A stretch of 64,000 nt of DNA from Verrucomicrobiia bacterium. GTDB lineage: Bacteria > Verrucomicrobiota > Verrucomicrobiia > Limisphaerales > JAEYXS01. A model generated the notes under the pieces. It made no database searches. It was not told where the DNA came from and was given only the letters and a program-made list of their open reading frames with translations. Below, piece after piece: positions 1-64,000 of the stretch; positions within the stretch are counted from its first letter, which is position 1, and every line of letters starts with the position of its first letter. The translations under genes and the position numbers were made by a program. The stretch covers positions 186,001 through 250,000 of the forward strand of contig DASWYF010000022.1 in assembly GCA_036405135.1 (NCBI GenBank), in the 5' to 3' direction.

Positions 1-83
1 GCGGGAGCTGCTGGTGTCGAGGTTGTAACGGAGCGCCGGCCTCCGGCCCGGCGAGAGGTTGAAGTGTCGAATGGTGGAAAAGG

Positions 84-545
84 TTAGCCCTTCATCCATT
101 CGCAGACTTCGTAGTGGTCGCCGTTCATGCCGAGCTGTTGATAGACTTGCTTGGCGCGGGTGTTGCGCTTGTCCACGTAGAGGCGCAGGCCAAAGACGTC
201 GGCGCGTGATTCTGCGAGCGCTTTCACGTGGGCAAAGAGGTGCTTGAAGACGCCGCGACCGCGCGCCTCGGGAATGACATAGACGCTCTGGATCCACCAG
301 ATGTCGCCATTCCGCCAATCGCTCCACTCGCTGGTGATGAGCAGCGCGCCGAGGACGCGATCGCCCTCCGCGGCCACGTAGTAACGGCCACGCTGGGGTT
401 GCTCGAAAACAGCGAGCACGCCCGGAGTGCATTTCAGAGGATCGAGGCGCAGTTGCTCCGTCTCCCACGCCATCGCGAGCTGGAATTCGGTGATGGCGGG
501 AGCATCAGCAGGCACGGCGGCGCGGCATAGGATGGATTGGCTCAC
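84..545 (-). CDS. GNAT-family N-acetyltransferase
   Basis: 153-residue protein of one GNAT domain, predicted to transfer an acetyl group from acetyl-CoA to an amine; the substrate cannot be read from the sequence. The acetyl-CoA pyrophosphate-binding loop is visible as RGRGVF at residues 95-100, just after the beta4 strand (WWIQSVYVIPEA). The C-terminal part has the usual LYVDKRNTRAKQVYQQLGM alpha4-beta6 pattern, in which N and Y/F of the family motif (NxRAxxxYxxxGF) are recognisable. Length is normal for a single-domain member. No signal peptide, so cytoplasmic. It stands alone, divergent from the exported carboxypeptidase gene to its right. Family assignment is firm, function open. Confidence 0.9.
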   Translation of the reverse strand: MSQSILCRAAVPADAPAITEFQLAMAWETEQLRLDPLKCTPGVLAVFEQPQRGRYYVAAEGDRVLGALLITSEWSDWRNGDIWWIQSVYVIPEARGRGVFKHLFAHVKALAESRADVFGLRLYVDKRNTRAKQVYQQLGMNGDHYEVCEWMKG

Positions 546-651
546 AGCGAGAGAGTAGCGGTGAAGAGACGCCGGGTGAAGCGCAGATGTAGATGTCTTT
601 ACGCTTGGCAGTAAAGGCAGACTGGCGAACGATGTGTGCTATTCTTACGTC

Positions 652-1908
652 ATGAAGCAGTTTCGTCGTCATCGGACTTTTTCACTGCGATTACTGGCCG
701 CGATTTTATTCGCAGGCCAATTGCTCTCCGTCACGCCCGCGCAAGCCGCTGAGACCGCGGAGAAAAAAGTCATCCTGCAAGAACGGAAGAAGTGGGTCTT
801 CAAGGAAGACGGTGTGACCTTCAACAACGACTTCGCCGGAGCACGCGTGAACGAATGCACGCGCCTCGGTAAAGACGAGTATCGCATCCTCATCAAGCCC
901 GAGAATGCACCGGTGAACAACAGCGCGTGGTATTCCTTCCAAGTGCAGGCGAAGGAAGCGAAGTCCATCACGGTGCACGTGATCTACGAGGGCGGGGGAC
1001 ATCGCTATCGCCCGAAGACCAGCACGGATGGTATGTCATGGGAACCGCTCGCGACGAATCTGTGGCAAGTCTCGCCGAAGCGCACGGAACTGACGCTGCA
1101 ACTCAAGGTGGAAACGGAGCCGCTGTGGGTGTCCGGTCAGGAGATCATCACGCAGGAGACATTGAACGAGTGGTTCGATAACATCGTGATCCAGTCCTAC
1201 ATCACGCGCACGAACATCGGCAAATCCATGGCGAAACGGCCTATTGAAGCCTTCGAGATCAACGACGATGCGCCGCCGAATTACGTGTTCCTCATCAGCC
1301 GCCAGCATCCGCCCGAAGTGACTGGCCAACTCGGCCTCATGCGCTTCATCGAAGCGCTGACGATTGATAGCCCGCTAGGCCAAAAATTTCGCGAGCGCTT
1401 CCGCGTGTTCGTCGTGCCCATGGTGAATCCCGATGGCGTGTATGAAGGTCAATGGCGGCACAACCTCGGTGGTGTGGACCTGAACCGCGATTGGGTGAAG
1501 TTCGCGCAACCCGAGACGCAAGCGGTTCGTGACGCGATCGTGGAATGCTTGAAAGAAGAAGGCGCGAAGCCGTATCTGATGATCGATTTCCACTCCACGG
1601 ATCAGGACATCTTTTATACGCAGCAAGAGGATGCGAAAATCTTCCCGCCGAAGTTCACAGATACCTGGCTCGCGCAGATCAAGGAACGCCTGCCAGACTA
1701 TCAGCCGAATCGCAGTGGCGCTCACAATGTTGGGATGCCGACCTCGAAATTCTGGGGCCACGAACAATATGGCATCGCCGCGATCACGTTGGAATTCGGC
1801 GATAACACCGACCGCAGTTTCATCCGCGAACTAAGCCGCACCGCTGCGGAAGAGATGATGAAGCTTTTGATCGAAGCGGACAAGGTGCAGAACTCGCCCG
1901 CACCTTAG
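652..1908 (+). CDS. Exported M14-family zinc carboxypeptidase-like protein
   Basis: About 418 residues from ATG 652. An in-frame ATG 18 bases upstream also exists, but the one at 652 gives a clean signal peptide (MKQFRRH..., then LLAAILFAGQLL, ending TPAQA^A). A beta-rich N-terminal domain (to about residue 190) precedes a metallocarboxypeptidase domain. Zinc ligands are visible: the HPPE motif (H219, E222) and the later H315 in DFHST. The catalytic Glu is E382 in TLEFGD, and the substrate-binding NPDGV and DLNRDW motifs lie between. The beta-domain plus M14 layout resembles the cytosolic-carboxypeptidase-like (M14D) branch, but this one is exported. It probably trims peptides or peptidoglycan stems; the substrate is unknown. 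Confidence 0.85.
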   Translation: MKQFRRHRTFSLRLLAAILFAGQLLSVTPAQAAETAEKKVILQERKKWVFKEDGVTFNNDFAGARVNECTRLGKDEYRILIKPENAPVNNSAWYSFQVQAKEAKSITVHVIYEGGGHRYRPKTSTDGMSWEPLATNLWQVSPKRTELTLQLKVETEPLWVSGQEIITQETLNEWFDNIVIQSYITRTNIGKSMAKRPIEAFEINDDAPPNYVFLISRQHPPEVTGQLGLMRFIEALTIDSPLGQKFRERFRVFVVPMVNPDGVYEGQWRHNLGGVDLNRDWVKFAQPETQAVRDAIVECLKEEGAKPYLMIDFHSTDQDIFYTQQEDAKIFPPKFTDTWLAQIKERLPDYQPNRSGAHNVGMPTSKFWGHEQYGIAAITLEFGDNTDRSFIRELSRTAAEEMMKLLIEADKVQNSPAP

Positions 1909-1927
1909 AGATGATCTGGAAAATCTC

Positions 1928-2662
1928 TTAATAAGGCGTCGCGACATTGCCGAGGCTGAGGATCTTCCAAATCTCATCCTGCGCCGCGTTGTTCGTAGGG
2001 CTGATGATGGTGCAGTTCGCCAGCGGCTTGTCGAAGTGTGTGCGTTCCATCCAAGCCACACTACCATCGCCGAAGAGTGTGTTCACACCTGTTACATGAC
2101 GTGAATCTAAACGCTCGGGAAGTCCCGGCGTATCCGCCATGATCGCCACTTTGCTCAGGCGTTCCAGGCGCGGCCAGATGGGCGGACGATTCGTCGCACC
2201 CCAATCCACCACCGGCGTCGTCGCGTAACCGCCTTGCACATTCACCCCGTTCGTTCCCGGTGGCCAGGGGTTCTCCGAGGTTTGAAACTTCTGCGACGCC
2301 GCACGTTCAGCGGGGCAATAAAGTATCTTGGGAGTCTCCAGCATGTTCGCCGTGTAAAGCCGTCCGAAGATCACGAAATGATTCACCGTGCCGCTATAAA
2401 CCATCGTGTTCCACTGCTTGCGCCCACCGCGATAACCCAGCGGCACCGCGCCATTATTATCCAGCGCGTAGAGATGCAGGATGCTGTTCATCTGCCGCAG
2501 GTTGTTCACGCAAGAAGTGCGTTGCGCCTTGGCCTTAGCCATGGAGAGAGCGGGCAGTAGCATGCTCGCAAGGATGGCGATGATCGCGATGACGACGAGC
2601 AGCTCGATCAGCGTGAAGCCGCGAGCTACCTGTCTTAACAGCTGACGTGTCGTCATCATCAT
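1928..2662 (-). CDS. Pseudopilin-like protein with prepilin N-terminal methylation site
   Basis: 244 residues. The N terminus has a short basic leader, then the prepilin peptidase site [25 protein letters not shown] (written here only as the motif; cleavage after G15), giving the hydrophobic alpha1-N helix of type II secretion pseudopilins. The rest ([19 protein letters not shown]..., [16 protein letters not shown] near the C terminus) matches the DUF1559-like pseudopilins that are highly multiplied in Verrucomicrobia and Planctomycetes. Its ATG overlaps the stop codon of the upstream PQQ protein gene (ATGA), so the two are probably translationally coupled. Likely anchored in the inner membrane or periplasm; the exact role of this family is not established. 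Confidence 0.9.
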
Positions 2663-4860
2663 TTCGTTTTAACATCCGGCAGGGCAAACGCCACGTAGGC
2701 ATCGCCCTGATTTCCGCCCAGCTTACCCCCACCTGTGGCCGGGATGACAATATATTGTTTCCCATTCACCTCGTAAGTCGCCGGTGGCACATTGCCGCCG
2801 AAAGGCAGCTTCACGGACCAAAGCTCCGCGCCCGTATCTGCATCAAACGCACGAAGCTTCTCATCCCGCGTGCCACCGCAGAAGACCAGTCCACCCGCCG
2901 TCGCGATAGCACCTCCGAAGTTCTCCGTGCCCGTCTTCGCCATACCTTGCTTCGTGAGTTCAGGATATTCACCCAGCGGCACCTTCCAAAGAATCTTGCC
3001 CGTGTTCAGATCGATGCAATTCAACGAACCCCACGGCGGTTTCGAGGCCGGATAACCATCGGGATCGAGGAAGCGATTCCAGCCCGCTTGCACGTAACTA
3101 GGGCGCTCAGGCTTCACCGTGTTCGCGGGCAAGGGACGGTCGCGCAAGTACAGGAAATCGAGCAATGCCTTCTGCTCATCGCCGCTCATCGACGGAGCCA
3201 TGGGCATCAAGCCGCGCCCTGTTTGCAAAAGCTCCACCACTTCCGCATCCTTCATCCGATGCCGCAATCCGCGCAGAGGCGGCGCGACACCGATGCCCAT
3301 GCGATCATTCCCGTGACACTGAGCGCACGTCGCGCGATAGGTTTCTTCACCCTTGGTCGGTGTCGCCTTGGCGTCAAAAGGCGGCTCATCATTCACGATG
3401 AGATTCATCAACCACGGAATCTCGTTCGCACTCACGTAGAGGCGGCCCTTGGTCGGATCTGTGGCTGCACCTGTCCACTCCGCACCGCCATGCACACCGA
3501 AGAAAACAGTTACCTTGCGATCACTCAGTGGTTGAAACCAACCGTATTGCAGACTCTTCAAGCGATCGCGCACAAACTCCGCTGCTTCTTCTGAACGTAG
3601 CGTGATATCACTGGTATGAAAATCTTGTTTCGCAAATGGCTGAGGCAATTCGATGTCCGGCTGATACGGCGCCGTGATTTCACCGGGCACGCTGGAGGTT
3701 GGCGCGCGACGCAAGCGCACGGGGAAGATCGGCTTGCCTGTCACGCGATCTAGCAGGAGCGTGTTGCCGATTTTCGTCACCGTCGCCACTACATCCACGC
3801 GTTTGCCCTCGCGCGTGATGGTGCTCAGGACAGGCGGGGCAGGGATGTCGAGGTCCCAAATGTCGTGGCGGATCTCTTGAAAATGCCAGAGCCGTTTTCC
3901 CGTACGGGCATCTATGGCCACGACGCAATTCGCGAAAAGATTCTCGCCGCGATGCTGCATCCCCATGAAGTTTGGCTTCGGCGAACCCGTCGCGATATAG
4001 GCTATGCCTCGCACCTCATCCAGCGCCATGCCGCCCCAGCAATTCGCCGCCACGTTCTGCGGCTTGTCCCAAGTATCGAAGCCGAATTCGCCTTCCTGCG
4101 GCACCGTATGAAACGTCCACAGCAGCTTGCCGTTGTTGATATCAAAACCCCACACATCTTTCTCAAAACCCGGCACCACGATGATGTTTTGAAAGATGGC
4201 GGGGCCAGCCGTCGCTGCGCCGAATCCACCGGAAGACCTCCCCGGCAATTCCATGCGACCATCTGTGCCGAACTCTTTTACCGGCAACCCTGTTTTCGCA
4301 TGCAGCGCATACAGATGCTTGCCCGCCGTGAAGTAGAGACGTGCTTCCTTGGCATCTTTGCCCGCGTGATAGATCAGCCCTCGATACGCCGGGCGTCCTT
4401 CTGGTTTGTAGCGCCAAAGTTCTTTCCCATTCGTCGCGTCCACGGCGGCGATGTGTTGTCCCACTGTCGGCACATACATCACGCCGTTAACGATCACCGG
4501 GTTGCACTGGATGTTTCCTTTCCCATCACCCGAGCGATACACCCACGCCTCGGTGAGTTGGCTCACGTTGGATTTGTTGATCTGTGTGAGCGCCGAGAAT
4601 CGCGCCGAACCATTGTCTCCATGAGAGCGTGACCAATTGCTGAATGTTTCGGTCTTTGGAAAACCATTGGCAGGTGTGAGTTCACCCGGTTTGGCGGCGG
4701 GAATGGTTTGATACAGCGGCAGCTTGGCGCGAGGCGCAGCATCTTCCACGGCCCAATAATCCGGTTTATCCGCAGCTTGTGTGTGCAAGCATGCGAACAA
4801 GGCGATGGCCAAACCAATTTTCCGTGAATGCAAACGGGACATTCCCCTAGAAACTGTCAT
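2659..4860 (-). CDS. Exported PQQ-dependent dehydrogenase with inserted cytochrome c domain
   Basis: 733 residues from ATG 4860. The open frame runs further upstream, but that part overlaps the preceding gene; 4860 has AAGG six bases upstream and leads into a signal peptide ([17 protein letters not shown]). The protein is a PQQ-type beta-propeller (blades such as [14 protein letters not shown] and [12 protein letters not shown]) with an inserted cytochrome c haem site CAQCH at about residues 512-516, followed by a LMPMAP segment supplying the methionine ligand. The last blades ([28 protein letters not shown]) follow the cytochrome part. This is the layout of quinoprotein sugar/alcohol dehydrogenases acting in the periplasm and passing electrons to the haem. 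Substrate unknown. It sits 53 bases after a membrane flavoprotein-like gene and overlaps a pseudopilin gene. Confidence 0.9.
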
Positions 4861-4913
4861 ACCCACCTTCGACGGCAAGCCGTGAGTTGTATTCGATTGA
4901 AGGATGAATCCAT

Positions 4914-6815
4914 TTACTGTTCTTTCTTCATCCATTCCCGGCAAAGTCCCAGCCCTATGAGTAATAATCCCATTCCTGCAAACGCTGGTAGCAGATGGTG
5001 CCAATCTACATAGCCAACGTGGAAATGGACACCAATGGCACAGACATAAGCCGCCAGACCGCTCCAGAGAAACGCATGCCACAGCCAGTTCGCGCCACGT
5101 CGCAAACCCCACATGCTGCCGAGCAGGTAGAGTAATCCGGAAGCGATGAGCATCCCGCCCAACGTGGCACGATCATGCGCAACCAAGGGCACCAGACGAG
5201 GATTCGCGTCACGCAACGTGATGAACTCCGTTTGCAAGAATTTCAGATCCGTATGCACAAACACATCGTTAATGCCGACGCAGCAGATGATGACGCCTGC
5301 GCCGAGCAGTCCCACACTATGAATCACCAGCAATAGTTGCCCCCATTGCGCTCGTCGCCATTCTTTCGTCTCCGTCCATTCTGGTGGGGATGAGTGAGTG
5401 CGTTGCGGTAAATCACCCACGATGCCTTGCACGAATAACTGAAACAGGACTGCGGTCACAAAGCCGTGAAAGGGATCGAAGTAATCGAATCCCAGGAACA
5501 GGAAGAAGGAAAAGAAACCGGCTCCAGCGGAGATAAGAACAGCGACCTTCGCCCAATGCTCACCGCGTTTGCTGCCAAACCATGAGAAGCTCATGTAGAG
5601 TAAACCGATGGCAATCATCGTGCCTGCCAGTGACACGCGATCATGTGACATGAAAGGCAGCAATCGTTCATTCACCAACTGTAACTGCGCGCGGCTGATG
5701 CCGCAGAAGGCTTCATCATATGGCATCACTATCCGTGTGAGCGCGATCCATAATGCCAGTACGCTGCCGATGAGCATTCCCAGTCCCATGAGCGCCGTCC
5801 AAAACCATGAGAGCTTTGCCAGACGTGGCGGTGCTGTCTCTTCGGCCGCAGGCAGAGTGCTCAACACTGCTTCATTGAGGCGTTTCGGCAAGCCGGGGCC
5901 GGAGTAAATAAGTCCCGTATCGATCTGCACTAACGTAGCGCCTGCTCCCAAAACCTCCTTTGCATCGATGGGCTGATGAATGCCGCCGGAGGCGATGATA
6001 GGCAATGTATCGCCGGCCACTCCTCGAACTTGCTTCACCGCATCCACCAAAAGTGGTTTGCTTGCCGGGCTGTATATCTGTGTGCCTCCTTGCACCTGAT
6101 AGGCATCCAGAATCACACCGTCGCAACCAGAGAAAATATTGTCCGGAAACGAAAGGCGTTGAGTCACTGGCACCACGAGCAGCCACGAATGCTTCGGCGC
6201 ATTTGCATGCAGTGTTTCCCAGAGCTGGCCCCATTCTGCGGCAGACCACCCGGGCAAAGTTCCTTGTGTGCTTACTTCTATAGAAAAAATCCCCGTATGG
6301 GCTTTCAGCGTCCCCGCAAGCTCAAGAAGTGATTTTGCTGCCGAAGCCGAGTCCGCCTTTTCCACGCGCAATCGCACGATGCAATGCACCGGACTGGTTT
6401 GCTTCCCTCTCAATCTATCCGCCAGGCCAGGTGCATCGATGGTGGCTGGTGAAGACATCTTTAGCGCTTCACGGCTTTCATCTCGTTCGAGGTTCTTGGC
6501 CTCTTGTGCGGTATCTGTGAGAGGGCCGAGCTCGATGAAGGAGAAGCCGAAACGCGTCCACGCATTTATCGCAAGTCCAGTTCCATCCAGGCGCGTGCCT
6601 AAGCCAACAGGTCCGATGAACTTGCGCCCCAACAAAGTATTCTCTAGGCGGGCATCGGGCCGCATGTGGCCGAGGAAATCAATGAATGCACCGCCGAGTC
6701 CTTGCGGCAGATCGCCTATCATACCCATGAAACTGCAGGCCAACGATTGGGCCTTATCCGCAGGCAGACGGAAGAGCAGGGGACGGGAAACGGTGCGATA
6801 GAACCAGTCTGGCAC
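4914..6815 (-). CDS. Dihydroorotate dehydrogenase-like domain fused to a duplicated membrane domain
   Basis: 633 residues. Residues 1 to about 325 resemble class 2 (quinone-linked) dihydroorotate dehydrogenase: MPDWFYRTVSRPLLFRLPADKAQ at the N terminus, GPVGLGTRLDGTG at 69-80, LPIIASGGI at 271-279 and the FMN-phosphate segment GATLVQIDTGLIYSGPGLPKRLNE. The usual NIGKN block that follows the substrate region is not recognisable, so catalysis is doubtful. Residues 335-628 form a membrane domain with about eight hydrophobic segments and an internal duplication: residues 384-421 and 540-577 share the pattern HDRxSLxGxMIAxGLLY...KRGxxW. First gene of a probable operon with the PQQ-cytochrome protein. 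It may be a quinone-linked oxidoreductase rather than a pyrimidine enzyme. Confidence 0.75.
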   Translation of the reverse strand: MPDWFYRTVSRPLLFRLPADKAQSLACSFMGMIGDLPQGLGGAFIDFLGHMRPDARLENTLLGRKFIGPVGLGTRLDGTGLAINAWTRFGFSFIELGPLTDTAQEAKNLERDESREALKMSSPATIDAPGLADRLRGKQTSPVHCIVRLRVEKADSASAAKSLLELAGTLKAHTGIFSIEVSTQGTLPGWSAAEWGQLWETLHANAPKHSWLLVVPVTQRLSFPDNIFSGCDGVILDAYQVQGGTQIYSPASKPLLVDAVKQVRGVAGDTLPIIASGGIHQPIDAKEVLGAGATLVQIDTGLIYSGPGLPKRLNEAVLSTLPAAEETAPPRLAKLSWFWTALMGLGMLIGSVLALWIALTRIVMPYDEAFCGISRAQLQLVNERLLPFMSHDRVSLAGTMIAIGLLYMSFSWFGSKRGEHWAKVAVLISAGAGFFSFFLFLGFDYFDPFHGFVTAVLFQLFVQGIVGDLPQRTHSSPPEWTETKEWRRAQWGQLLLVIHSVGLLGAGVIICCVGINDVFVHTDLKFLQTEFITLRDANPRLVPLVAHDRATLGGMLIASGLLYLLGSMWGLRRGANWLWHAFLWSGLAAYVCAIGVHFHVGYVDWHHLLPAFAGMGLLLIGLGLCREWMKKEQ

Positions 6816-6885
6816 GGGCCCAGCCTAATGAACCGCGCAGGAATGGAAAGGTTTTGTAAAAGGCGCGGAAGTGATGCTTGCAGAA

Positions 6886-7872
6886 TCAGAACTGCCGCTG
6901 GGGAGTGGGCAGGATGGCAGGGCGACGAACGGAGATGGGGCGTTCTTCCTGACGCAACTGGCCGTTTTGCTGGAAAAGGTCCGGGCGTGACGGGTCCGGA
7001 GCCAAGTTCGGAGTCAGGGAGGAGTTGCGAGGAGCCATTCCACCGGGAACATTGTTTGCCGAGGTGCTGGCACGTTCCAAAGTGCCCAGCGGACCGGCAG
7101 TAGCGCGAGGAGTGTTCTGGCTGATGCCAAGGCCGGGGCTGCCATTGTTTCCGTTGAATCCGGTTCCAAGGTTCCCAGTTTGTGGGCGTGTGAATCCGAG
7201 TTTCTCCAAGGCGGAAGCCTTGCTTGATTCGGCTGACGAGTTAAACCCGGCGCTGGGTGGCAAGCCATGCTCGCGGATCGGGGAGCCAGGAGCGTGTTCC
7301 GCGCGGAACGGCTGATTTTCCGGGCGGGTGCTGTTACCGAAGAGGACGCGGTTAGTGGAGCTGCCGTTGCTGAAAGGGGACAGATTCTCCTGCCGGTTTT
7401 CCCGGCGGAAGGGATCGTTTTGCTTCTGATCAAAACGGTCACGCTTGTTCTCACGGCGTTCGTCCCAATCCTTCTTTTCTGCTAGATCCTTTTCCTTGCT
7501 CTTATCCTTGGTATTGCTGCGGGTCTTGTGATCTTGGGAATCCGTATCGTCTGCCTCGTCTTTTTCGGTTGAGAGCCAGTCTTTGCCGTCCTTCTTTTTT
7601 TTCTGCAGGTCCACGACTTCCCGCGGGCGCATGGATGGAGGCAGCTCTGTGGGGGCCATTTCTTCCGCTTTGGAGCCACGACCGCCCATGCGGTTAAAGT
7701 CCAACGTCTCCAAGGCCGGTTTGGCTTGCTGAACGGCCAGGTTGGCTTTCTTGGCGTCCTTGTCCTTGCCGCTGGAGAACAGGATCTTCTCGCCCGCTTC
7801 AGCCCAATGCGCGCCCAGGCCTGCGATCAGGCAGACCGTCAGCAAGAAACGTGGCGCACTTTGAGACTGCAT
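6886..7872 (-). CDS. Exported low-complexity charged protein, unknown function
   Basis: 328 residues, not recognised. Residues 1-26 form a signal peptide (RFLLTVCLIAGLGAHWAEAG). The mature part is poorly ordered: a lysine/aspartate-rich tract at about residues 88-150 (KKKKDGKDWLSTEKDEADD...), then an Arg/Asn/Gln-rich stretch with a DRFDQKQNDPFRRENRQ segment, and a Gly/Asn/Ser/Pro-rich C-terminal half. No catalytic motif, TM segment or cysteine pair is seen in the mature part. It is probably a disordered envelope or periplasmic protein. Codon use looks like that of its neighbours, and the signal peptide makes a real gene likely. Confidence 0.65.
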   Translation of the reverse strand: MQSQSAPRFLLTVCLIAGLGAHWAEAGEKILFSSGKDKDAKKANLAVQQAKPALETLDFNRMGGRGSKAEEMAPTELPPSMRPREVVDLQKKKKDGKDWLSTEKDEADDTDSQDHKTRSNTKDKSKEKDLAEKKDWDERRENKRDRFDQKQNDPFRRENRQENLSPFSNGSSTNRVLFGNSTRPENQPFRAEHAPGSPIREHGLPPSAGFNSSAESSKASALEKLGFTRPQTGNLGTGFNGNNGSPGLGISQNTPRATAGPLGTLERASTSANNVPGGMAPRNSSLTPNLAPDPSRPDLFQQNGQLRQEERPISVRRPAILPTPQRQF

Positions 7873-7925
7873 ACTTGATTCCCTAATCCATCAGATGCAA
7901 TCCGTCAACCATACGGAGCGGGATT

Positions 7926-8255
7926 TTACACAACTGTCAAAGGTCCGTCGAAGACGGTCAGGCTGATGACCTCGCCCTTGGCCACATGTGGGCCATGCTG
8001 CACGCCTTTCGGTGAGAAGAAGGTCGTGCCGGGTTTGTAACTCACGCCGGATTCTTCCCATTCGCCGGAGAGCACGTAAGCCCATTCATTCGCCAGTGGA
8101 TGTGTATGGGCCGGGACGGTGACGCCTGCCTTGAATTTCCTTAGCACGACCACACCACCTGTTTCCGGATTCTTATGCAGTATCTTCAATTCGACGCCCT
8201 CATAAGGACCAGGTTGCCAAGGCTTTTCATCCGCATTTGCGACGTATGGAAACAT
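7926..8255 (-). CDS. Small cupin-domain protein
   Basis: 109 residues from ATG 8255 (MFPYVANADEK...). The open frame extends upstream, but that extension overlaps the divergent oxidoreductase region and is not cupin-like. Cupin motif 1 is present as AHTHPLANEWAYVLSGEWEE, with HTH and the downstream Glu as metal ligands. Motif 2 is present as FFSPKGVQHGPH with its His. It is closest in layout to ChrR-like/anti-sigma-type cupins or small dioxygenase-like cupins acting in the cytoplasm. No nearby gene suggests a substrate. Divergent from the FAD oxidoreductase gene (85 bases between starts). Confidence 0.85.
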   Translation of the reverse strand: MFPYVANADEKPWQPGPYEGVELKILHKNPETGGVVVLRKFKAGVTVPAHTHPLANEWAYVLSGEWEESGVSYKPGTTFFSPKGVQHGPHVAKGEVISLTVFDGPLTVV

Positions 8256-8340
8256 GTGTGCAAGGGTAGCGGTGGAACGGGTGAAAGTCGAATGCATCCT
8301 TGCTGAGGCAGAACGGAGGTGGCAACGTATCGGCAACACC

Positions 8341-10968
8341 ATGATACGATTTTTCACCCTGCGTGTGTTCTTTGCATGGATGCTTCTTTCCGGTTTGCTC
8401 GGTCATGCTCAGCCCAAGAACCAGTCTGCGGATCTGCTTATCGTGGGTGGCACAGAGTCCGGTTGGGCGGCGGCGATCCAAGCGGCGCGTATGGGAGTGT
8501 CCAACATCGTCATCGTGAATGACATCGAGTGGCTGGGTGGACAGTTCACGGCGGAAGCGGTGAGCGCAGTGGATGAGAATCGTGGCCTCGATAACAAAGT
8601 GCCTTTCCCTCGCTCGGGCTTGTTCAAAGAGTTCTGTGACCGCATCGAAGCGTTCAACCTCAAGAAATACGGAGCAAAACAGCCAGGCAATGCGTGGACG
8701 GCCTTCACCACCTTTCGTCCGGCAGAAGGCGAGAAGGTGTTTCGTGAGATGCTTCAGCCTTACATTGATCGCAAACAAGTGCGGCTGATCTCGTGGGCGT
8801 ATCCGGTGGCGGCGTTGCTTTCGGAAGACAAGAACACGTTGCAAGGGCTGACCTTTCGCGGGAGTAAGTCGGGGGATACGAACACCTTCACCATCCGGGC
8901 GAAGCTGACCATTGACGCCTCTGACTGGGGCGAGGCGGTGAAACTCTCCGGAGCGGAATACGAATATGGCCCTGACCTGAAGAACAAATACAACGAACCC
9001 AGCGCACCGGAAACCCATGAGGGTTATCCCATCACGGACATGAACCCGATCACGTATTGCGTGGTGATCGAGGCCACCGGCAAAGATGCGTTGATCCCCA
9101 AGCCCGCCCGCTACGATGACCGCGCTTATTGGCTCACTTCAAGCATGACGAAGGACGATTATCAAAAGCTCAAGTGGCCTTTCAAACCGCATCGTCCTTT
9201 CAACGCGCCATGGATTCCTGATGCCAAGAGCTTCTACGAAGGCGAGCAGACGGTTTACACACAACGTCGTCTGATCGACGGCCTCGGGCTGAAGAACGAC
9301 CAGCCCGATGTCATTCTCTTGAACTGGAGCATTCAGGATTATCCTTTCGATGTCCTGCCGCAGCATGTCGTGGATGCGTTGGAGAAAACGGAGAAGGGGG
9401 CTTCGAAGAAAAATGTGGTGGAGATGACGCGGGAACAGCGGCAGATCATTTTTGACGATGCCAAACGCCATTCGCTCGGCATGTTCCATCATTTGCAGAC
9501 GACGGTGCATGATCGCATGGCGGACAAGTCGCACACGTTCCGCAATTTCAAACTTACCGATGAGTTCGGGACGGCGGACAAGCTGCCTCCGAAACCCTAT
9601 GTGCGCGAATCACTTCGCCTGAAAGCGCTCTACATGATGCGTGAGCAGGATGGGCGTCACTTCAATGGGCCGGATGAATACGCGCCCATCATGTATTACG
9701 ATGGGGTGGCTCCGTGGCAGTTCGTCTATGATTTCCATCCTACTGGCCGCATGTTCCTGGCGGAAGAAGGGGCGGCTGGTCCATGGCAATGCTACCTGAA
9801 GAAAGGGCGCGGCTGGGATACAAAGAGCAAGCGTTCGGTCTTTCCCTTGCGCAGCCTGATCCCTGTGCGCATGAATGGACTGCTGGGTGCGCAGAAGAAT
9901 CTGGGCTTCAGCAGCATCGTGAGTTCGGCGGTGCGCTTGCAGGATCAGTGCATTCTCATCGGCCAGGCGAGTGGAGCGACGGCGGCGGTGGCTTTGCAGC
10001 GTAGCATCAAGCCGCGAGAGATCCCGTATGATTTTGTTTTCCTTGCCCAGGTGTGGGAGGGCTTGTGCGCTCGCCTGGATGGCGGTGAGCCGGTGATGCT
10101 CTGGCCTTTCCGCGATCTGGAGACGTCGCACCCGAACTTTGTCGCCATCAACCAGCTCGCCATCCGGCAGGGGCTGGATCTGTATCGCGATCAGATCGAT
10201 TTCAAAGCTGGTGACAAGACTTCGCCTGAATGGCGTCATGCGGTATTGAGCACGAATCTTTATCACCGTTTCTTCGACAAAAGGATGGAGGTGCCCAAAG
10301 GTGAGCTCTCACGTGCGGAGTATGCGCAGCAAGCATGGGAGATCATCAAGGTTTTGCCGTATCGCGGAACATTGCGTTTCAGTTTTAAGGATGCCGATGG
10401 GGATGCCATTCCCGATCTGGAAGATGCGAATCCTTTCGATGACAAGAACGCGGCGATGCCGCGACTGAAGGCACCGCCTTTTGTGGATGCCGCATTGGCT
10501 GAGCCTGCTGTCTGGCGCGGAGTGCGCACGCGCTCATTCAATTTCACCACGGCGGATTCCGTGCCCGTGGGCGGTTTCCTTACCGATGTGGGGCTTCCAC
10601 GCACGCCACAGCGGATGTTCGGCTGGATGGAGGATTTGAGCCAGAACACTCGACGGCGTTATATGCAGCGCGAATCGGAGCTGGATTCCTTTGTCTTCAC
10701 TCGTGAGAAGGCGATTTGGGAATGCGCATTGCCCAATGGGCGCTATCAGGTGACGATCTCGTTGGGTGATTCTTCCACGGAGCAGACTGGGCAGAGTGCG
10801 ACGATCGAAGGTGTGGTGGTGGCGGACAACATCACGACGGCCAAGGACAAATATTTTCAAAAAACGGTGGCGATCGAAGTGAAAGATGAATGGCTGACGT
10901 TGCAGATCGGTTCCGGAATCGAGGGGAAGAATACCTGCATCAACTGGTTGAAGATCGTGCCGGAATAG
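8341..10968 (+). CDS. Exported FAD-dependent oxidoreductase with C-terminal beta-sandwich
   Basis: 875 residues from ATG 8341, chosen because it starts a signal peptide (RFFTLRVFFAWMLLSGLLGHAQ); upstream in-frame codons are not protein-like. Residues about 30-60 hold the dinucleotide-binding fold (ADLLIVGGTESGWAAAIQAA), followed by GGQF, typical of the FAD_oxidored family of exported Planctomycete/Verrucomicrobia flavoproteins. The flavin domain runs to about residue 640 (IGQASGATAAVALQ near 540). A linker with a calcium-like DADGDAIPDLEDANPFDD segment (about 680-697) leads to a C-terminal beta-sandwich (about 720-870; GRYQVTISLGDSS) resembling golvesin/xanthan-lyase accessory domains. It may act on extracellular polysaccharide; the substrate is not determinable. 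Confidence 0.85.
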   Translation: MIRFFTLRVFFAWMLLSGLLGHAQPKNQSADLLIVGGTESGWAAAIQAARMGVSNIVIVNDIEWLGGQFTAEAVSAVDENRGLDNKVPFPRSGLFKEFCDRIEAFNLKKYGAKQPGNAWTAFTTFRPAEGEKVFREMLQPYIDRKQVRLISWAYPVAALLSEDKNTLQGLTFRGSKSGDTNTFTIRAKLTIDASDWGEAVKLSGAEYEYGPDLKNKYNEPSAPETHEGYPITDMNPITYCVVIEATGKDALIPKPARYDDRAYWLTSSMTKDDYQKLKWPFKPHRPFNAPWIPDAKSFYEGEQTVYTQRRLIDGLGLKNDQPDVILLNWSIQDYPFDVLPQHVVDALEKTEKGASKKNVVEMTREQRQIIFDDAKRHSLGMFHHLQTTVHDRMADKSHTFRNFKLTDEFGTADKLPPKPYVRESLRLKALYMMREQDGRHFNGPDEYAPIMYYDGVAPWQFVYDFHPTGRMFLAEEGAAGPWQCYLKKGRGWDTKSKRSVFPLRSLIPVRMNGLLGAQKNLGFSSIVSSAVRLQDQCILIGQASGATAAVALQRSIKPREIPYDFVFLAQVWEGLCARLDGGEPVMLWPFRDLETSHPNFVAINQLAIRQGLDLYRDQIDFKAGDKTSPEWRHAVLSTNLYHRFFDKRMEVPKGELSRAEYAQQAWEIIKVLPYRGTLRFSFKDADGDAIPDLEDANPFDDKNAAMPRLKAPPFVDAALAEPAVWRGVRTRSFNFTTADSVPVGGFLTDVGLPRTPQRMFGWMEDLSQNTRRRYMQRESELDSFVFTREKAIWECALPNGRYQVTISLGDSSTEQTGQSATIEGVVVADNITTAKDKYFQKTVAIEVKDEWLTLQIGSGIEGKNTCINWLKIVPE

Positions 10969-11133
10969 GAACGTTTGCCTGGGAATGGGTTTTCACGCAT
11001 CATGTTTGCAGGTGGTACCAGAAGTGCTGGGGTTACCCGCAGGCGAATAAACGGGAAGATGGCTGTGCACCGGTCAAGAGTTGTGCAAGGTTGGTGGCGG
11101 GAAAAAACGGTCGGGTTTTTTGAGGGAAACTGT

Positions 11134-11517
11134 ATGGCGAGAATACTGGTGGTGGATGATGATGATTTACTGGCGCGTTTGATCGAGCAAACCCTGGTGC
11201 AAGCCGGTCATGAAGTAGTCTGGGCCATGAACGGCACCGAAGCGGTGAGGCTGTACAGCCCGGCTAGGTTCGATCTTGTGGTGACGGATCTTATCATGCC
11301 TGAGAAGGAGGGGCTGGAACTCATCACCGAACTGAAAAAGGTGGATGCCGGTGTGCGTATCATCGCCATGTCTGGCGGAGGCAGGAACGGTCCTTCGGGT
11401 TATCTGCCCATCGCCAAGCATATGGGAGCAAAGGCGGTTTTGCGGAAACCCTTTAGCATCGTCGAATTGATTAAAACGGTGGAAAGTGTGCTGCTGGATT
11501 CTGGTTCTCCGAGGTGA
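11134..11517 (+). CDS. Single-domain response regulator (receiver protein)
   Basis: 127 residues from ATG 11134, which has GAGG eight bases upstream; the open frame before it is not receiver-like. A stand-alone CheY-type receiver: acidic pocket D8/D9, phospho-acceptor D52 (VVTDLIMPEKEG), switch Ser80 and conserved K105 in LRKPFS. There is no output domain, so it must act through protein contacts or as part of a phosphorelay. No histidine kinase is encoded in the window. A GGGRNGPSGY insertion after Ser80 lengthens the beta4-alpha4 loop compared with CheY. Cytoplasmic. Confidence 0.92.
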   Translation: MARILVVDDDDLLARLIEQTLVQAGHEVVWAMNGTEAVRLYSPARFDLVVTDLIMPEKEGLELITELKKVDAGVRIIAMSGGGRNGPSGYLPIAKHMGAKAVLRKPFSIVELIKTVESVLLDSGSPR

Positions 11518-11634
11518 CAGGCAAGGTGCCTACCCCACGGCAGGGGAGACTGGACAGGCGGTGGCGCCCCCGACCTGTTGGTACGGGGCAGGCTGCCCCA
11601 CTACGAGGAGGGGGCGAGGGCACGATGAGAACGA

Positions 11635-12549
11635 TTACGATACGGATGCTTCGTCGGGGATGTAGCCGAAGCATTGGATGATGAGGTGGTCGTTTACTTC
11701 TTTCGCGAACGCAGCGGCGGCGGGGTTTAGGCTTCGATTCTTCGCGTTGATCCAGCCGAGCAGGCGGTTGATCTTGGGGTGGGTGATGTCGAGGCCTTTG
11801 AGCGTGGAGGGGAGTTTGGCGGTGAAGGCGAGGTTAGGCAGTAACGCGACGCCGAGGCGGGCGTTCACAAGGGCGCGGATAGTGTCTAGCTCCCCCGATT
11901 CGCAGGCGATCTTGGGCTCGAAGCCGGAGCGGCGACAGGCGTCGATGGCGACATCGCGGGCGCGGCCTTTGTAGAAGATGAAGGAGTGATCGCGGTAATC
12001 CACGAGGCGGGCGGAGTCTTTGCCTTTCGCCTGATCTTTGCGCACGAGGAGATTGAAAGGTTCGCGGATGAGGCCGTGGACTTCGAATTTGCGTTGGTCA
12101 GTGGGGAGTTGCAGGAAGCCGAGATCGGCGAGGCCGGAGTTCACAGCTTCGGCGACACCGGAGGAGCTGTTTTCCAGGAGGTTGAGTTCGATGTGCGGGT
12201 GTTTGGCGCGGTATTTCTCGATGACGGGCGGGAGCCAGCAGCCGATGAGGGAGGGGATGGCGGAGATGGTGAGGCGGCCGCGTTTGAGTTCGTTCACGTC
12301 GCTGATGGCTTTGCGGGTCTGGCGGGCCATGTCGAGCATGAGGCAGGCGCGGTGATAAAGAAGATCGCCTGCGGCGGTAAGGCGGGTGCGGCGACGATCG
12401 CGGATGAGGAGCTTGGTTTCCAAGTCTTCCTCCAGTTTCTTGATCTGCTCACTCAAGGCGGCTTGGGCGAGATGCAAGGAGCGAGCGGCCTTGGTGAAGT
12501 TGCCTTGGCGGGCGACGGCGATGAAATATTCGAGCTGATAAAGTTCCAT
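11635..12549 (-). CDS. LysR-family transcriptional regulator
   Basis: 304 residues, the normal length. The N-terminal winged helix-turn-helix is clear (LEYFIAVARQGNFTKAARSLHLAQAALSEQIKKLE, split here around the recognition helix AQAALSEQIKKLE), followed by TRLTAAG. The substrate-binding domain covers about residues 90-295 (LTISAIPSLIGCWLPPVIEKY opens it). It is transcribed divergently from the DapA-family gene at 12868, the usual LysR arrangement, and nested inverted repeats lie directly upstream of its start. It is therefore a likely regulator of that gene and of itself. The effector is unknown. Confidence 0.93.
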   Translation of the reverse strand: MELYQLEYFIAVARQGNFTKAARSLHLAQAALSEQIKKLEEDLETKLLIRDRRRTRLTAAGDLLYHRACLMLDMARQTRKAISDVNELKRGRLTISAIPSLIGCWLPPVIEKYRAKHPHIELNLLENSSSGVAEAVNSGLADLGFLQLPTDQRKFEVHGLIREPFNLLVRKDQAKGKDSARLVDYRDHSFIFYKGRARDVAIDACRRSGFEPKIACESGELDTIRALVNARLGVALLPNLAFTAKLPSTLKGLDITHPKINRLLGWINAKNRSLNPAAAAFAKEVNDHLIIQCFGYIPDEASVS

Positions 12550-12595
12550 CGGAAAAAACGATAACTGTTATCGGAAAGTACTGTTTTTCCGATTG
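12547..12595. promoter_or_regulatory. Nested inverted repeats at the LysR gene start (probable operator)
   Basis: Three overlapping inverted repeats occupy the first 45 bases upstream of the LysR ATG. CGATAAC-T-GTTATCG (12559-12573) is perfect. ATCGGAAA (12570-12577) pairs with TTTCCGAT (12586-12593) across 8 bases. The outer arms TCGGAAAAA (12549-12557) and TTTTTCCGA (12584-12592) also match. LysR proteins bind interrupted dyads of this kind, so autoregulation and control of the divergent gene are likely. This is inferred from position and symmetry only. Confidence 0.55.
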
Positions 12596-12867
12596 TTCTC
12601 TGGATGGTAGATTTTGGGCAAGTAAGAAGTCAGAGCGAAGAGGGTAACCGCGAAATACGCTAAATACGCGAAAAGGGAACGGGAAAAGAAGAGAGCGTAA
12701 CGGGATGGGAAACATCGAACATCCAACATCGAACTCTGAACATTGAGTGAGGGTGGTTAGCGCCGACTAATGTCGGCGGCTACGGTTCGGGTAAGGGATT
12801 GGCGGATGTCGTTGGTTGCAGTTGGGGAGATGATTTGGGAGAATGGACGGACAGCACTTTAAATTTT
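12596..12867. repeat. Intergenic region with composite dispersed repeat (12707-12785)
   Basis: No gene is seen here. Positions 12707-12747 carry a copy of the GGGAAACATCGAAC repeat, followed by the small hairpin GCCGAC-TAAT-GTCGGC (12762-12777). The same two-part arrangement recurs at 45627-45685, and the first part recurs in longer form at 40225 and 40879. The stretch must also contain the promoter of the DapA-family gene, but no convincing -35/-10 pair stands out. Confidence 0.7.
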
Positions 12868-13833
12868 ATGAGCCAGAATATTGATATCAATGCGATTGAC
12901 CCGTTGAAGATGATCAAGCCGCGTCGGAAGATCGAAGGGATCTCGGCGATCCTTTTGCCATTTCAGGCGAATGGGGAGGTGGATTGGGAGGGGTTCAAGG
13001 CGCATGTGCGGCGCACGGCGGCGGCGGGTCTCGCGCCGGCGGTGAACATGGATACGGGGTTCGGCAATCTCATCGATGACGGCATCCGCAGCAAGGCGCT
13101 GGACCTGACGCGGGCGGAATTGGGTAACGGGAATTTTGTGGCGGGGGCGTTCGTGCTGGATCAGCAGGGTGCGGCTTTCAATGGCGATGCGTATGCGAAG
13201 CAGATGGAGATGATCCAGCAGCGCGGGGGGACGCCGGTGATTTTTCAATCGTACGGACTCACGGGGCAATCGGATGAGGGCATCGTGGCGTCGTATCAGA
13301 AGCTGGCGAAATATAGCTCGCGGTTCATCGGGTTCGAGCTGGGCGATATGTTCGCGCCGTTCGGGAAGATTTACTCGCTCGAGGTTTATGAGGGATTGAT
13401 GCGGATCAAGGAGTGCATCGGGGCGAAGCATTCTTCGCTGCGGCGCGATCTGGAATGGCAACGGCTCATTCTGCGCGATGAGACGCGACCGGATTTCCGT
13501 GTGTATACGGGGAATGACCTCGCCATCGATATGGTGATGTATGGCAGCGATTATCTGCTGGGCCTGAGCACGTTCGCGCCGGATGTGTTCGCGAAGCGTG
13601 ATGCGGCTTGGGAGAAGGGTGATGCGTCGTTCTACGAATTGAACGATCTGATGCAGTATCTGGGCTTCCTGGCGTTTCGTCCGCCGGTGCCGGCTTACAA
13701 GCATTCTGCGGCGATGTTTTTGAAACTGCGCGGGTGGCTGGGGTGTGATGACACGCATCCGAAATCGGCGAAGCGGCCGGATTCGGATCGGGAGATTTTG
13801 GCGAATATCGTGAAGCGGTTGCCGTTGGTGTGA
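12868..13833 (+). CDS. Dihydrodipicolinate synthase (DapA)/N-acetylneuraminate lyase family protein
   Basis: 321 residues from ATG 12868 ([14 protein letters not shown]). An upstream ATG at 12799 is in frame but would add non-conserved residues from the repeat region. The TIM-barrel family signature is present: [20 protein letters not shown] at the start, NMDTGFG near 60-66, the candidate Schiff-base lysine K187 in GAKHSS, and [21 protein letters not shown] as the family's late GxD block. The usual YN/YxxP segment is replaced by FQSYGLTG. Class I aldolases of this family cleave or condense pyruvate-like acids. It is likely a catabolic aldolase rather than DapA itself, and is probably controlled by the divergent LysR gene. 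Confidence 0.82.
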
Positions 13834-13837
13834 GGAG

Positions 13838-15073
13838 ATGAAAATGAAATCTAAAAGCGCAGCGAAGAAAGTGGTGGCTTATCCGACATTGGTCGGGGGC
13901 ATCGGTGCGCTTTTGGAGCAGTCGCGGCGGGCGGTGGCACGTTCGGTGAACTGCCTGATGACGGCGACTTATTGGGAGGTGGGGCGGAGAATTGTGGAGT
14001 TTGAGCAAGGGGGAAAGAAACGGGCGGAGTATGGAGATGAGCTGTTGGAGCGATTGGCGAAGGATTTGACGGAACGGCATGGGAGGGGTTTTTCGTATAC
14101 AAACCTCAATAAATATCGGCAATTCTTTCTGAGTTATAGCAAGATTCTCCCGACGATGTCGGAAGATTTTCAAATTCTACCGACACTGTCGGGAGAATCT
14201 TCGTCTGTTGGGATTTTGCAGACACAGTCTGCAAAATCTCTCGTTCCAATTTCCGCGACAGCGTCGCGGAAATCTTTTTCTGAACTGGATTGGGTATATT
14301 TCCTCGATGCTCTAGCGAAACGTTTTCCGCTTCCTTGGTCGCACTATGTGCGACTGCTAGCGGTGAAAGACGAATCAGCTCGCAGTTTCTATGAGGAAGA
14401 AGCGTTGCGAGGCGGTTGGAGCGTGCGTCAATTGAATCGACAGATCGGGACGCTCTTTTACGAACGCACTTTGCTCTCCAAGAACAAAGTGGCGATGCTG
14501 AAGAAGGGTTCTCAAGCGAAGGCTGACGAAAAGCCTTCGGTGAATGAGGTGCTGCGTGATCCGCTGGTGTTGGAATTTTTGGATCTGAAGGATGAGTATT
14601 CGGAAACGGACGTGGAGGAGGCGCTCATCCGGCATCTGGAAACGTTTTTGCTCGAACTGGGCGGGGATTTTACTTTCGTGGGGCGTCAGCGGAGGTTGCG
14701 CATCGGGCAGGCGTGGTATCGCGTCGATCTGATCTTTTATCATCGCCGCTTACGCTGTCTAGTCATCTTGGAGCTTAAGCTGGGTGAGTTCACGCATGCA
14801 GATGCCGGACAGATGCATCTGTATCTGAATTACGCGCGAGAGCATTGGACACATAAGGATGAGAATCCGCCAGTGGGAATCATTCTGTGTTCTTCGACGG
14901 ATAAAACGTTGGTGCATTACACGCTGGATTCGTTGCCGAACAAGGTGCTGGCGCATAAATATCAATTGGCTTTGCCGAATGTGAAGCGGTTGGAAGAGGA
15001 GTTGCGCAAGACCCGCCAGACTCTGGAAGGGTATGCGGGTAAGGTGACGAGAACGAAACGTAAGAAAGTTTAG
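13838..15073 (+). CDS. YhcG/DUF1016-type PD-(D/E)XK nuclease family protein
   Basis: 411 residues, four bases after the aldolase-like gene. The N-terminal DUF1016 domain (about 20-100; TYWEVGRRIVEFEQGG, YGDELLERLAKDL, FSYTNLNKYRQFF) is followed by an unusual insertion at residues 101-148, then the second helical part (WSHYVRLLAVKDESARSFYEEEAL) and a C-terminal PD-(D/E)XK nuclease-like fold with D297, E312 and K314 (RVDLIFYHRRLRCLVILELKLG, split). YhcG proteins are found with mobile DNA and restriction loci and are thought to act on branched or foreign DNA; this is family knowledge, not shown here. The insertion is built of four palindromic DNA units read in frame. Confidence 0.88.
   Translation: MKMKSKSAAKKVVAYPTLVGGIGALLEQSRRAVARSVNCLMTATYWEVGRRIVEFEQGGKKRAEYGDELLERLAKDLTERHGRGFSYTNLNKYRQFFLSYSKILPTMSEDFQILPTLSGESSSVGILQTQSAKSLVPISATASRKSFSELDWVYFLDALAKRFPLPWSHYVRLLAVKDESARSFYEEEALRGGWSVRQLNRQIGTLFYERTLLSKNKVAMLKKGSQAKADEKPSVNEVLRDPLVLEFLDLKDEYSETDVEEALIRHLETFLLELGGDFTFVGRQRRLRIGQAWYRVDLIFYHRRLRCLVILELKLGEFTHADAGQMHLYLNYAREHWTHKDENPPVGIILCSSTDKTLVHYTLDSLPNKVLAHKYQLALPNVKRLEEELRKTRQTLEGYAGKVTRTKRKKV
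14141..14273 (+). repeat. Four in-frame palindromic units inside the YhcG-type gene
   Basis: Four consecutive inverted repeats of the form ...GAC-NNN-GTC... lie inside the coding sequence. Unit A (14141-14170) and unit B (14172-14201) are imperfect, but the left arm of A (AAGATTCTCCCGAC) and the right arm of B are perfect reverse complements. Unit C (14212-14238) has perfect 12-base arms (GATTTTGCAGAC). Unit D (14249-14273) has perfect 11-base arms (ATTTCCGCGAC). All are read in the same frame and give the related peptides ILPTMSED, ILPTLSGE, ILQTQSAK and ISATASRK. Confidence 0.85.
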
Positions 15074-15084
15074 AAATTTAATTT

Positions 15085-16569
15085 ATGGCTGAACCATTCA
15101 AAATCACGCGCGTTGCCTCGCTCAAGACGGTTGAGGAGTTCCGCAAGTTCAACGAGACGTTGGGCATCAATATCCCTTGCGAGGATAAGATCGCGGCGGG
15201 GGATTCACCGCTCGCGCAGCCGATCACGCATGTGACGGTGAACGGGAAGAAGATTGGCAATCGTTATGCGATCCATCCTATGGAAGGGTGGGATGGGACG
15301 ACAACGGGCGGGGTGACGGAGGAGATGCGGCGGCGCTGGCAGCGCTTCGGTGAGAGCGGCTCCAAGCTGATCTGCGGCGCGGAGGCGATGGCGGTGCGCG
15401 CGGATGGGCGCGCGAATCCGAACCAGATCATCATCGTGGAGGAGAACAAGGCGGGTCTCGCGGAGCTGATGGGCATTCTGAAGAAGGCGCATCTGGAGAA
15501 GTATGGCACGACGGATGACCTGGTGATCGGGTTTCAGCTCACGCACTCGGGGCGGTTCTGCCGTCCGGTGGACAAGAAGCGCTGGGAATCACGCATCGCG
15601 TTCCGGCATCCGATTCTCGACAAGAAGTTCAATGTGACGAGCGATGACCAAGTGTTCACGGATGCGGACATCGAAGAACTGATCCAGTGCTACATCCGCG
15701 CAGCGAAGATCGCGTGGGATGTGGGAGCGGACTTCGTGGACATCAAGCATTGCCACGGTTATCTGCTGCACGAATTTCTCGGGGCGCATACGCGTCCGGG
15801 CAAGTACGGCGGGAGCTTTGAGAACCGCACGCGGGTGTTGCGCGAAATTATTGAGGGCATTCGCGCGAGCGGGAACAAGATCGAGTTCGCGGTGCGCTTG
15901 AGCACGTTTGACAAGGTGCCCTATCGGCCTGATCCGACGCTCTCGCAACCGGGCAAGCTGGGGCCGGGCATTCCGGAAGAGCACGCGCATTGTCTGCCGT
16001 ATGTGTATGGCTTCGGCGTGAATCAGCAGGACCCGACGCAGATCGACATCGCGGAGACGTTCAAGTTCCTCGAACTGTGCGCGGAGCTGGGCGTGAAAAT
16101 CATCAATACCACCGCGGGTTCGCCGTATTACACGCCGAACTTGCAACGGCCAGCGGCGTTTCCGCCGAGCGATGGTTATCAGCCGGCGTATGATCCGTTG
16201 ATCGACGTGGAGCGGCAGATCCAGGTGGTGAAGCAATTGCGTGCGAAAGCGCCGAAGGACATGATCATCATCGGCTCCGGCTACAGCTACTTGCAAGAGT
16301 ATCTGCCGCATGTGGCGCAGTATGTGGTACGGAACGGTTGGGCGGATATGGTGGGCATCGGTCGCGTGGTGCTGAGCTATCCGACGATGATCGCGGACGC
16401 AGTGCAGAAGGGCGAGATGACGACGAAGCTGATCTGCCGCACGTTCAGCGATTGCACAACGGCGCCGCGCAATGGGTTGATCAGCGGGTGCTATCCGCTG
16501 GATAAATATTACACGCAGAAACCGGAGTTCGCGAAGCTGAAGGAGATCAAGAAAAACGTCGGGGCGTGA
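15085..16569 (+). CDS. NADH:flavin oxidoreductase, old yellow enzyme family
   Basis: 494 residues, longer than the typical 350-400 of OYE enzymes. An FMN-dependent TIM barrel: NRYAIHPMEGWDG (FMN-binding loop), GFQLTHSGRFCRP (beta4, with the substrate-region residues), DFVDIKHCHGYLLHEFLGAHTRPGKYGGS (the family's HxCHGYLxxxFLSPxxNxRxDxYGGS region, here split and varied), and a late GRVVLSYPTMIADA block. The C-terminal extension carries cysteines (TKLICRTFSDCTTAPRNG) that resemble the Fe-S cluster region of 2,4-dienoyl-CoA reductase-like members, but incompletely. Reduces an activated C=C bond or acts as a dehydrogenase; the substrate is unknown. Starts 11 bases after the YhcG-type gene. Confidence 0.88.
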   Translation: MAEPFKITRVASLKTVEEFRKFNETLGINIPCEDKIAAGDSPLAQPITHVTVNGKKIGNRYAIHPMEGWDGTTTGGVTEEMRRRWQRFGESGSKLICGAEAMAVRADGRANPNQIIIVEENKAGLAELMGILKKAHLEKYGTTDDLVIGFQLTHSGRFCRPVDKKRWESRIAFRHPILDKKFNVTSDDQVFTDADIEELIQCYIRAAKIAWDVGADFVDIKHCHGYLLHEFLGAHTRPGKYGGSFENRTRVLREIIEGIRASGNKIEFAVRLSTFDKVPYRPDPTLSQPGKLGPGIPEEHAHCLPYVYGFGVNQQDPTQIDIAETFKFLELCAELGVKIINTTAGSPYYTPNLQRPAAFPPSDGYQPAYDPLIDVERQIQVVKQLRAKAPKDMIIIGSGYSYLQEYLPHVAQYVVRNGWADMVGIGRVVLSYPTMIADAVQKGEMTTKLICRTFSDCTTAPRNGLISGCYPLDKYYTQKPEFAKLKEIKKNVGA

Positions 16570-16575
16570 ACGAAA

Positions 16576-16950
16576 TCACTGCGCTTGGTGGGGCGCAGGT
16601 GTTCTTTGAAAGGCGAGCATGAGCCAGCCCGCCAGGAAGGCGAGTCCGCCGAAAGGCGTGATCATGCCGAGCTTGGTGATGTTGGTGACGCTTAATATGT
16701 AGAGGCTGCCGGAGAAGATGAGGTTGCCGATGAAAAACGCCCACCATTGTTTCGGGAAGAATGGTGAGCGCAGGCAGACGAAGAGCATGACGACCGTGTG
16801 CACCAAGTGGTAGAGCACGGCGGTTTCCCAATTGGGCAGACGGCCGTTTTGCTCCAACAGGTTTTTCAGGCCATGCGCGCCGAACGCGCCGAGGCACACA
16901 GCGATGAAACCGCTGATGCCGGTGATGCGCAGGGCGAGCGTGGAAGTCAT
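16576..16950 (-). CDS. DUF423 family small membrane protein
   Basis: 124 residues with four hydrophobic segments, including the signature GAFGAHGLK at about residues 21-29 and the TAVLYHLVHTVVMLFVCL helix. This matches DUF423 (YgdD/YwdK-like) inner-membrane proteins in length and motif. Function unknown. Convergent with the OYE gene (6 bases between stops), and directly downstream of the aldo/keto reductase on the same strand (14 bases), so probably co-transcribed with it. Confidence 0.9.
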   Translation of the reverse strand: MTSTLALRITGISGFIAVCLGAFGAHGLKNLLEQNGRLPNWETAVLYHLVHTVVMLFVCLRSPFFPKQWWAFFIGNLIFSGSLYILSVTNITKLGMITPFGGLAFLAGWLMLAFQRTPAPHQAQ

Positions 16951-16964
16951 GCGGCGGTTACGGC

Positions 16965-18101
16965 TTAGTGGTGCTTGCAGATGAGGTCGCGCTCGGGCTG
17001 GATATTCCAGCGCTTGCCGACCTCGATCAGCTCCGGCGTGATGGACCAGCGATCGGGGAGGTTGTCGCCTTGGTGATCGGGATTGCCGCCCTTGAGCGCC
17101 ATGCAGTTCGTATTGTCACCGATGCGATCGATGGTCGCCATCTCTTCAGCGGTGAGTTTCACATCGGGCATGGCGGCGAGTTCTTTCACCTTCGCTTCAA
17201 TCGGTTTGGACTTGGGATCTATTTCTTGAACGAGGGTAGGGATGACGCTCTTGACGCTCGGATGGGTGAGGTTCCACGCGGAGGCGAGTTGCAGCAAAGT
17301 GAGGCCGTGCTTCTCCGCGATGCTGCGCATCTGGTCCACCTTGGACACGCCCGCTTCCACCCAACCGACGGGGCGATACGTGCGATGATCCCACTCGGCG
17401 AACTTGTGACCGGGCTTTACGTCGTCATGAAAAATGCCACCGTAATCCACCACGCGCGTGAGAATCTTCACGTTGTGTTTCTCAGCGGCAGGCAGCACAT
17501 AGCGGCCCGGCCATGGCTCGAGCGGATTGAGGATGATCATGGCCCAATCGATGAGGCCATCGAACTTCTCGAAACAGTTGATGATATCGAGGCTGAAGCC
17601 GTTCGCGGGCCCGGGGGCCACACCGAGACGGTTCGTAAGCCCGGCATCCTTAACTTGTTCCATCGCCTTCCACACGGCTTCGCTGGTGTAGCCGATGGAG
17701 TCGGGATTGTGGAGGAACAACAGGTCGAACTTCGACGCCTGGCAGCGGGAGAGCGCCTTCTCCGTGGCGAACTTCACGTAGTCCGCATATTTCTCCGGAC
17801 CGCGTAGGGACGCGTGGGTAAAGCGCGGGAAACCTTTCGAGCCTTCACGCTTACCTTCGTAGAAGTCATGGCCGATGGTGCCCACGAGGCAATAGCTGTC
17901 GCGAGGGATGCCTGCGAGCGCCTTGCCGAGCATTTCGTCAGCCGCGCCAGTGCCGTAAACGTCGGCGGTGACGAACGTGCGGATACCGGAATCGTAGGCG
18001 AGCCGGATGAGGGCGATGAAGCGGTCGTCGGTCACCGGTTCACCGAAGTGCATGAAGCGGCCACCATTCCAAGTGCCGTAAGCTGTGCGGGTCAGGTCCA
18101 T
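16965..18101 (-). CDS. Aldo/keto reductase family protein, catalytic lysine apparently replaced
   Basis: 378 residues. The aldo/keto reductase barrel is recognisable: GIRTFVTADVYGTGAADEMLGKAL supplies the family's Asp and Tyr, FDLLFLHNPD supplies the His after beta4, and the C-terminal ASAWNLTHPSVKSVIPT block is the NADPH-binding end. The strand that normally carries the catalytic Lys (IxTK) reads YCLVGTIGHD, without a Lys. It may therefore be a divergent or non-reductive member. A 50-residue C-terminal extension ends ICKHH. No Fe-S motif is evident beyond this. Cytoplasmic, probably an operon with the DUF423 gene. Confidence 0.82.
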   Translation of the reverse strand: MDLTRTAYGTWNGGRFMHFGEPVTDDRFIALIRLAYDSGIRTFVTADVYGTGAADEMLGKALAGIPRDSYCLVGTIGHDFYEGKREGSKGFPRFTHASLRGPEKYADYVKFATEKALSRCQASKFDLLFLHNPDSIGYTSEAVWKAMEQVKDAGLTNRLGVAPGPANGFSLDIINCFEKFDGLIDWAMIILNPLEPWPGRYVLPAAEKHNVKILTRVVDYGGIFHDDVKPGHKFAEWDHRTYRPVGWVEAGVSKVDQMRSIAEKHGLTLLQLASAWNLTHPSVKSVIPTLVQEIDPKSKPIEAKVKELAAMPDVKLTAEEMATIDRIGDNTNCMALKGGNPDHQGDNLPDRWSITPELIEVGKRWNIQPERDLICKHH

Positions 18102-18212
18102 AATATGTAAATTTTTTGACGTTGGCTCTTTGCCATTTAATCAATCACAACGCCGGAAATCGGATACCACTGCGTTGCGCATCGTTCAACCGATGTTGCG
18201 GATAAGGGCGAC

Positions 18213-18722
18213 TTAAAAGCCCATCTTCTGGAGCTGACGTTGCAACTCCATCTGGAAGGCCTGCACATCGCCCTGCGTGGGTTTGTAACCTTGCACGGCC
18301 GGCACGACACCGAGGCGGCCCATCTGGTCCAGATACCACTCGGCGGTGTTGCCATCGCTGAAGGTCACCTTGCCACTGATCATCGCGCCGGGACGGGTGA
18401 TTTGGTCCAGAGTCACCGAGACATTACCCGCTCCACCGGGAGCAGGGGGAGCTGCTGGTGCCGGTGCTTCGGGCGCTTCCTCGGCGAAATCTTCTTCGCC
18501 AGCGGCGGGGGCAGCGGGCTTGGGGGCCGGAGCAGGCTCAGGCTTCTTCGGCGGCTCGGGATCTTTGGGCAGCACCTTCAGGTCATCCACTAGGAAACGC
18601 ACCTCCATGTAGGTGGGGTTCAAGCCCATCTCAGTGCCAAGTTTCTTCTGGATATCGGCCAGTTTCAAACCCTGTTCGATCCAGCCGATGACCGTCTTTT
18701 TCTGTGCGTCGGACAACTTCAT
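18213..18722 (-). CDS. Pro/Ala-linked two-domain protein, unknown function
   Basis: 169 residues, function not recognised. Residues 1-50 look like a helix-turn-helix-type helical domain (DAQKKTVIGWIEQGLKLADIQKKLGTEMGL, split). Residues 52-100 form a Pro/Ala/Glu-rich flexible linker. Residues 100-169 form a small domain with a beta strand pair (GKVTFSDGNTAEWYLDQMGRLG) and a Gln-rich C-terminal helix (VQAFQMELQRQLQKMGF). No signal peptide or TM segment. The N-terminal part suggests DNA or protein binding, but this is only an inference. It stands alone with its own promoter region (18723-18851). Confidence 0.7.
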   Translation of the reverse strand: MKLSDAQKKTVIGWIEQGLKLADIQKKLGTEMGLNPTYMEVRFLVDDLKVLPKDPEPPKKPEPAPAPKPAAPAAGEEDFAEEAPEAPAPAAPPAPGGAGNVSVTLDQITRPGAMISGKVTFSDGNTAEWYLDQMGRLGVVPAVQGYKPTQGDVQAFQMELQRQLQKMGF

Positions 18723-18851
18723 AGTTCAGCCCCTATTCCGTGCCAATCTGCCTTTCGATTCAATCGAAATCTGCCGTTATTCCAGCAAGGAAGGGCGGGT
18801 GGAATATACTCAAACTAAAGTGAAATGTCTAAACTCAGGCCTGCCGTTCGC

Positions 18852-20207
18852 CTAACCGCCGTTATTTTTCAAATTTCGCAAAGCTCGCTCTGCCGCCTCC
18901 CGCACGCTAGCATCAATGTCTTTCGTCGCTTCCTTCAGTAATTCCAGCGCCGCCGGTAGCCGTGCTGCCAATCGCTCTAATACAAAGACTGCGCCTCCGC
19001 GGATACGCGCGTCCGAGTCCTTTAAACAGGGTTGCAAATAAGGCAATAACGTCTCATCCGCATCGCCCAATAAACGGAGAGCAGAATGATAACGCCCCGG
19101 CTCGAACTCATCCTTCAGCACCGAGAATATTAATGGCACATGCGGATAGGCTGGGGGACCGAGTTGCAGCAAACCCTGAGTAGCATAATTCCGCAGGCGC
19201 AAATCCGATTCCTTCAACGCCTCCAAAAACACCGGCACCAAACCATCGCTCTTGCCGGTGATTTTCCAGAGCGCATTTCCTGTCGTCACACGCACGTGAG
19301 CCGAAGAATCATTTAATGCTTCATGCAGTGCAGACGTTGTCTCATTGACAGCCGAGCCTATTTGTCCCAAAGCAAACGCCGCACTGCTACGCACCCATTG
19401 CTCCTCATCCTTGAGCAATTTGATCAACGCAGGCACCGCAGGAGCCGCTTCGCTTTGAAACGCGGCGATGGCATTGATCGCATCCAGCTTCACCGTCACG
19501 ACTTTGTCATTCGTGGCTTTCACGAATGCGGGCAACAAGGTGCTCACCTCCGCACCACTTCGGCCCAGTGCCACAATGGCAGCACTGCGCAGTTGAGGCA
19601 CTTCATCGTGCAATGTTTCCAGCAGAGCAGGGACAGCCGCGGAAGTATTCGGTCCTAAATCCGCTAATGCCGACACTGCGAGAAAACGCACTGACGCGGA
19701 CTCATGTTTCAGCGCCTTCGCGAGCGGCAGCACCGCCGCTTCACCCGCTTGTGAGAGCGATTCTCGGGCAGCAACGGCCAAGGTTTCATCCTTGTCGTCA
19801 AGAGCCTTCACCAAGGCCGGAACGGCGTTCGTATCGCCCGGAGCCATTTGCCCGAGTAGCTGAATAGCGGTGGAACGCGCCCGCGCAAAATCATACGGCT
19901 TTAATTTCAGCCAAGGAAACTTGCGAGCCATGCTATTGCGCATCGTATCGAGCTTACTCTCCGGATTCTCCAGCAGATCGATAAGATAGGGCGTCGCAGG
20001 CGTGCCAATGCCCGGCACCGTCGTTTGTGCCCGATGCGCCACCTGATAATTCGCATCGCCCAATTCACGCACCCATTGCGGCACCGGTTGCCCTTCATAC
20101 ATCGGTGGCGGATTCAGCCACGCGTGGATTTTGATTCCGGCAAAGATGGTCAGGCCGGTGAACATCACGCTCACCAGCACCCATTTGAACTTCGCCGGAA
20201 GTTTCAT
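18852..20207 (-). CDS. Membrane-anchored HEAT-repeat protein
   Basis: 451 residues. One N-terminal TM/signal-anchor segment (WVLVSVMFTGLTIFAGIKI, residues 9-27) and then about eight HEAT repeats covering residues 70-450, with repeated units such as VPALVKALDDKDETLAVAARESL, VPALLETLHDEVPQLRSAAIVAL and VPALIKLLKDEEQWVRSSAAFAL. It is an all-helical scaffold for protein contacts, placed outside the cytoplasm if the anchor is an uncleaved signal. The family is abundant in Verrucomicrobia and has no fixed function. A truncated second copy of the first 20 codons lies 800 bases upstream. Confidence 0.9.
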   Translation of the reverse strand: MKLPAKFKWVLVSVMFTGLTIFAGIKIHAWLNPPPMYEGQPVPQWVRELGDANYQVAHRAQTTVPGIGTPATPYLIDLLENPESKLDTMRNSMARKFPWLKLKPYDFARARSTAIQLLGQMAPGDTNAVPALVKALDDKDETLAVAARESLSQAGEAAVLPLAKALKHESASVRFLAVSALADLGPNTSAAVPALLETLHDEVPQLRSAAIVALGRSGAEVSTLLPAFVKATNDKVVTVKLDAINAIAAFQSEAAPAVPALIKLLKDEEQWVRSSAAFALGQIGSAVNETTSALHEALNDSSAHVRVTTGNALWKITGKSDGLVPVFLEALKESDLRLRNYATQGLLQLGPPAYPHVPLIFSVLKDEFEPGRYHSALRLLGDADETLLPYLQPCLKDSDARIRGGAVFVLERLAARLPAALELLKEATKDIDASVREAAERALRNLKNNGG

Positions 20208-20222
20208 GCAGAAAGGTTATCC

Positions 20223-20894
20223 TTACGATATGGGATCTCCGGTGACCGTCCATTCGTGAGTGAATTGCGGGTTGAAATGATTGAGGAAAGCTTTTTTGGA
20301 AGCTTCATTTAAAAAGGCTGCGCCCCATTGCGGGATGTAGATCACGTCTTCGGAAAAATAACAGTCGTAGCCGGCTGGGAATTCGATGCCCAAAGGATTT
20401 CTGAACCCAGTCTCTAAACGGGTGCCTCGTTTGAAATGAAGCCCCGATACCCCACTGGCCAGATGATCCCCCGCTTCAAATCTCACACCGATGTATTGCC
20501 CCCAAATCAACCAGAGAAAATCCGTGAAGCACTGCGCCACGAGGCAATGATTTCCACCAATGATTTGGGAAGGATCGACTCCATGATCCAAAGGCAGATC
20601 CAAGGAGGATGCGAGATAGACGGGCGGGTCAGTCTTCAATTCATCCCCTGCGTATACGAAGAAATAATAGACATCCTGATTTTCGCTATACACCACATAG
20701 CGATCATCTCCTTCCTCGTGGCATCGCTCAGGGGGCATCACATAGTTCTGCCGACTTTCATCACTGGAGGATGGATGTGCGTCAAGCGCGGCGATGATCC
20801 CGGCCACCGAGCGGTCTTTGACCAGGACAGGCTCGCGGAGCCAACGGTTGAAGTAAGCGATCGGGTCGGGATGGATTGTTTCAGATTTTTCCAC
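20223..20894 (-). CDS. Conserved-looking cytoplasmic protein, unknown function
   Basis: 223 residues, not recognised with certainty. Soluble, no signal peptide. Contains aromatic-rich strands (YVVYSENQDVYYFFVYAGDE; HCLVAQCFTDFLWLIWGQYIGV) and a C-terminal VIYIPQWGAAFLNEASKKAF. The overall pattern is loosely like SMI1/KNR4-type or other polymorphic-toxin immunity proteins, but I see no decisive motif. It lies between the HEAT-repeat gene and the broken second copy of that gene's 5' end, so it may have entered with the rearrangement that broke that copy. Confidence 0.6.
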   Translation of the reverse strand: MEKSETIHPDPIAYFNRWLREPVLVKDRSVAGIIAALDAHPSSSDESRQNYVMPPERCHEEGDDRYVVYSENQDVYYFFVYAGDELKTDPPVYLASSLDLPLDHGVDPSQIIGGNHCLVAQCFTDFLWLIWGQYIGVRFEAGDHLASGVSGLHFKRGTRLETGFRNPLGIEFPAGYDCYFSEDVIYIPQWGAAFLNEASKKAFLNHFNPQFTHEWTVTGDPIS

Positions 20895-20897
20895 GTA

Positions 20898-21017
20898 TCA
20901 GACAGTTGTGGTGATCAATGATTCAGTCAGCGGAACGGATAAGTTCTTCCGCAAATATGGTAGGCCTGCAAACATTACACTCACAAGCACCCATTTGAAC
21001 ATACCCGGAAGTTTCAT
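20898..21017 (-). pseudogene. Truncated duplicate of the HEAT-repeat gene 5' end
   Basis: A 39-codon open frame starts MKLPGMFKWVLVSVMFAGL, matching MKLPAKFKWVLVSVMFTGL of the HEAT-repeat protein encoded at 18852-20207. The DNA match covers about 65 bases (20953-21017 against 20142-20207) and stops abruptly, after which the frame runs into a stop. It keeps the signal-anchor but no HEAT repeats. It is best read as the remains of a tandem duplication whose body was lost. Confidence 0.7.
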
Positions 21018-21142
21018 CGCCGTCGCTAACTATAGATGCTTCAACTTCTGGAGACAATGTCTGCTCTCGCGGTTTTCTGTTTCAGTGTATTCTTCAGTTT
21101 ATCCCAGTTGTCTTCCGCCTGAAAATATCGCACCGTTTCCCC

Positions 21143-22426
21143 ATGCGTCATACACCAATAGATCCGGCGTTGTTCGTCGAGAATCGTGAGCGGTTGAAAA
21201 AGCTTCTGCTGCCAAATTCCCTGGCCGTGGTGAATGCGAATGACGTGCTGCCCACAAACGCCGATGGCTCATTGCCATTGGTGGCAAATGCCGACCTCTT
21301 TTATCTCACCGGCATCGAACAGGAAGAGTCGCTCTTGCTCCTCGCCCCCAATTCCTTCGATCCCAAGTTGCGTGAAGTGCTGTTCCTGCGTGAACCGAAT
21401 GAGCACCTGAAGATCTGGGAAGGCTACAAGCACTCGAAGGAGGACGCGCAAAAGATCTCCGGCATCAAAACGGTGAAGTGGCTCTCCGAACTCCGCTCCG
21501 TGCTGCACATGCTCATGTGCGAGGTGGAACACGTTTACCTGAACACCAATGAGCACAAGCGCGCCGTGGTGGAAGTGGAAACGCGTGACAGCCGTTTTAT
21601 CAAAGACCTAATGGCGCGCTATCCATTGCACGATTACCAACGTCTCGCCCGTGTGATGCATCCGTTGCGCGTTGTGAAGTCTGTGCATGAAGTCGAGCTC
21701 ATCAAGCAAGCCAGCGCCATCACAGAAAAAGGTTTCCGTCGCATCCTGGATTTCGTGAAGCCGGGCGTGATGGAGTATGAGATCGAGGCGGAATTCATCC
21801 ATGAGTTCACGTGGAATCGCGCCACTTTCGCCTACGGCCCGATCATCGCTTCCGGTGCGAATGCCTGTGTGCTGCATTATCACCAGAACGATCAAGTGTG
21901 CCGGAAGGGCGACCTGCTGTTGCTCGATGTCGCGGCGGCGTATGCGAATTACAACTCTGACCTGACACGCACAATTCCTGTCAGTGGCAAGTTCACGCGC
22001 CGTCAGAAGCAAGTTTACAACGCCGTCCTCCGCGTGATGCGCGCGAGTATCAAAGGCGCTGTGGCGGGCAAGCTCGCCCGAGATTGGCAGCGCGAATCTT
22101 GGGACATGATGAACGAGGAATTGCTGAAGCTCGGTCTACTGAAAGCCTCAGACATCAAGAAACAAGACCCCGAGAACCCCGCCTGTCGCAAGTATTTCAT
22201 GCACGGCCTCGGCCATCCAATGGGGTTGGACGTGCATGATGTGGGCTTCACCACTGAGCCGATGGCGGCAGGATGGGTGATGACCGTGGAGCCGGGCATC
22301 TACATTCCCGAAGAAGGCATCGGCATCCGCTTGGAGAACGACATCCTCATCACGGAGAATGGGCAGGTGGATTTGATGGCGGCCATACCGGTGGAAGCCG
22401 ATGAGATCGAGGATCTGATGAGTTAG
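21143..22426 (+). CDS. pepP: Xaa-Pro aminopeptidase (aminopeptidase P)
   Basis: 427 residues, normal for bacterial aminopeptidase P. The N-terminal creatinase-like domain (to about 170) includes NADLFYLTGIEQEES. The C-terminal pita-bread M24 domain has the full metal set: Asp in LLLDVAAAYANYNSDLTRT (two Asp), His in GLGHPMGLDVHD, Glu in TVEPGIYI and Glu in RLENDILIT. It cleaves the N-terminal residue from X-Pro peptides using two manganese ions, in the cytoplasm. Stand-alone gene; convergent with the coiled-coil gene (21 bases between stops). Confidence 0.95.
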   Translation: MRHTPIDPALFVENRERLKKLLLPNSLAVVNANDVLPTNADGSLPLVANADLFYLTGIEQEESLLLLAPNSFDPKLREVLFLREPNEHLKIWEGYKHSKEDAQKISGIKTVKWLSELRSVLHMLMCEVEHVYLNTNEHKRAVVEVETRDSRFIKDLMARYPLHDYQRLARVMHPLRVVKSVHEVELIKQASAITEKGFRRILDFVKPGVMEYEIEAEFIHEFTWNRATFAYGPIIASGANACVLHYHQNDQVCRKGDLLLLDVAAAYANYNSDLTRTIPVSGKFTRRQKQVYNAVLRVMRASIKGAVAGKLARDWQRESWDMMNEELLKLGLLKASDIKKQDPENPACRKYFMHGLGHPMGLDVHDVGFTTEPMAAGWVMTVEPGIYIPEEGIGIRLENDILITENGQVDLMAAIPVEADEIEDLMS

Positions 22427-22447
22427 CCGGTCGCCCCGGTCAGGCCA

Positions 22448-23665
22448 TCACTTGATCCCTTTAAGCCATCCTGTGGTGCCGCCCCGGTTGTATTGGTCCC
22501 AGCCTTTTTCACCAAGGACAGATTTGATGGAAGTTTCCGTCTGTTGCTGGATGCCTTGCAGCGCTTCGGAGCGCTGTTCCGCAGTCAGATTTTGGTTCCG
22601 GCGCACATTGTTCGCCTCCTGTTCGGCTATCTTCTTCATATCATACACCTTGGCCGCCTCGGCCGTGCCCAGATCGGCTTTTTTGGCCGCCCGATGGATC
22701 TGCTGGAAGTTCCAATCCTGAGCCCGTTCATAGTCAGCATAGCGCTGGTCACCAAGCGTGTTCTTGATGTCTTCCTTCAGTTTTTTCTCCGCAGCATCCC
22801 GGGCTTTACGCTGTTCATCAGACTCGTTACCGCGGGTCATCGGAGAATACTCGCTATCAAAAGATTCGCGCATCTTGAAGATCTTCATGAACTCTTCCTC
22901 GGAAGGATCAAAGCCGGCCACTTGGCTGCGCATCATATTGGCCGTCATGGAAAAACGGAGCTGGTAATCGAGATACTCTTCGGGGGTGAGGGCGCCTTTG
23001 ATGGCTTTTTCCATCTCTTTCATCGCCTTGCCCATCGCTTCCATGTCGTTGCCGCCGTCCTTGTTGGCCTCTGCCATCTTGGCCTGCATGTCGCTCATGA
23101 TCTTCATGAGCTTGACCTTCTTTTCTTCCGGCAGGAAATCCATCATCGCATCCAGCGGATTCATGACCTGGGCCATCTCCGTTTTGGCGTCAGGCGTGAT
23201 GCCAAGGGCGCGCAGGACCGCGTTTTTCTCGTCATCCAAGGCCTTCATCTTTTTCATGAGATCGGAGTCCATCATACCCATGAAAGGATTGCCGCCCTTC
23301 CAATATTCGAACTTCTTTTGGCCGCCCCGCAGCTCTTTCTTTTTCTTGTCATAGAGCTTGTTCACATCTGCGAGGATGATGTCACGGATCGTCTCGTCTG
23401 GGCAGCCGATGGAGCGGAGGTTCTCGATATATTCCTTGTAGTCACCCGATTCCACCATCTCCCAGGTGATCTGCTTGGTGACGGTATTGGTGACCGTCTG
23501 CCGCTCCACTTTCGTCTTGGTAGCGGGGGCGGGGGGCTCGGTGACTGGTTGTGCCTTGGCTTCGAGGGCAGGTGGAGGCGTTGGTTGTGGTCGCAACGCA
23601 TAGCCCGCCAGCAACACATTGGCCAACACGGAAACCGCCAAAATTATTTTAATATTCATATCCAA
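22448..23665 (-). CDS. Membrane-anchored coiled-coil protein, unknown function
   Basis: 405 residues. An N-terminal hydrophobic segment (IILAVSVLANVLLAGYAL, residues 7-24) with a short basic start suggests a signal anchor. A proline-rich stretch (27-50) is followed by a long, Lys/Glu/Met-rich alpha-helical body with predicted coiled coils (KKMKALDDEKNAVLRALG; MSDMQAKMAEANKD; EAMGKAMKEMEKAIKG). No enzyme motif. Divergent from the ECF sigma gene with a 281-base gap, so its expression may be linked to that sigma factor. Members of this type occur in Verrucomicrobia near sigma-factor genes, but their role is not known to me. Confidence 0.75.
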   Translation of the reverse strand: MDMNIKIILAVSVLANVLLAGYALRPQPTPPPALEAKAQPVTEPPAPATKTKVERQTVTNTVTKQITWEMVESGDYKEYIENLRSIGCPDETIRDIILADVNKLYDKKKKELRGGQKKFEYWKGGNPFMGMMDSDLMKKMKALDDEKNAVLRALGITPDAKTEMAQVMNPLDAMMDFLPEEKKVKLMKIMSDMQAKMAEANKDGGNDMEAMGKAMKEMEKAIKGALTPEEYLDYQLRFSMTANMMRSQVAGFDPSEEEFMKIFKMRESFDSEYSPMTRGNESDEQRKARDAAEKKLKEDIKNTLGDQRYADYERAQDWNFQQIHRAAKKADLGTAEAAKVYDMKKIAEQEANNVRRNQNLTAEQRSEALQGIQQQTETSIKSVLGEKGWDQYNRGGTTGWLKGIK

Positions 23666-23946
23666 TTACCTCATACTTAAGCATTCCTGCCTGAAAGTTA
23701 CAAAAAGCAGCGAAATTGTTTAACAATGCAGGCAGGCTTGATGGACATAATGAATGAATCCCGACAGGTTGGCGATTACAGAATCAGGGCGTTTTTTGTA
23801 CTCGGTCATTGTCCTCAAGAGTCGTAACTGCCTAACATTCGGCCCCATAGCCGTATGCCTTGTGGAAATTCCCCGAAATATTTTCATTTTGTACCAAGGA
23901 TTCTCCAAACCCCGTTGTCTTAATCTGCAAAACGATCAGCTTAAAC

Positions 23947-24516
23947 ATGGCTTTTGAGGGCGAAGAGGCAGAATGGGTGAGGCGATCCCGGGCTGGGGAT
24001 ACTGAAGCCTTTGCGGCGCTGGTCGGACGTTATCAGCAGATGATCGACGCGCTTACATGGCGGATGACCGGTTCCTTGGCGGATGCCCAGGATCTCGCGC
24101 AGGAGACGTTCATCCAAGCGTATCACAGTCTGGACCAGTTCGAGGACCGCAGCAAATTCTCCACCTGGCTCTACCAGATCGCGGTGAACAAATGCCTGAA
24201 CTGGCGGAAGGCGATGGGACGCCGCAGCCAAGCCCATGAAAAATGGGCCACGGAAGCCGAACATGAAGCCACTAGGCGGTCGCATTCGGCTGGGGATGGG
24301 AATTCAGCACAAGGGGACGCCGTTCAAAAAGCTTTGCTGAAACTGCCTGCGGAGCAGCGTGCAGCGATCGTGCTGACGGTATATGAAGAGATGAACCATG
24401 CGGAGGCGGCGCGGGTGCTGGGCTGTTCGGAAACGACGGTTTCCTGGCGCATCTTCATGGCCCGGCGCAAGTTAAAACAATGGTTGAAAGATTTGATGAC
24501 GGAGGAGGAAGCATGA
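23947..24516 (+). CDS. ECF-type RNA polymerase sigma factor
   Basis: 189 residues from ATG 23947; the frame upstream is not sigma-like. Region 2 is clear (LVGRYQQMIDALTWRMTG, then DAQDLAQETFIQAYHSLDQF, FSTWLYQIAVNKCLNWRK). Region 4 has the helix-turn-helix HAEAARVLGCSETTVSWRIFMARRKLKQWL (split at the recognition helix). It redirects RNA polymerase to a specific promoter set. It heads the run of genes 24513-33601, and its stop overlaps the next start, indicating translational coupling to its probable membrane partner. Confidence 0.94.
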   Translation: MAFEGEEAEWVRRSRAGDTEAFAALVGRYQQMIDALTWRMTGSLADAQDLAQETFIQAYHSLDQFEDRSKFSTWLYQIAVNKCLNWRKAMGRRSQAHEKWATEAEHEATRRSHSAGDGNSAQGDAVQKALLKLPAEQRAAIVLTVYEEMNHAEAARVLGCSETTVSWRIFMARRKLKQWLKDLMTEEEA

Positions 24517-25118
24517 AAGATTCGGAACTGAACAAGCTTTTGCGCTCAGTGCAGCCACCGGAGCGTTCTCCTGAGGAAAAGGCTGAATTCCCCGGCAAAG
24601 TGGTCCGCCAGCTTTCCCGTCCGGTCCATCAACGGGCCAAGGAAGACGCGCCCTCAAGCCGGTTGCCCATGTGGGCAGCGGGGTTTGCGACGGTTTGCCT
24701 GGCAATCGGTTTTATAGCCGGTCGTTTTCCTGAAAAACCGGCTGCGCCCGCTCACGGTGCGGTCGCAGCCACGCCAGATTACGCCAAACTTTTTAAAGAA
24801 GTCGCCACGCTATTTCCCGATCGCTTGCGCGGCGTGGTGGTGCGGGGAAGCGAGATGGAACTGGTGCTCGCAGAGCAGCCGGAACGGCCGGCTACCAACC
24901 CTTTGCTGGTGGAGATCTGCCAGAATGGCAAATGCAAGGTAGTGATCACTTTCAGCGGACAAAAACTGGAAGTGGATGGCCACTCCATTGAGGTGTTCAC
25001 GGGGGCTGATGACCGCTTGATCGTGCTGGCGGATAACCAGGTATGGACCAGCCAGAATCCGTCCCAAGTGGTAGATGGCTTCCGTATTCATGCCGAAGTG
25101 CTGCATGCCCAGTTATGA
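24513..25118 (+). CDS. Single-pass membrane protein, probable anti-sigma partner
   Basis: 201 residues. Its ATG overlaps the sigma factor stop (ATGA), the usual sigma/anti-sigma arrangement. Cytoplasmic N-terminal part (about 50 residues), one TM segment (LPMWAAGFATVCLAIGFIAG, about residues 50-69) and a 130-residue periplasmic domain. The classical HxxxCxxC zinc motif of anti-sigma factors is absent, so the anti-sigma role rests on gene order and topology only. The last codons overlap the next gene (ATGA at 25115). Confidence 0.72.
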   Translation: MKDSELNKLLRSVQPPERSPEEKAEFPGKVVRQLSRPVHQRAKEDAPSSRLPMWAAGFATVCLAIGFIAGRFPEKPAAPAHGAVAATPDYAKLFKEVATLFPDRLRGVVVRGSEMELVLAEQPERPATNPLLVEICQNGKCKVVITFSGQKLEVDGHSIEVFTGADDRLIVLADNQVWTSQNPSQVVDGFRIHAEVLHAQL

Positions 25119-25948
25119 GGATTGCCGCCGCCATACTTTTGTTGCTGGGCCAATCGATCATCCAGGCCGCCTTGGTCTGGGAACCGGTGACGCAGACGCA
25201 AGTGGTCTTTGTGGACCGTCCGGCGGCGGTCTATCAGGACATCCGTAACGATGAAGACCGGGCTGTGACCGAGTCACTGCGTCTGAAGTTGCTGCAGTCG
25301 ACTTCCAGCACAGCGGCACCGATCCCTGGTTGGGAACAGAAGAAACAACTGGTCGTGCCTGCAAAACAGACCATTAAGACGACGGTGGAGCTGACCTTGC
25401 CCAAAGTGACCAGTCCCACGCGCTTTCGAATCACATGGAGCAGTGAGGTGGGGGCGCTATTGGGAGATACCGAAATCATCGGTTGTCCTGCCGATCTTTT
25501 TGCGCCGTTGCGCAAACTTTCCAGCCGGGAGCCTGTCGGGATAGCGGGGGATTCTGACAATCGTTTGGCGACCCTTCTCCGCAGCCAAGGTTGTCAGGTC
25601 CGTGAGGTCCGTAATTGGGAGGATATGAAGTCGAATATGGCCTTGCTCGTGAATGTGTCCGGCAAGGGCAAGGATGATGATTTAAGCCGCCTAGCGGCTC
25701 AGTACGCCAAGGAATGGGGAGGAAAGGTTGTCTGGCTCGTGGAGTCAGACAGCCGCTCCCTTACCCCTGAGCCTGCCGTGTGTGTATTTCCTCATGGGCA
25801 AGGCACCTTGGTGGTGGGCACCGGCATAGGGTTGTCGGACTTGTCCCAAAACCCTTTATCACAACTCCGGCTGGTCTGGCTCGTGGAGCTGGCGCGGTCA
25901 TCGGAAGAGAACAGACTGATGTTGCTTGGCCGCTTGATGAACCTTTAA
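25115..25948 (+). CDS. Exported protein of the sigma operon, unknown function
   Basis: 277 residues from ATG 25115, which overlaps the preceding stop. A signal peptide is clear (RIAAAILLLLGQSIIQAALV). The mature part is beta-rich in its first half (WEPVTQTQVVFVDRPAAVYQDIRN..., KTTVELTLPKVTSPTRFRITW), like an immunoglobulin-type domain found in exported carbohydrate-active proteins. The second half is alpha/beta (LATLLRSQGCQVREVRNWEDM; GKVVWLVESDSRSLTPEP). No catalytic motif is recognised. Position in the operon links it to the envelope programme of the sigma factor. Confidence 0.75.
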   Translation: MRIAAAILLLLGQSIIQAALVWEPVTQTQVVFVDRPAAVYQDIRNDEDRAVTESLRLKLLQSTSSTAAPIPGWEQKKQLVVPAKQTIKTTVELTLPKVTSPTRFRITWSSEVGALLGDTEIIGCPADLFAPLRKLSSREPVGIAGDSDNRLATLLRSQGCQVREVRNWEDMKSNMALLVNVSGKGKDDDLSRLAAQYAKEWGGKVVWLVESDSRSLTPEPAVCVFPHGQGTLVVGTGIGLSDLSQNPLSQLRLVWLVELARSSEENRLMLLGRLMNL

Positions 25949-25963
25949 ATGGAATCGCTTCGC

Positions 25964-26890
25964 ATGAAAACCATCATTTCATTATTCATCGCCGTATCCT
26001 TGCTGTTCACAGCTGCCGGTGTGCGCGCAGCGGAGCCGCTCTCGGTGGCGGTGTTCGACTTCGAGGCAAAGGAAGACTTGGGCAAGGATCTGGGCGGCAA
26101 GGTGGCCACGCTTGTCAGCGCTTACCTCTCCGCAGACCCCAATGTCATCACCGTGGAACGTGCCGAATTGCAAAAGGTGTTGGGGGAACAGGAACTCGGC
26201 CTTTCTGGTAATGTTTCCTCCGCTACAGCGGCCAAGGTCGGCCAGTTGACCGGAGCCAAGGTTTTGGTCACCGGTCGCATCTTCACACTGGGGAATGAAG
26301 TGATGATGGTCTCCAAGATCATCAGTTCGGAAACCAGCCAGGTGCATGGTGACATCACCAAAGGCGCTTCGGTCAACGCCATCGACACCATGGCGCAAGA
26401 AGCGGCCAGGAAGATCGGTCTGGTCGTCAGCCAGAAGGCCGACACCTTGGTCGCCAAACCTGTCACGCACCAAGACCGCGTGGCGGCGCTCAAGGAAGCG
26501 CTCAAAGGCAAGAGGCTCCCGCTCATATCGGTGAAGATCGCCGAGCAGCATTACGGCGGACAGATCATCGATCCTGCTGCTGAAACAGAATTCGGTTTGC
26601 TGCTGCGTGAGAGCGGCTTCTCGATTGCGGATTCTACCAGCACGGCCAAGGTGGAGGTGGAACTGACCGGCGAGGCATTCAGCGAATTCGGCATGCGCAA
26701 AGGCAACCTGTATTCCTGCAAGGCCCGCGTAGAGATCAAGGTCGTGGAAAAAGGCACCGGCAAGATTTTGTGGACTGACCGCCAGACGAGTGTGGGCGTG
26801 GACATCGCCGAACGCACCGCCGCCAAAACGGCGCTCCAGAATGCCGCGGCACAACTGGCTGAACGCGTTCTGCCGAAGCTGGGCAAGTGA
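25964..26890 (+). CDS. Exported CsgG/LpoB-like lipoprotein-family protein without lipobox
   Basis: 308 residues from ATG 25964 (GGAATC eight bases upstream; an in-frame ATG at 25949 is less likely). Signal peptide TIISLFIAVSLLFTAAGVRAA, with no lipobox Cys. The mature protein begins with the CsgG/FlgO/LpoB-type fold: LSVAVFDFEAKEDLGKDLGG, VERAELQKVLGEQELGLSG, VGQLTGAKVLVTGRIF. The second half repeats a related pattern (VELTGEAFSEFG...KVVEKGTGKILWTDRQ). Proteins of this fold act in outer-membrane secretion or as peptidoglycan synthase activators; which applies here is unknown. The downstream 1635-residue protein carries the same fold. Confidence 0.8.
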   Translation: MKTIISLFIAVSLLFTAAGVRAAEPLSVAVFDFEAKEDLGKDLGGKVATLVSAYLSADPNVITVERAELQKVLGEQELGLSGNVSSATAAKVGQLTGAKVLVTGRIFTLGNEVMMVSKIISSETSQVHGDITKGASVNAIDTMAQEAARKIGLVVSQKADTLVAKPVTHQDRVAALKEALKGKRLPLISVKIAEQHYGGQIIDPAAETEFGLLLRESGFSIADSTSTAKVEVELTGEAFSEFGMRKGNLYSCKARVEIKVVEKGTGKILWTDRQTSVGVDIAERTAAKTALQNAAAQLAERVLPKLGK

Positions 26891-27021
26891 TGCGTGACCC
26901 ATCCCCCCTGCAACCTGAAGCCTGTGATAACCCCTGGACTGGTGCAAGTGCGGGAATGATGTGTGGCGGGTAATTCAGTCTGCATTGAAAGTGGTCGGAA
27001 GCGAGGCAAAGTGAAGGAAAA

Positions 27022-28683
27022 ATGAAGGACACTCGATTCAACGTCAGGCGCTGCAAGCGATACGCACTGGCATTATGGCTTATCTGCCAGCATTTGTCGT
27101 CCGGTTTCTGCGCCGAGCCGGTCGCAAGAATCACGCCGGTCATCCCGCTGATCGAGATCATCAAGCGCTGGCAGCCGTTAAATCTGGCGGAGGTGGTGGC
27201 GGCTGCGGAGAAGGGCGATCTCACCGCGCAGCATTATCTAGGCTACTATCACACGGAGGGTCTGGGGAAAAAGGCTGACCGGGAAGAGGGGATGCGTTGG
27301 TATCGAAAAGCGGCGGCAGCAGGGTTTCCCAATTCTCTGAACAATCTCGGAGTCCTTTATTTCAATGGCAACGGTGTGGAGAAGGATGAGGCCAAGGCGC
27401 TGGAATATTTTCGTCAGGCGGGCGAGCGCGGCATGTGGCGCTCGGTACGCCAGGCGGCGAACATCGTGGTGCGCCAGCCCGATGGGTTTCGTAAAAAAGA
27501 GGAGTTTCGGCAGAAGATCGAAAAAGCGGCATTGGCGGGAGACACGGAAGCGCAACTGCAATTGGGCTACTTCTATCTCAATCCTCCGGGCGGAGACGAT
27601 GTGAATGTCACCAGTGCCCTCAAAATGTTCAAGCAGGCGGCAGAGCTGGGGCATATGGAAGCTTTGACGGCGCTCGGCAATGTTTACATGGAAACCAGGG
27701 GCCACATCGATTATGCCCAGGCTATGAAGTGGCACCGGCTGGCGGCGGAGAAGGAACAGCCAGCTTCGGAACTGGCGGTGGGCTGGATGTATTTCCACGG
27801 CTACGGCGTGGAACGGAATGTGATCTTGGCGGTGGAATGGACGGAGCGGGGTGCACTGCGGAATCATCCTCAAGGATGGTATAATCTAGGCCGGTTCTTC
27901 TCTGGGGAAAGCCTGGCGAATCCGCCCAAAGATTTCATCCCGGACTATGTCAAAGCTCACGACTATCTGGAAAAGGGGATGAATGCGGGCCACATGCAAT
28001 CGGCCCAGCTTTTGGGGAAACTGATCTGGGAGGAGAAGATACCCTGGCGTGAAAAAGAAGAGGCCAAACCGTACTTCGAACTGGCAAAGAATGCCGGCAA
28101 TCGTGCTGCCCGTGAGTTTTTACAGCTTCGTGAAATGGACGAGGCTGCAAAGGGAAAGAATGAGGTGCAAGTCCTGAACAAGTTTGCGATCGAAGGAAAT
28201 ACTACGGCTCTAAGCCGTCTGGCGGAGTTGCATCGGGACGGTTCGCGCGTGAAGGCGGATCCCATAAAGGCCTATCGCTATGAAGCGGCGTTGCAGATGA
28301 ACGGCGTCGCTTCCTCGGAAAGCATACTGGCCCAGATGACGGGCTTTTCCCGCATCATGACTGCGGGGCCCGATGGCAAAGAAATCCGTAATGTGAGCCA
28401 GCGGGAAAAAGAATTTACGCCGGTTTATCAGGCTCTGACCAAGGCGTTGAAAAAGAATGACGGAGCTCATTTTTACGCGCTTGCCCGCCGGTATGTTGAT
28501 GGCAAGGAAATGCCGCAGGACCTGGAGGAAACTTGTTTTTGGCTGTATCTCGCCGCTTCGACGGGCAACTCCACGGCTAAAACAGAGGTCGCAGAGCTGG
28601 CGGGCAAACTGGACGAAAGCCAGCTCCAGAAGATGAAAGTATGGATCGGCTGGATGAGAGAATATCAGAATTTCATCCGATAA
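27022..28683 (+). CDS. Exported Sel1-repeat protein
   Basis: 553 residues. N-terminal signal-like segment (YALALWLICQHLSSGFCAEP), then Sel1-type helical repeats of 36 residues throughout: AQHYLGYYHTEGLGKKADREEGMRWYRKAAAAG (split here only as the pattern), LNNLGVLYFNGNGVEKDEAKALEYFRQAGERG and ELAVGWMYFHGYGVERNVILAVEWTERGA. Such solenoids bind other proteins. It is 130 bases after the CsgG-like gene and ten bases before the next, larger Sel1 gene, so the two Sel1 genes are co-transcribed. Probably periplasmic or surface located. Confidence 0.88.
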   Translation: MKDTRFNVRRCKRYALALWLICQHLSSGFCAEPVARITPVIPLIEIIKRWQPLNLAEVVAAAEKGDLTAQHYLGYYHTEGLGKKADREEGMRWYRKAAAAGFPNSLNNLGVLYFNGNGVEKDEAKALEYFRQAGERGMWRSVRQAANIVVRQPDGFRKKEEFRQKIEKAALAGDTEAQLQLGYFYLNPPGGDDVNVTSALKMFKQAAELGHMEALTALGNVYMETRGHIDYAQAMKWHRLAAEKEQPASELAVGWMYFHGYGVERNVILAVEWTERGALRNHPQGWYNLGRFFSGESLANPPKDFIPDYVKAHDYLEKGMNAGHMQSAQLLGKLIWEEKIPWREKEEAKPYFELAKNAGNRAAREFLQLREMDEAAKGKNEVQVLNKFAIEGNTTALSRLAELHRDGSRVKADPIKAYRYEAALQMNGVASSESILAQMTGFSRIMTAGPDGKEIRNVSQREKEFTPVYQALTKALKKNDGAHFYALARRYVDGKEMPQDLEETCFWLYLAASTGNSTAKTEVAELAGKLDESQLQKMKVWIGWMREYQNFIR

Positions 28684-28693
28684 GGAGCACGCC

Positions 28694-31600
28694 ATGCAGA
28701 AAAATAGAATGGCCGGAGTGGGTGAAGGACCGCTGAGGTGGCTGGGGATCTTTGGGATACTGTTTCTGACGTTGGTTGGCAGGGGCCATGGGCAAAACCA
28801 ACAGGCACCGCAAGCGTGGCAGCATCCTGCCCAGATCTTTTGGAATGACAAACCATTGGCGGAAGCCGAGGCGGCAGCGCGTTCCGGTGATGCGAAGGCC
28901 CAGTATTATCTGGCGTGGATCAACTGGTCTGGTGAACGGGGGCAGACGAATCATGCCGAGGCGTTTCATTGGTTTTATTCGGCGGCGACCAACGGTGTGG
29001 CGGAGGCACAACTAAAGATGGGGGTGCTTTGTGAGCGCGGGATCGGACGTCCGACAAATGTCGAGGAAGCGGGCAAGTGGTATCGGCTGGCGGCGCAGCA
29101 ATCCAATGTCGTGGCCCGGCTGCGGCTCGCCTATATAGAACGGGGCTCTGACTATCCAAACCGGGTGAAAGCCGTGGCGGATGAAGAGTATGGCCCCGCC
29201 TGTCATCAAATGACCGGCTGGTCTCGCGCTGACGAGGTGGCGGCGGTGTATTGCCTGAAGGCGGCGAACCAAGGGGTTGCCGATGCACAATATATGCTCT
29301 GCAACCGGCTGATGACGGGCCGGGGTATGGCCAAGGATATGACCGAGGCGTTCAAATGGCTGTCCCTTGCCGTGGCGGCGGGAGACCCGGCTGCGACCAG
29401 TTATCTAAAGGATGAACGTTCCATATTTTCCACGGCAGAGCAGGCGGAAGGGCAGCGGCGGGCCAATGCTTTTCGTCCGTTAGTGATCAAAAGCGAATGG
29501 GAGCATTCGGAACGTCTGTATCATGATGCTTCCCTTTCGTGGCCTGAAGCGGCGGGTGGGTTGGAGAGCCGCGCCAGGCGGGGAGATGCAGCAGCCCAAT
29601 ACCGGCTGGGAGTGATGCTTTGTCACCTTAGCCGTTTTGATGCTGCCAACAAGATCATCCGGCAGCCGGGTTCGAACCGCATGAATCCTGCGGCTGAATT
29701 CTCGGTGCGCGACAAGACGGCCTTGAAGTGGGTGTTGATGGCTGCATCACAAGATCATCTTGATGCCCTTTATCAGGCTGGGATCATGTATCTAAACGGT
29801 TTCGGAACTGTGACGGACTTTGTCGAGGCGCAGCGGTGGTTTCTAAAAGCGGCAAGCTTGGGACATCGTGATGCACAATATCAAGCCGCACGGCTGTTTG
29901 AGCGCTCAGTCACCAGCGGTACAGGATTCACCGAGGCTTTGCATTTGCATCGTGTAGCGGCAGCGGCCGGTCAGCCCGAGTCAACAGCATGGTTGAAGGA
30001 GTTCATCGCCTCCAGTTTTCCATCCGGTGCCACGGGAACGGTCGTCACAACATCAAGCGTAGTCACGAATGCCGATCAAACGGTCCGTGTGGCAATCGTC
30101 ACGACCGACCGTCGGTTGCAAGATATCGCGGATCTTCTGGGGGTATTCTGGAGCCGTCAACCCGGGGTGATGTTACTGGAGCGCGATCAGATCGAGCGGG
30201 TGCTGCGTGAGCAGGCACTCTCAGCCGGGCAGAAAGGGGCGAAAGTGCAATTGGGCCAGTTGCTCGGAGCGGATGGAGTGATCTTTTTGGACCTGATGCC
30301 AGAAGGTGCAAGCAACCGGCTCGGCATCCAGTTGGTGGCAACGAAGCCGGGCGTCATCGTAGCCCAGGCGGAGGAGTCATGGCCGGTGAAAAATCTGGAG
30401 GTGTGGGCAGGGTTGATGGCGGTACGGCAAGCAGCGTTCTTGCCGAAGTTGAGCGTTTCCAAGACATCCGCCGTGCCGCTTTCTCTTTTGAATTTCAATT
30501 CAGCGATCGCCACACCTGAAGGTGCCAAGTTTGAACGGATGTTCACCGAGCTGTTGCTGCGCCGCCTGATGCAGCAACCGGAGCTGTTCGTGCTGGAGCG
30601 CAAACGGCTCGAGAAACTGGCTGATGAGAAATTATATCAAAGGACAGATGAAACGTTCTGGAACGGCAGTCTGGTGCTGGATGGAACGATAGACCGTGAG
30701 GGCGTTCAGGCTGGCCAGATGACCTTGCATCTGCGAGTGACGCGGCCAGAGGGAAATCCCCAGGAGATTGCGTTAACTGCACCCCGGGAGGAACCGCTGA
30801 AATTAGTGGAAGCAGCCGCGGTGCAAATCGTGAAATCACTGGATGCCAATGCCAAATTGAAAGGCTGGGATCCGTTGGCGGAAGCAGTCCGGTATTTCGA
30901 TGAATCACGCTGGCAGATGGCGCATAATTCGCTGGTGGAATCGCAGCGTGCCGCCGAGACCGCGTGGGCCTTGGGATTCCGCTCCATGTCATTGGCAGAG
31001 ATGCGCATCGCCGCTTATGTGAAGGAACTGCCCGCCGACCCGGTGATCTATGAGGACCAATCCATAAAGAAGATGCCGCGACCGCCGATGCCGGTGGAAG
31101 CACAAGTAGACAAAGCAGTGCTCGCGGCCAGATATTATCTGGAGCAGGCGGCCAGGATGGGAACCAATGCGCCACCGGAAAATTGGGTGAAGCTGGGGGA
31201 GGCGGTTCTGCTCCGGACATCGACGCAACTGAGCTGGATACATCAACGAATGGTTCATGTGCGCGGCAAGATCGTCCGGCCTGAGTCGTTGCGGGAGATG
31301 AGCCGTGAGATGGCCGGTTACCTCGCCAAATATTCGGTACCCACGAGATTGGACAACGGCATCTCTTATGACTGGCTGGAGTTGCGCTATGGCATGTTGT
31401 GGGAAGAGGATGTGACAGCCGGGTTGAAACGTTACGATGACGCATTGTGTCGGGGCCAGTATCTGGCGGTGTCACTGTCTTCCTTGGGCCGGATGCCATA
31501 TATCCTGCCGATGCTTTCCTGGCAGGATCACTCGGCGGAAAATATGATGCGTCTGGAGAAAGAGTTTTTGGAACGGTGGGAGGGCAAAGATACATTGCTC

Positions 31601-33601
31601 GGCGGTTTGACGGTGCGATTGATGACGTTGAAGCGCAGTTCGCCGGAAAATTATGAGACCAAGTTCCGCGAGTTATTGGGTTTTCTAGGTGAGAACCAGC
31701 ATGATTTCGGAGCCGATGTGACGAGCTACATGGAGAATTTGCCATCGTTGGTGGACATGCTCTCCCGCCAGATCGGCTACAACACTCCGCTCCGGAGAAA
31801 GTATGATGGGGAGTTCAAGCCGGCATTGAATGCGAAACTGGTGCCTGTGCTGGCGCAGGTGCGGGAGCAAAGAAACATCGTCCAGGTCAAGCAACTGGCG
31901 GCCCGGATGGACCGGGCGGCTGAAACGGGGGAAGCGATCGATGCCAGCGCGATTCATGGGACCATGATGTTGGGATGGAACGAGACGGCTGCGAAGCTGA
32001 TACTGCCTTCGCTTCTGCGTTATGAAGCCGCGATTCCTCCCGGAAACGTTTTTGCAGGATTCGTGCGTGGAAGAGTGGGCGAGGTGTTCCGAAAGATCGG
32101 CGAGACTGTGCCTCCATCTCCGCGAGTAGTGGCCAAAGCAAGCCCACCCCCCGTGCCGTCACTCAAACCACCACAGCAAAACACGATTCCAGAAGAGGAA
32201 GTGGAGATAGACATCAAACTGCCGACAGCACCCAAACCCCGGACCCCGCAAGCCCCGCTGGTATTGAATCTTGAGGAATCGGTCAAACTGCTGCCATCGC
32301 GGGATGAATTAGGTTTTGCACAATCAGTGTTTGTGGCCGGTTGCATGGTAGCAGGGGATCATTTCTGGGCGGAGGTATGGAACACCGCTTACAGCGCCGG
32401 GCGGATGTCTTCGAAAGGAGAACTGATCTCCTACAACCTGCGTGACAGAAGCAAACGTGTCTACAGCATGCCCGAGGGATTCCGGTCCAAACAGCCAAGT
32501 TATTCTTATTACTACAACGGTGATCAGGGGTTTGTAGTGAAGGAAGGCAAGGTGCTGTATCTGGATGATGACACAGTGTGGGAACTCGGGGTGGTCAAGG
32601 GAGAATGGAGCAAGACCGCGTGGAAACTGCCATCGCGAAGCCGGTTGCACAGTGCGCATGACCGCCTGTTCGTATCCGCTCCGGAAAGCATCTCGGAATT
32701 GCTGGCAGATGGCAGTGTGCGTGTGCTGGCGAGCAATCGGCGTCGTCCAGCGTTCACACCATTGGATGAGACGTTGCAATTGAACCGTGCCTTGATGATG
32801 GCGAGCGGAGAGGACGGATTGCGGATCATCGTCGGCGGCAAGGTGGTGGACTATCTGCTAGATCGCAACCGCTGGCGGTCAGTCGGAGTAGTGCCTGAAT
32901 CCGGTATGTGGCGCACCGAGATATGTGGCCAGGGAATGCTGTTTTCCCGGTCCAGCCAGTTCGGTTATGCCCCGTCAATCCATGCGTTATTGCCCGATCA
33001 AACGGAGATCATTCCGCTCGTGGCAGCACAAAATTATGCGGCTGATACTTGCCGGTGGATCTTTCCTTCAGAACTGAAGGCGGATGACCAATTTTTCCAT
33101 TATCACCGTGCCTTGGCCGTGGAGACGGATTCTTTGTGGTGCTGGTATCATCCATCCAGTCCACCGGGCAAGCCTGCCGCCACTGTGCGTGAAGAGCATC
33201 GGCTGGTGTTTTTCAAAAAAGGCGTGCAACAACCGCTGGTGGCGCAGCTCCGCTATCATCCGAAGGACACAGTTCCATCGGAAAGTCTTAGTTCTCCGCC
33301 AGTCCTTTTCGCCACTGGCACTCATCTGGCACTGCTTCATCGGGAGTCTGGCCGGATGTGGTGGCTGAAGAAATCGGTCGTAGAATCCCGGTCGGAGGAC
33401 CATGTCAAAGGTGAACTGGCGGCGCAGAAGGAACGGTTGGATTATTTGACGAAGAGGCTGAGCTACTGGCGGCAGGTGAGTGACATGAACGGGAACAGGA
33501 ATGGCAAGTTGGAGCCGGATGAGTATGCGCTGATGCAATTGAGCCAGGGTTACAAGCAGGACCTTATCGAGATAGAAAAGCTCGCGCAGGCGAGCAAGTG
33601 A
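28694..33601 (+). CDS. Giant exported Sel1/CsgG-like/propeller-like protein
   Basis: 1635 residues. Signal peptide about residues 1-33. Sel1 repeats fill about 45-440 (AQYYLAWINWSGERGQTNHAEAFHWF as the type unit). A CsgG-like domain begins near 460 (TVRVAIVTTDRRLQDIADLLG, VMLLERDQIERVLREQ, LGQLLGADGVIFLDL), and a second half-copy follows near 595 (FERMFTELLLRRLMQQPELFVLERKRLEKL, split). A helical region then runs to about 1140, a Pro-rich linker to about 1195, and a beta-rich, propeller-like part (about 1200-1575). It ends in a coiled coil holding an EF-hand-like loop NGNRNGKLEPDE near residue 1600. It combines modules found separately in the two preceding genes. Role unknown, probably an envelope scaffold. 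Confidence 0.82.
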   Translation: MQKNRMAGVGEGPLRWLGIFGILFLTLVGRGHGQNQQAPQAWQHPAQIFWNDKPLAEAEAAARSGDAKAQYYLAWINWSGERGQTNHAEAFHWFYSAATNGVAEAQLKMGVLCERGIGRPTNVEEAGKWYRLAAQQSNVVARLRLAYIERGSDYPNRVKAVADEEYGPACHQMTGWSRADEVAAVYCLKAANQGVADAQYMLCNRLMTGRGMAKDMTEAFKWLSLAVAAGDPAATSYLKDERSIFSTAEQAEGQRRANAFRPLVIKSEWEHSERLYHDASLSWPEAAGGLESRARRGDAAAQYRLGVMLCHLSRFDAANKIIRQPGSNRMNPAAEFSVRDKTALKWVLMAASQDHLDALYQAGIMYLNGFGTVTDFVEAQRWFLKAASLGHRDAQYQAARLFERSVTSGTGFTEALHLHRVAAAAGQPESTAWLKEFIASSFPSGATGTVVTTSSVVTNADQTVRVAIVTTDRRLQDIADLLGVFWSRQPGVMLLERDQIERVLREQALSAGQKGAKVQLGQLLGADGVIFLDLMPEGASNRLGIQLVATKPGVIVAQAEESWPVKNLEVWAGLMAVRQAAFLPKLSVSKTSAVPLSLLNFNSAIATPEGAKFERMFTELLLRRLMQQPELFVLERKRLEKLADEKLYQRTDETFWNGSLVLDGTIDREGVQAGQMTLHLRVTRPEGNPQEIALTAPREEPLKLVEAAAVQIVKSLDANAKLKGWDPLAEAVRYFDESRWQMAHNSLVESQRAAETAWALGFRSMSLAEMRIAAYVKELPADPVIYEDQSIKKMPRPPMPVEAQVDKAVLAARYYLEQAARMGTNAPPENWVKLGEAVLLRTSTQLSWIHQRMVHVRGKIVRPESLREMSREMAGYLAKYSVPTRLDNGISYDWLELRYGMLWEEDVTAGLKRYDDALCRGQYLAVSLSSLGRMPYILPMLSWQDHSAENMMRLEKEFLERWEGKDTLLGGLTVRLMTLKRSSPENYETKFRELLGFLGENQHDFGADVTSYMENLPSLVDMLSRQIGYNTPLRRKYDGEFKPALNAKLVPVLAQVREQRNIVQVKQLAARMDRAAETGEAIDASAIHGTMMLGWNETAAKLILPSLLRYEAAIPPGNVFAGFVRGRVGEVFRKIGETVPPSPRVVAKASPPPVPSLKPPQQNTIPEEEVEIDIKLPTAPKPRTPQAPLVLNLEESVKLLPSRDELGFAQSVFVAGCMVAGDHFWAEVWNTAYSAGRMSSKGELISYNLRDRSKRVYSMPEGFRSKQPSYSYYYNGDQGFVVKEGKVLYLDDDTVWELGVVKGEWSKTAWKLPSRSRLHSAHDRLFVSAPESISELLADGSVRVLASNRRRPAFTPLDETLQLNRALMMASGEDGLRIIVGGKVVDYLLDRNRWRSVGVVPESGMWRTEICGQGMLFSRSSQFGYAPSIHALLPDQTEIIPLVAAQNYAADTCRWIFPSELKADDQFFHYHRALAVETDSLWCWYHPSSPPGKPAATVREEHRLVFFKKGVQQPLVAQLRYHPKDTVPSESLSSPPVLFATGTHLALLHRESGRMWWLKKSVVESRSEDHVKGELAAQKERLDYLTKRLSYWRQVSDMNGNRNGKLEPDEYALMQLSQGYKQDLIEIEKLAQASK

Positions 33602-33652
33602 TGCCTCTTCTGGCTCGACGTTCTCAAGGCCAGCCGATATTAAAGGCCAGTC

Positions 33653-34756
33653 ATGATGTCGTTTTTCAAACGATTTGCCGGCAAGGGGGAGGAACCAACG
33701 TTCAAGACGAGGGTGAAGAATTTTTGGAAATGGTATGCGAGTGTTGCTGACCGGTATTACGCCGTTTGTGAAACTAAGCAGGGTACCACCCCGATTGCGG
33801 AAGAAGTGAGCAGCAAAGTAAATGAATTGATCCCCGGCTTTGCATGGGTTTTTGGACCAGGAGCCGAAGGCAAAGGGCATTCTTTTACGGTGTCAGGCGA
33901 GGGAGACATCCATAAGCAGTTTTTGACTGAATACTGGCGCACGCAGGCGCCTGAGTTGAAAGGCTGGACCTTTTATGCGTCACGTCAGGCTTCGCCTGAG
34001 CCGTTCGGTTGGAGAATGAAAACGGGTGGCAAGGAGTTCGATCCCAAGGAATTCTGGCTTGAGCCAAATCTGAACCATGATGACAAAAAAATAGATGTCT
34101 CCATTTGGCATCCGCTCTTCGATGTTTTGTCTGAAAAGGAACGCTGGCACGTGCTGTTTCTAATGCTGGATGAGGTGCTGGGAGAATTTGGCACGCAGAA
34201 CTGGATCGGTGAAATCGCTTTCTCAGACAATCGATTGAAGGAGGCCATGCCTATTGCGGAACTCTGCTTGTTTATCCAAAAAGTTGAAAGGGAGCATGAG
34301 TGGAAGAAGTGTTCGCCGGTGGAATCGTGGAGCAGTTATCAACGTGAGGCTGGCGGAGATTATCCTCGCGGTGATATTTTTGCCGGCTCCACACGAAATT
34401 TGATATTATTAAACGAGCACTGGTCGGCAGGTGACGAGATGGAGAATCCCTTGCCAAACACGGGAGCTGATTTTGTGTTTGTACAGTTTGACCGGGCCAT
34501 ATTGTCTGCGGGAAATGAGGTGGATGAACGTGGTCGATTTGAGGATGCCGCCATTTAGGCATTGGCTGCGGAGGATAGCGGGATATCTATTGGCGGGGCG
34601 ATGGGGGAGCAGTATGCGTATATGGATTTCCTGCTATTCGATGGTGAGCGCAGTTTGGATACGCTTTCCAAGAGCTTACTGATAGCGGGATTGCCCAAGG
34701 GAAGCCGGATCGAGTTCTTTGCGAAGGAGAAGCGGAAGCAGGCAAGGACGCTTTGA
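33653..34756 (+). pseudogene. Hypothetical protein gene interrupted by an in-frame amber codon
   Basis: Not recognised by family. The first part codes 301 residues (MMSFFKRFAGKGEEPTFKTR...GRFEDAAI) and stops at TAG 34556-34558. The same frame continues without another stop for 65 more codons (ALAAEDSGISIGGAMGEQYA...KRKQARTL) to TGA at 34754-34756. The continuation reads as genuine protein ([22 protein letters not shown]). A single C-to-T change (CAG to TAG) would explain this, so it is a recent nonsense mutation, a sequencing error, or a readthrough site. The product would be a soluble 367-residue cytoplasmic protein. Confidence 0.7.
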
Positions 34757-34809
34757 AGGTTGCGGCTCCTCGTTTGACCGCAGGAGGTCTGTCCTCTAGT
34801 GTGGGCGCG

Positions 34810-35991
34810 ATGAAATATCGTCGCTTTGGTCGGACGGAACTGGCGATGCCTGTCATCTCGTGTGGCGGGATGCGGTATCAGTTCAAGTGGCAGGATGTGA
34901 AGCCGCAGGATATCCCGGCGGAGAACCAGAGGAATCTGGAGGCGACGATTCATCGCGCGTTGGAGTTGGGCATCAATCACATCGAGACGGCGCGGCATTA
35001 TGGGACATCGGAGATGCAACTTGGCGATGTCCTGCCGAAGCTGCCGCGCAGCAAGATCATCGTGCAGACGAAGGTGCCCCCGCGGGCGAATCCCAAGGAG
35101 TTTTTGGCAGAGTTCGAGAAGTCCATGGCGTATCTGAAGCTGGATCATGTCGATCTACTGTCGCTGCATGGGATCAATAATCGCGAGTTGTTGGAGTTTT
35201 CGTTGAAGAAGAATGGGTGTCTGGCGGTGGCGAAGGAGATTCAGAAGCAGGGGCGGGCGAAACATATCGGGTTCTCCACGCATGCGACGCCGGATGTGAT
35301 CGTGGATGCGATCAATTGCGGGGAGTTCGATTACGTGAACCTGCATTGGTATTTCGTGAATGACCTGAACTGGAAGGCGGTGCAGGCGGCGACGAAGCAC
35401 GATATGGGCGTCTTCATCATCAGCCCGAATGACAAGGGCGGGAAGCTGTATGCGCCGCCGCCGAAGCTGGTGCAGATGTGCGCGCCGCTGACACCGATGC
35501 AGTTCAACAGCCTCTACTGTCTGGCGCGGACGGAGGTGCATACGCTGAGCTGCGGCGCGGCAAGGCCATCGGACTTCGATGACCATATCCAGATGCTGGA
35601 TCATTACGACAAGGCGGCGGAGGTGATTGCGCCGATCGAGAAGAAGTTGCGCGCGGAACTGGAGCGGGTGCATGGGGCGGATTGGTGTGCGCGGTGGTCC
35701 GAAGAGTTGCCGGAATATTTCGAGGTGCCGGGTGATATCAATGTGCTGGAGATCCTGCGCCTGTGGACTTACGCGAAGGCGCTGGATATCACGGGCTGGG
35801 GGAAGATGCGTTACAACTTGCTGGGGCAGGGGGACCATTGGTTCCCGGGGAATACGGCGGCGGAGTTTTCGGATACAGTGATGAAGCCGGTGCTGGCGAA
35901 GAGTCCGTTTGCGGAGAAGATTCCCGGAGTTTTAAGGGAGGCGCATGAGATGTTGTTTGAGGCGCCGGTGAAGCGGTTGAGCCAGAGTTAG
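34810..35991 (+). CDS. Aldo/keto reductase, long C-terminal extension
   Basis: 393 residues from ATG 34810 ([17 protein letters not shown]). The N-terminal barrel shows all family residues: Asp-less variant [12 protein letters not shown] with Tyr, the catalytic Lys in IIVQTKVPP, and His in [22 protein letters not shown]-type spacing ([16 protein letters not shown]) is normal. The C-terminal region from about residue 230 differs from classical reductases, with conserved cysteines and tryptophans ([19 protein letters not shown]), as in the long aldo/keto reductases annotated as oxidoreductases in Planctomycetes and Verrucomicrobia. NAD(P)H-dependent reduction is likely; substrate unknown. Starts 54 bases after the broken gene. 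Confidence 0.87.
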
Positions 35992-36081
35992 GGCGTTGGT
36001 TTCGAGTTTTGGGTTTCTGGTTTCGGGTCGGGCAGCCTATGGGGAATGCGGATGGGGTGAGTATTTTGAGAGCCTCAGGTT

Positions 36082-36420
36082 ATGAGGAAACTAAAATTTA
36101 AATACGTCTTCTGCATCATATGCGGTTTGCTTTTGCTGTTTGTGCTGAGGGAGTGGTTGAAGCCTGAGAGATACAAAGTTGGTATGACCTGGGCGGAGGT
36201 TGAGCCTTTGATGCCTGAACCGTATAAGAAGCACAGATATGGCATCGATTATGAAAAGGAACCCACACAACGGCAACTGATGGAAGATGCTGTCTACCAT
36301 GTTCACGAAGAGAGGGAAGGGGTAGTGCTTGTGTTTAATCACTATGACAAGATTATCAGCACAGAGAGGGTGAAGTATCTGGGGGTTGATCTGGTGAAGC
36401 TCAAGATGCTCTTTAATTAG
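36082..36420 (+). CDS. Small single-TM protein with BamE/SmpA-like motif
   Basis: 112 residues. An N-terminal basic stretch and one hydrophobic segment (YVFCIICGLLLLFVL, residues 8-22) suggest a signal anchor. The following part carries KVGMTWAEVEPLM, which resembles the GMSxxEVxxLLG motif of BamE/SmpA-like small exported proteins. The rest is a short beta-rich module (GVVLVFNHYDKIISTERV). Function unknown; a hairpin with a short T run directly downstream (36436-36460) fits transcription of it as a single gene. Confidence 0.72.
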   Translation: MRKLKFKYVFCIICGLLLLFVLREWLKPERYKVGMTWAEVEPLMPEPYKKHRYGIDYEKEPTQRQLMEDAVYHVHEEREGVVLVFNHYDKIISTERVKYLGVDLVKLKMLFN

Positions 36421-36781
36421 AACTTCATGGGGTGTCGAAGCTGGGAGCAGCTTCGCTTTTCTTCGTCCCTGACGGGACTTTTTTCCATTTCCATATCGAA
36501 ACCCGAGCGACAAATTGCTGGGCTATTGTCGGGTGTCTCTGCGGGAGTGGGGAGAAAACAGGAGTGCAGAAACAAACGGCGAGTTTAGAAGGAGGATAAG
36601 CTGTGGTGGGTTGTTTTTCCTGCTGTGGAGGTGGGTTCTGGTGAGGTTTTTCGCGAAGGATTTAGGAGGAAATCAAGCCCAAACAACCTGTTTTCAAAAA
36701 ACATTCTGATTGACCCCAAAGGCGTTTTAAGGTGGTGATAAAGGGCTCCCGTACTGGGGGCTGAAAGAGCATTTTTTGGCA
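36421..36781. other. Gene-free interval with a terminator near its left end
   Basis: No convincing coding sequence. The left end holds the hairpin CGAAGCTG-GGAG-CAGCTTCG (36436-36455) followed by CTTTT, a probable terminator for the small upstream gene. The remainder is A/G-rich and must carry the promoter and leader of the SNF2 helicase gene. No repeat family member was seen here. Confidence 0.6.
36436..36462 (+). terminator. Probable intrinsic terminator after the BamE-like gene
   Basis: Eight-base perfect stem CGAAGCTG/CAGCTTCG with a GGAG loop, then CTTTTCTTC. The T tract is short and interrupted, so strength is uncertain. Confidence 0.6.
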
Positions 36782-39700
36782 ATGGCAAGAGTAGCAAAGA
36801 AAACTGGCAGTCCGCGCTCGGCAGGGGCCACGCGGTATGATGCGCACCATACGGTGCTGGACAAAACCTATGGCGCGATGGCCGATCTCCGCCGGGAATT
36901 GTCCGATTCCAAAGTCGCGGTCGGGGAACGTAGCGAGATACTGAAGAGCTTTTCCGCCTGTCAGGATCCGCAACGGGCCTGGCTCATCCTGGAAGACTAT
37001 TTCGAGAAGCTGTCCCTCTCCCGCAAGGATTTCCCGAGCGAGGAGTGGTGGCCGCGTCTGGTCGGGGCCAAGGGCGAAGCCCGCCTCGAAGAAGTGGCGA
37101 TGCTGTTCCTGAAGGCGAACCGTCCGTTGCCCTCGGAACTGATCTCCCATGCAAACTTTGACCGCTTTGCCGAGCTAGAGCAGGCGGAGAAGGAAAATGC
37201 CCTTGTGCAAAGGCTGGAGCGCTGGCTCTTGCCGAAGGAAGTCAGCCACTTGGATTCGCCGCGTGCGCGGGTGCGCGTGATGTGCGAGCCGGTGGTGGTG
37301 CCGGAGACGCCTTCCCTGCATACCTTGCGCGTGGAGCTGGTGCTGAACCGGCCGCGTTCGGGTGAGACAGTGCGTTCGCTAGAAGAGATCATCGAACTGA
37401 CCACGCGCGCGGCGCATGAGCAGGAGCTTTTCTCGACGGAAGATTGGGAGTTCATCACGTGGTTGTCTGATCTGTATTCTGCCCGGGCGGCGGACATGGG
37501 GACGATCTCGCTGAACGGCCTCGAACTGGTGCAGTGGCTCACGCGGTGGGGTAATACGAAGCGCTTGGAGCTGTTGGATGGTTCGCATCGTCTGGAGTTC
37601 CATGGTGAACTGGTGGATCTCACGCCGCATCTGTTGAACAACGACATTGATCTGTCGTTCACGCAGCAGCTTTCGTTGCCTTCGGGTGAGAAGCTGACGT
37701 TGAAGGAGGCGAAATTCTTTGCGGGTGCGCCTTCGCTGGCGTTGGTGGGGGGAAGTTTCTATCTGCTGCGCAATGCGCCGTCCTCGGCGTTGCTGGGTGA
37801 CTGGTTGAAGAATCCGGTGCTGCCGGTGAAGAAGCTGACGCATCGCTTGCTGAAGCATCTGCGCAATACGGGCTCGGCCCAAGGTGGGGCGTTGCCTTGG
37901 CAGGAGCTGTGCGATACGCACGCGGCCATCCCGCAATTCACGTTTGAATTGAGCGATGACACGGTGCGCCTGCGCCTGCTGGCGCGCAGTGAAAAGGACG
38001 GTTCCGTATGGCAGTGGAGCGGGCATGACTGGCAGCCGTATGGCGAGCACGTTCGCAAGAGCGATGACAAGCCGGAGTTGCTGGATGATCCGCGCCTTGA
38101 TCCCGCTGTGGCGTGGTTGCGTCGCTTGGACTGGTTCACGCCGGAGCCCGGTTTGTGGATCGGTGATGCGAATGAGAATTTCCTGCACACGCTGGCGACG
38201 GCTTGGCCGTATAAGCCGGAAGGGGCGGAATATCTCGGCAATCCCTCGTTCCAACGGTTGTTCCTCGCGCCGCGTCGCTTGAAGCCGAAGCTGATCTTGC
38301 ATGGCTCGGGCATCGACTGGTTGTCCGTTTCTGCCGAATGGGAAGCGGAAGGCATGCGCCTGACGAAGGCGGACCTCGAACGCTTGCAGGCGGCCACGGG
38401 CCGCTTCGTGAAGCTGCCGGACAGCGGCTGGATCGAGCTGGATACGGGTGCGGTGCAATCCGCGCATGAGGCGATGGCGGACTTCGGCCTGGATGGCCTG
38501 AACGCGATGCCGCAGAAGGTGGACATCTTGCACGCGAGCCAGGCGTCTGACACGACGATGGAGTTTTTCGCGAACCAGCCGCAGTTGAAGGCACTGAAGC
38601 AGAAGCTGGTGGAGTTCAAGGCGGTGCCGGAGATCGACCTGCCGAAGTCAGTGGTGGCGGAGTTGCGGCCTTACCAGAAGGAAGGTTTCGAATTCCTCGC
38701 GCATCTGACGAACATGAAGACGGGCGGTATTTTGGCCGACGACATGGGTCTCGGCAAAACGCTGCAGACGCTGACGTGGCTGGCGTGGCTCAAGGAGCGT
38801 TCGAAGAAGTCGAAGCCCGCGGTGGTCATCTGCCCGGCGTCCGTGTTGCACAACTGGCGTCGTGAGGCGGAGAAGTTCACGCCGCACATGAAGGTGCTGG
38901 TGCTGGAGAGCGGTAATGCGCGGCATAACCTGCGCAAGCAGATCCCGCAGCACGACATCATCATCACGAATTACGCGCTGTTGCGCCGTGACCTGGAAGA
39001 GCTGCAGAAGTTCGACTTCGGCGCGATGGTCTTGGACGAAGCGCAGTTCATCAAGAATCCGCAGGCGCAGATCACGCAGTCCGTGAAGCAATTGCAGGCG
39101 GAACAACGTCTGGCTCTGACGGGCACGCCATTGGAGAACCGGTTGCTCGACTTGTGGAGCATCATGGATTTCATCCAGCCGGGTTACCTCGGCACGCAGG
39201 CGGATTTCGTGGAGCGTTACGAGCCGAAGGGTGAGAGCGCGGAGTGGTCGGGCAAGGTGGCGCGCCGTCGCTTGGCCGCGCGCTTGCGCCCGCTGATGAT
39301 CCGCCGCGTGAAGAAGCAGGTGGCGAAGGATCTGCCGGACCGTATCGAGGAGCGTCGCGATTGCGATCTCGGCGAAGCGCAACGGAAGCTTTACCTCGCC
39401 GAGCTGCGTCGCAGCCGCGAGCAGGTGCTCAAGACGGTGGCGGAGAAGGGGCTCGCGAAGAGCAAGATCCATGTGCTGGCCGCGCTCACGCGCTTGCGCC
39501 AAATCTGCTGCCATCCGCAACTCGTCGGCAACGATTCCGCATCGGGCAAGACGGAGACGTTGTTCGAGCTGATTGAGCCATTGGTCATGCAAGGGCAGAA
39601 GGTGCTGGTGTTCTCGCAGTTCGTGCAGATGTTGAAACTCATCGAAGCGGAGTGCGTGAACCGTCACATCGCCACACACTTGCTCACGGGCGAGACGAAG

Positions 39701-40051
39701 GACCGTCAGGAAGTGGTGAATGCTTTCCAGGCAGACGAGCGCGGCGGGTTGTTCCTGCTGAGCTTGCGCGCGGCGGGCACGGGCTTGAACCTCACGACGG
39801 CGAGCTACGTGGTGCTGTACGATCCGTGGTGGAATCCGGCGGTGGAAGCGCAGGCGATCGACCGCTCACACCGTATCGGCCAGACGCGGAACGTGTTCGC
39901 GTATCGTCTCATCGCACCGGGCACGGTGGAGGAGAAGATCTGGGACTTGCAACAGCGCAAGGCGCAGACGATCAGCGACGTGCTGGGCGAAGAAGGGTTC
40001 GCGCGGAGTCTGTCGCAGACGGATCTGGAGTATCTGTTCTCGGAGGATTGA
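36782..40051 (+). CDS. SNF2-family DEAD/DEAH-like helicase
   Basis: 1089 residues from ATG 36782 (a TTG two codons earlier is possible). The N-terminal half (to about 620) is poorly conserved and alpha/beta in nature. The SNF2 ATPase follows: motif I DDMGLGKT at about residues 653-660, motif II DEAQ at 752-755, motif III LTGTPLENR, motif V SLRAAGTGLNLT and motif VI QAIDRSHRIGQTRN at about 1024-1037. It couples ATP hydrolysis to DNA translocation or remodelling, and is related to bacterial HepA/RapA-like proteins with a long N-terminal region. Stand-alone gene, closed by a strong terminator at 40071-40104. Cytoplasmic. Confidence 0.93.
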   Translation: MARVAKKTGSPRSAGATRYDAHHTVLDKTYGAMADLRRELSDSKVAVGERSEILKSFSACQDPQRAWLILEDYFEKLSLSRKDFPSEEWWPRLVGAKGEARLEEVAMLFLKANRPLPSELISHANFDRFAELEQAEKENALVQRLERWLLPKEVSHLDSPRARVRVMCEPVVVPETPSLHTLRVELVLNRPRSGETVRSLEEIIELTTRAAHEQELFSTEDWEFITWLSDLYSARAADMGTISLNGLELVQWLTRWGNTKRLELLDGSHRLEFHGELVDLTPHLLNNDIDLSFTQQLSLPSGEKLTLKEAKFFAGAPSLALVGGSFYLLRNAPSSALLGDWLKNPVLPVKKLTHRLLKHLRNTGSAQGGALPWQELCDTHAAIPQFTFELSDDTVRLRLLARSEKDGSVWQWSGHDWQPYGEHVRKSDDKPELLDDPRLDPAVAWLRRLDWFTPEPGLWIGDANENFLHTLATAWPYKPEGAEYLGNPSFQRLFLAPRRLKPKLILHGSGIDWLSVSAEWEAEGMRLTKADLERLQAATGRFVKLPDSGWIELDTGAVQSAHEAMADFGLDGLNAMPQKVDILHASQASDTTMEFFANQPQLKALKQKLVEFKAVPEIDLPKSVVAELRPYQKEGFEFLAHLTNMKTGGILADDMGLGKTLQTLTWLAWLKERSKKSKPAVVICPASVLHNWRREAEKFTPHMKVLVLESGNARHNLRKQIPQHDIIITNYALLRRDLEELQKFDFGAMVLDEAQFIKNPQAQITQSVKQLQAEQRLALTGTPLENRLLDLWSIMDFIQPGYLGTQADFVERYEPKGESAEWSGKVARRRLAARLRPLMIRRVKKQVAKDLPDRIEERRDCDLGEAQRKLYLAELRRSREQVLKTVAEKGLAKSKIHVLAALTRLRQICCHPQLVGNDSASGKTETLFELIEPLVMQGQKVLVFSQFVQMLKLIEAECVNRHIATHLLTGETKDRQEVVNAFQADERGGLFLLSLRAAGTGLNLTTASYVVLYDPWWNPAVEAQAIDRSHRIGQTRNVFAYRLIAPGTVEEKIWDLQQRKAQTISDVLGEEGFARSLSQTDLEYLFSED

Positions 40052-40070
40052 GGATAGGTTTTGGAATTCG

Positions 40071-40104
40071 AAAGGCCGCACAGGGATGTGCGGCCTTTTT
40101 TGTT
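40071..40104 (+). terminator. Intrinsic terminator of the SNF2 gene
   Basis: Perfect 12-base stem AAAGGCCGCACA/TGTGCGGCCTTT with a GGGA loop, followed by TTTTTTGTTT. One of the strongest terminators in the window. Confidence 0.9.
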
Positions 40105-40224
40105 TGGGAAAGAAAGGGAAAAGACACGAGTTTCACGGATTTGCACGAATTAGAGGGGAGGAGAGATGGCCGCAAAAAAGCGCAAAAGGCGCAAAAGCCG
40201 GTTGCACCGGCGGGCCTATTACTT

Positions 40225-40294
40225 GGGAAACATCGAACATCGAACGCCCAACTTCCAACATCGAAAGCAGGAGGTTGAGTCTCGTTCCTCGACT
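40225..40294. repeat. 70-bp dispersed repeat, copy 1
   Basis: Begins GGGAAACATCGAAC and ends TCCTCGACT. It differs from the copy at 40879-40948 by one base. Shorter, diverged relatives are at 12707 and 45627. Neither strand codes for a plausible protein. The repeat type is frequent in Verrucomicrobia genomes; its mechanism of spread is not known to me. Confidence 0.85.
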
Positions 40295-40347
40295 GAGGAA
40301 GAAACGGCCCGCTGAGGACAGACGGTTCGTGAGGGGCATTCCAGCAG

Positions 40348-40788
40348 TCAATCAAGGTCGATGTCGATTTTCATGCCGGGGAGGGCCGGGATGTTCAGAA
40401 TGCGGTTGCGCAAGGGTTCCTGGCCGGGAGCGGCGGGACGGCCATGACGATAGAGGATCACCATGCGGAAAGGGCCGGCACCGCGATTGTTATAGGCGGT
40501 GACGCGGTAGAACCAGGCTTCGCCGGGGGGTGGGTCGTAAACAAACCAATCGGTCCTGGTGGTTTCAGCGAGCAGTTCGTAGTCACGGCCTTCGCGGGTG
40601 CGTTCGACGCGGTAGCCGGTGAGCCAGCTTTTGCTCTTGGGCTTCTGCCAGCGCAGGAGGAGGGTCCGGTCGCACAGCACAGAGGCGTTGAGACGGTGGA
40701 CGGAGCCGGGCAGGCGTTTGGCGCGGTAAAGCGCGGTTGAATACGGATGATCAAGATCAGCAATGTTTCCCATAACGCGGGGAAGCAT
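40348..40788 (-). CDS. Fibronectin type III-domain protein, short
   Basis: 146 residues. One fibronectin type III-like domain at about residues 38-110: LLLRWQKPKSKSWLTGYRVERTREG and TDWFVYDPPPGEAWFYRVTAYNNRGAG carry the conserved Trp and Tyr of the fold. No signal peptide in front (MLPRVMGNIADLDHP...), so either a cytoplasmic protein or a fragment of a larger one. A start at the second Met (40773) is equally possible. It lies between two copies of a dispersed repeat, which is unusual for an intact gene. Confidence 0.65.
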   Translation of the reverse strand: MLPRVMGNIADLDHPYSTALYRAKRLPGSVHRLNASVLCDRTLLLRWQKPKSKSWLTGYRVERTREGRDYELLAETTRTDWFVYDPPPGEAWFYRVTAYNNRGAGPFRMVILYRHGRPAAPGQEPLRNRILNIPALPGMKIDIDLD

Positions 40789-41112
40789 GGCAGAGAGGGT
40801 AGGACAACGGCTGTCCTAGTGGGAAGAAAAGTGGGAAATTTTTTAGGAGAGAAAACAGACCAAAAAGGCGGTGAGCCGGGGAAACATCGAACATCGAACG
40901 CCCAACTTCCAACATCGAAAGCAAGAGGTTGAGTCTCGTTCCTCGACTAGAGACGGTCATGAACCATAGAGCCGGAAAAGAAAGCGTTGGTTAAGAACTG
41001 GACGTGGCATTTGCTTAAGGATATCGCCTTCCCCCTCACCCCGGCCCTCTCCCTTGGGGAGAGGGGGTTAACATTTCCAGCGCTCATGCCAGTTTGGACG
41101 TTTCTGCGTGCG
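40789..41112. repeat. Gene-free interval with dispersed repeat copy 2 and a REP-like hairpin
   Basis: Contains the second 70-bp repeat copy (40879-40948) and a REP-like element CCCCTCACCCCGGCCCTCTC... (41031-41067) whose CCCTCTCCC and GGGAGAGGG arms form a hairpin around TTGG. No gene with protein-like composition is seen. It is directly followed by the CRISPR locus. Confidence 0.75.
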
Positions 41113-41244
41113 CTATTTGGTTTTGTATTCTGGGGGCTGGTCTTTGATGACGTAGTAGTGGGCGGCGTTGGCTTCGGATTGGGGGGAGCTTTGGCCGTTG
41201 GCGACGGGTTTGGCTTTACGCTTGGATTGGGCTTTGGTTGTGGC
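41113..41244 (-). pseudogene. Possible 3' gene remnant ending at the CRISPR array
   Basis: A minus-strand open stretch of 43 codons (ATTKAQSKRKAKPVANG..., ending AAHYYVIKDQPPEYKTK) reads like the C terminus of a real protein and ends at a TAG. Its upstream side stops exactly at the truncated last CRISPR repeat (41245), with no start codon of its own. It could be what is left of a gene cut by the array, or chance. Not recognised. Confidence 0.3.
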
Positions 41245-41583
41245 AGGCGTGCAAACGCGCAACAACGGAGAAAATATGACACTGACCTTTTGCATCTCTT
41301 GAAATTATGAGGTGTGCAAACGAAAAGCACTCCGACTTGGAGAAGGTCGCGCTTTTGCCTCCCTCGAAATTTTGAGGCGTGCACGCGCGATAAATAACTA
41401 ACCACCCAACCCCATCTTTTGCTTCCCTCGAAATTATGAGCCGTGCAAACGAACAACGGAGAAAATATGACACTGAGCAAACTTTTGCATTCCTCGAAAT
41501 TATGAGGCGTGCAAACGCCCTAATCTTAACAATCAGAAAGGAAGTATCTTTTACATCCCTCGAAATTTTGAGGCGAGCAAACG
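41245..41583 (-). CRISPR. CRISPR array, five 36-nt repeats plus a truncated terminal repeat
   Basis: Repeats lie at 41287-41322, 41352-41387, 41416-41451, 41482-41517 and 41548-41583. A 13-base remnant (AGGCGTGCAAACG on the plus strand) lies at 41245-41257. Spacers are 28-30 nt (41258-41286, 41323-41351, 41388-41415, 41452-41481, 41518-41547). Repeats differ from each other by one to five bases. On the minus strand the repeat starts CGTTTGCACGCC, ends GGATGCAAAAG and folds on itself: TTTGCA pairs with TGCAAA and CCTC with GAGG around an 8-nt loop. I read the array on the minus strand, leader toward the effector gene, because the truncated repeat is at the far end and the 3' end CAAAAG resembles the CAAAG end of known Cas12e repeats. 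Confidence 0.88.
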
Positions 41584-41705
41584 TGTAAGGCTCAACTTCT
41601 TGATTCCCAAACAGCACCGCCTATTAAACCAGCCAATATTAATCAAGGTGACAACTATTCCGGTTCGCGGAAAGGTGCCGTATGCAAAAGTAAATAATAA
41701 CAAGG
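41584..41705 (-). ncRNA. Candidate tracrRNA between effector gene and array
   Basis: Cas12e needs a tracrRNA (family knowledge). On the minus strand, CTTTTGCATAC (41680-41690) is complementary over nine bases to the 3' end of the repeat (ATGCAAAAG). Further downstream AGGCGGTGC (41614-41622) can pair with GCACGCCT in the repeat's 5' half, with one bulged base. The order (3'-end-pairing segment, middle part, then anti-repeat) is the order seen in the Cas12e tracrRNA of Deltaproteobacteria. TATTAT on the minus strand (41694-41699) could be a -10 element. Exact ends are unknown. Confidence 0.4.
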
Positions 41706-41732
41706 CTTAGGTAAGGTATTCAGCAAGCGCTG

Positions 41733-44363
41733 TCAATCTCCCCAACCGGCCAAGGTCCGTTGACGATACCAAGAGGACCATAAACCGGCCATTTTCTTCC
41801 GGCGGGCATCGTCTGCTTCATCGGGCAGTTTGGGATACTCCAGAGCAAAGAGGCTCTTGCGAGCAATATTGATGGCACCCTGCACGTCAGCATCTGCCTG
41901 TGTGCCGCAAGCGAGGCAAATGAACACGGCCTGCTTGGGCCGGAACGGCAGCCAGGCTTTCATCAAAAGATTGGCCAGCATTTTGAACTGAGCAGCAGGC
42001 AGCGATTTGACCTCGCGGCCTTTCAGCAATTCAGCGAGCCGATCGTCCACTGCCCGCGTTTTCAGCCCTTGGCCCCTGACGTAATAGGCATAATCTACGG
42101 GCAAGCGGCGTGTGCCCCCAGCTTCAGGCAGGGTCACACACCAATAACCCTCAGAATCGCGGGAGAGGGAATGAGCCAGAGTCTCATAGAACTCCCGGGA
42201 GTGGACATGGCCACAGGCGCTGCAGGTTGAGGAAGTATAGGCGGGCCCGACTAGCCAAAGGAAATGGTTCTGGTTTTTGCGGAACTTGGCGGAACCAGGC
42301 ATCTCATAGCAACCTGCTTCCGCCAGCTTTTGCTCGATGCTGGTGAGAATCCGCTCGTACTGCATATGGCTCATGCGTGTGCCACTGCCACCTCGCGTGG
42401 CGAGGCCGGAACCGAGGCGCTCCAAGACCAAGGGGGCACAATGTTCCGAAGCCAAATGAAGCAAATGGCGGGTGACCTCACCCGAGAGAGATAAAGCGCG
42501 ATTACGTTCCTTCGTCTTTAAGGAGCGGTGGTAACCGCCTTTAGTGCTCTGCAGAACGCGTTTCTGTTCGTCGAACCGGCGCTGCTGCTCCCGATACTCC
42601 TCAGCAATCTTGCCTGCCGCCAACACCTTGCCCTGCCGGGTGAGCAGCGCATAGGCCGCAGGAGTGGCTTCGCCACGGTCAACGCCGATCAGTTTGTCTG
42701 GCAGGGGTTGGGCAACAGGCGGGGTTTCACGCTGCATGGTGACAGTGAGAAAATATTCAGCCCGAGAGCGCGAACCAGAGGGGAGTATCCGTATGAGGCG
42801 GGCGTTAGTGAAGGTCCAGTAATCAGTGTTCTTCAAACTACGGTCAAAGTGCCAGAGATACTCGCGGCCCTGACGCTTGCCGAACTCCAGCGGCAACACC
42901 AAGGGCGGATGATCCACATCCGACCAGACCGGTTTACGCACCAGCGCTTTGGGACGAAACAAGGCCTTCTTGCGTGAGCCGCCGGTCGTGGCAAACCCCG
43001 TCCAGCCTGTGATGACACGTCCCCGGACGGATTTATGGGCTTCCGCCAGGACGATGGGCTTCCCTCTGGGATGGCTGAGGATAAAGGCCCATTCATCGTG
43101 ACCACCCTCACGGCGCATGCCCAGAGCTGCCCGATAACGGACGGTGCCATTGTCCATGAGGGAAAAGCCAAGAACTGGCAGGATGGCGTTCTCATCACCT
43201 GCTTCGTGCAGGGCACCGCGAACGGCCCCGAATCCTTGACGCCGAGGGACGTCCGCACGGAAGAAAGACACGTAGTCTCCAGACAGACGCAATGGTTCTA
43301 AAGCCAGCTTCACCGAATTGTTGACCAGATTAAGCAGCTTGATGACGGCTTGACGGTCAGAATATTTCCGTGATTCGAGATGACGAAGGAGTTTAGCGAC
43401 GGAACAGGCCACGCCCCGAAAAACTTCCGCAACTATGGCTTGCGGCGACCAGTCTGGATGTAACCGCGCCAAAGTGTGCAGGCGGAGCGTCAGAGTCTTG
43501 AGCGGAGTGATGGAAGAAGTCTCAATGGGCGGAGAGAAGCGGTCCAAGATACTGAGCCAAACGGAATCGCTGACGGAGGGGAAAGTAGTTAATTGAGCCG
43601 TCATGATGTTTTGGCCCGCCTTCCAAAATGATTGAATGGCAGTGGTGAGAGGAACGATCTCTGCATAACGCTGACTGCCAACGAAACCGGGATAGCCTTT
43701 GATGCTGCGCGGCAAGCAGGCGTCTTCACGGCTGAGTTTGTGCTTTTGCAACAATATCAGATTGCACCAAACGCGCGATTGCCCCACCCAGTCATTATAT
43801 GAAGCGACGTCTGCGGCGGTAAGGGATGCGGCGTCCGGCTCTGGTGGGGCCGGTGGGATATGTGTCAGTTGCAATTCGGCAGCGAGCTTCGGCAAATCTT
43901 CCCGCCACAGTTTGGCATTGCTTTGGATAATGACGCGGAACTCTTCACAGAGACCTTCACGCCGAGAGCAGAAGCTTTTCAGGTTGCCAGCCAGATCGCG
44001 CACAGTGGCTGTGATGGTGTCCCGGTCCACTGTCGATGGAAAATTTTTGCCGGTGACAAAGCGAGTGAGTAACCAGCCGACACAATCGGATTTATCCTCG
44101 TAAGGGTTTGTGGGAGACGCCTTGACCATACGCCAGAAATCTTCGGGCTTCTCTACCCACATCTGTTCCAGTTCTCTGAGCACTGACCGACGTAAATCTT
44201 GTAACGCATCGAATTGCGTCATGAGAGCCTCATAAAGTGGAGTGCCTGACGCGGTGCGAACCTTGAATTTGACTGTGCGAGTAATCTCCTGCGAGTCGTG
44301 GCCAACAGGATTGGCCAACGCGTGCTCAACTAGTTTCCTGACGGATGCGCGGATTGTATTCAT
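41733..44363 (-). CDS. cas12e: Compact Cas12e (CasX)-like type V CRISPR effector lacking the NTSB domain
   Basis: 876 residues, uninterrupted. RuvC residues D562 (LIGVDRGE), E648 (LVLERLGSG) and D826 (DADVQGAINIARKSLF) are intact, as is the four-cysteine loading domain C714/C717 and C816/C819. Blocks shared with Cas12e in order: PPAP followed by DWVGQSRVWCNLILLQKHKL and KGYPGF (about 170-226), LVLPLEFGKRQGREYLW (488-504), the RuvC-I block, YREQQR...KGGYHR (590-613), YTSSTCSACG (709-718) and a C-terminal LWSSWYRQR. From PPxP to the end the length (about 706) equals that of the Deltaproteobacterial Cas12e as I recall it. Before it, about 110 residues are missing, corresponding to the NTSB domain. 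RNA-guided DNA nuclease by family; activity untested. No adaptation genes nearby. Confidence 0.93.
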   Translation of the reverse strand: MNTIRASVRKLVEHALANPVGHDSQEITRTVKFKVRTASGTPLYEALMTQFDALQDLRRSVLRELEQMWVEKPEDFWRMVKASPTNPYEDKSDCVGWLLTRFVTGKNFPSTVDRDTITATVRDLAGNLKSFCSRREGLCEEFRVIIQSNAKLWREDLPKLAAELQLTHIPPAPPEPDAASLTAADVASYNDWVGQSRVWCNLILLQKHKLSREDACLPRSIKGYPGFVGSQRYAEIVPLTTAIQSFWKAGQNIMTAQLTTFPSVSDSVWLSILDRFSPPIETSSITPLKTLTLRLHTLARLHPDWSPQAIVAEVFRGVACSVAKLLRHLESRKYSDRQAVIKLLNLVNNSVKLALEPLRLSGDYVSFFRADVPRRQGFGAVRGALHEAGDENAILPVLGFSLMDNGTVRYRAALGMRREGGHDEWAFILSHPRGKPIVLAEAHKSVRGRVITGWTGFATTGGSRKKALFRPKALVRKPVWSDVDHPPLVLPLEFGKRQGREYLWHFDRSLKNTDYWTFTNARLIRILPSGSRSRAEYFLTVTMQRETPPVAQPLPDKLIGVDRGEATPAAYALLTRQGKVLAAGKIAEEYREQQRRFDEQKRVLQSTKGGYHRSLKTKERNRALSLSGEVTRHLLHLASEHCAPLVLERLGSGLATRGGSGTRMSHMQYERILTSIEQKLAEAGCYEMPGSAKFRKNQNHFLWLVGPAYTSSTCSACGHVHSREFYETLAHSLSRDSEGYWCVTLPEAGGTRRLPVDYAYYVRGQGLKTRAVDDRLAELLKGREVKSLPAAQFKMLANLLMKAWLPFRPKQAVFICLACGTQADADVQGAINIARKSLFALEYPKLPDEADDARRKKMAGLWSSWYRQRTLAGWGD

Positions 44364-45837
44364 GCTCCAAGGCCCCTCAAATTCCAGTGACGGGATGAAA
44401 GAGTATCGAATTGCGGGCTTTTGTCGCGCAATAAGAAATAAGTTAAAATGCGAGTTACGCGATTGACGTTTTTTGTAATTTACTGGGGATCAAATGGTTG
44501 TGTTTCCATTGCAAATTTTAGCGAAAAGTGATGGTTTTCTTGAGGGTTTGTGAGATAGATTTAAGTGCTGGCAGCTCGCTGCTGGTAAAGGAAGGGCTTA
44601 GGTAATTTTAAGTTCTCAGTTTTAAGTTTTGAATTGAGGACAGGAAAGCCGAAATCCCAGGTCATCAAGCATAGCGATGCTTTCTCGTGTCGATGTGTCC
44701 TGCGTTGGCGGGGAGGTGACAGCCTTATGGAATCAGCCGAAGTTCGGCTTCCCATCAAGGGAGAAGAGGTAGTTAAGTGCCTCCTCTCCCTGGCCCTCTC
44801 CTCCAACTATCGTTGGAAGAGAGGGGAATGAGAGTTGTGGGTTTCGGCGGTGGTGGGGTGTGGTTATCACGATGCCTTGGCGAAAAAGGTCAGGCGGCGG
44901 AGCACCACCGCCCTAACCTGTTTCAGGATCTGAGGGTGTATCGGGTGCTGGATCGGGGCTCGTAAGCTGGAGGGGGAACGGGACGTCGGTGGGCGTAGGA
45001 TTATTTATGTCTCACCGGGGAATCCCAAAGTCGGTCGAAGTTCGACTTCCAATCGAAAAATCGACTGCCGTACCCACTGCGGAACCAGCCGGGTTTAGGA
45101 CAGCATCAGAGTCTGGCCTCCCTGTGAGGAGGAGCCATAGGCCAGATACATTAACAGGGGTCGGATGGTTTCATTGCTCTTTGAAATAATTTCCTTTTAA
45201 GGAAATGCAGGTCGGTCGAGGTTCGACTTCCCTTTAGGGGGCGGGGAAAGCTGCTGGGCGTTTTGATAGCGCTTAGCGTGCTCAACCCTCACCCCAGCCC
45301 TCTCCCTGTTGAAGGGAGAGGGAGAAGAGGTCTCGGGCTTCGGCGATGGTGGGTTGTGGTTATCACGGTGCCTTGACGAAAAGAGTCAGGGCATCGCGGC
45401 AACGATGCCCTACCATGATTGGGTTACTGCGTTTCTTTGTGGAGTGGCTGGCGAGAGTCGGATCTGGGAGGTGTGGACTGGTGGCTAGAGTGCCGCAGGA
45501 CAGGATGCCATCGAGAAGAGGGAGCATTGACCGGACGAGATGGGAAGGCGACTCAGGGGAACGGTAGTTGCACTACGGGCTTATGAATAGTTGATAGTGG
45601 GTGGGTGAGAGTTGATTGGAGGGGTTGGGAAACATCGGATATTGAGAGTTAAAGGTTAGGGCCGACTGATGTCGGCGGCTGCGGATTGGGGTGAACGGGC
45701 GAGGGCGCCTGTCCCATTGCCATCGCAGCGTTGCTTGAGGCGAGGACGCCGAGGATGTTTTTATCGGCTCGCGAGTATCGGGGAAGACGGGTATGATCTG
45801 GATGAATTCTGCTATGTTATCTGAAGGCGCAAAAATT
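44364..45837. repeat. 1.5-kb gene-free island of small repeats
   Basis: No convincing gene on either strand. It contains two copies of a composite element: a REP-like hairpin (44783-44826 and 45283-45325) followed by a 56-bp block (44839-44894 and 45335-45390) about 88% identical between copies. Three short palindromes of one kind are also present: AGCCGAAGTTCGGCT (44735-44749), GTCGAAGTTCGAC (45035-45047) and GTCGAGGTTCGAC (45215-45227). At 45627-45685 is the two-part dispersed repeat also seen at 12707. The left end holds the promoter of the cas12e-like gene; the right end holds that of the App1-type gene. Confidence 0.8.
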
Positions 45838-46965
45838 ATGAAGTCATGCTTGGCCATAGTCCTGTGCTTTCTGGTGCTGAATTTATCTAAGGGGGACGAG
45901 ACGCCGACCAAGCTGAAGAAGGATGAGGAGGTGATCCTGTTCCCGGCACTGGGATGGAAGAATCCGACGGGTGACGGGTGGTTCGTCGAATTTCATGCAT
46001 GGGTGTATGAGAAGGAGCCGAGACGGGCATCCACAGCGATGTTGCAAAAGCTGCTTGGGATGAAGCTGGAGGAGCTGAGCGCGGAGGAGAAAGGTTTTTT
46101 CAAGAAACGCACGGGCTGGTTTCTGGTGGATAACGAGCGGGGAAAGAATCTGAGCATCGGATTCAACGGTCTGACAATCGATTTGGGAAAGACGGATGCT
46201 AACGGGCATGCGAAGGGCGATGTGGTGGTGGACTGGTGGCTGCTGAACGGATTGAAGAAATCAGCGGGACAAACAAATGTGCCATCGATTGCGGGCACAA
46301 ATGTGGTGACGTTGGAGCTGGCTGTAGCGGACAAGCGTGTCATCCAAGGTGCGGTGCATATCATCGGCGAGGAGGGGTGGACGGTCGTGTCGGACATTGA
46401 TGATACGATCAAGGTGACGGAGGTGCGGGATCGCGAGGCCATGTTGCGGAACACGTTATGCAAGGAATTCATGGCGGCGGAAGGGATGGCTAAGATGTAT
46501 ACGGAATGGGCCGGGCAGGGGGCAGTGTTTCATTATGTGTCGGCGAGTCCATGGCAGTTGTATCCCGACTTGGAGAGGTTTCGTGCGGCGAATGGGTATC
46601 CGGCGGGGACATTTCAACTGCGGCAGTTCCGGTTGAAGGATGGAAGCGGGGTAGAGTTCCTGAAAGGTTCTGGTGGGTTCAAGCCGGGAGAGATTGGAAA
46701 GTTGCTGGAGCGGTTTCCCAAGCGGAAGTTCATGCTGGTGGGGGATTCGGGAGAGCATGATCCGGAAATCTATGGGGAATTGGCGCGCAAATACCCGGAA
46801 CAGATCTATCGGATATTGATCCGGGATGTGACCGGAGATAGGGCGGAGGGAGAAAGGTATCGTGCGGCTTTCCAAGGGGTTGCGCGAGGAAAGTGGGTGG
46901 TTTTCGGGCATCCGGACGAAGTGAAGCATTTGGGGCCTGGAAAAGCGGAGGAAAAGGCGCGATGA
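45838..46965 (+). CDS. Exported App1-type phosphatidate phosphatase (DUF2183)
   Basis: 375 residues from ATG 45838 (GAAGG eleven bases upstream), which begins a signal peptide (SCLAIVLCFLVLNLSKGDE). A beta-rich N-terminal domain (to about 185) precedes a HAD-like phosphatase domain: DIDDTIKVTEV is the DxDxT nucleophile motif, YVSASPWQLYPDL the second motif and MLVGDSGEHDPEIYGELA the acidic third. This is the bacterial counterpart of the App1 family, which dephosphorylates phosphatidate. Periplasmic or surface location fits the signal. Stand-alone gene next to the repeat island. Confidence 0.88.
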   Translation: MKSCLAIVLCFLVLNLSKGDETPTKLKKDEEVILFPALGWKNPTGDGWFVEFHAWVYEKEPRRASTAMLQKLLGMKLEELSAEEKGFFKKRTGWFLVDNERGKNLSIGFNGLTIDLGKTDANGHAKGDVVVDWWLLNGLKKSAGQTNVPSIAGTNVVTLELAVADKRVIQGAVHIIGEEGWTVVSDIDDTIKVTEVRDREAMLRNTLCKEFMAAEGMAKMYTEWAGQGAVFHYVSASPWQLYPDLERFRAANGYPAGTFQLRQFRLKDGSGVEFLKGSGGFKPGEIGKLLERFPKRKFMLVGDSGEHDPEIYGELARKYPEQIYRILIRDVTGDRAEGERYRAAFQGVARGKWVVFGHPDEVKHLGPGKAEEKAR

Positions 46966-47047
46966 TTCAAGGTGGATGGCGTTCCGGATGGAGGGATTTC
47001 AGGCTTGCCTTTTGAGGCATGGAAAGAAACAGTGCGCGTTCTAAATT

Positions 47048-47827
47048 ATGAGTTCGGAAAAAACAGAGCCGGTGTCGCAGCAGCAGCAGCAACAGGCCGC
47101 AGCGGCCCCTGCCGCACCAGACATCTCCTTGCAGTTGGAGACGTTCGTGGAAGTGTACAAGAAGCAGATCGGCATTGTCATCTTGGCCGGAGCGATCTTG
47201 GGCACGGTCGGTTATGCTTATACGGCGAACCAGAAAAAGAAGGAGAACGCGGCCTCCACAGCACTGGCGATGGTGGAATTGAATCTGCCCCAACCTGCGC
47301 CCGGAGGCAAAGCAGCCGAACCGAAGCCGGAGGATTTTTTCAAGGTGGCAGCAGACTTTGCCGGCACTGCTGCAGCAGAGCGGGCCATCTTGCATGGCGC
47401 GGTGGCGTTGTTCGAGGCTGACAAGTTTGCGGAAGCGCAGCAAAAGTTTGAGGAGTTCAGTGCGCAGTATCCTGCGAGCGAGGCAAAGGCGACGGCAGAA
47501 CTCGGTGTGGCCGCGAGTCTGGAAGCTCAAAAACAATTGGACAAAGCTGCGGAAGCGTATCAGCGGGTGATCACCTCCTATGCGACCCAGTCTGAAGCGA
47601 CGCAGGCGAAACTTGGATTGGCGTCAGTGCATGAGCAGAAAGGTCAGGCGGCACAAGCGTTGAAGCTGTATGAGGAAGTTGGCACTGTGCGTCCAGGCAC
47701 CCAGCCTGGAGGCTGGAGCAATGAAGCGAACAGCCGGAAAGAACGCTTGCTGGCAGCGCATCCAGAACTGGCGGTGACGGCACCAGCTCCCGCCCCTGTT
47801 TCGACACCCGCTGTGCCGAAGAATTAA
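47048..47827 (+). CDS. TPR protein with one TM segment, YfgM-like
   Basis: 259 residues. Cytoplasmic Gln/Ala-rich N terminus (QQQQQQAAAAPAAPD), one TM segment (IGIVILAGAILGTVGYAYTA, about residues 41-60) and a periplasmic helical part with tetratricopeptide-like repeats (AILHGAVALFEADKFAEAQQKFEEF, ELGVAASLEAQKQLDKAAEAY, KLGLASVHEQKGQAAQALKLY). The layout matches YfgM/Tol-Pal-type TPR proteins that assist envelope protein assembly. A perfect 10-bp terminator follows at 47855. Confidence 0.85.
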   Translation: MSSEKTEPVSQQQQQQAAAAPAAPDISLQLETFVEVYKKQIGIVILAGAILGTVGYAYTANQKKKENAASTALAMVELNLPQPAPGGKAAEPKPEDFFKVAADFAGTAAAERAILHGAVALFEADKFAEAQQKFEEFSAQYPASEAKATAELGVAASLEAQKQLDKAAEAYQRVITSYATQSEATQAKLGLASVHEQKGQAAQALKLYEEVGTVRPGTQPGGWSNEANSRKERLLAAHPELAVTAPAPAPVSTPAVPKN

Positions 47828-47854
47828 GTGTGAACTTGGCGTAGCAATTTTCGG

Positions 47855-47886
47855 CAGGCCGCAACGAGTTTGCGGCCTGTCTTGTT
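47855..47886 (+). terminator. Intrinsic terminator between the TPR gene and ugd
   Basis: Perfect stem CAGGCCGCAA/TTGCGGCCTG with a five-base loop (CGAGT), then TCTTGTT. It separates the TPR gene from the UDP-glucose dehydrogenase gene, so the latter probably has its own weak start or depends on readthrough. Confidence 0.8.
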
Positions 47887-47904
47887 AAAAGACGTATCGA
47901 CTGC

Positions 47905-49197
47905 ATGAAACTTTGTATCATTGGAACCGGTTATGTGGGGTTGGTGACGGGTGCGTGCTTCGCCGAAGTCGGCCATCACGTCATCTGCGTGGATAATGAC
48001 GATGCCAAGGTGGCTAAGCTCAAGGCGGGTGGCATTCCCATCTATGAGCCGGGTCTGGAAGAGATGGTGAAACGCCATGTGGCCAGCGGCCATCTGCAAT
48101 TCACGAACAGTACCGCTGAAGGCGTGGAGAAATCCGACGTGGTATTCATCGCCGTACCTACGCCGCCGAATCCGGATGGTTCGGTGGACCTGAGTTTCAT
48201 CGAGCGCGTTGCCCGTGATATTGCAGCGGCGATGACCTCCTACAAGATCGTGGTGGACAAGAGCACGGTGCCGGTGAAGACAGGTGAGAAGGTCGCCGAG
48301 ACGATAAAGCGTTACTGCAAGGCGAAGGTGGAATTCGACGTGGTGAGCAACCCGGAATTCCTGCGCGAAGGTTTCGCAGTGGAAGATCTGATGAAGCCGG
48401 ATCGTGTTGTCGTCGGCGTTCGCTCAGAGCGTCCGGTGTCCGCGATGAAGGCCATCTATCAGCCGTTCAAAGCACCAATCATTGTCACGGACATCAACTC
48501 CGCCGAGCTTATCAAGCACGCGGCGAATTCGTTCCTCGCGCTGAAGATTTCCTACATCAACGCGATCTCGGTGATCTGCGAGAAGTCCGGCGCGAACGTC
48601 GAGGAAGTGGCGAACGGCATCGGCATGGACACGCGTATCGGACGCAAATTCCTGAACGCCTCGCTCGGCTTCGGCGGCAGCTGCTTCCCGAAAGATCTGA
48701 GCGCGTTCATCAAGATCGCGGAGGAGTTGGGTTATCCGTTCGATCTGCTCAAGGAAGTGCAGAACATCAACGCGCAGCAGATGGAGCGTTTCGTGCGCAA
48801 GATCACGGATACGCTGTGGGTATTGCGTGATAAAAAGATCGGTGTGCTAGGTTTGGCCTTTAAGCAGAACACGGATGATGTGCGGATGTCCCCGGCGATT
48901 GATCTTTGCCAGCGTTTGATCAAGGAAGGCGCGAAACTGCGCGTTCACGATCCTAAGGCGATGGAGAAGGCGAAGTCACTCCTGCCACAAGACGTGGTGT
49001 ATGTGGATGACATGAACGCCGTGGCCGAAGGCTGCGATGCGCTTGTGATCGCAACCGAGTGGAGCGAGTTCAAGCAGCTCGATCTCGAACGCGCGAAGAA
49101 GGGCATGACGCATCCGATCTTGTTCGACGGACGCAATCTTTTCGATGTGCAGGAGATGGAGCGCTTGGGCTTCGTCTACAAGAGCATCGGGCGCTAA
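47905..49197 (+). CDS. ugd: UDP-glucose 6-dehydrogenase
   Basis: 430 residues, full length. The N-terminal Rossmann fold has GTGYVG (residues 7-12) for NAD binding. The middle domain holds SNPEFLREG, and the catalytic cysteine C260 is in GFGGSCFPKD. The C-terminal domain (GVLGLAFKQNTDDVRMSPAIDL) is also typical. It oxidises UDP-glucose to UDP-glucuronate with two NAD+, supplying surface polysaccharide precursors. No other polysaccharide genes are in the window. GDP-mannose dehydrogenase is the main alternative, but the motifs favour UDP-glucose. Confidence 0.92.
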   Translation: MKLCIIGTGYVGLVTGACFAEVGHHVICVDNDDAKVAKLKAGGIPIYEPGLEEMVKRHVASGHLQFTNSTAEGVEKSDVVFIAVPTPPNPDGSVDLSFIERVARDIAAAMTSYKIVVDKSTVPVKTGEKVAETIKRYCKAKVEFDVVSNPEFLREGFAVEDLMKPDRVVVGVRSERPVSAMKAIYQPFKAPIIVTDINSAELIKHAANSFLALKISYINAISVICEKSGANVEEVANGIGMDTRIGRKFLNASLGFGGSCFPKDLSAFIKIAEELGYPFDLLKEVQNINAQQMERFVRKITDTLWVLRDKKIGVLGLAFKQNTDDVRMSPAIDLCQRLIKEGAKLRVHDPKAMEKAKSLLPQDVVYVDDMNAVAEGCDALVIATEWSEFKQLDLERAKKGMTHPILFDGRNLFDVQEMERLGFVYKSIGR

Positions 49198-49208
49198 GGC
49201 GAAACGCT

Positions 49209-49609
49209 ATGAAGGTGATCGAAGTGGCGGCCGGACTCGTGTTCCGAGACGGCCAGTTGCTCATCACCCAACGGCGTCCACAGGATCATCTTGGCGGATT
49301 GTGGGAATTTCCTGGTGGCAAACGCGAACCAGCGGAGACGTTTGAGCAATGTCTCCGGAGAGAACTGCAAGAGGAGCTCGGAGTGGAAGTGGCAGTCGGG
49401 GCTTTGCTCGATGAAATATCCCACACCTACCCGGAGAAATCAGTGCATCTGAAATTCTATCGCTGCACTTTGATTGCGGGAGAACCTCAGCCGATTCATT
49501 GCCACGCACTTGTATGGGTCACTCAAAAGCAATTGCGAGATTACGAGTTTCCCGCCGCGGATGTGCAATTGCTTGCGATGCTGGAACGCGATGAGGCGAT
49601 CTGGCGGGC

Positions 49610-49613
<4 letters not shown>
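49209..49613 (+). CDS. mutT: Nudix hydrolase, MutT type
   Basis: 134 residues from ATG 49209; the frame upstream lies inside ugd and is not coding. A perfect Nudix box is present, GxxxxxExxxxxxxREUxEExGU, read from GKREPAE to RELQEELGV. The start (VIEVAAGLVFRDGQLLITQRR) and length match MutT, which removes oxidised 8-oxo-dGTP from the nucleotide pool. Eleven bases after ugd, so possibly co-transcribed with it. Its stop overlaps that of the convergent methyltransferase gene. Confidence 0.88.
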
Positions 49614-51601
<1,988 letters not shown>

Positions 51602-51694
51602 TTGTTGCCGTTTCGCCACTGAACTACCGCTTGTCACCGTCGGGCATAGGAGTATTGTCGCGCCAGCATTCATCATCTAACGCGACTTGTCACC

Positions 51695-54211
51695 ATGCAC
51701 AGCAAGCATCTGCTATCCTTCGGTGTCGGAATTCTATTGGGCCTTAATTTTGCTGGTTCATCACTTCAGGCCGCTGAAGCGTTTGAAATCGGCCCGGACG
51801 ACGTTGCCAAACTTCCCAAGGGCAAGGAAGCGGACGGTATCATCGGCGATTTCGTCCTGCGCAATGATAAGGTTGAAGCTGTTATCTCTCACAACGCGCT
51901 CTTCCGTCGCGCGAACATGAGCACGTTCTATGGCGAGAATGGCATCACGCCCGGATGTCTTTACGATCTGACGCTTAAAGGTGAGAACAACGATCAACTC
52001 GTCATCTTCTCGCCTTCACAGCAGCAGGGCATCGCCTCTTACGTGCGTGTGGCGAATACGGGAAAAGTCGGCGAAGCGGCGATTGAAACTGTAGTGACTG
52101 CCGCGAATAATAAAGGGCTTTATAAACGTCATGAATATCGTCTGCGCGATGGCTGGCAGGGCGTCCTCATCGTCACCACCTTTCGCAATGAAAGTGACAA
52201 AGTGGTGAAAGGCACGCCGGATGATCGCTGGACTAAGTTTGCCCGCAGCGGCACCGAGCGAGGTATCTCTTGGGCAGATGCAGAAGACCCTGCAGACAAG
52301 GCCGGTTACGCTTATGCTTGGATTGAGGTTGATGGCCTAAAGATTCCTGCAAAGGAAGTGGAATTGAAGCCAGGGCAGGAAATCTCCTTCGCACGGTTTC
52401 TCGCGGTGGGGCATTCACCGTTGGAAGCCATGGGCGTAGTGATGGGGCAAAAGGGCCTGGTAGGAACTTTGAGCGGAACCATCAAAGACACTGCTGGAAA
52501 ACCCATTACAACCGGCAAAGTGGAAGTGGTAGTCGATGGCAAACCCATCGCTGCCTATCCGAATGCACAAGGGATGTATCACGTTTCACTGCGTCCCGGA
52601 GACTATGAGGTAAGCGCCACGGGTATCGGTCGTGATACCGTGAAGGGCAGAATAAAAGTGGAAGCCAAAGCGATTGCGGCTTTCGATCCCGTGCTTTCCG
52701 CCGAATCTTCCTTCACGTTCGACATCAAGGATGAGTCCGGCAAGAGCATCCCCTGCAAAGCCCAATTCTTAGGCGTGAATGGCACGAAGAATCCCGACCT
52801 CGGCCCCGCCAATCGCGCCTACGGTTGCGTGGACCAATATCATTCCGAGAAGGGACAATTCACCGTGCCAGTGCCGCCCGGCGAATACAAAGTGGTGGTC
52901 ACGCACGGCATCGAGTTCAGCCATCTCGCTGAAACCGTGAAGCTGGAAGCGGGCAAACAACACACCGTCAAAGGTGTGTTGAAAAGATTGGTGGATTCCA
53001 AAGGCTGGATCAGTGCCGACTTCCACAATCACTCTACGCCCAGTGGTGATAACACCACCGGCACGGATGACCGCATCATCAATCTCGCCGCCGAACACAT
53101 CGAGTTTGCTCCAACCACGGAACACAACCGCCTCTACGACTGGCGGCCGCATATCGACAAGCTGGGCTTGAAAGAAGAGATCCAGACTGTCAGCGGCATG
53201 GAACTCACCGGCGGTGCGGCGCATTTCAACATGTTCCCGCTCATGCCCAAGTGGAACATCCAGGACAATGGCGCGCCTCAATGGAACCCCGATCCACGTA
53301 TCACCGCAGTGACCTTGCGCGATTTCCAAGGGCAGAACCCGCATCGCTGGGTGCAGATCAATCACCCGGACATGGTGGCGAACTTCATCGACCGCGATGG
53401 TGATGGTCGCGCGGACGGCGGTTTCCTCGGCCTGGAGCGTTTAATTGATGGTGTGGAGACGCAGAATTATTCTGACTCACAAATCCTTAATGGGGGTCCA
53501 TTCCGTATCAGCCGCGACCGCACGGGTAAAGAATCCGTGACCTATCAGCGCGAGTTCATCTGGTTGCAGATGCTCAATCGCGGGCATCGCTACTGGGGCA
53601 TGGCCGTATGCGATGCTCACTCTATCTATGGAAACGGCGTAGGCGGCTGGCGCATGTATTTTCCCAGTGCTTCAGATAAACCCAGCGAGATCGATCACGA
53701 AGAGATCGCGCGTCACGCGAAAGCCGGATGCAGCTACCTGACCACCGGGCCATTCCTGCAAGTGACGACGGAAGACGGCATCCAGCCTGGTGGCGAAACA
53801 CGGGCGACGGGCTCCATCAAGCTGAAGGTGAAGGTGCAATGCACTGATTGGATCGACATCGATCGCGTGCAAGTGCTGGTGAACGGACGTCAGGAACCGA
53901 AGCTGAACTTCACGCGGAAATCACATCCCAAGATGTTCGCCGACGGCATCGTGAAGTTTGACCAGATGTTGGATGTGGCCTTGAGCGAAGACAGCCACCT
54001 GATCGTTGTGGCGATGGGCGAAAGCTCGGATATCTCCGTCGGCTACGGCACGAGCAGCCAGGCGAAGATACGTCCGTGCGCCTATCACAACCCCATCTTC
54101 GTGGATGCTGATGGTGGCGGTTTTAAGCCTAACGGTGATACACTAGGCTGGCCGTTGCCCACCAAGGGCATGAAAGTGGAAGAGGTGCGGGCCTTGCTGG
54201 AACGGAAATAG
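51695..54211 (+). CDS. Exported CehA/McbA-type PHP metallohydrolase
   Basis: 838 residues. Signal peptide SKHLLSFGVGILLGLNFAGSSLQAA. A beta-rich N-terminal domain (30-250) is followed by carboxypeptidase-regulatory-like folds (TLSGTIKDTAGKPITTGKVEV near 256; a second near 340) and a C-terminal PHP-type domain starting at ISADFHNHSTPSGDN (about 440), with further His in FAPTTEHNRLYDW and HFNMFPLMPKW. PHP members hydrolyse phosphate or carbamate esters with a trinuclear metal site; CehA itself acts on carbaryl. Here the substrate is unknown and the enzyme is periplasmic or extracellular. Stand-alone gene. Confidence 0.85.
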   Translation: MHSKHLLSFGVGILLGLNFAGSSLQAAEAFEIGPDDVAKLPKGKEADGIIGDFVLRNDKVEAVISHNALFRRANMSTFYGENGITPGCLYDLTLKGENNDQLVIFSPSQQQGIASYVRVANTGKVGEAAIETVVTAANNKGLYKRHEYRLRDGWQGVLIVTTFRNESDKVVKGTPDDRWTKFARSGTERGISWADAEDPADKAGYAYAWIEVDGLKIPAKEVELKPGQEISFARFLAVGHSPLEAMGVVMGQKGLVGTLSGTIKDTAGKPITTGKVEVVVDGKPIAAYPNAQGMYHVSLRPGDYEVSATGIGRDTVKGRIKVEAKAIAAFDPVLSAESSFTFDIKDESGKSIPCKAQFLGVNGTKNPDLGPANRAYGCVDQYHSEKGQFTVPVPPGEYKVVVTHGIEFSHLAETVKLEAGKQHTVKGVLKRLVDSKGWISADFHNHSTPSGDNTTGTDDRIINLAAEHIEFAPTTEHNRLYDWRPHIDKLGLKEEIQTVSGMELTGGAAHFNMFPLMPKWNIQDNGAPQWNPDPRITAVTLRDFQGQNPHRWVQINHPDMVANFIDRDGDGRADGGFLGLERLIDGVETQNYSDSQILNGGPFRISRDRTGKESVTYQREFIWLQMLNRGHRYWGMAVCDAHSIYGNGVGGWRMYFPSASDKPSEIDHEEIARHAKAGCSYLTTGPFLQVTTEDGIQPGGETRATGSIKLKVKVQCTDWIDIDRVQVLVNGRQEPKLNFTRKSHPKMFADGIVKFDQMLDVALSEDSHLIVVAMGESSDISVGYGTSSQAKIRPCAYHNPIFVDADGGGFKPNGDTLGWPLPTKGMKVEEVRALLERK

Positions 54212-54231
54212 GTGCCCAGTCCTGATGAGAT

Positions 54232-55698
54232 TCAAGGCTGCTTGGTCGGTGCGACAGTTTCCGCAGCCGGCGCCTTGCGGCTATCCAGTTCCTTCTTCAC
54301 CGCATCCGTCACCTGATAGATGCCCAGTGCTGCCATGAGGATCGCAGCCAGGCTCAAGCAGGCGAGCGAGAGTGGTTTCGCCCGCAAGTCCTTGTGCTGG
54401 TTGGTGAAGTGGAAATAGAGCGCCGCACCAGCCAGAAAGGGCAGCATCAGTCCCTGCGCGACCGCTCCCCAGAAGACGAGTCTCACGGGATTGCCGAAAA
54501 TCAAGAACACGCTGGTGAACGCCACCGGCAGGATGACACAGGAGATCTTGATCCAGCGCACGCGATGTTCCGGGTCGCGATACTTGTGGATGCCGAAAAT
54601 GCTCAGGGCGTCTGCCAGCAGACGGGCGTTGGAAGCGGTTGCGCCGAACACGGTCGAGTAGAGCACCACCACAGCACCGACCAAGAAGAGCCAAAAACTC
54701 CATTCACCAAAAGCCGAGCGATACATATGGGAGAGCGTTTCAATCATCTGGCCGCTCTCCACCTTCATCTGCTTGGCATGAAGGATGGCCGCGCCCAGCA
54801 GGTAGAAGGCGATGGTCGCCGTGGTATAGATGGCGAAGGAGACCCAGGCATCGATGCGCATCACGCGCAGCCAGCCTTTCGCGCGTTCCTTCCACGCTTC
54901 CGTGCCATCATCCGGCCCGGTGTGCTTGGCGTAACCTTTTTCCAGGCACCAGTAGGGATAGTAGATCAGCTCGGAGGCACCCACACCGATGATGCCGAAC
55001 GCTCCAAAAGCCGTTATGAGCGAATCCGGCATCTGGAAGGTGAACCCGCTTGCGAGCTGGCCGCTCGTCACCGCGAAGTCCGTGAACTGCAACGCACCCA
55101 CTGCCACCATCGTGGTCAGTGTGAAGATAGCGACCATGACTGTGGACCCCGTCTCCACCAGCTTATAGCGTCCGACGACCAGAAGCACAGCGCAACTGCC
55201 ACCGATCAGTATGGCCAGCAAAGGGATCGGTACATTCGCCCCGCCCAGCTTAAAGGAAGTCGCCACTCCACCCACCATCCCGGCCACTTGCGGCACCAGA
55301 CACAGATACATGCCCAGCCAAAGCCACAAGACCCAAGACGCCATGAAGCGCGGTCCAGGCAAGGTATTCAACGCTTCCAAAGTGGTACGTCCACGCGTGA
55401 TGGCGTAGCGCCCCAGCTCGATCTGCACGAACACCTTCAGCAAACAACCAAGGATGATGAACCAAAGCAGCTTGAAGCCTTCCTCGGCACCCAGCTTGGG
55501 AGTCACGATGAGTTCGCCGGAACCTACGATGACGGCGCTGATGATGAGGCCGGGCCCGAGTTGCTTGACGATGCCGCCGATGTGCGTGGGTGCCGGTTGC
55601 ACCTCGATGGCGGGAGATTGGTTTTCGTTAGCCACGATGGAAAATGGATTGGAAAATGAACTCCTGCCGTCGGGAAACGACGGAATAGCCACCACCAC
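54232..55698 (-). CDS. Nramp-related divalent metal transporter lacking the DPGN motif
   Basis: 488 residues, about eleven TM segments. The first membrane helix reads LGPGLIISAVIVGSGELIVTP in place of the canonical DPGN metal-binding motif of Nramp TM1. TM6 reads FGAFGIIGVGASELIYYPYW, also without the usual AxxMPH. It matches the Nramp-related proteins seen in Planctomycetes and Verrucomicrobia, whose substrate is unclear. A start at GTG within residue 23 (VANENQS...) is possible, since residues 1-22 are not helix-like. Convergent with the CehA-type gene (20 bases apart). Confidence 0.85.
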   Translation of the reverse strand: MVVAIPSFPDGRSSFSNPFSIVANENQSPAIEVQPAPTHIGGIVKQLGPGLIISAVIVGSGELIVTPKLGAEEGFKLLWFIILGCLLKVFVQIELGRYAITRGRTTLEALNTLPGPRFMASWVLWLWLGMYLCLVPQVAGMVGGVATSFKLGGANVPIPLLAILIGGSCAVLLVVGRYKLVETGSTVMVAIFTLTTMVAVGALQFTDFAVTSGQLASGFTFQMPDSLITAFGAFGIIGVGASELIYYPYWCLEKGYAKHTGPDDGTEAWKERAKGWLRVMRIDAWVSFAIYTTATIAFYLLGAAILHAKQMKVESGQMIETLSHMYRSAFGEWSFWLFLVGAVVVLYSTVFGATASNARLLADALSIFGIHKYRDPEHRVRWIKISCVILPVAFTSVFLIFGNPVRLVFWGAVAQGLMLPFLAGAALYFHFTNQHKDLRAKPLSLACLSLAAILMAALGIYQVTDAVKKELDSRKAPAAETVAPTKQP

Positions 55699-55819
55699 AA
55701 CAAATCTTTACCAGGCGACGCATGACAGGAATCGCGCGGAGCATAAGGGGCAGGGGGCAGGGGATTCAACCAAGCATTTCGCCGGTTGAAATACCGCTGC
55801 CCGCCAGTATGCTAGGGAC

Positions 55820-56437
55820 GTGATTGCGTTGATCGACTATGGCGCGGGTAATCTCCGCAGCGTGTATAAGGCCCTGAAGTTCCTCGGTGCAGACGTGCAG
55901 ATCGTCACGAAGCCGGAGGAGACGAAGGACGCTCACGCCATGGTGCTACCCGGTGTCGGCGCTTTCGATGATTGCATCAATGCCCTCCAAGGCCAGGCGA
56001 TGCTCCAATGCTCCCGCGATTTTATTAAATCCGGTCGACCTTTCCTCGGTATCTGCGTGGGCTACCAAGCCTTGTTCGAGAAGAGCGAAGAATTCAACAG
56101 TTGTGCCCTCGGCCTGAATGTCTTTGGCGGCAAAGTCGTGAAGTTTCCAGAGAACGCGGGCATCAAGATCCCGCAGATCGGCTGGAATCAGGTCTGGCAG
56201 AAGCGTGCCGATTGTCCGCTCTACAAGGGCATTGCTGACGGCAGCCATTTCTATTTCGTCCACAGCTTTTATCCGCAGCCGGTCGATCCCTCCATCGTGG
56301 CGACCACTACGGATTACGGTCTGGATTTCACCTCATCCGTCTGGCGCGATAACGTGTATGCCACGCAGTTCCATCCGGAGAAGAGCCAGAAAGCGGGCCT
56401 TCAGCTCCTGAAAAACTTCATCGATCTGGCGGAATAA
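55820..56437 (+). CDS. hisH: Imidazole glycerol phosphate synthase, glutaminase subunit
   Basis: 205 residues from GTG 55820. Class I glutamine amidotransferase: catalytic C79 in FLGICVGYQ, with H185 and E187 in QFHPEKSQ completing the triad. The N terminus [18 protein letters not shown] is the HisH signature. It supplies ammonia to HisF in histidine biosynthesis. HisF and other his genes are not in the window, so hisH is separate from a his operon here. Confidence 0.93.
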
Positions 56438-56691
56438 TTCCCCAGAGCGATAAGGCTATTTACCTGTATTGTGCCGTAGTCACGCAACGTGATTTGTTGC
56501 TTGGTTATTGGAGATTCTTTGGAGCTTTGAGCTTGGGATTTGGAGCTTATTTCCATTCCTTCGACATTCGGATTTGGTCATTCGTCATTCCCTGCCTTGT
56601 ATCTGGGCCATTCCTTTGCTACCTTGTCCCCCATTCGACACACGAACCGGTGAAGTTTCATCGGATAAATCGAACATTAACCAACACGAAT
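56438..56691. other. Intergenic region with AT-rich dispersed-repeat-like text
   Basis: No gene. Bases about 56510-56600 read as a degenerate relative of the low-complexity intergenic repeats common in this phylum (GGGATTTGGAGCTT, TCGTCATTCCC). The superoxide dismutase promoter must lie in the right part. Confidence 0.5.
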
Positions 56692-57315
56692 ATGGCTCAC
56701 GAATTACCGGCACTTCCCTACGCCAAAGACGCACTGGAACCCCACATCGACACGCAGACGATGGAGATCCATCACGGCAAGCATCACAATGCTTACGTGA
56801 CGAACCTGAACAAGGCTCTCGCCGGTTCCCCGGTGGAATCCAAGTCCATCGATGAACTCGTCAAAGACATCGCGAACGTTCCCGAGAACATCCGCGGACC
56901 CGTCCGTAACAACGGCGGCGGTCACTGGAACCACAGCTTCTTCTGGAAGCTCATGGGCCCCGGCGCGGGCGGCGCTCCGACGGGCAAGCTCGCTGACGCG
57001 ATCAACGCCACCTTCGGCAGCTTCGATGCTTTCAAAGAGAAGTTTGAAGCCGCTGGCACCACCCGCTTCGGCAGCGGCTGGGCCTGGCTCGTGGTGAACA
57101 GTGGCAAGCTGGAGGTCGTCTCCACCGCCAACCAGGACAACCCGCTCATGGGCAAGGCAGTCGCCGGTTGCGAAGGCAAGCCGGTCCTCGGCTGCGACGT
57201 GTGGGAACACGCCTACTACCTGAAGTACCAGAACCGCCGCCCGGATTACCTCAAGGCCTTCTGGAGCGTGGTGAACTGGAGCGAAGTATCCAAGAACTAC
57301 GAAGCGGCCTTGTAA
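56692..57315 (+). CDS. sodA: Superoxide dismutase, Fe/Mn family
   Basis: 207 residues from ATG 56692 ([20 protein letters not shown]). Metal ligands H27, H81 ([11 protein letters not shown]), D169 and H173 ([19 protein letters not shown]) are all present. It converts superoxide to oxygen and peroxide in the cytoplasm. The metal preference cannot be fixed from sequence alone; [11 protein letters not shown] and DVWEHAYY fit both forms. Stand-alone, closed by a hairpin terminator at 57340. Confidence 0.94.
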
Positions 57316-57339
57316 TCGACCTTCAAGTCATCTTTACGG

Positions 57340-57371
57340 AAAGCGCGGCCTGCAACGGTCGCGCTTTTTCT
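57340..57371 (+). terminator. Terminator of the superoxide dismutase gene
   Basis: Stem AAAGCGCGGCC/GGTCGCGCTTT (one G-U pair) with a six-base loop, followed by TTTCTTT. Plus-strand orientation. Confidence 0.8.
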
Positions 57372-57401
57372 TTATCCGCATTGGTTGGAAAACGGGCTCA
57401 G

Positions 57402-57440
57402 AAAAAATTGAAAGGCGCACAGACTTTCATCTGTGCGCCT
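57402..57440 (-). terminator. Terminator of the large repeat-protein gene
   Basis: Perfect 11-bp stem AGGCGCACAGA/TCTGTGCGCCT with a six-base loop. On the minus strand it is followed by TTCAATTTTTT, a proper T tract. It serves the leftward gene at 57492. Confidence 0.8.
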
Positions 57441-57491
57441 CTCGGTTCCCCAACCACCCCGCCTTTAACGGACAGGCGGGTAAATCACTCA

Positions 57492-60400
57492 TCAAGGTTC
57501 TATCACCACATCCCTGATCACGATCCGGAAGAAGACGTTGCCGCTGCTCTTCGGGACTGTGGAGCGGACTGTCACCTGTTTTGTCGCGCCCATATCCGTC
57601 TCCGTGGCGGCCGTAGGAATGGTCGAAGAGAAGGCGATGTTGCTTGAGGCGGTCACCACCACCTCCACATCTTCCACCCCATCCAGCACCATGGCGCGGA
57701 TGGCGTAGTAATCAGTCCCGCTTTCATTCACCACGATCTTCTCGATCACAGGTTTGCTGCCGGACTGGCCCGGATTGCTGCCGAAGACGTACTCCACGAT
57801 GTTTTTCACACCGTCACCATCGGCATCATCATCGGGTCCTAGATTGCCGCCCGCTATGAGCCCGTTCTCGGCCATCCACGATGTGAAGGTGAGCGGTTCA
57901 GCCACCGTAAGGACCGCATTCGCGCTGGTCACAGAACCGTTTCCGGCCGTCACCACTACATTGTATTCACCCGCATCATCCGCATCGATGTCGTTCAGCA
58001 CCAGTTGCGGAGTCGTCACGCCCAGTGGCGTTGTGCCCTTGCGCCAGCTGAAGGAGAAGGGCGCCTGGCCCACTGCCGCCACCGAGAAGGTGACCGTCTG
58101 GCCCGTTTGCGCCGTCTGGCTGGCCGGGTCTTGCACGATCTCCAAAGCCGGAGCCGTCGGAGGAGGACCATAAATACGTGCAATGTATGATCTGCTAGAG
58201 CCACCATAGCTGGTGAAATAGCCGCCGATAAGAAAATCACCAGTCGGCAGTTGGGCGACAGTGTAAACGACGTCGCTTGCTCCGGTAGTGGTGCCGAAAG
58301 ATGTATCCGTCGTGCCATCAGCGTTCAAGCGGGCCACGCGTTGCCGAGTGGTGCCGTTCACGGTCACAAAGTGACCCACGATGACGATCTTGTCATCGGA
58401 TTGGATGACCATGTCATGCACGTTCGCGTAGCTGTCCAAGACCGCATTGAAGGTTGTATCCACTGTTCCGTCCGCATTAAGACGGGCGATGCCATAGCGC
58501 GTATGGCTTGTGCCAGATGGGCTGTCTTTCACTGCGTTAAAGAAACCGATGACGATGATCTTGCCCGTGGACTGGAAGCCGATGTTGACGGGTCCGCTGG
58601 CCGCCGCATTCACCTGGGTGGTGAAGCTGGTATCCAAGGTGCCATTGGCCTGATAACGGACCAGACCCACATGCGTGCCGCCATCTCCCGTGCTGCCCAA
58701 CAGGCCGGAGGCAATCACGCTGCCATCTGGTGCCCTGACCGCGCTGCGCATGGTCGTGTTGGGATAGGAAGAAGGCACGAACGCAGTATCCAGCGTATGA
58801 TCCGCCTTGATCTTGGCGATGTAAGAACGGCTGACGGTATCAATGGTGGTAAAACTTCCCGCCAGGAAATATGAACCGTCCGGATTCACTGAGATGCCGT
58901 TACCATAGGAGTTGTTCTCACCGATGGTAGTGAAGGATGTCGGTGTGGGGCCAGTTTGGAGAACGTCTGCGCTGTTGAAGCGGGCCAGACCGTAGACGCC
59001 AATGCTGTTCACAAAGCTGAAATGACCACCGATCAGGAATCCGCCATCTGGCAGGAAACGCGTCACATTGGCGTTGCCATTGAAGCTCGGCGAGAAACTC
59101 GCATCCAACGTCAGGTCTTGATTGAGACGCATGAACTTGTTGCGCGTCTGGCTGTTATAGGAGGTGAATGAGCCGCTGACATAGACCCGGCCTTGGGCAT
59201 CGATGTCGATGCTGCGCACGGGTACGCCGCTCTGGCCTGACATGGTGGCCGGGGTGAAGCTGGTGTCCAACGTGCCTTGTGTTCCACCCGCAGCAGTAGG
59301 GACTGACATGGAAAGACCCGCTCCCGCGCTGATCACAGGACCGTAGACATTGTTGATCACCACATCATACATGGCCGCGTCGTTGGCGCTCACGGCGTTG
59401 ATCGTATAACTCGCGCCCGTGGCGCCGGAGATGTTGTTGCCGTTCTTGCGCCATTGGTAGGTGACGGGCAGGGCGCCGGCAGCAGTGACACTGAATGTCG
59501 CCGACTGCGCCAGATTCTTCACAATGCTCTGCGGTTGCTGGCTGATGATGATGTTACCCAGCACCGTCAACGTGGCCGGATTGCTCGGCTTGGAGCCAGA
59601 GGCATTCGAGATGATGACACGATAGACACCCGAAGCCGAATCCGGCACTGAGTTCAGCGTGAGCGTCGCCCCCGTTTCACCCGTCAGATCGTCACCGTTC
59701 TTCTGCCACTGATAGCTGACCGAAGAGGTGCCTAGCGCGGAAGCGGTGAAAGTCACCGTGGTACCGCGATTGACCGTTTGAGAGAGCGGGTGCTGTATGA
59801 ATGACAGATCCGGCGTCTCACCGAAGAGACGCGTCAGATAAGAAACCGTCACACCGTCGTAGGCATTGAACTGGCCAGCCAGCCAGATCTTCCCATCCGG
59901 TGCCACCTTGATGCTCAAAGCGTAATTGAGATTGTTGTTGTTATAATACAGCTCCGTGCCGGAATCGAAACTTGTATCCAAAGTGCCCGTGGCGTTCAGC
60001 CGGGCGAGTTGGTAATGAGTCTGTCCGGTCACCACCACGGTGAAGCCACCGCTGATGATCACCTTGCCGTTCTGTTGCACGGCGAAGGAAGTCGGTGTTG
60101 CGCTCAAATTGGCCGGCGGAATGAAGTTCGAGTCCGCCGTGCCATCCGTGTTCAGGCGTGCCAGATAACGGCGTGATTGCCCGCCGATGGCCGTGAAGCT
60201 GCCCAAGGCGAATATCCTTCCGTCCTCCAGAAGTTGGAGTCTGGAAACTGTTGCATTTGGCAGAGGAGCATAGCTCGTGTCCAATGTCTCATTGGCATTG
60301 AAGCGGGCCATGCGTGCGTGGGCCGTCAGGTATGAGGTGCCGTTGTGTGCGCCGGCAAAATTACCTGCGGCCACGAATTTGCCATCCGCTTGCAAGATCA

Positions 60401-63400
60401 AGGCGTTCACATCACCGTTCACTTTGGCAGCGAAGGTCGGGACAGGTATGCCGTTGGCATTCAGCTTTGCAAGATATTGGTATGTTACCGAATTATAGGT
60501 CGTGTTGAATGCACCACCAATGATAACGGAGCCATCTTCCAGGCCGATGGCGGCATTGATGGTCGTGTTCAACGGACACTGGAAGGTGGTGTCCAGAGAG
60601 CCATCCGCATTCAAACGCACAAGTCGTTGGTAAGCGCTATTATCATTCACCGCAGTAAAGCTGCCGCCCACCAGGTATTTGCCGGAAGGCAATGGCCAGA
60701 TGTAATTGACAATGCTGTTGAACTTGGCCAAGCCCGGCGTGACCACATTCGTTCCGTTCGCATCCAAACGCGCAAAATAATTGCTGTTCACACCCGCGAT
60801 ACTAGTGAACTGGCCGCCCACCAAGGCTCCTCCATCTGGCAAAAGGGCCAGATCATATACGTAGTGGTTGGCTCCCGACGGCTGACGGAAAGATGTATCC
60901 CGGCCCGCCGCTGGTATTGTGACGGTCACGGCCATCGCAACAGTCATCGTGTCGCCGAGGCTGCTCTGGATCGTCAGTTGATATGTCCCTGCATCAGCGG
61001 CTTGCACGCCGTTGATGGCCAGAGCTGCGGTGCTTGCCCCGCTGATGGTGCCGCCATTGCTGACGACGTTGCCATTCTTGCGCCAGGTGTAGGTCGCGGT
61101 GGAGATGGCTTTTATCTTCGGCGCGAACACCACATTGCTGCCCGCGATGACATTCGTGCTGGAGGAGAGATTGATCTGGATGAGCGGTGCTCCCAGCACA
61201 GTGAGTGAGGCCGGCTTGCTGAAGGCTTCGCCTGCAAGGTTGGTGATGCGCAGGGAATAGAGCGCGTCATCGGCGGGTTGAGCACCGGTGATGCTCAGCG
61301 TCGCCGTGGTCGCGCCGGAAACTGTGCCACCATTGCTCAACGGTTGGCCGTTCTTCAACCACTGATAGCTGATGGTAGAACTGCCGTAAGTGGTCGCCGC
61401 GAACTGGGCGTTTTGGTCTTGATCGATGGTATTGGAGACCGGATGCGTCAGGAAGGCCAGATGCACCGGGTCGTTATTCACCTTGGCGATTTTGCCTTTG
61501 GTCGGAACGGAAGCGTTATAGTTGCCAAAATCGCCTGCGATGATCAATTCCCCGTTCGCTGCCAATGCGCCGGCGTAGATGTATTGGTTTGAATTTCCAA
61601 TGCCTGTGCCTGGATCGAACGTGGAGTCTGTGGTGCCGTCCGGGTTTAGGCGTACGATACCCGGATTGCCGCGACCGAAGGCCAAAATCTTGCCATCACT
61701 TTGGAGCTCAAGGTCGCGTGCGTTAGCCCGGCTTTGGCCCGGCAAATTCGGGTTGAAGGTCGTGTCGATGGTGCCATCGGCAAAATAACGGGCGAAGCCG
61801 TAATGCGGGTTGACACCGCCGATGTAGGTAAACGAGCCACGGATCAAGACGCTGCCATCTAATTCTTCAGCCATGGCATAGATTTCGCTGTTATGCGAGT
61901 TGGAGATGTTGAAGGTCCGATCCCAACTGCCGTTGGCATTCAGACGGATGGCGACGAACGCGGTCTGGCCGTTCACTTGGTTGAAGTAACCGCCCACCAT
62001 ATACTTCCCATTGTTCAAACGGATGATTCGGTGGGCATAGGAGTTCGGACTGGGAGGAGTGAACGTATTGTCGATAGCCCAAAAGGTGCCGTTAAAGCGA
62101 TACTTCCGTATAAAGCCAGAGTTGATGCTACTTCCGCCGACGACTATGAAGCTGCCATCCGGCTCTGCAATGATGTCATTAAAAGTTCCGGAAACACTGG
62201 TTATATATGTTCCAACGCCGGTGTTATCGTAGAGATAAATGCCACCAGACGATCCGTTGTGCAGCGACATCAGAATCCTTCCGTCAGGAAGAACCGCGAG
62301 ACGTCGGCTGCCGAGAGTGGGACTGGAGATGCCCGATGGAATGGCGGTGGTCGGTGCGAAGGTTATATTAACTGTGCCATCTGCATTCAGGATGGCAATT
62401 TGGTGACGGTTGAGTCCGCCAGCAGTCGTGAATCCACCACTGACCACCATTTTGCCATCCGGCAACATCAAGATGTTGTCCAAACTGGATGAGAATGCGG
62501 GCACTCCCCATACTGTGTTCACCGAACCCGGCTGTATGATGACGCTCACCAGGGCGGCGGAGGAATCTGTATTGCCCAAAGAATCTGTCACTTTGACATA
62601 ATAGCTGCCGGAGTCTCCCACCACGGCGTTCACGATGGTCAAAGTCGCCGTCTGTGCCCCGCTGATGTTCCCGCCATTGCTCACGGGAGAACTGCCCTTA
62701 TACCATTGATAGGTCAAAGTGCCGTTGCCCAGTGCCGTGACACCCAGAGTGATTGTCTGTGTCGTCACCACATTGGTGGTCGCAGGTTGCACCAAAATCA
62801 TCGGTGCCGTGATCGGGGTGACGTTGAATGCCGGGCTGGGTTGTGAACCGGACAGATTCGTGATGACCACATGATAGTCACCCGCATTGCCGACCGTCAC
62901 ACCCGTGATGGTAAGCGTGGCTGTCTGCGAACCGGAGATATTGCCAGTGTCGCTGAGCGGGGAACTGCCCTTATACCATTGATAGGAAACCGCCGAAGTG
63001 CCGATGGCCGACGCGCGCAGCACTAACGTGCTGCCCAAAGCCGGAGCGGTGCTGCTAGGTGTCTGGACAAATGCCAGGGCCGGCATCTCGTTCAACAGCT
63101 TGGCCACATACTTGCGGTACTGCCGGTCAAAATCATAGAAATCGCCCACGACGGCGATCTTGCCATCCGGCAGCAAGGCCAAGTCGGTGACTTCAGGATC
63201 AAGACGCGCACCGAACCCGGTGTTGGCTTGGAACGCAAGATCGCCTGAGCCATCTGCATTAAGCCGCATGACACCACTGGCCAGGCTGCCTGAGAAAGTG
63301 GTGAACGCACCACCCACCACGATCTTGCCGCCGGGCAGAAGCAGCACATCATTGATGTGGCTGTTGAACTGGCTGTCGATGACGAAGCCAGTGTCCACAT

Positions 63401-64000
63401 TGCCGTCCGCATTGAACCGAGCCAGATACTTGCGGGTCTGTCCCCCCACAGTCTGGAACGCGCCACCGGCAATGATTTTGCCGTCCGGCTGCAGGGCCAG
63501 GGAGTAAACCACGTTGTCGATGCTCGGAGGCGTGAAGGTGGTGTCCAGGGTGCCGTTAAGATTCAAACGCACGATTTTAGAGACGGTCGTGCCCTGATAT
63601 TTGGTGAACGCACCGCCTACGAGCAATTTGCCATCCGGCTGGACCACCACAGAATGGACTGCTGGACCGAACGCGCCGTTGATGAAACCTGTCCCGGCAT
63701 AAAACGTGTTATCGATGCTGCCGTCGGAGTTCAATCGCACGATTCCGCTGCGGCTTTGTCCGCCAATGCTGGTGAATTCACCTGTCAGGATGATCTTGCC
63801 GTCCGGCAGGGCGAGGAAGTCCAGCACCTCATCATTCGGGCCGGTGCCTGCATTGAAGGTGCCGTCCACCGTGCCATTGGTGTTCAGGCGCTTCACACCC
63901 AAGCTGTCGGCCACGATCAGCCTGCCATCCCCCAGTACCGCGAACCGGTAATAGCCGCCCGTGCTGATGGTGAATCCCGTGTCCGTGGAACCGTCGGCGT
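57492..64000 (-). CDS. Giant delta-60 repeat / Ig-like surface protein, partial at right edge
   Basis: At least 2169 residues; the reading frame continues past position 64000 (upstream codons read ADGSTDTGFTISTGGYYRFAVLGDG), so the start is outside. The protein is made of delta-60-type repeats of about 55-60 residues (pattern PDGKIIxGGxFTxxxGxxRxxxARLNxDGxxDxxF) in blocks separated by pairs of Ig-like domains (pattern QPxSQTVxxGxxVTFxxxAxGxxPxxYQWxKNGxxLxGATxxTLTxxxVxxxDAGxYxVVVxNxxG). At the C terminus there is a short DDDADGDGVKNIVEYVFGSNP calcium-like segment and a final beta domain; no sorting anchor is seen. It is a large extracellular or surface protein, role unknown. Intergenic repeats do not interrupt it. 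Confidence 0.88.
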   Translation of the reverse strand, partial: ADGSTDTGFTISTGGYYRFAVLGDGRLIVADSLGVKRLNTNGTVDGTFNAGTGPNDEVLDFLALPDGKIILTGEFTSIGGQSRSGIVRLNSDGSIDNTFYAGTGFINGAFGPAVHSVVVQPDGKLLVGGAFTKYQGTTVSKIVRLNLNGTLDTTFTPPSIDNVVYSLALQPDGKIIAGGAFQTVGGQTRKYLARFNADGNVDTGFVIDSQFNSHINDVLLLPGGKIVVGGAFTTFSGSLASGVMRLNADGSGDLAFQANTGFGARLDPEVTDLALLPDGKIAVVGDFYDFDRQYRKYVAKLLNEMPALAFVQTPSSTAPALGSTLVLRASAIGTSAVSYQWYKGSSPLSDTGNISGSQTATLTITGVTVGNAGDYHVVITNLSGSQPSPAFNVTPITAPMILVQPATTNVVTTQTITLGVTALGNGTLTYQWYKGSSPVSNGGNISGAQTATLTIVNAVVGDSGSYYVKVTDSLGNTDSSAALVSVIIQPGSVNTVWGVPAFSSSLDNILMLPDGKMVVSGGFTTAGGLNRHQIAILNADGTVNITFAPTTAIPSGISSPTLGSRRLAVLPDGRILMSLHNGSSGGIYLYDNTGVGTYITSVSGTFNDIIAEPDGSFIVVGGSSINSGFIRKYRFNGTFWAIDNTFTPPSPNSYAHRIIRLNNGKYMVGGYFNQVNGQTAFVAIRLNANGSWDRTFNISNSHNSEIYAMAEELDGSVLIRGSFTYIGGVNPHYGFARYFADGTIDTTFNPNLPGQSRANARDLELQSDGKILAFGRGNPGIVRLNPDGTTDSTFDPGTGIGNSNQYIYAGALAANGELIIAGDFGNYNASVPTKGKIAKVNNDPVHLAFLTHPVSNTIDQDQNAQFAATTYGSSTISYQWLKNGQPLSNGGTVSGATTATLSITGAQPADDALYSLRITNLAGEAFSKPASLTVLGAPLIQINLSSSTNVIAGSNVVFAPKIKAISTATYTWRKNGNVVSNGGTISGASTAALAINGVQAADAGTYQLTIQSSLGDTMTVAMAVTVTIPAAGRDTSFRQPSGANHYVYDLALLPDGGALVGGQFTSIAGVNSNYFARLDANGTNVVTPGLAKFNSIVNYIWPLPSGKYLVGGSFTAVNDNSAYQRLVRLNADGSLDTTFQCPLNTTINAAIGLEDGSVIIGGAFNTTYNSVTYQYLAKLNANGIPVPTFAAKVNGDVNALILQADGKFVAAGNFAGAHNGTSYLTAHARMARFNANETLDTSYAPLPNATVSRLQLLEDGRIFALGSFTAIGGQSRRYLARLNTDGTADSNFIPPANLSATPTSFAVQQNGKVIISGGFTVVVTGQTHYQLARLNATGTLDTSFDSGTELYYNNNNLNYALSIKVAPDGKIWLAGQFNAYDGVTVSYLTRLFGETPDLSFIQHPLSQTVNRGTTVTFTASALGTSSVSYQWQKNGDDLTGETGATLTLNSVPDSASGVYRVIISNASGSKPSNPATLTVLGNIIISQQPQSIVKNLAQSATFSVTAAGALPVTYQWRKNGNNISGATGASYTINAVSANDAAMYDVVINNVYGPVISAGAGLSMSVPTAAGGTQGTLDTSFTPATMSGQSGVPVRSIDIDAQGRVYVSGSFTSYNSQTRNKFMRLNQDLTLDASFSPSFNGNANVTRFLPDGGFLIGGHFSFVNSIGVYGLARFNSADVLQTGPTPTSFTTIGENNSYGNGISVNPDGSYFLAGSFTTIDTVSRSYIAKIKADHTLDTAFVPSSYPNTTMRSAVRAPDGSVIASGLLGSTGDGGTHVGLVRYQANGTLDTSFTTQVNAAASGPVNIGFQSTGKIIVIGFFNAVKDSPSGTSHTRYGIARLNADGTVDTTFNAVLDSYANVHDMVIQSDDKIVIVGHFVTVNGTTRQRVARLNADGTTDTSFGTTTGASDVVYTVAQLPTGDFLIGGYFTSYGGSSRSYIARIYGPPPTAPALEIVQDPASQTAQTGQTVTFSVAAVGQAPFSFSWRKGTTPLGVTTPQLVLNDIDADDAGEYNVVVTAGNGSVTSANAVLTVAEPLTFTSWMAENGLIAGGNLGPDDDADGDGVKNIVEYVFGSNPGQSGSKPVIEKIVVNESGTDYYAIRAMVLDGVEDVEVVVTASSNIAFSSTIPTAATETDMGATKQVTVRSTVPKSSGNVFFRIVIRDVVIEP

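Follow-up and report, generated by a model that had tools for sequence, protein, structure and literature searches.

Palindromic units with drifting but complementary arms are a conserved DNA-level part of DUF1016/YhcG nuclease genes

What keeps a series of near-perfect DNA palindromes inside the reading frame of a predicted nuclease gene? The question arises from a 64,000-nt stretch of a Verrucomicrobiia genome, hereafter the window, in which a plus-strand gene at 13838..15073 encodes a protein of 411 aa. Assignment of this gene to the DUF1016/YhcG family is supported by the ORF itself, by Pfam, by the PADLOC PDC-S02 models and by fold and profile comparisons. The only Pfam matches in the protein are DUF1016_N (134.1 bits; residues 22-210, 13901..14467, plus strand) and the PD-(D/E)XK nuclease domain YhcG_C (186.6 bits; residues 237-389, 14546..15004, plus strand), both over the cut-off.

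A first-pass annotation had pointed to four in-frame inverted repeats at 14141-14273 sharing a GAC-NNN-GTC core, two of them with perfect arms of 11 and 12 bases, and direct inspection of the sequence confirmed this. Unit 1, ATTCTCCCGAC-GAT-GTCGGAAGATT (14144..14168), pairs at 9 of its 11 arm positions and encodes ILPTMSEDF, while unit 2, ATTCTACCGAC-ACT-GTCGGGAGAAT (14174..14198), pairs at 10 of 11 and encodes ILPTLSGES. Both remaining units are perfect over 11 pairs; these are unit 3, ATTTTGCAGAC-ACA-GTCTGCAAAAT (14213..14237, encoding ILQTQSAKS), whose arms in fact reach 12 bp (14212-14223/14227-14238), and unit 4, ATTTCCGCGAC-AGC-GTCGCGGAAAT (14249..14273, encoding ISATASRKS). All four lie on the plus strand in frame 0 of ORF 13838-15073 with a 3-nt centre each, and aligned on these centres they are copies of one 25-bp in-frame palindrome, ATT-N5-GAC-RSY-GTC-N5'-AAT. 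The earlier description of an eight-residue motif had to be corrected, as 25 bp touch nine codons, the peptides spanning residues 103-146. The same applies to the placement between two DUF1016 parts; the palindromic linker is inserted within the DUF1016_N match. The AlphaFold model shows disorder at residues 115-143, a stretch that takes in units 2 and 3 and the beginning of unit 4, and single-strand folding of the unit region gives a z of about -10 against shuffled sequence, as DNA or as RNA.

The surroundings of the gene were also informative. At 13836-15085 yhcG exactly fills the gap between a DUF993 and an FMN-oxidoreductase gene, and in another genome of the same genus (L334) these two genes are found 40 bp apart with no yhcG. 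As the gap in this genome matches the window site exactly, yhcG appears to be a single-gene cassette that comes and goes.

To follow the units beyond the window a protein search with one genome per species was used, giving 80 homologues from many phyla. A perfect 11/11 unit was present in 55 of 80 distinct genes (the window gene included and one duplicate locus left out) and a unit with at least 10/11 pairs in 77, at the same site. In line with the check proposed in the annotation, copy number varies, from 1 to about 5, and the arms differ around a constant core. In frame 0 we counted 198 units, other frames having weak matches only, and two-sided changes in paired columns numbered 161, a value reached by none of 500 shuffles; it should be noted that the units behind both counts were chosen for their pairing, and that we rely on a selection-free test instead. 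In this test, made because the earlier units had been found by their pairing, 94 units were picked solely by 13 fixed bases. Of these, 60 had complementary bases at all five variable pairs, and position by position 75, 81, 84, 92 and 88 were complementary where base composition predicts 38, 30, 33, 57 and 58. In the same 94 units pairing at the loop (54, with 49.8 expected) and at the outer flank (47, with 43.6 expected) did not depart from expectation, hence the paired element of the window's subfamily is an 11-bp stem with a 3-nt loop. In 36 of 44 comparisons between good units of one gene the variable bases were not the same, although units within a gene are more alike (1.9 differences of 5) than units of different genes (2.8).

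The whole DUF1016 family was then covered with a general inverted-repeat criterion (11 or more pairs, no more than one mismatch, a loop no longer than 5). Such repeats occur in 100 of 119 DUF1016 genes and in 4 of 112 neighbouring control genes. Out of sample, among independent DUF1016 genes from two other phyla, 35 of 51 had such a repeat, compared with 8 of 255 synonymously shuffled versions of them and 2 of 31 neighbouring genes. A chance origin was rejected on the neighbouring-gene controls. Subfamilies without the GACNNNGTC core carry other palindromes at the same place, just before an L-[ST/P]-W-[SG]-H motif, for example ATTGCGTCCGCACTGCGGACGCAAT, ATTGTCCAACAGGCTGTTGGACAAT, ATTGTGCAAGGGGCCCTTGCACAAT and the 24-bp ATTTGGCACTCGCGAGTGCCAAAT. 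In and around 209 DUF1016 ORFs we found 203 palindromes of the form ATT...AAT, distributed as 192 within the ORF (188 of them in frame 0), 7 upstream and 4 downstream. These comparisons show the palindrome to be a family-wide, positionally conserved, DNA-level part of DUF1016 genes, which has been multiplied in the YhcG subfamily. About one in three of the genomes sampled from two phyla had a DUF1016-family gene. Two single cases deserve mention, a DUF1016 gene with a 45-nt palindrome (21/22 pairs) at the usual site (L123:1766-1810) and a perfect in-frame unit at the extreme N-terminus (MKKPHQKA-IFQTPSGKY, L015:2477-2501), a position not seen in other homologues.

Conservation within an ORF could simply mirror a conserved peptide, and the units do share the pattern I-x-x-x-[LVAP]-x-x-[QEK]-[LSF]. 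The annotation had named a codon-level coincidence, with the same peptide encoded by non-palindromic DNA, as the finding that would count against it, and what we found was the opposite: the palindrome is kept with different peptides. In one lineage from a second phylum (L172-L175) it stands at the same site in another reading frame, so that the protein reads EFPRQCLGNLSWS where others have IxQTLSxxL. Synonymous sites within the units are constrained, as threonine codons end in A or G in 114 of 115 cases in units compared with 698 of 1439 elsewhere in the same genes, and synonymous shuffling destroys the repeats, as given above. On the shuffles and the frame-shifted lineage we rejected codon coincidence, which is hardly credible as an explanation of the symmetry.

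Outside the window gene the unit pattern was not found in the 5.8-Mb genome to which the window belongs. Among 288 genomes of the phylum, 23 of the 24 fully paired matches listed lie in DUF1016 genes or degenerate copies thereof, while non-palindromic matches to the pattern were about as common as in the reversed control. Across 39 genomes or records that contain homologues, most of the exceptions belonged to further, divergent DUF1016 genes or to a DUF1016 promoter region. The search for units elsewhere that had been proposed with the first-pass annotation hence did not bear out its idea of an insertion family comparable to the Rickettsia palindromic elements (RPE), and dispersal of that kind was rejected from the genome scans. 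A protein-coding palindrome of variable copy number stood from that interpretation; the RPE-like insertion family did not, as the feature is family-wide and found at a homologous site with unrelated cores. Complementarity with drifting sequence, restricted to DUF1016 genes and independent of peptide and frame, is what these data show.

A few stray units do exist outside DUF1016 genes, most of them on phage contigs, where perfect ones were seen at L156:9938-9985, L157:8089, L163:3424, L165:7563 and L166:1342. Two of these adjoin each other upstream of a serine-recombinase gene, another lies past a stop codon, another in frame within a phage ORF and another between two phage genes. In L158 two repeated unit pairs (4705-4764 and 6027-6086) lie 1322 bp apart and are followed by an apparent DUF1016 gene remnant. 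No empty site for a single unit was found; L165/L178 is a degraded copy, and the relatives of L160 and L166 are too diverged to tell.

The yhcG gene of E. coli belongs to the same family, and its alleles illustrate how the units vary. In K-12 three units lie in the gene and a perfect fourth follows 16 bp past the stop codon, while another allele shares this 3' unit and has two different ones within the gene. A 78-bp deletion has removed two units from O157:H7, and two other strains have frameshifting deletions near the units. Unit 2 gathers mismatches, with units 1 and 3 and the 3' unit mostly kept. The noncoding 3' unit reads ATTCTGCAGACAGTGTCTGCAGAAT (L085:5111-5135, L090:4144-4168), and in O157:H7 its loop is ACT rather than AGT, which could result from inversion or from a G-to-C substitution. 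The outer edge of unit 3 is precisely where yhcG breaks off in E. coli B (L089:3001-3880) and in no fewer than 700 further E. coli genomes, the sequence running on in all of these into a 474-bp segment with a 101-aa ORF which is annotated as a transposase and gave no Pfam match. This segment adjoins nanQ in the genomes listed, and for these two reasons we read no mechanism from the junction.

Comparison of the encoded domains with solved structures gives some indication of what might recognise the palindrome. The nearest solved folds of the nuclease domain are NucS/EndoMS (2vld, Z 12.8; 5gke, Z 12.6). The N-terminal domain, represented by a compact relative, matched the DNA-binding domains of ParB and Noc (7nfu, Z 10.0 over 99 residues; 7ol9, Z 9.8 over 103 residues; the Spo0J-parS entry 4umk, Z 9.0), although a Z of about 10 over some 100 residues, seen for several ParB/Noc entries, falls for a helical domain within the caution range of the tool. 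Foldseek gave probabilities of 0.97-1.00 with E 0.04-0.3 for the same relation. An hhalign comparison of full profiles, with 22 ParB proteins from related genomes on the ParB side, resulted in single-comparison E values of 1.8e-4 to 4.6e-4 and probabilities of 33-49%. In the best register (E 1.8e-4, probability 49%) LPWSHYVRLL...GGWSVRQLNRQI is set against LSVGHAKVIL...GLNVRQTEALV, and LPWSHYVRLLAVKDESARSFYEEEALRGGWSVRQLNRQI against LSVGHAKVILGLAGPTHQKSAAERILRDGLNVRQTEALV. Sequence searches of the solved structures in the PDB returned neither ParB nor any other relative of the N-terminal domain. We consider the resemblance to the ParB/Noc DNA-binding domain a supported lead, not proof.

Some gene neighbourhoods can be noted here. 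In Burkholderia-group plasmids an HU-family gene lies directly upstream of the DUF1016 gene, in some overlapping or nearly touching it, and in plasmids of Pseudomonas and Citrobacter the start of the DUF1016 gene is overlapped by a gene for a site-specific integrase. The plasmids in question are L088, L269-L271, L086 and L268.

Taken together, we tentatively suggest, at somewhat less than an even chance, that the unit is a self-recognition site of the parS/NBS kind, possibly acting as a hairpin or cruciform, by which the nuclease controls its own gene. DUF1016/YhcG genes would on this model carry, at one set position in the N-terminal domain, a palindromic site some 25 bp long, laid out as ATT, five paired variable bases, a core of roughly 9 bp that is particular to the subfamily, another five paired bases and AAT. 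The encoded protein would recognise this site in its own gene by its putative ParB/Noc-like N-terminal domain, and bring along a C-terminal domain that resembles the structure-selective nucleases NucS/EndoMS. As complementarity is kept where sequence differs even within one gene, the recognised form is probably at least in part an extruded hairpin or cruciform, with an 11-bp stem and a 3-nt loop in the window's subfamily. Autoregulation seems the most likely use; when abundant, the potentially harmful nuclease would bind its own gene, repress or roadblock transcription and perhaps cleave there. Besides the family-wide repeats, their covariation, the constrained synonymous sites, the lineage in another frame, the lack of a G-U bias and the ParB/Noc resemblance, we count in favour of this reading the HU-family gene upstream in the Burkholderia-group plasmids, the extra perfect unit 16 bp past the E. 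coli yhcG stop codon and the two-fold symmetric binding of palindromes by ParB and Noc (PMC7383237). Against it, extra units decay, E. coli unit 2 and window unit 1 being imperfect, so that not every copy is needed, a purely linear dimer site needs no complementarity at positions that are not read, few palindromes lie upstream as expected of an operator (7, and 4 downstream, compared with 192 in the gene), and the ParB match is moderate, with Z in the caution range, hhalign at 33-49% and no ParB from the PDB sequence search.

The strong pairing could also be explained by the transcript, with the units as RNA stem-loops in yhcG mRNA that control its translation or decay or are bound by the protein it encodes. 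The strong RNA hairpins (z -10.5) and the covariation fit an RNA stem with a 3-nt loop, and a transcript would include all in-gene and 3' units. An RNA stem should tolerate G-U pairs, but mismatches of the G-U type were not above A-C in three counts (13 against 15, 4 against 9 and 10 against 18), hence selection looks to be at the DNA level, although codon effects at position 4 weaken this test. Further, the loop consensus RSY equals its reverse complement and loops of either orientation are common, and in several other subfamilies the symmetry of the core extends right through its centre, a feature for which an RNA loop has no need; we hold a role in the mRNA to be unlikely. Quite unlikely as well is that the nuclease cuts its own extruded palindrome, causing duplication or loss of units, shuffling of alleles or movement of the cassette. 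Such an activity would suit the NucS/EndoMS-like fold, the unit number that varies among homologues and within E. coli by independent deletions, the E. coli B allele that stops exactly at the unit 3 outer edge and the come-and-go behaviour of the gene. On the other hand, the E. coli deletions end at short repeats outside the units, the B-type junction looks like one old event with a replacement segment at least 99% identical in 720 of 722 genomes, and the ends of the cassette are those of the gene and not of the units.

Two further explanations we find improbable. A selfish, RPE-like coding element inserted in frame and now mostly confined to DUF1016 could account for the several in-frame positions (the N-terminus in L015, site A in L135/L133, site B and the linker) and for the rare strays on phage contigs and elsewhere. 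It sits badly with the missing dispersal in the window genome and the near absence of it in 288 genomes, with palindromes at the homologous site in subfamilies of unrelated cores, and with the lack of any empty single-unit site among those searched. Mutational upkeep, in which template switching at hairpins repairs palindromes so that symmetry lasts as sequence drifts, readily accounts for arms that drift freely and yet stay symmetrical, units within one gene differing in 36 of 44 pairs. Yet it leaves the restriction to one family and one site unexplained along with the conserved ATT/AAT ends and cores, mismatches persist in E. coli unit 2 and K-12 unit 1, and control genes have such palindromes in only 4/112 and 2/31 cases.

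Returning to the self-recognition site, we speculate further that DUF1016 might constitute a large group of ParB-like nucleases, each of which labels its own gene and reads that label, a palindromic address set by its hairpin or cruciform structure that may drift in sequence as long as it remains self-complementary, with possible uses in sensing gene dosage and setting levels, or in licensing or restraining the nuclease; this extension is doubtful. What can be said plainly is that DNA-level conservation runs inside the coding sequence across a whole nuclease family, E. coli K-12 included, and that it offers a clear natural case of selection within an ORF keeping complementarity rather than sequence or peptide. 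For the DUF1016 family, annotated without function and listed as a phage-defence candidate (PDC-S02), it is a first concrete handle, from which a binding site, a fold for DNA binding and a regulatory circuit can be predicted, all approachable in ordinary E. coli. The open-access papers on DUF1016/YhcG, to which the search was limited, make no mention of palindromes within the gene, which does not prove priority. The feature appears to have gone unnoticed so far. RPE and PARCEL differ from it in defining features.

Of known systems, RPEs and the coding palindromes of Wolbachia and Methanocaldococcus likewise place in-frame palindromic DNA where the protein has little structure. RPEs measure about 100-150 nt and are dispersed in intergenic regions, RNA genes and unrelated coding sequences (PMC4316617), whereas DUF1016 units are 25 bp, essentially belong to one gene family and combine a homologous site with subfamily-specific cores and drifting arms; the window units are in-frame coding palindromes with no dispersed copies in the same genome. 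The palindromic amphipathic repeat coding elements (PARCEL) share with them coding dyad symmetry, presence in many phyla and tandem repetition, but consist of a 25-residue (75-nt) tandem repeat of the DUF285/TIGR02167 type with imperfect dyads in membrane-type proteins (PMC2996958). DUF1016 units are instead short, often perfect palindromes in a nuclease gene, 25 nt in length, and Pfam gave no match to the PARCEL repeat (DUF285/TIGR02167) in the window protein.

REP sequences and RAYT transposases link one protein family to hairpin-capable palindromes near its gene. REPs are numerous and extragenic, while DUF1016 units are few, coding and without an HUH transposase, as no HUH (Y1) domain was found by Pfam in the window gene product; with 192 in-gene against 11 flanking, the units do not form extragenic REP-type clusters. 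In the target hairpins of diversity-generating retroelements and in integron attC sites pairing matters more than arm sequence, but the units described here lie inside the nuclease's own coding sequence with no reverse transcriptase or integrase involved.

A further parallel is offered by ParB-parS and Noc-NBS of the Spo0J family, with which DUF1016 has palindromic sites and, if the prediction holds, a ParB/Noc-like DNA-binding domain in common. ParB and Noc bind 16-bp palindromes two-fold symmetrically, parS being TGTTTCACGTGAAACA and NBS TATTTCCCGGGAAATA, and the ATTT...AAAT ends of the NBS consensus recall the ATT...AAT ends of the units (PMC7383237). DUF1016 differs in that a nuclease domain is attached and no CTPase domain was found, the window protein giving no Pfam match to the N-terminal ParB CTPase domain. 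In B. subtilis a parS site lies inside spo0J itself. ParB and Noc sites are otherwise placed around oriC, while those of DUF1016 lie in their own gene, with a middle that is variable but paired.
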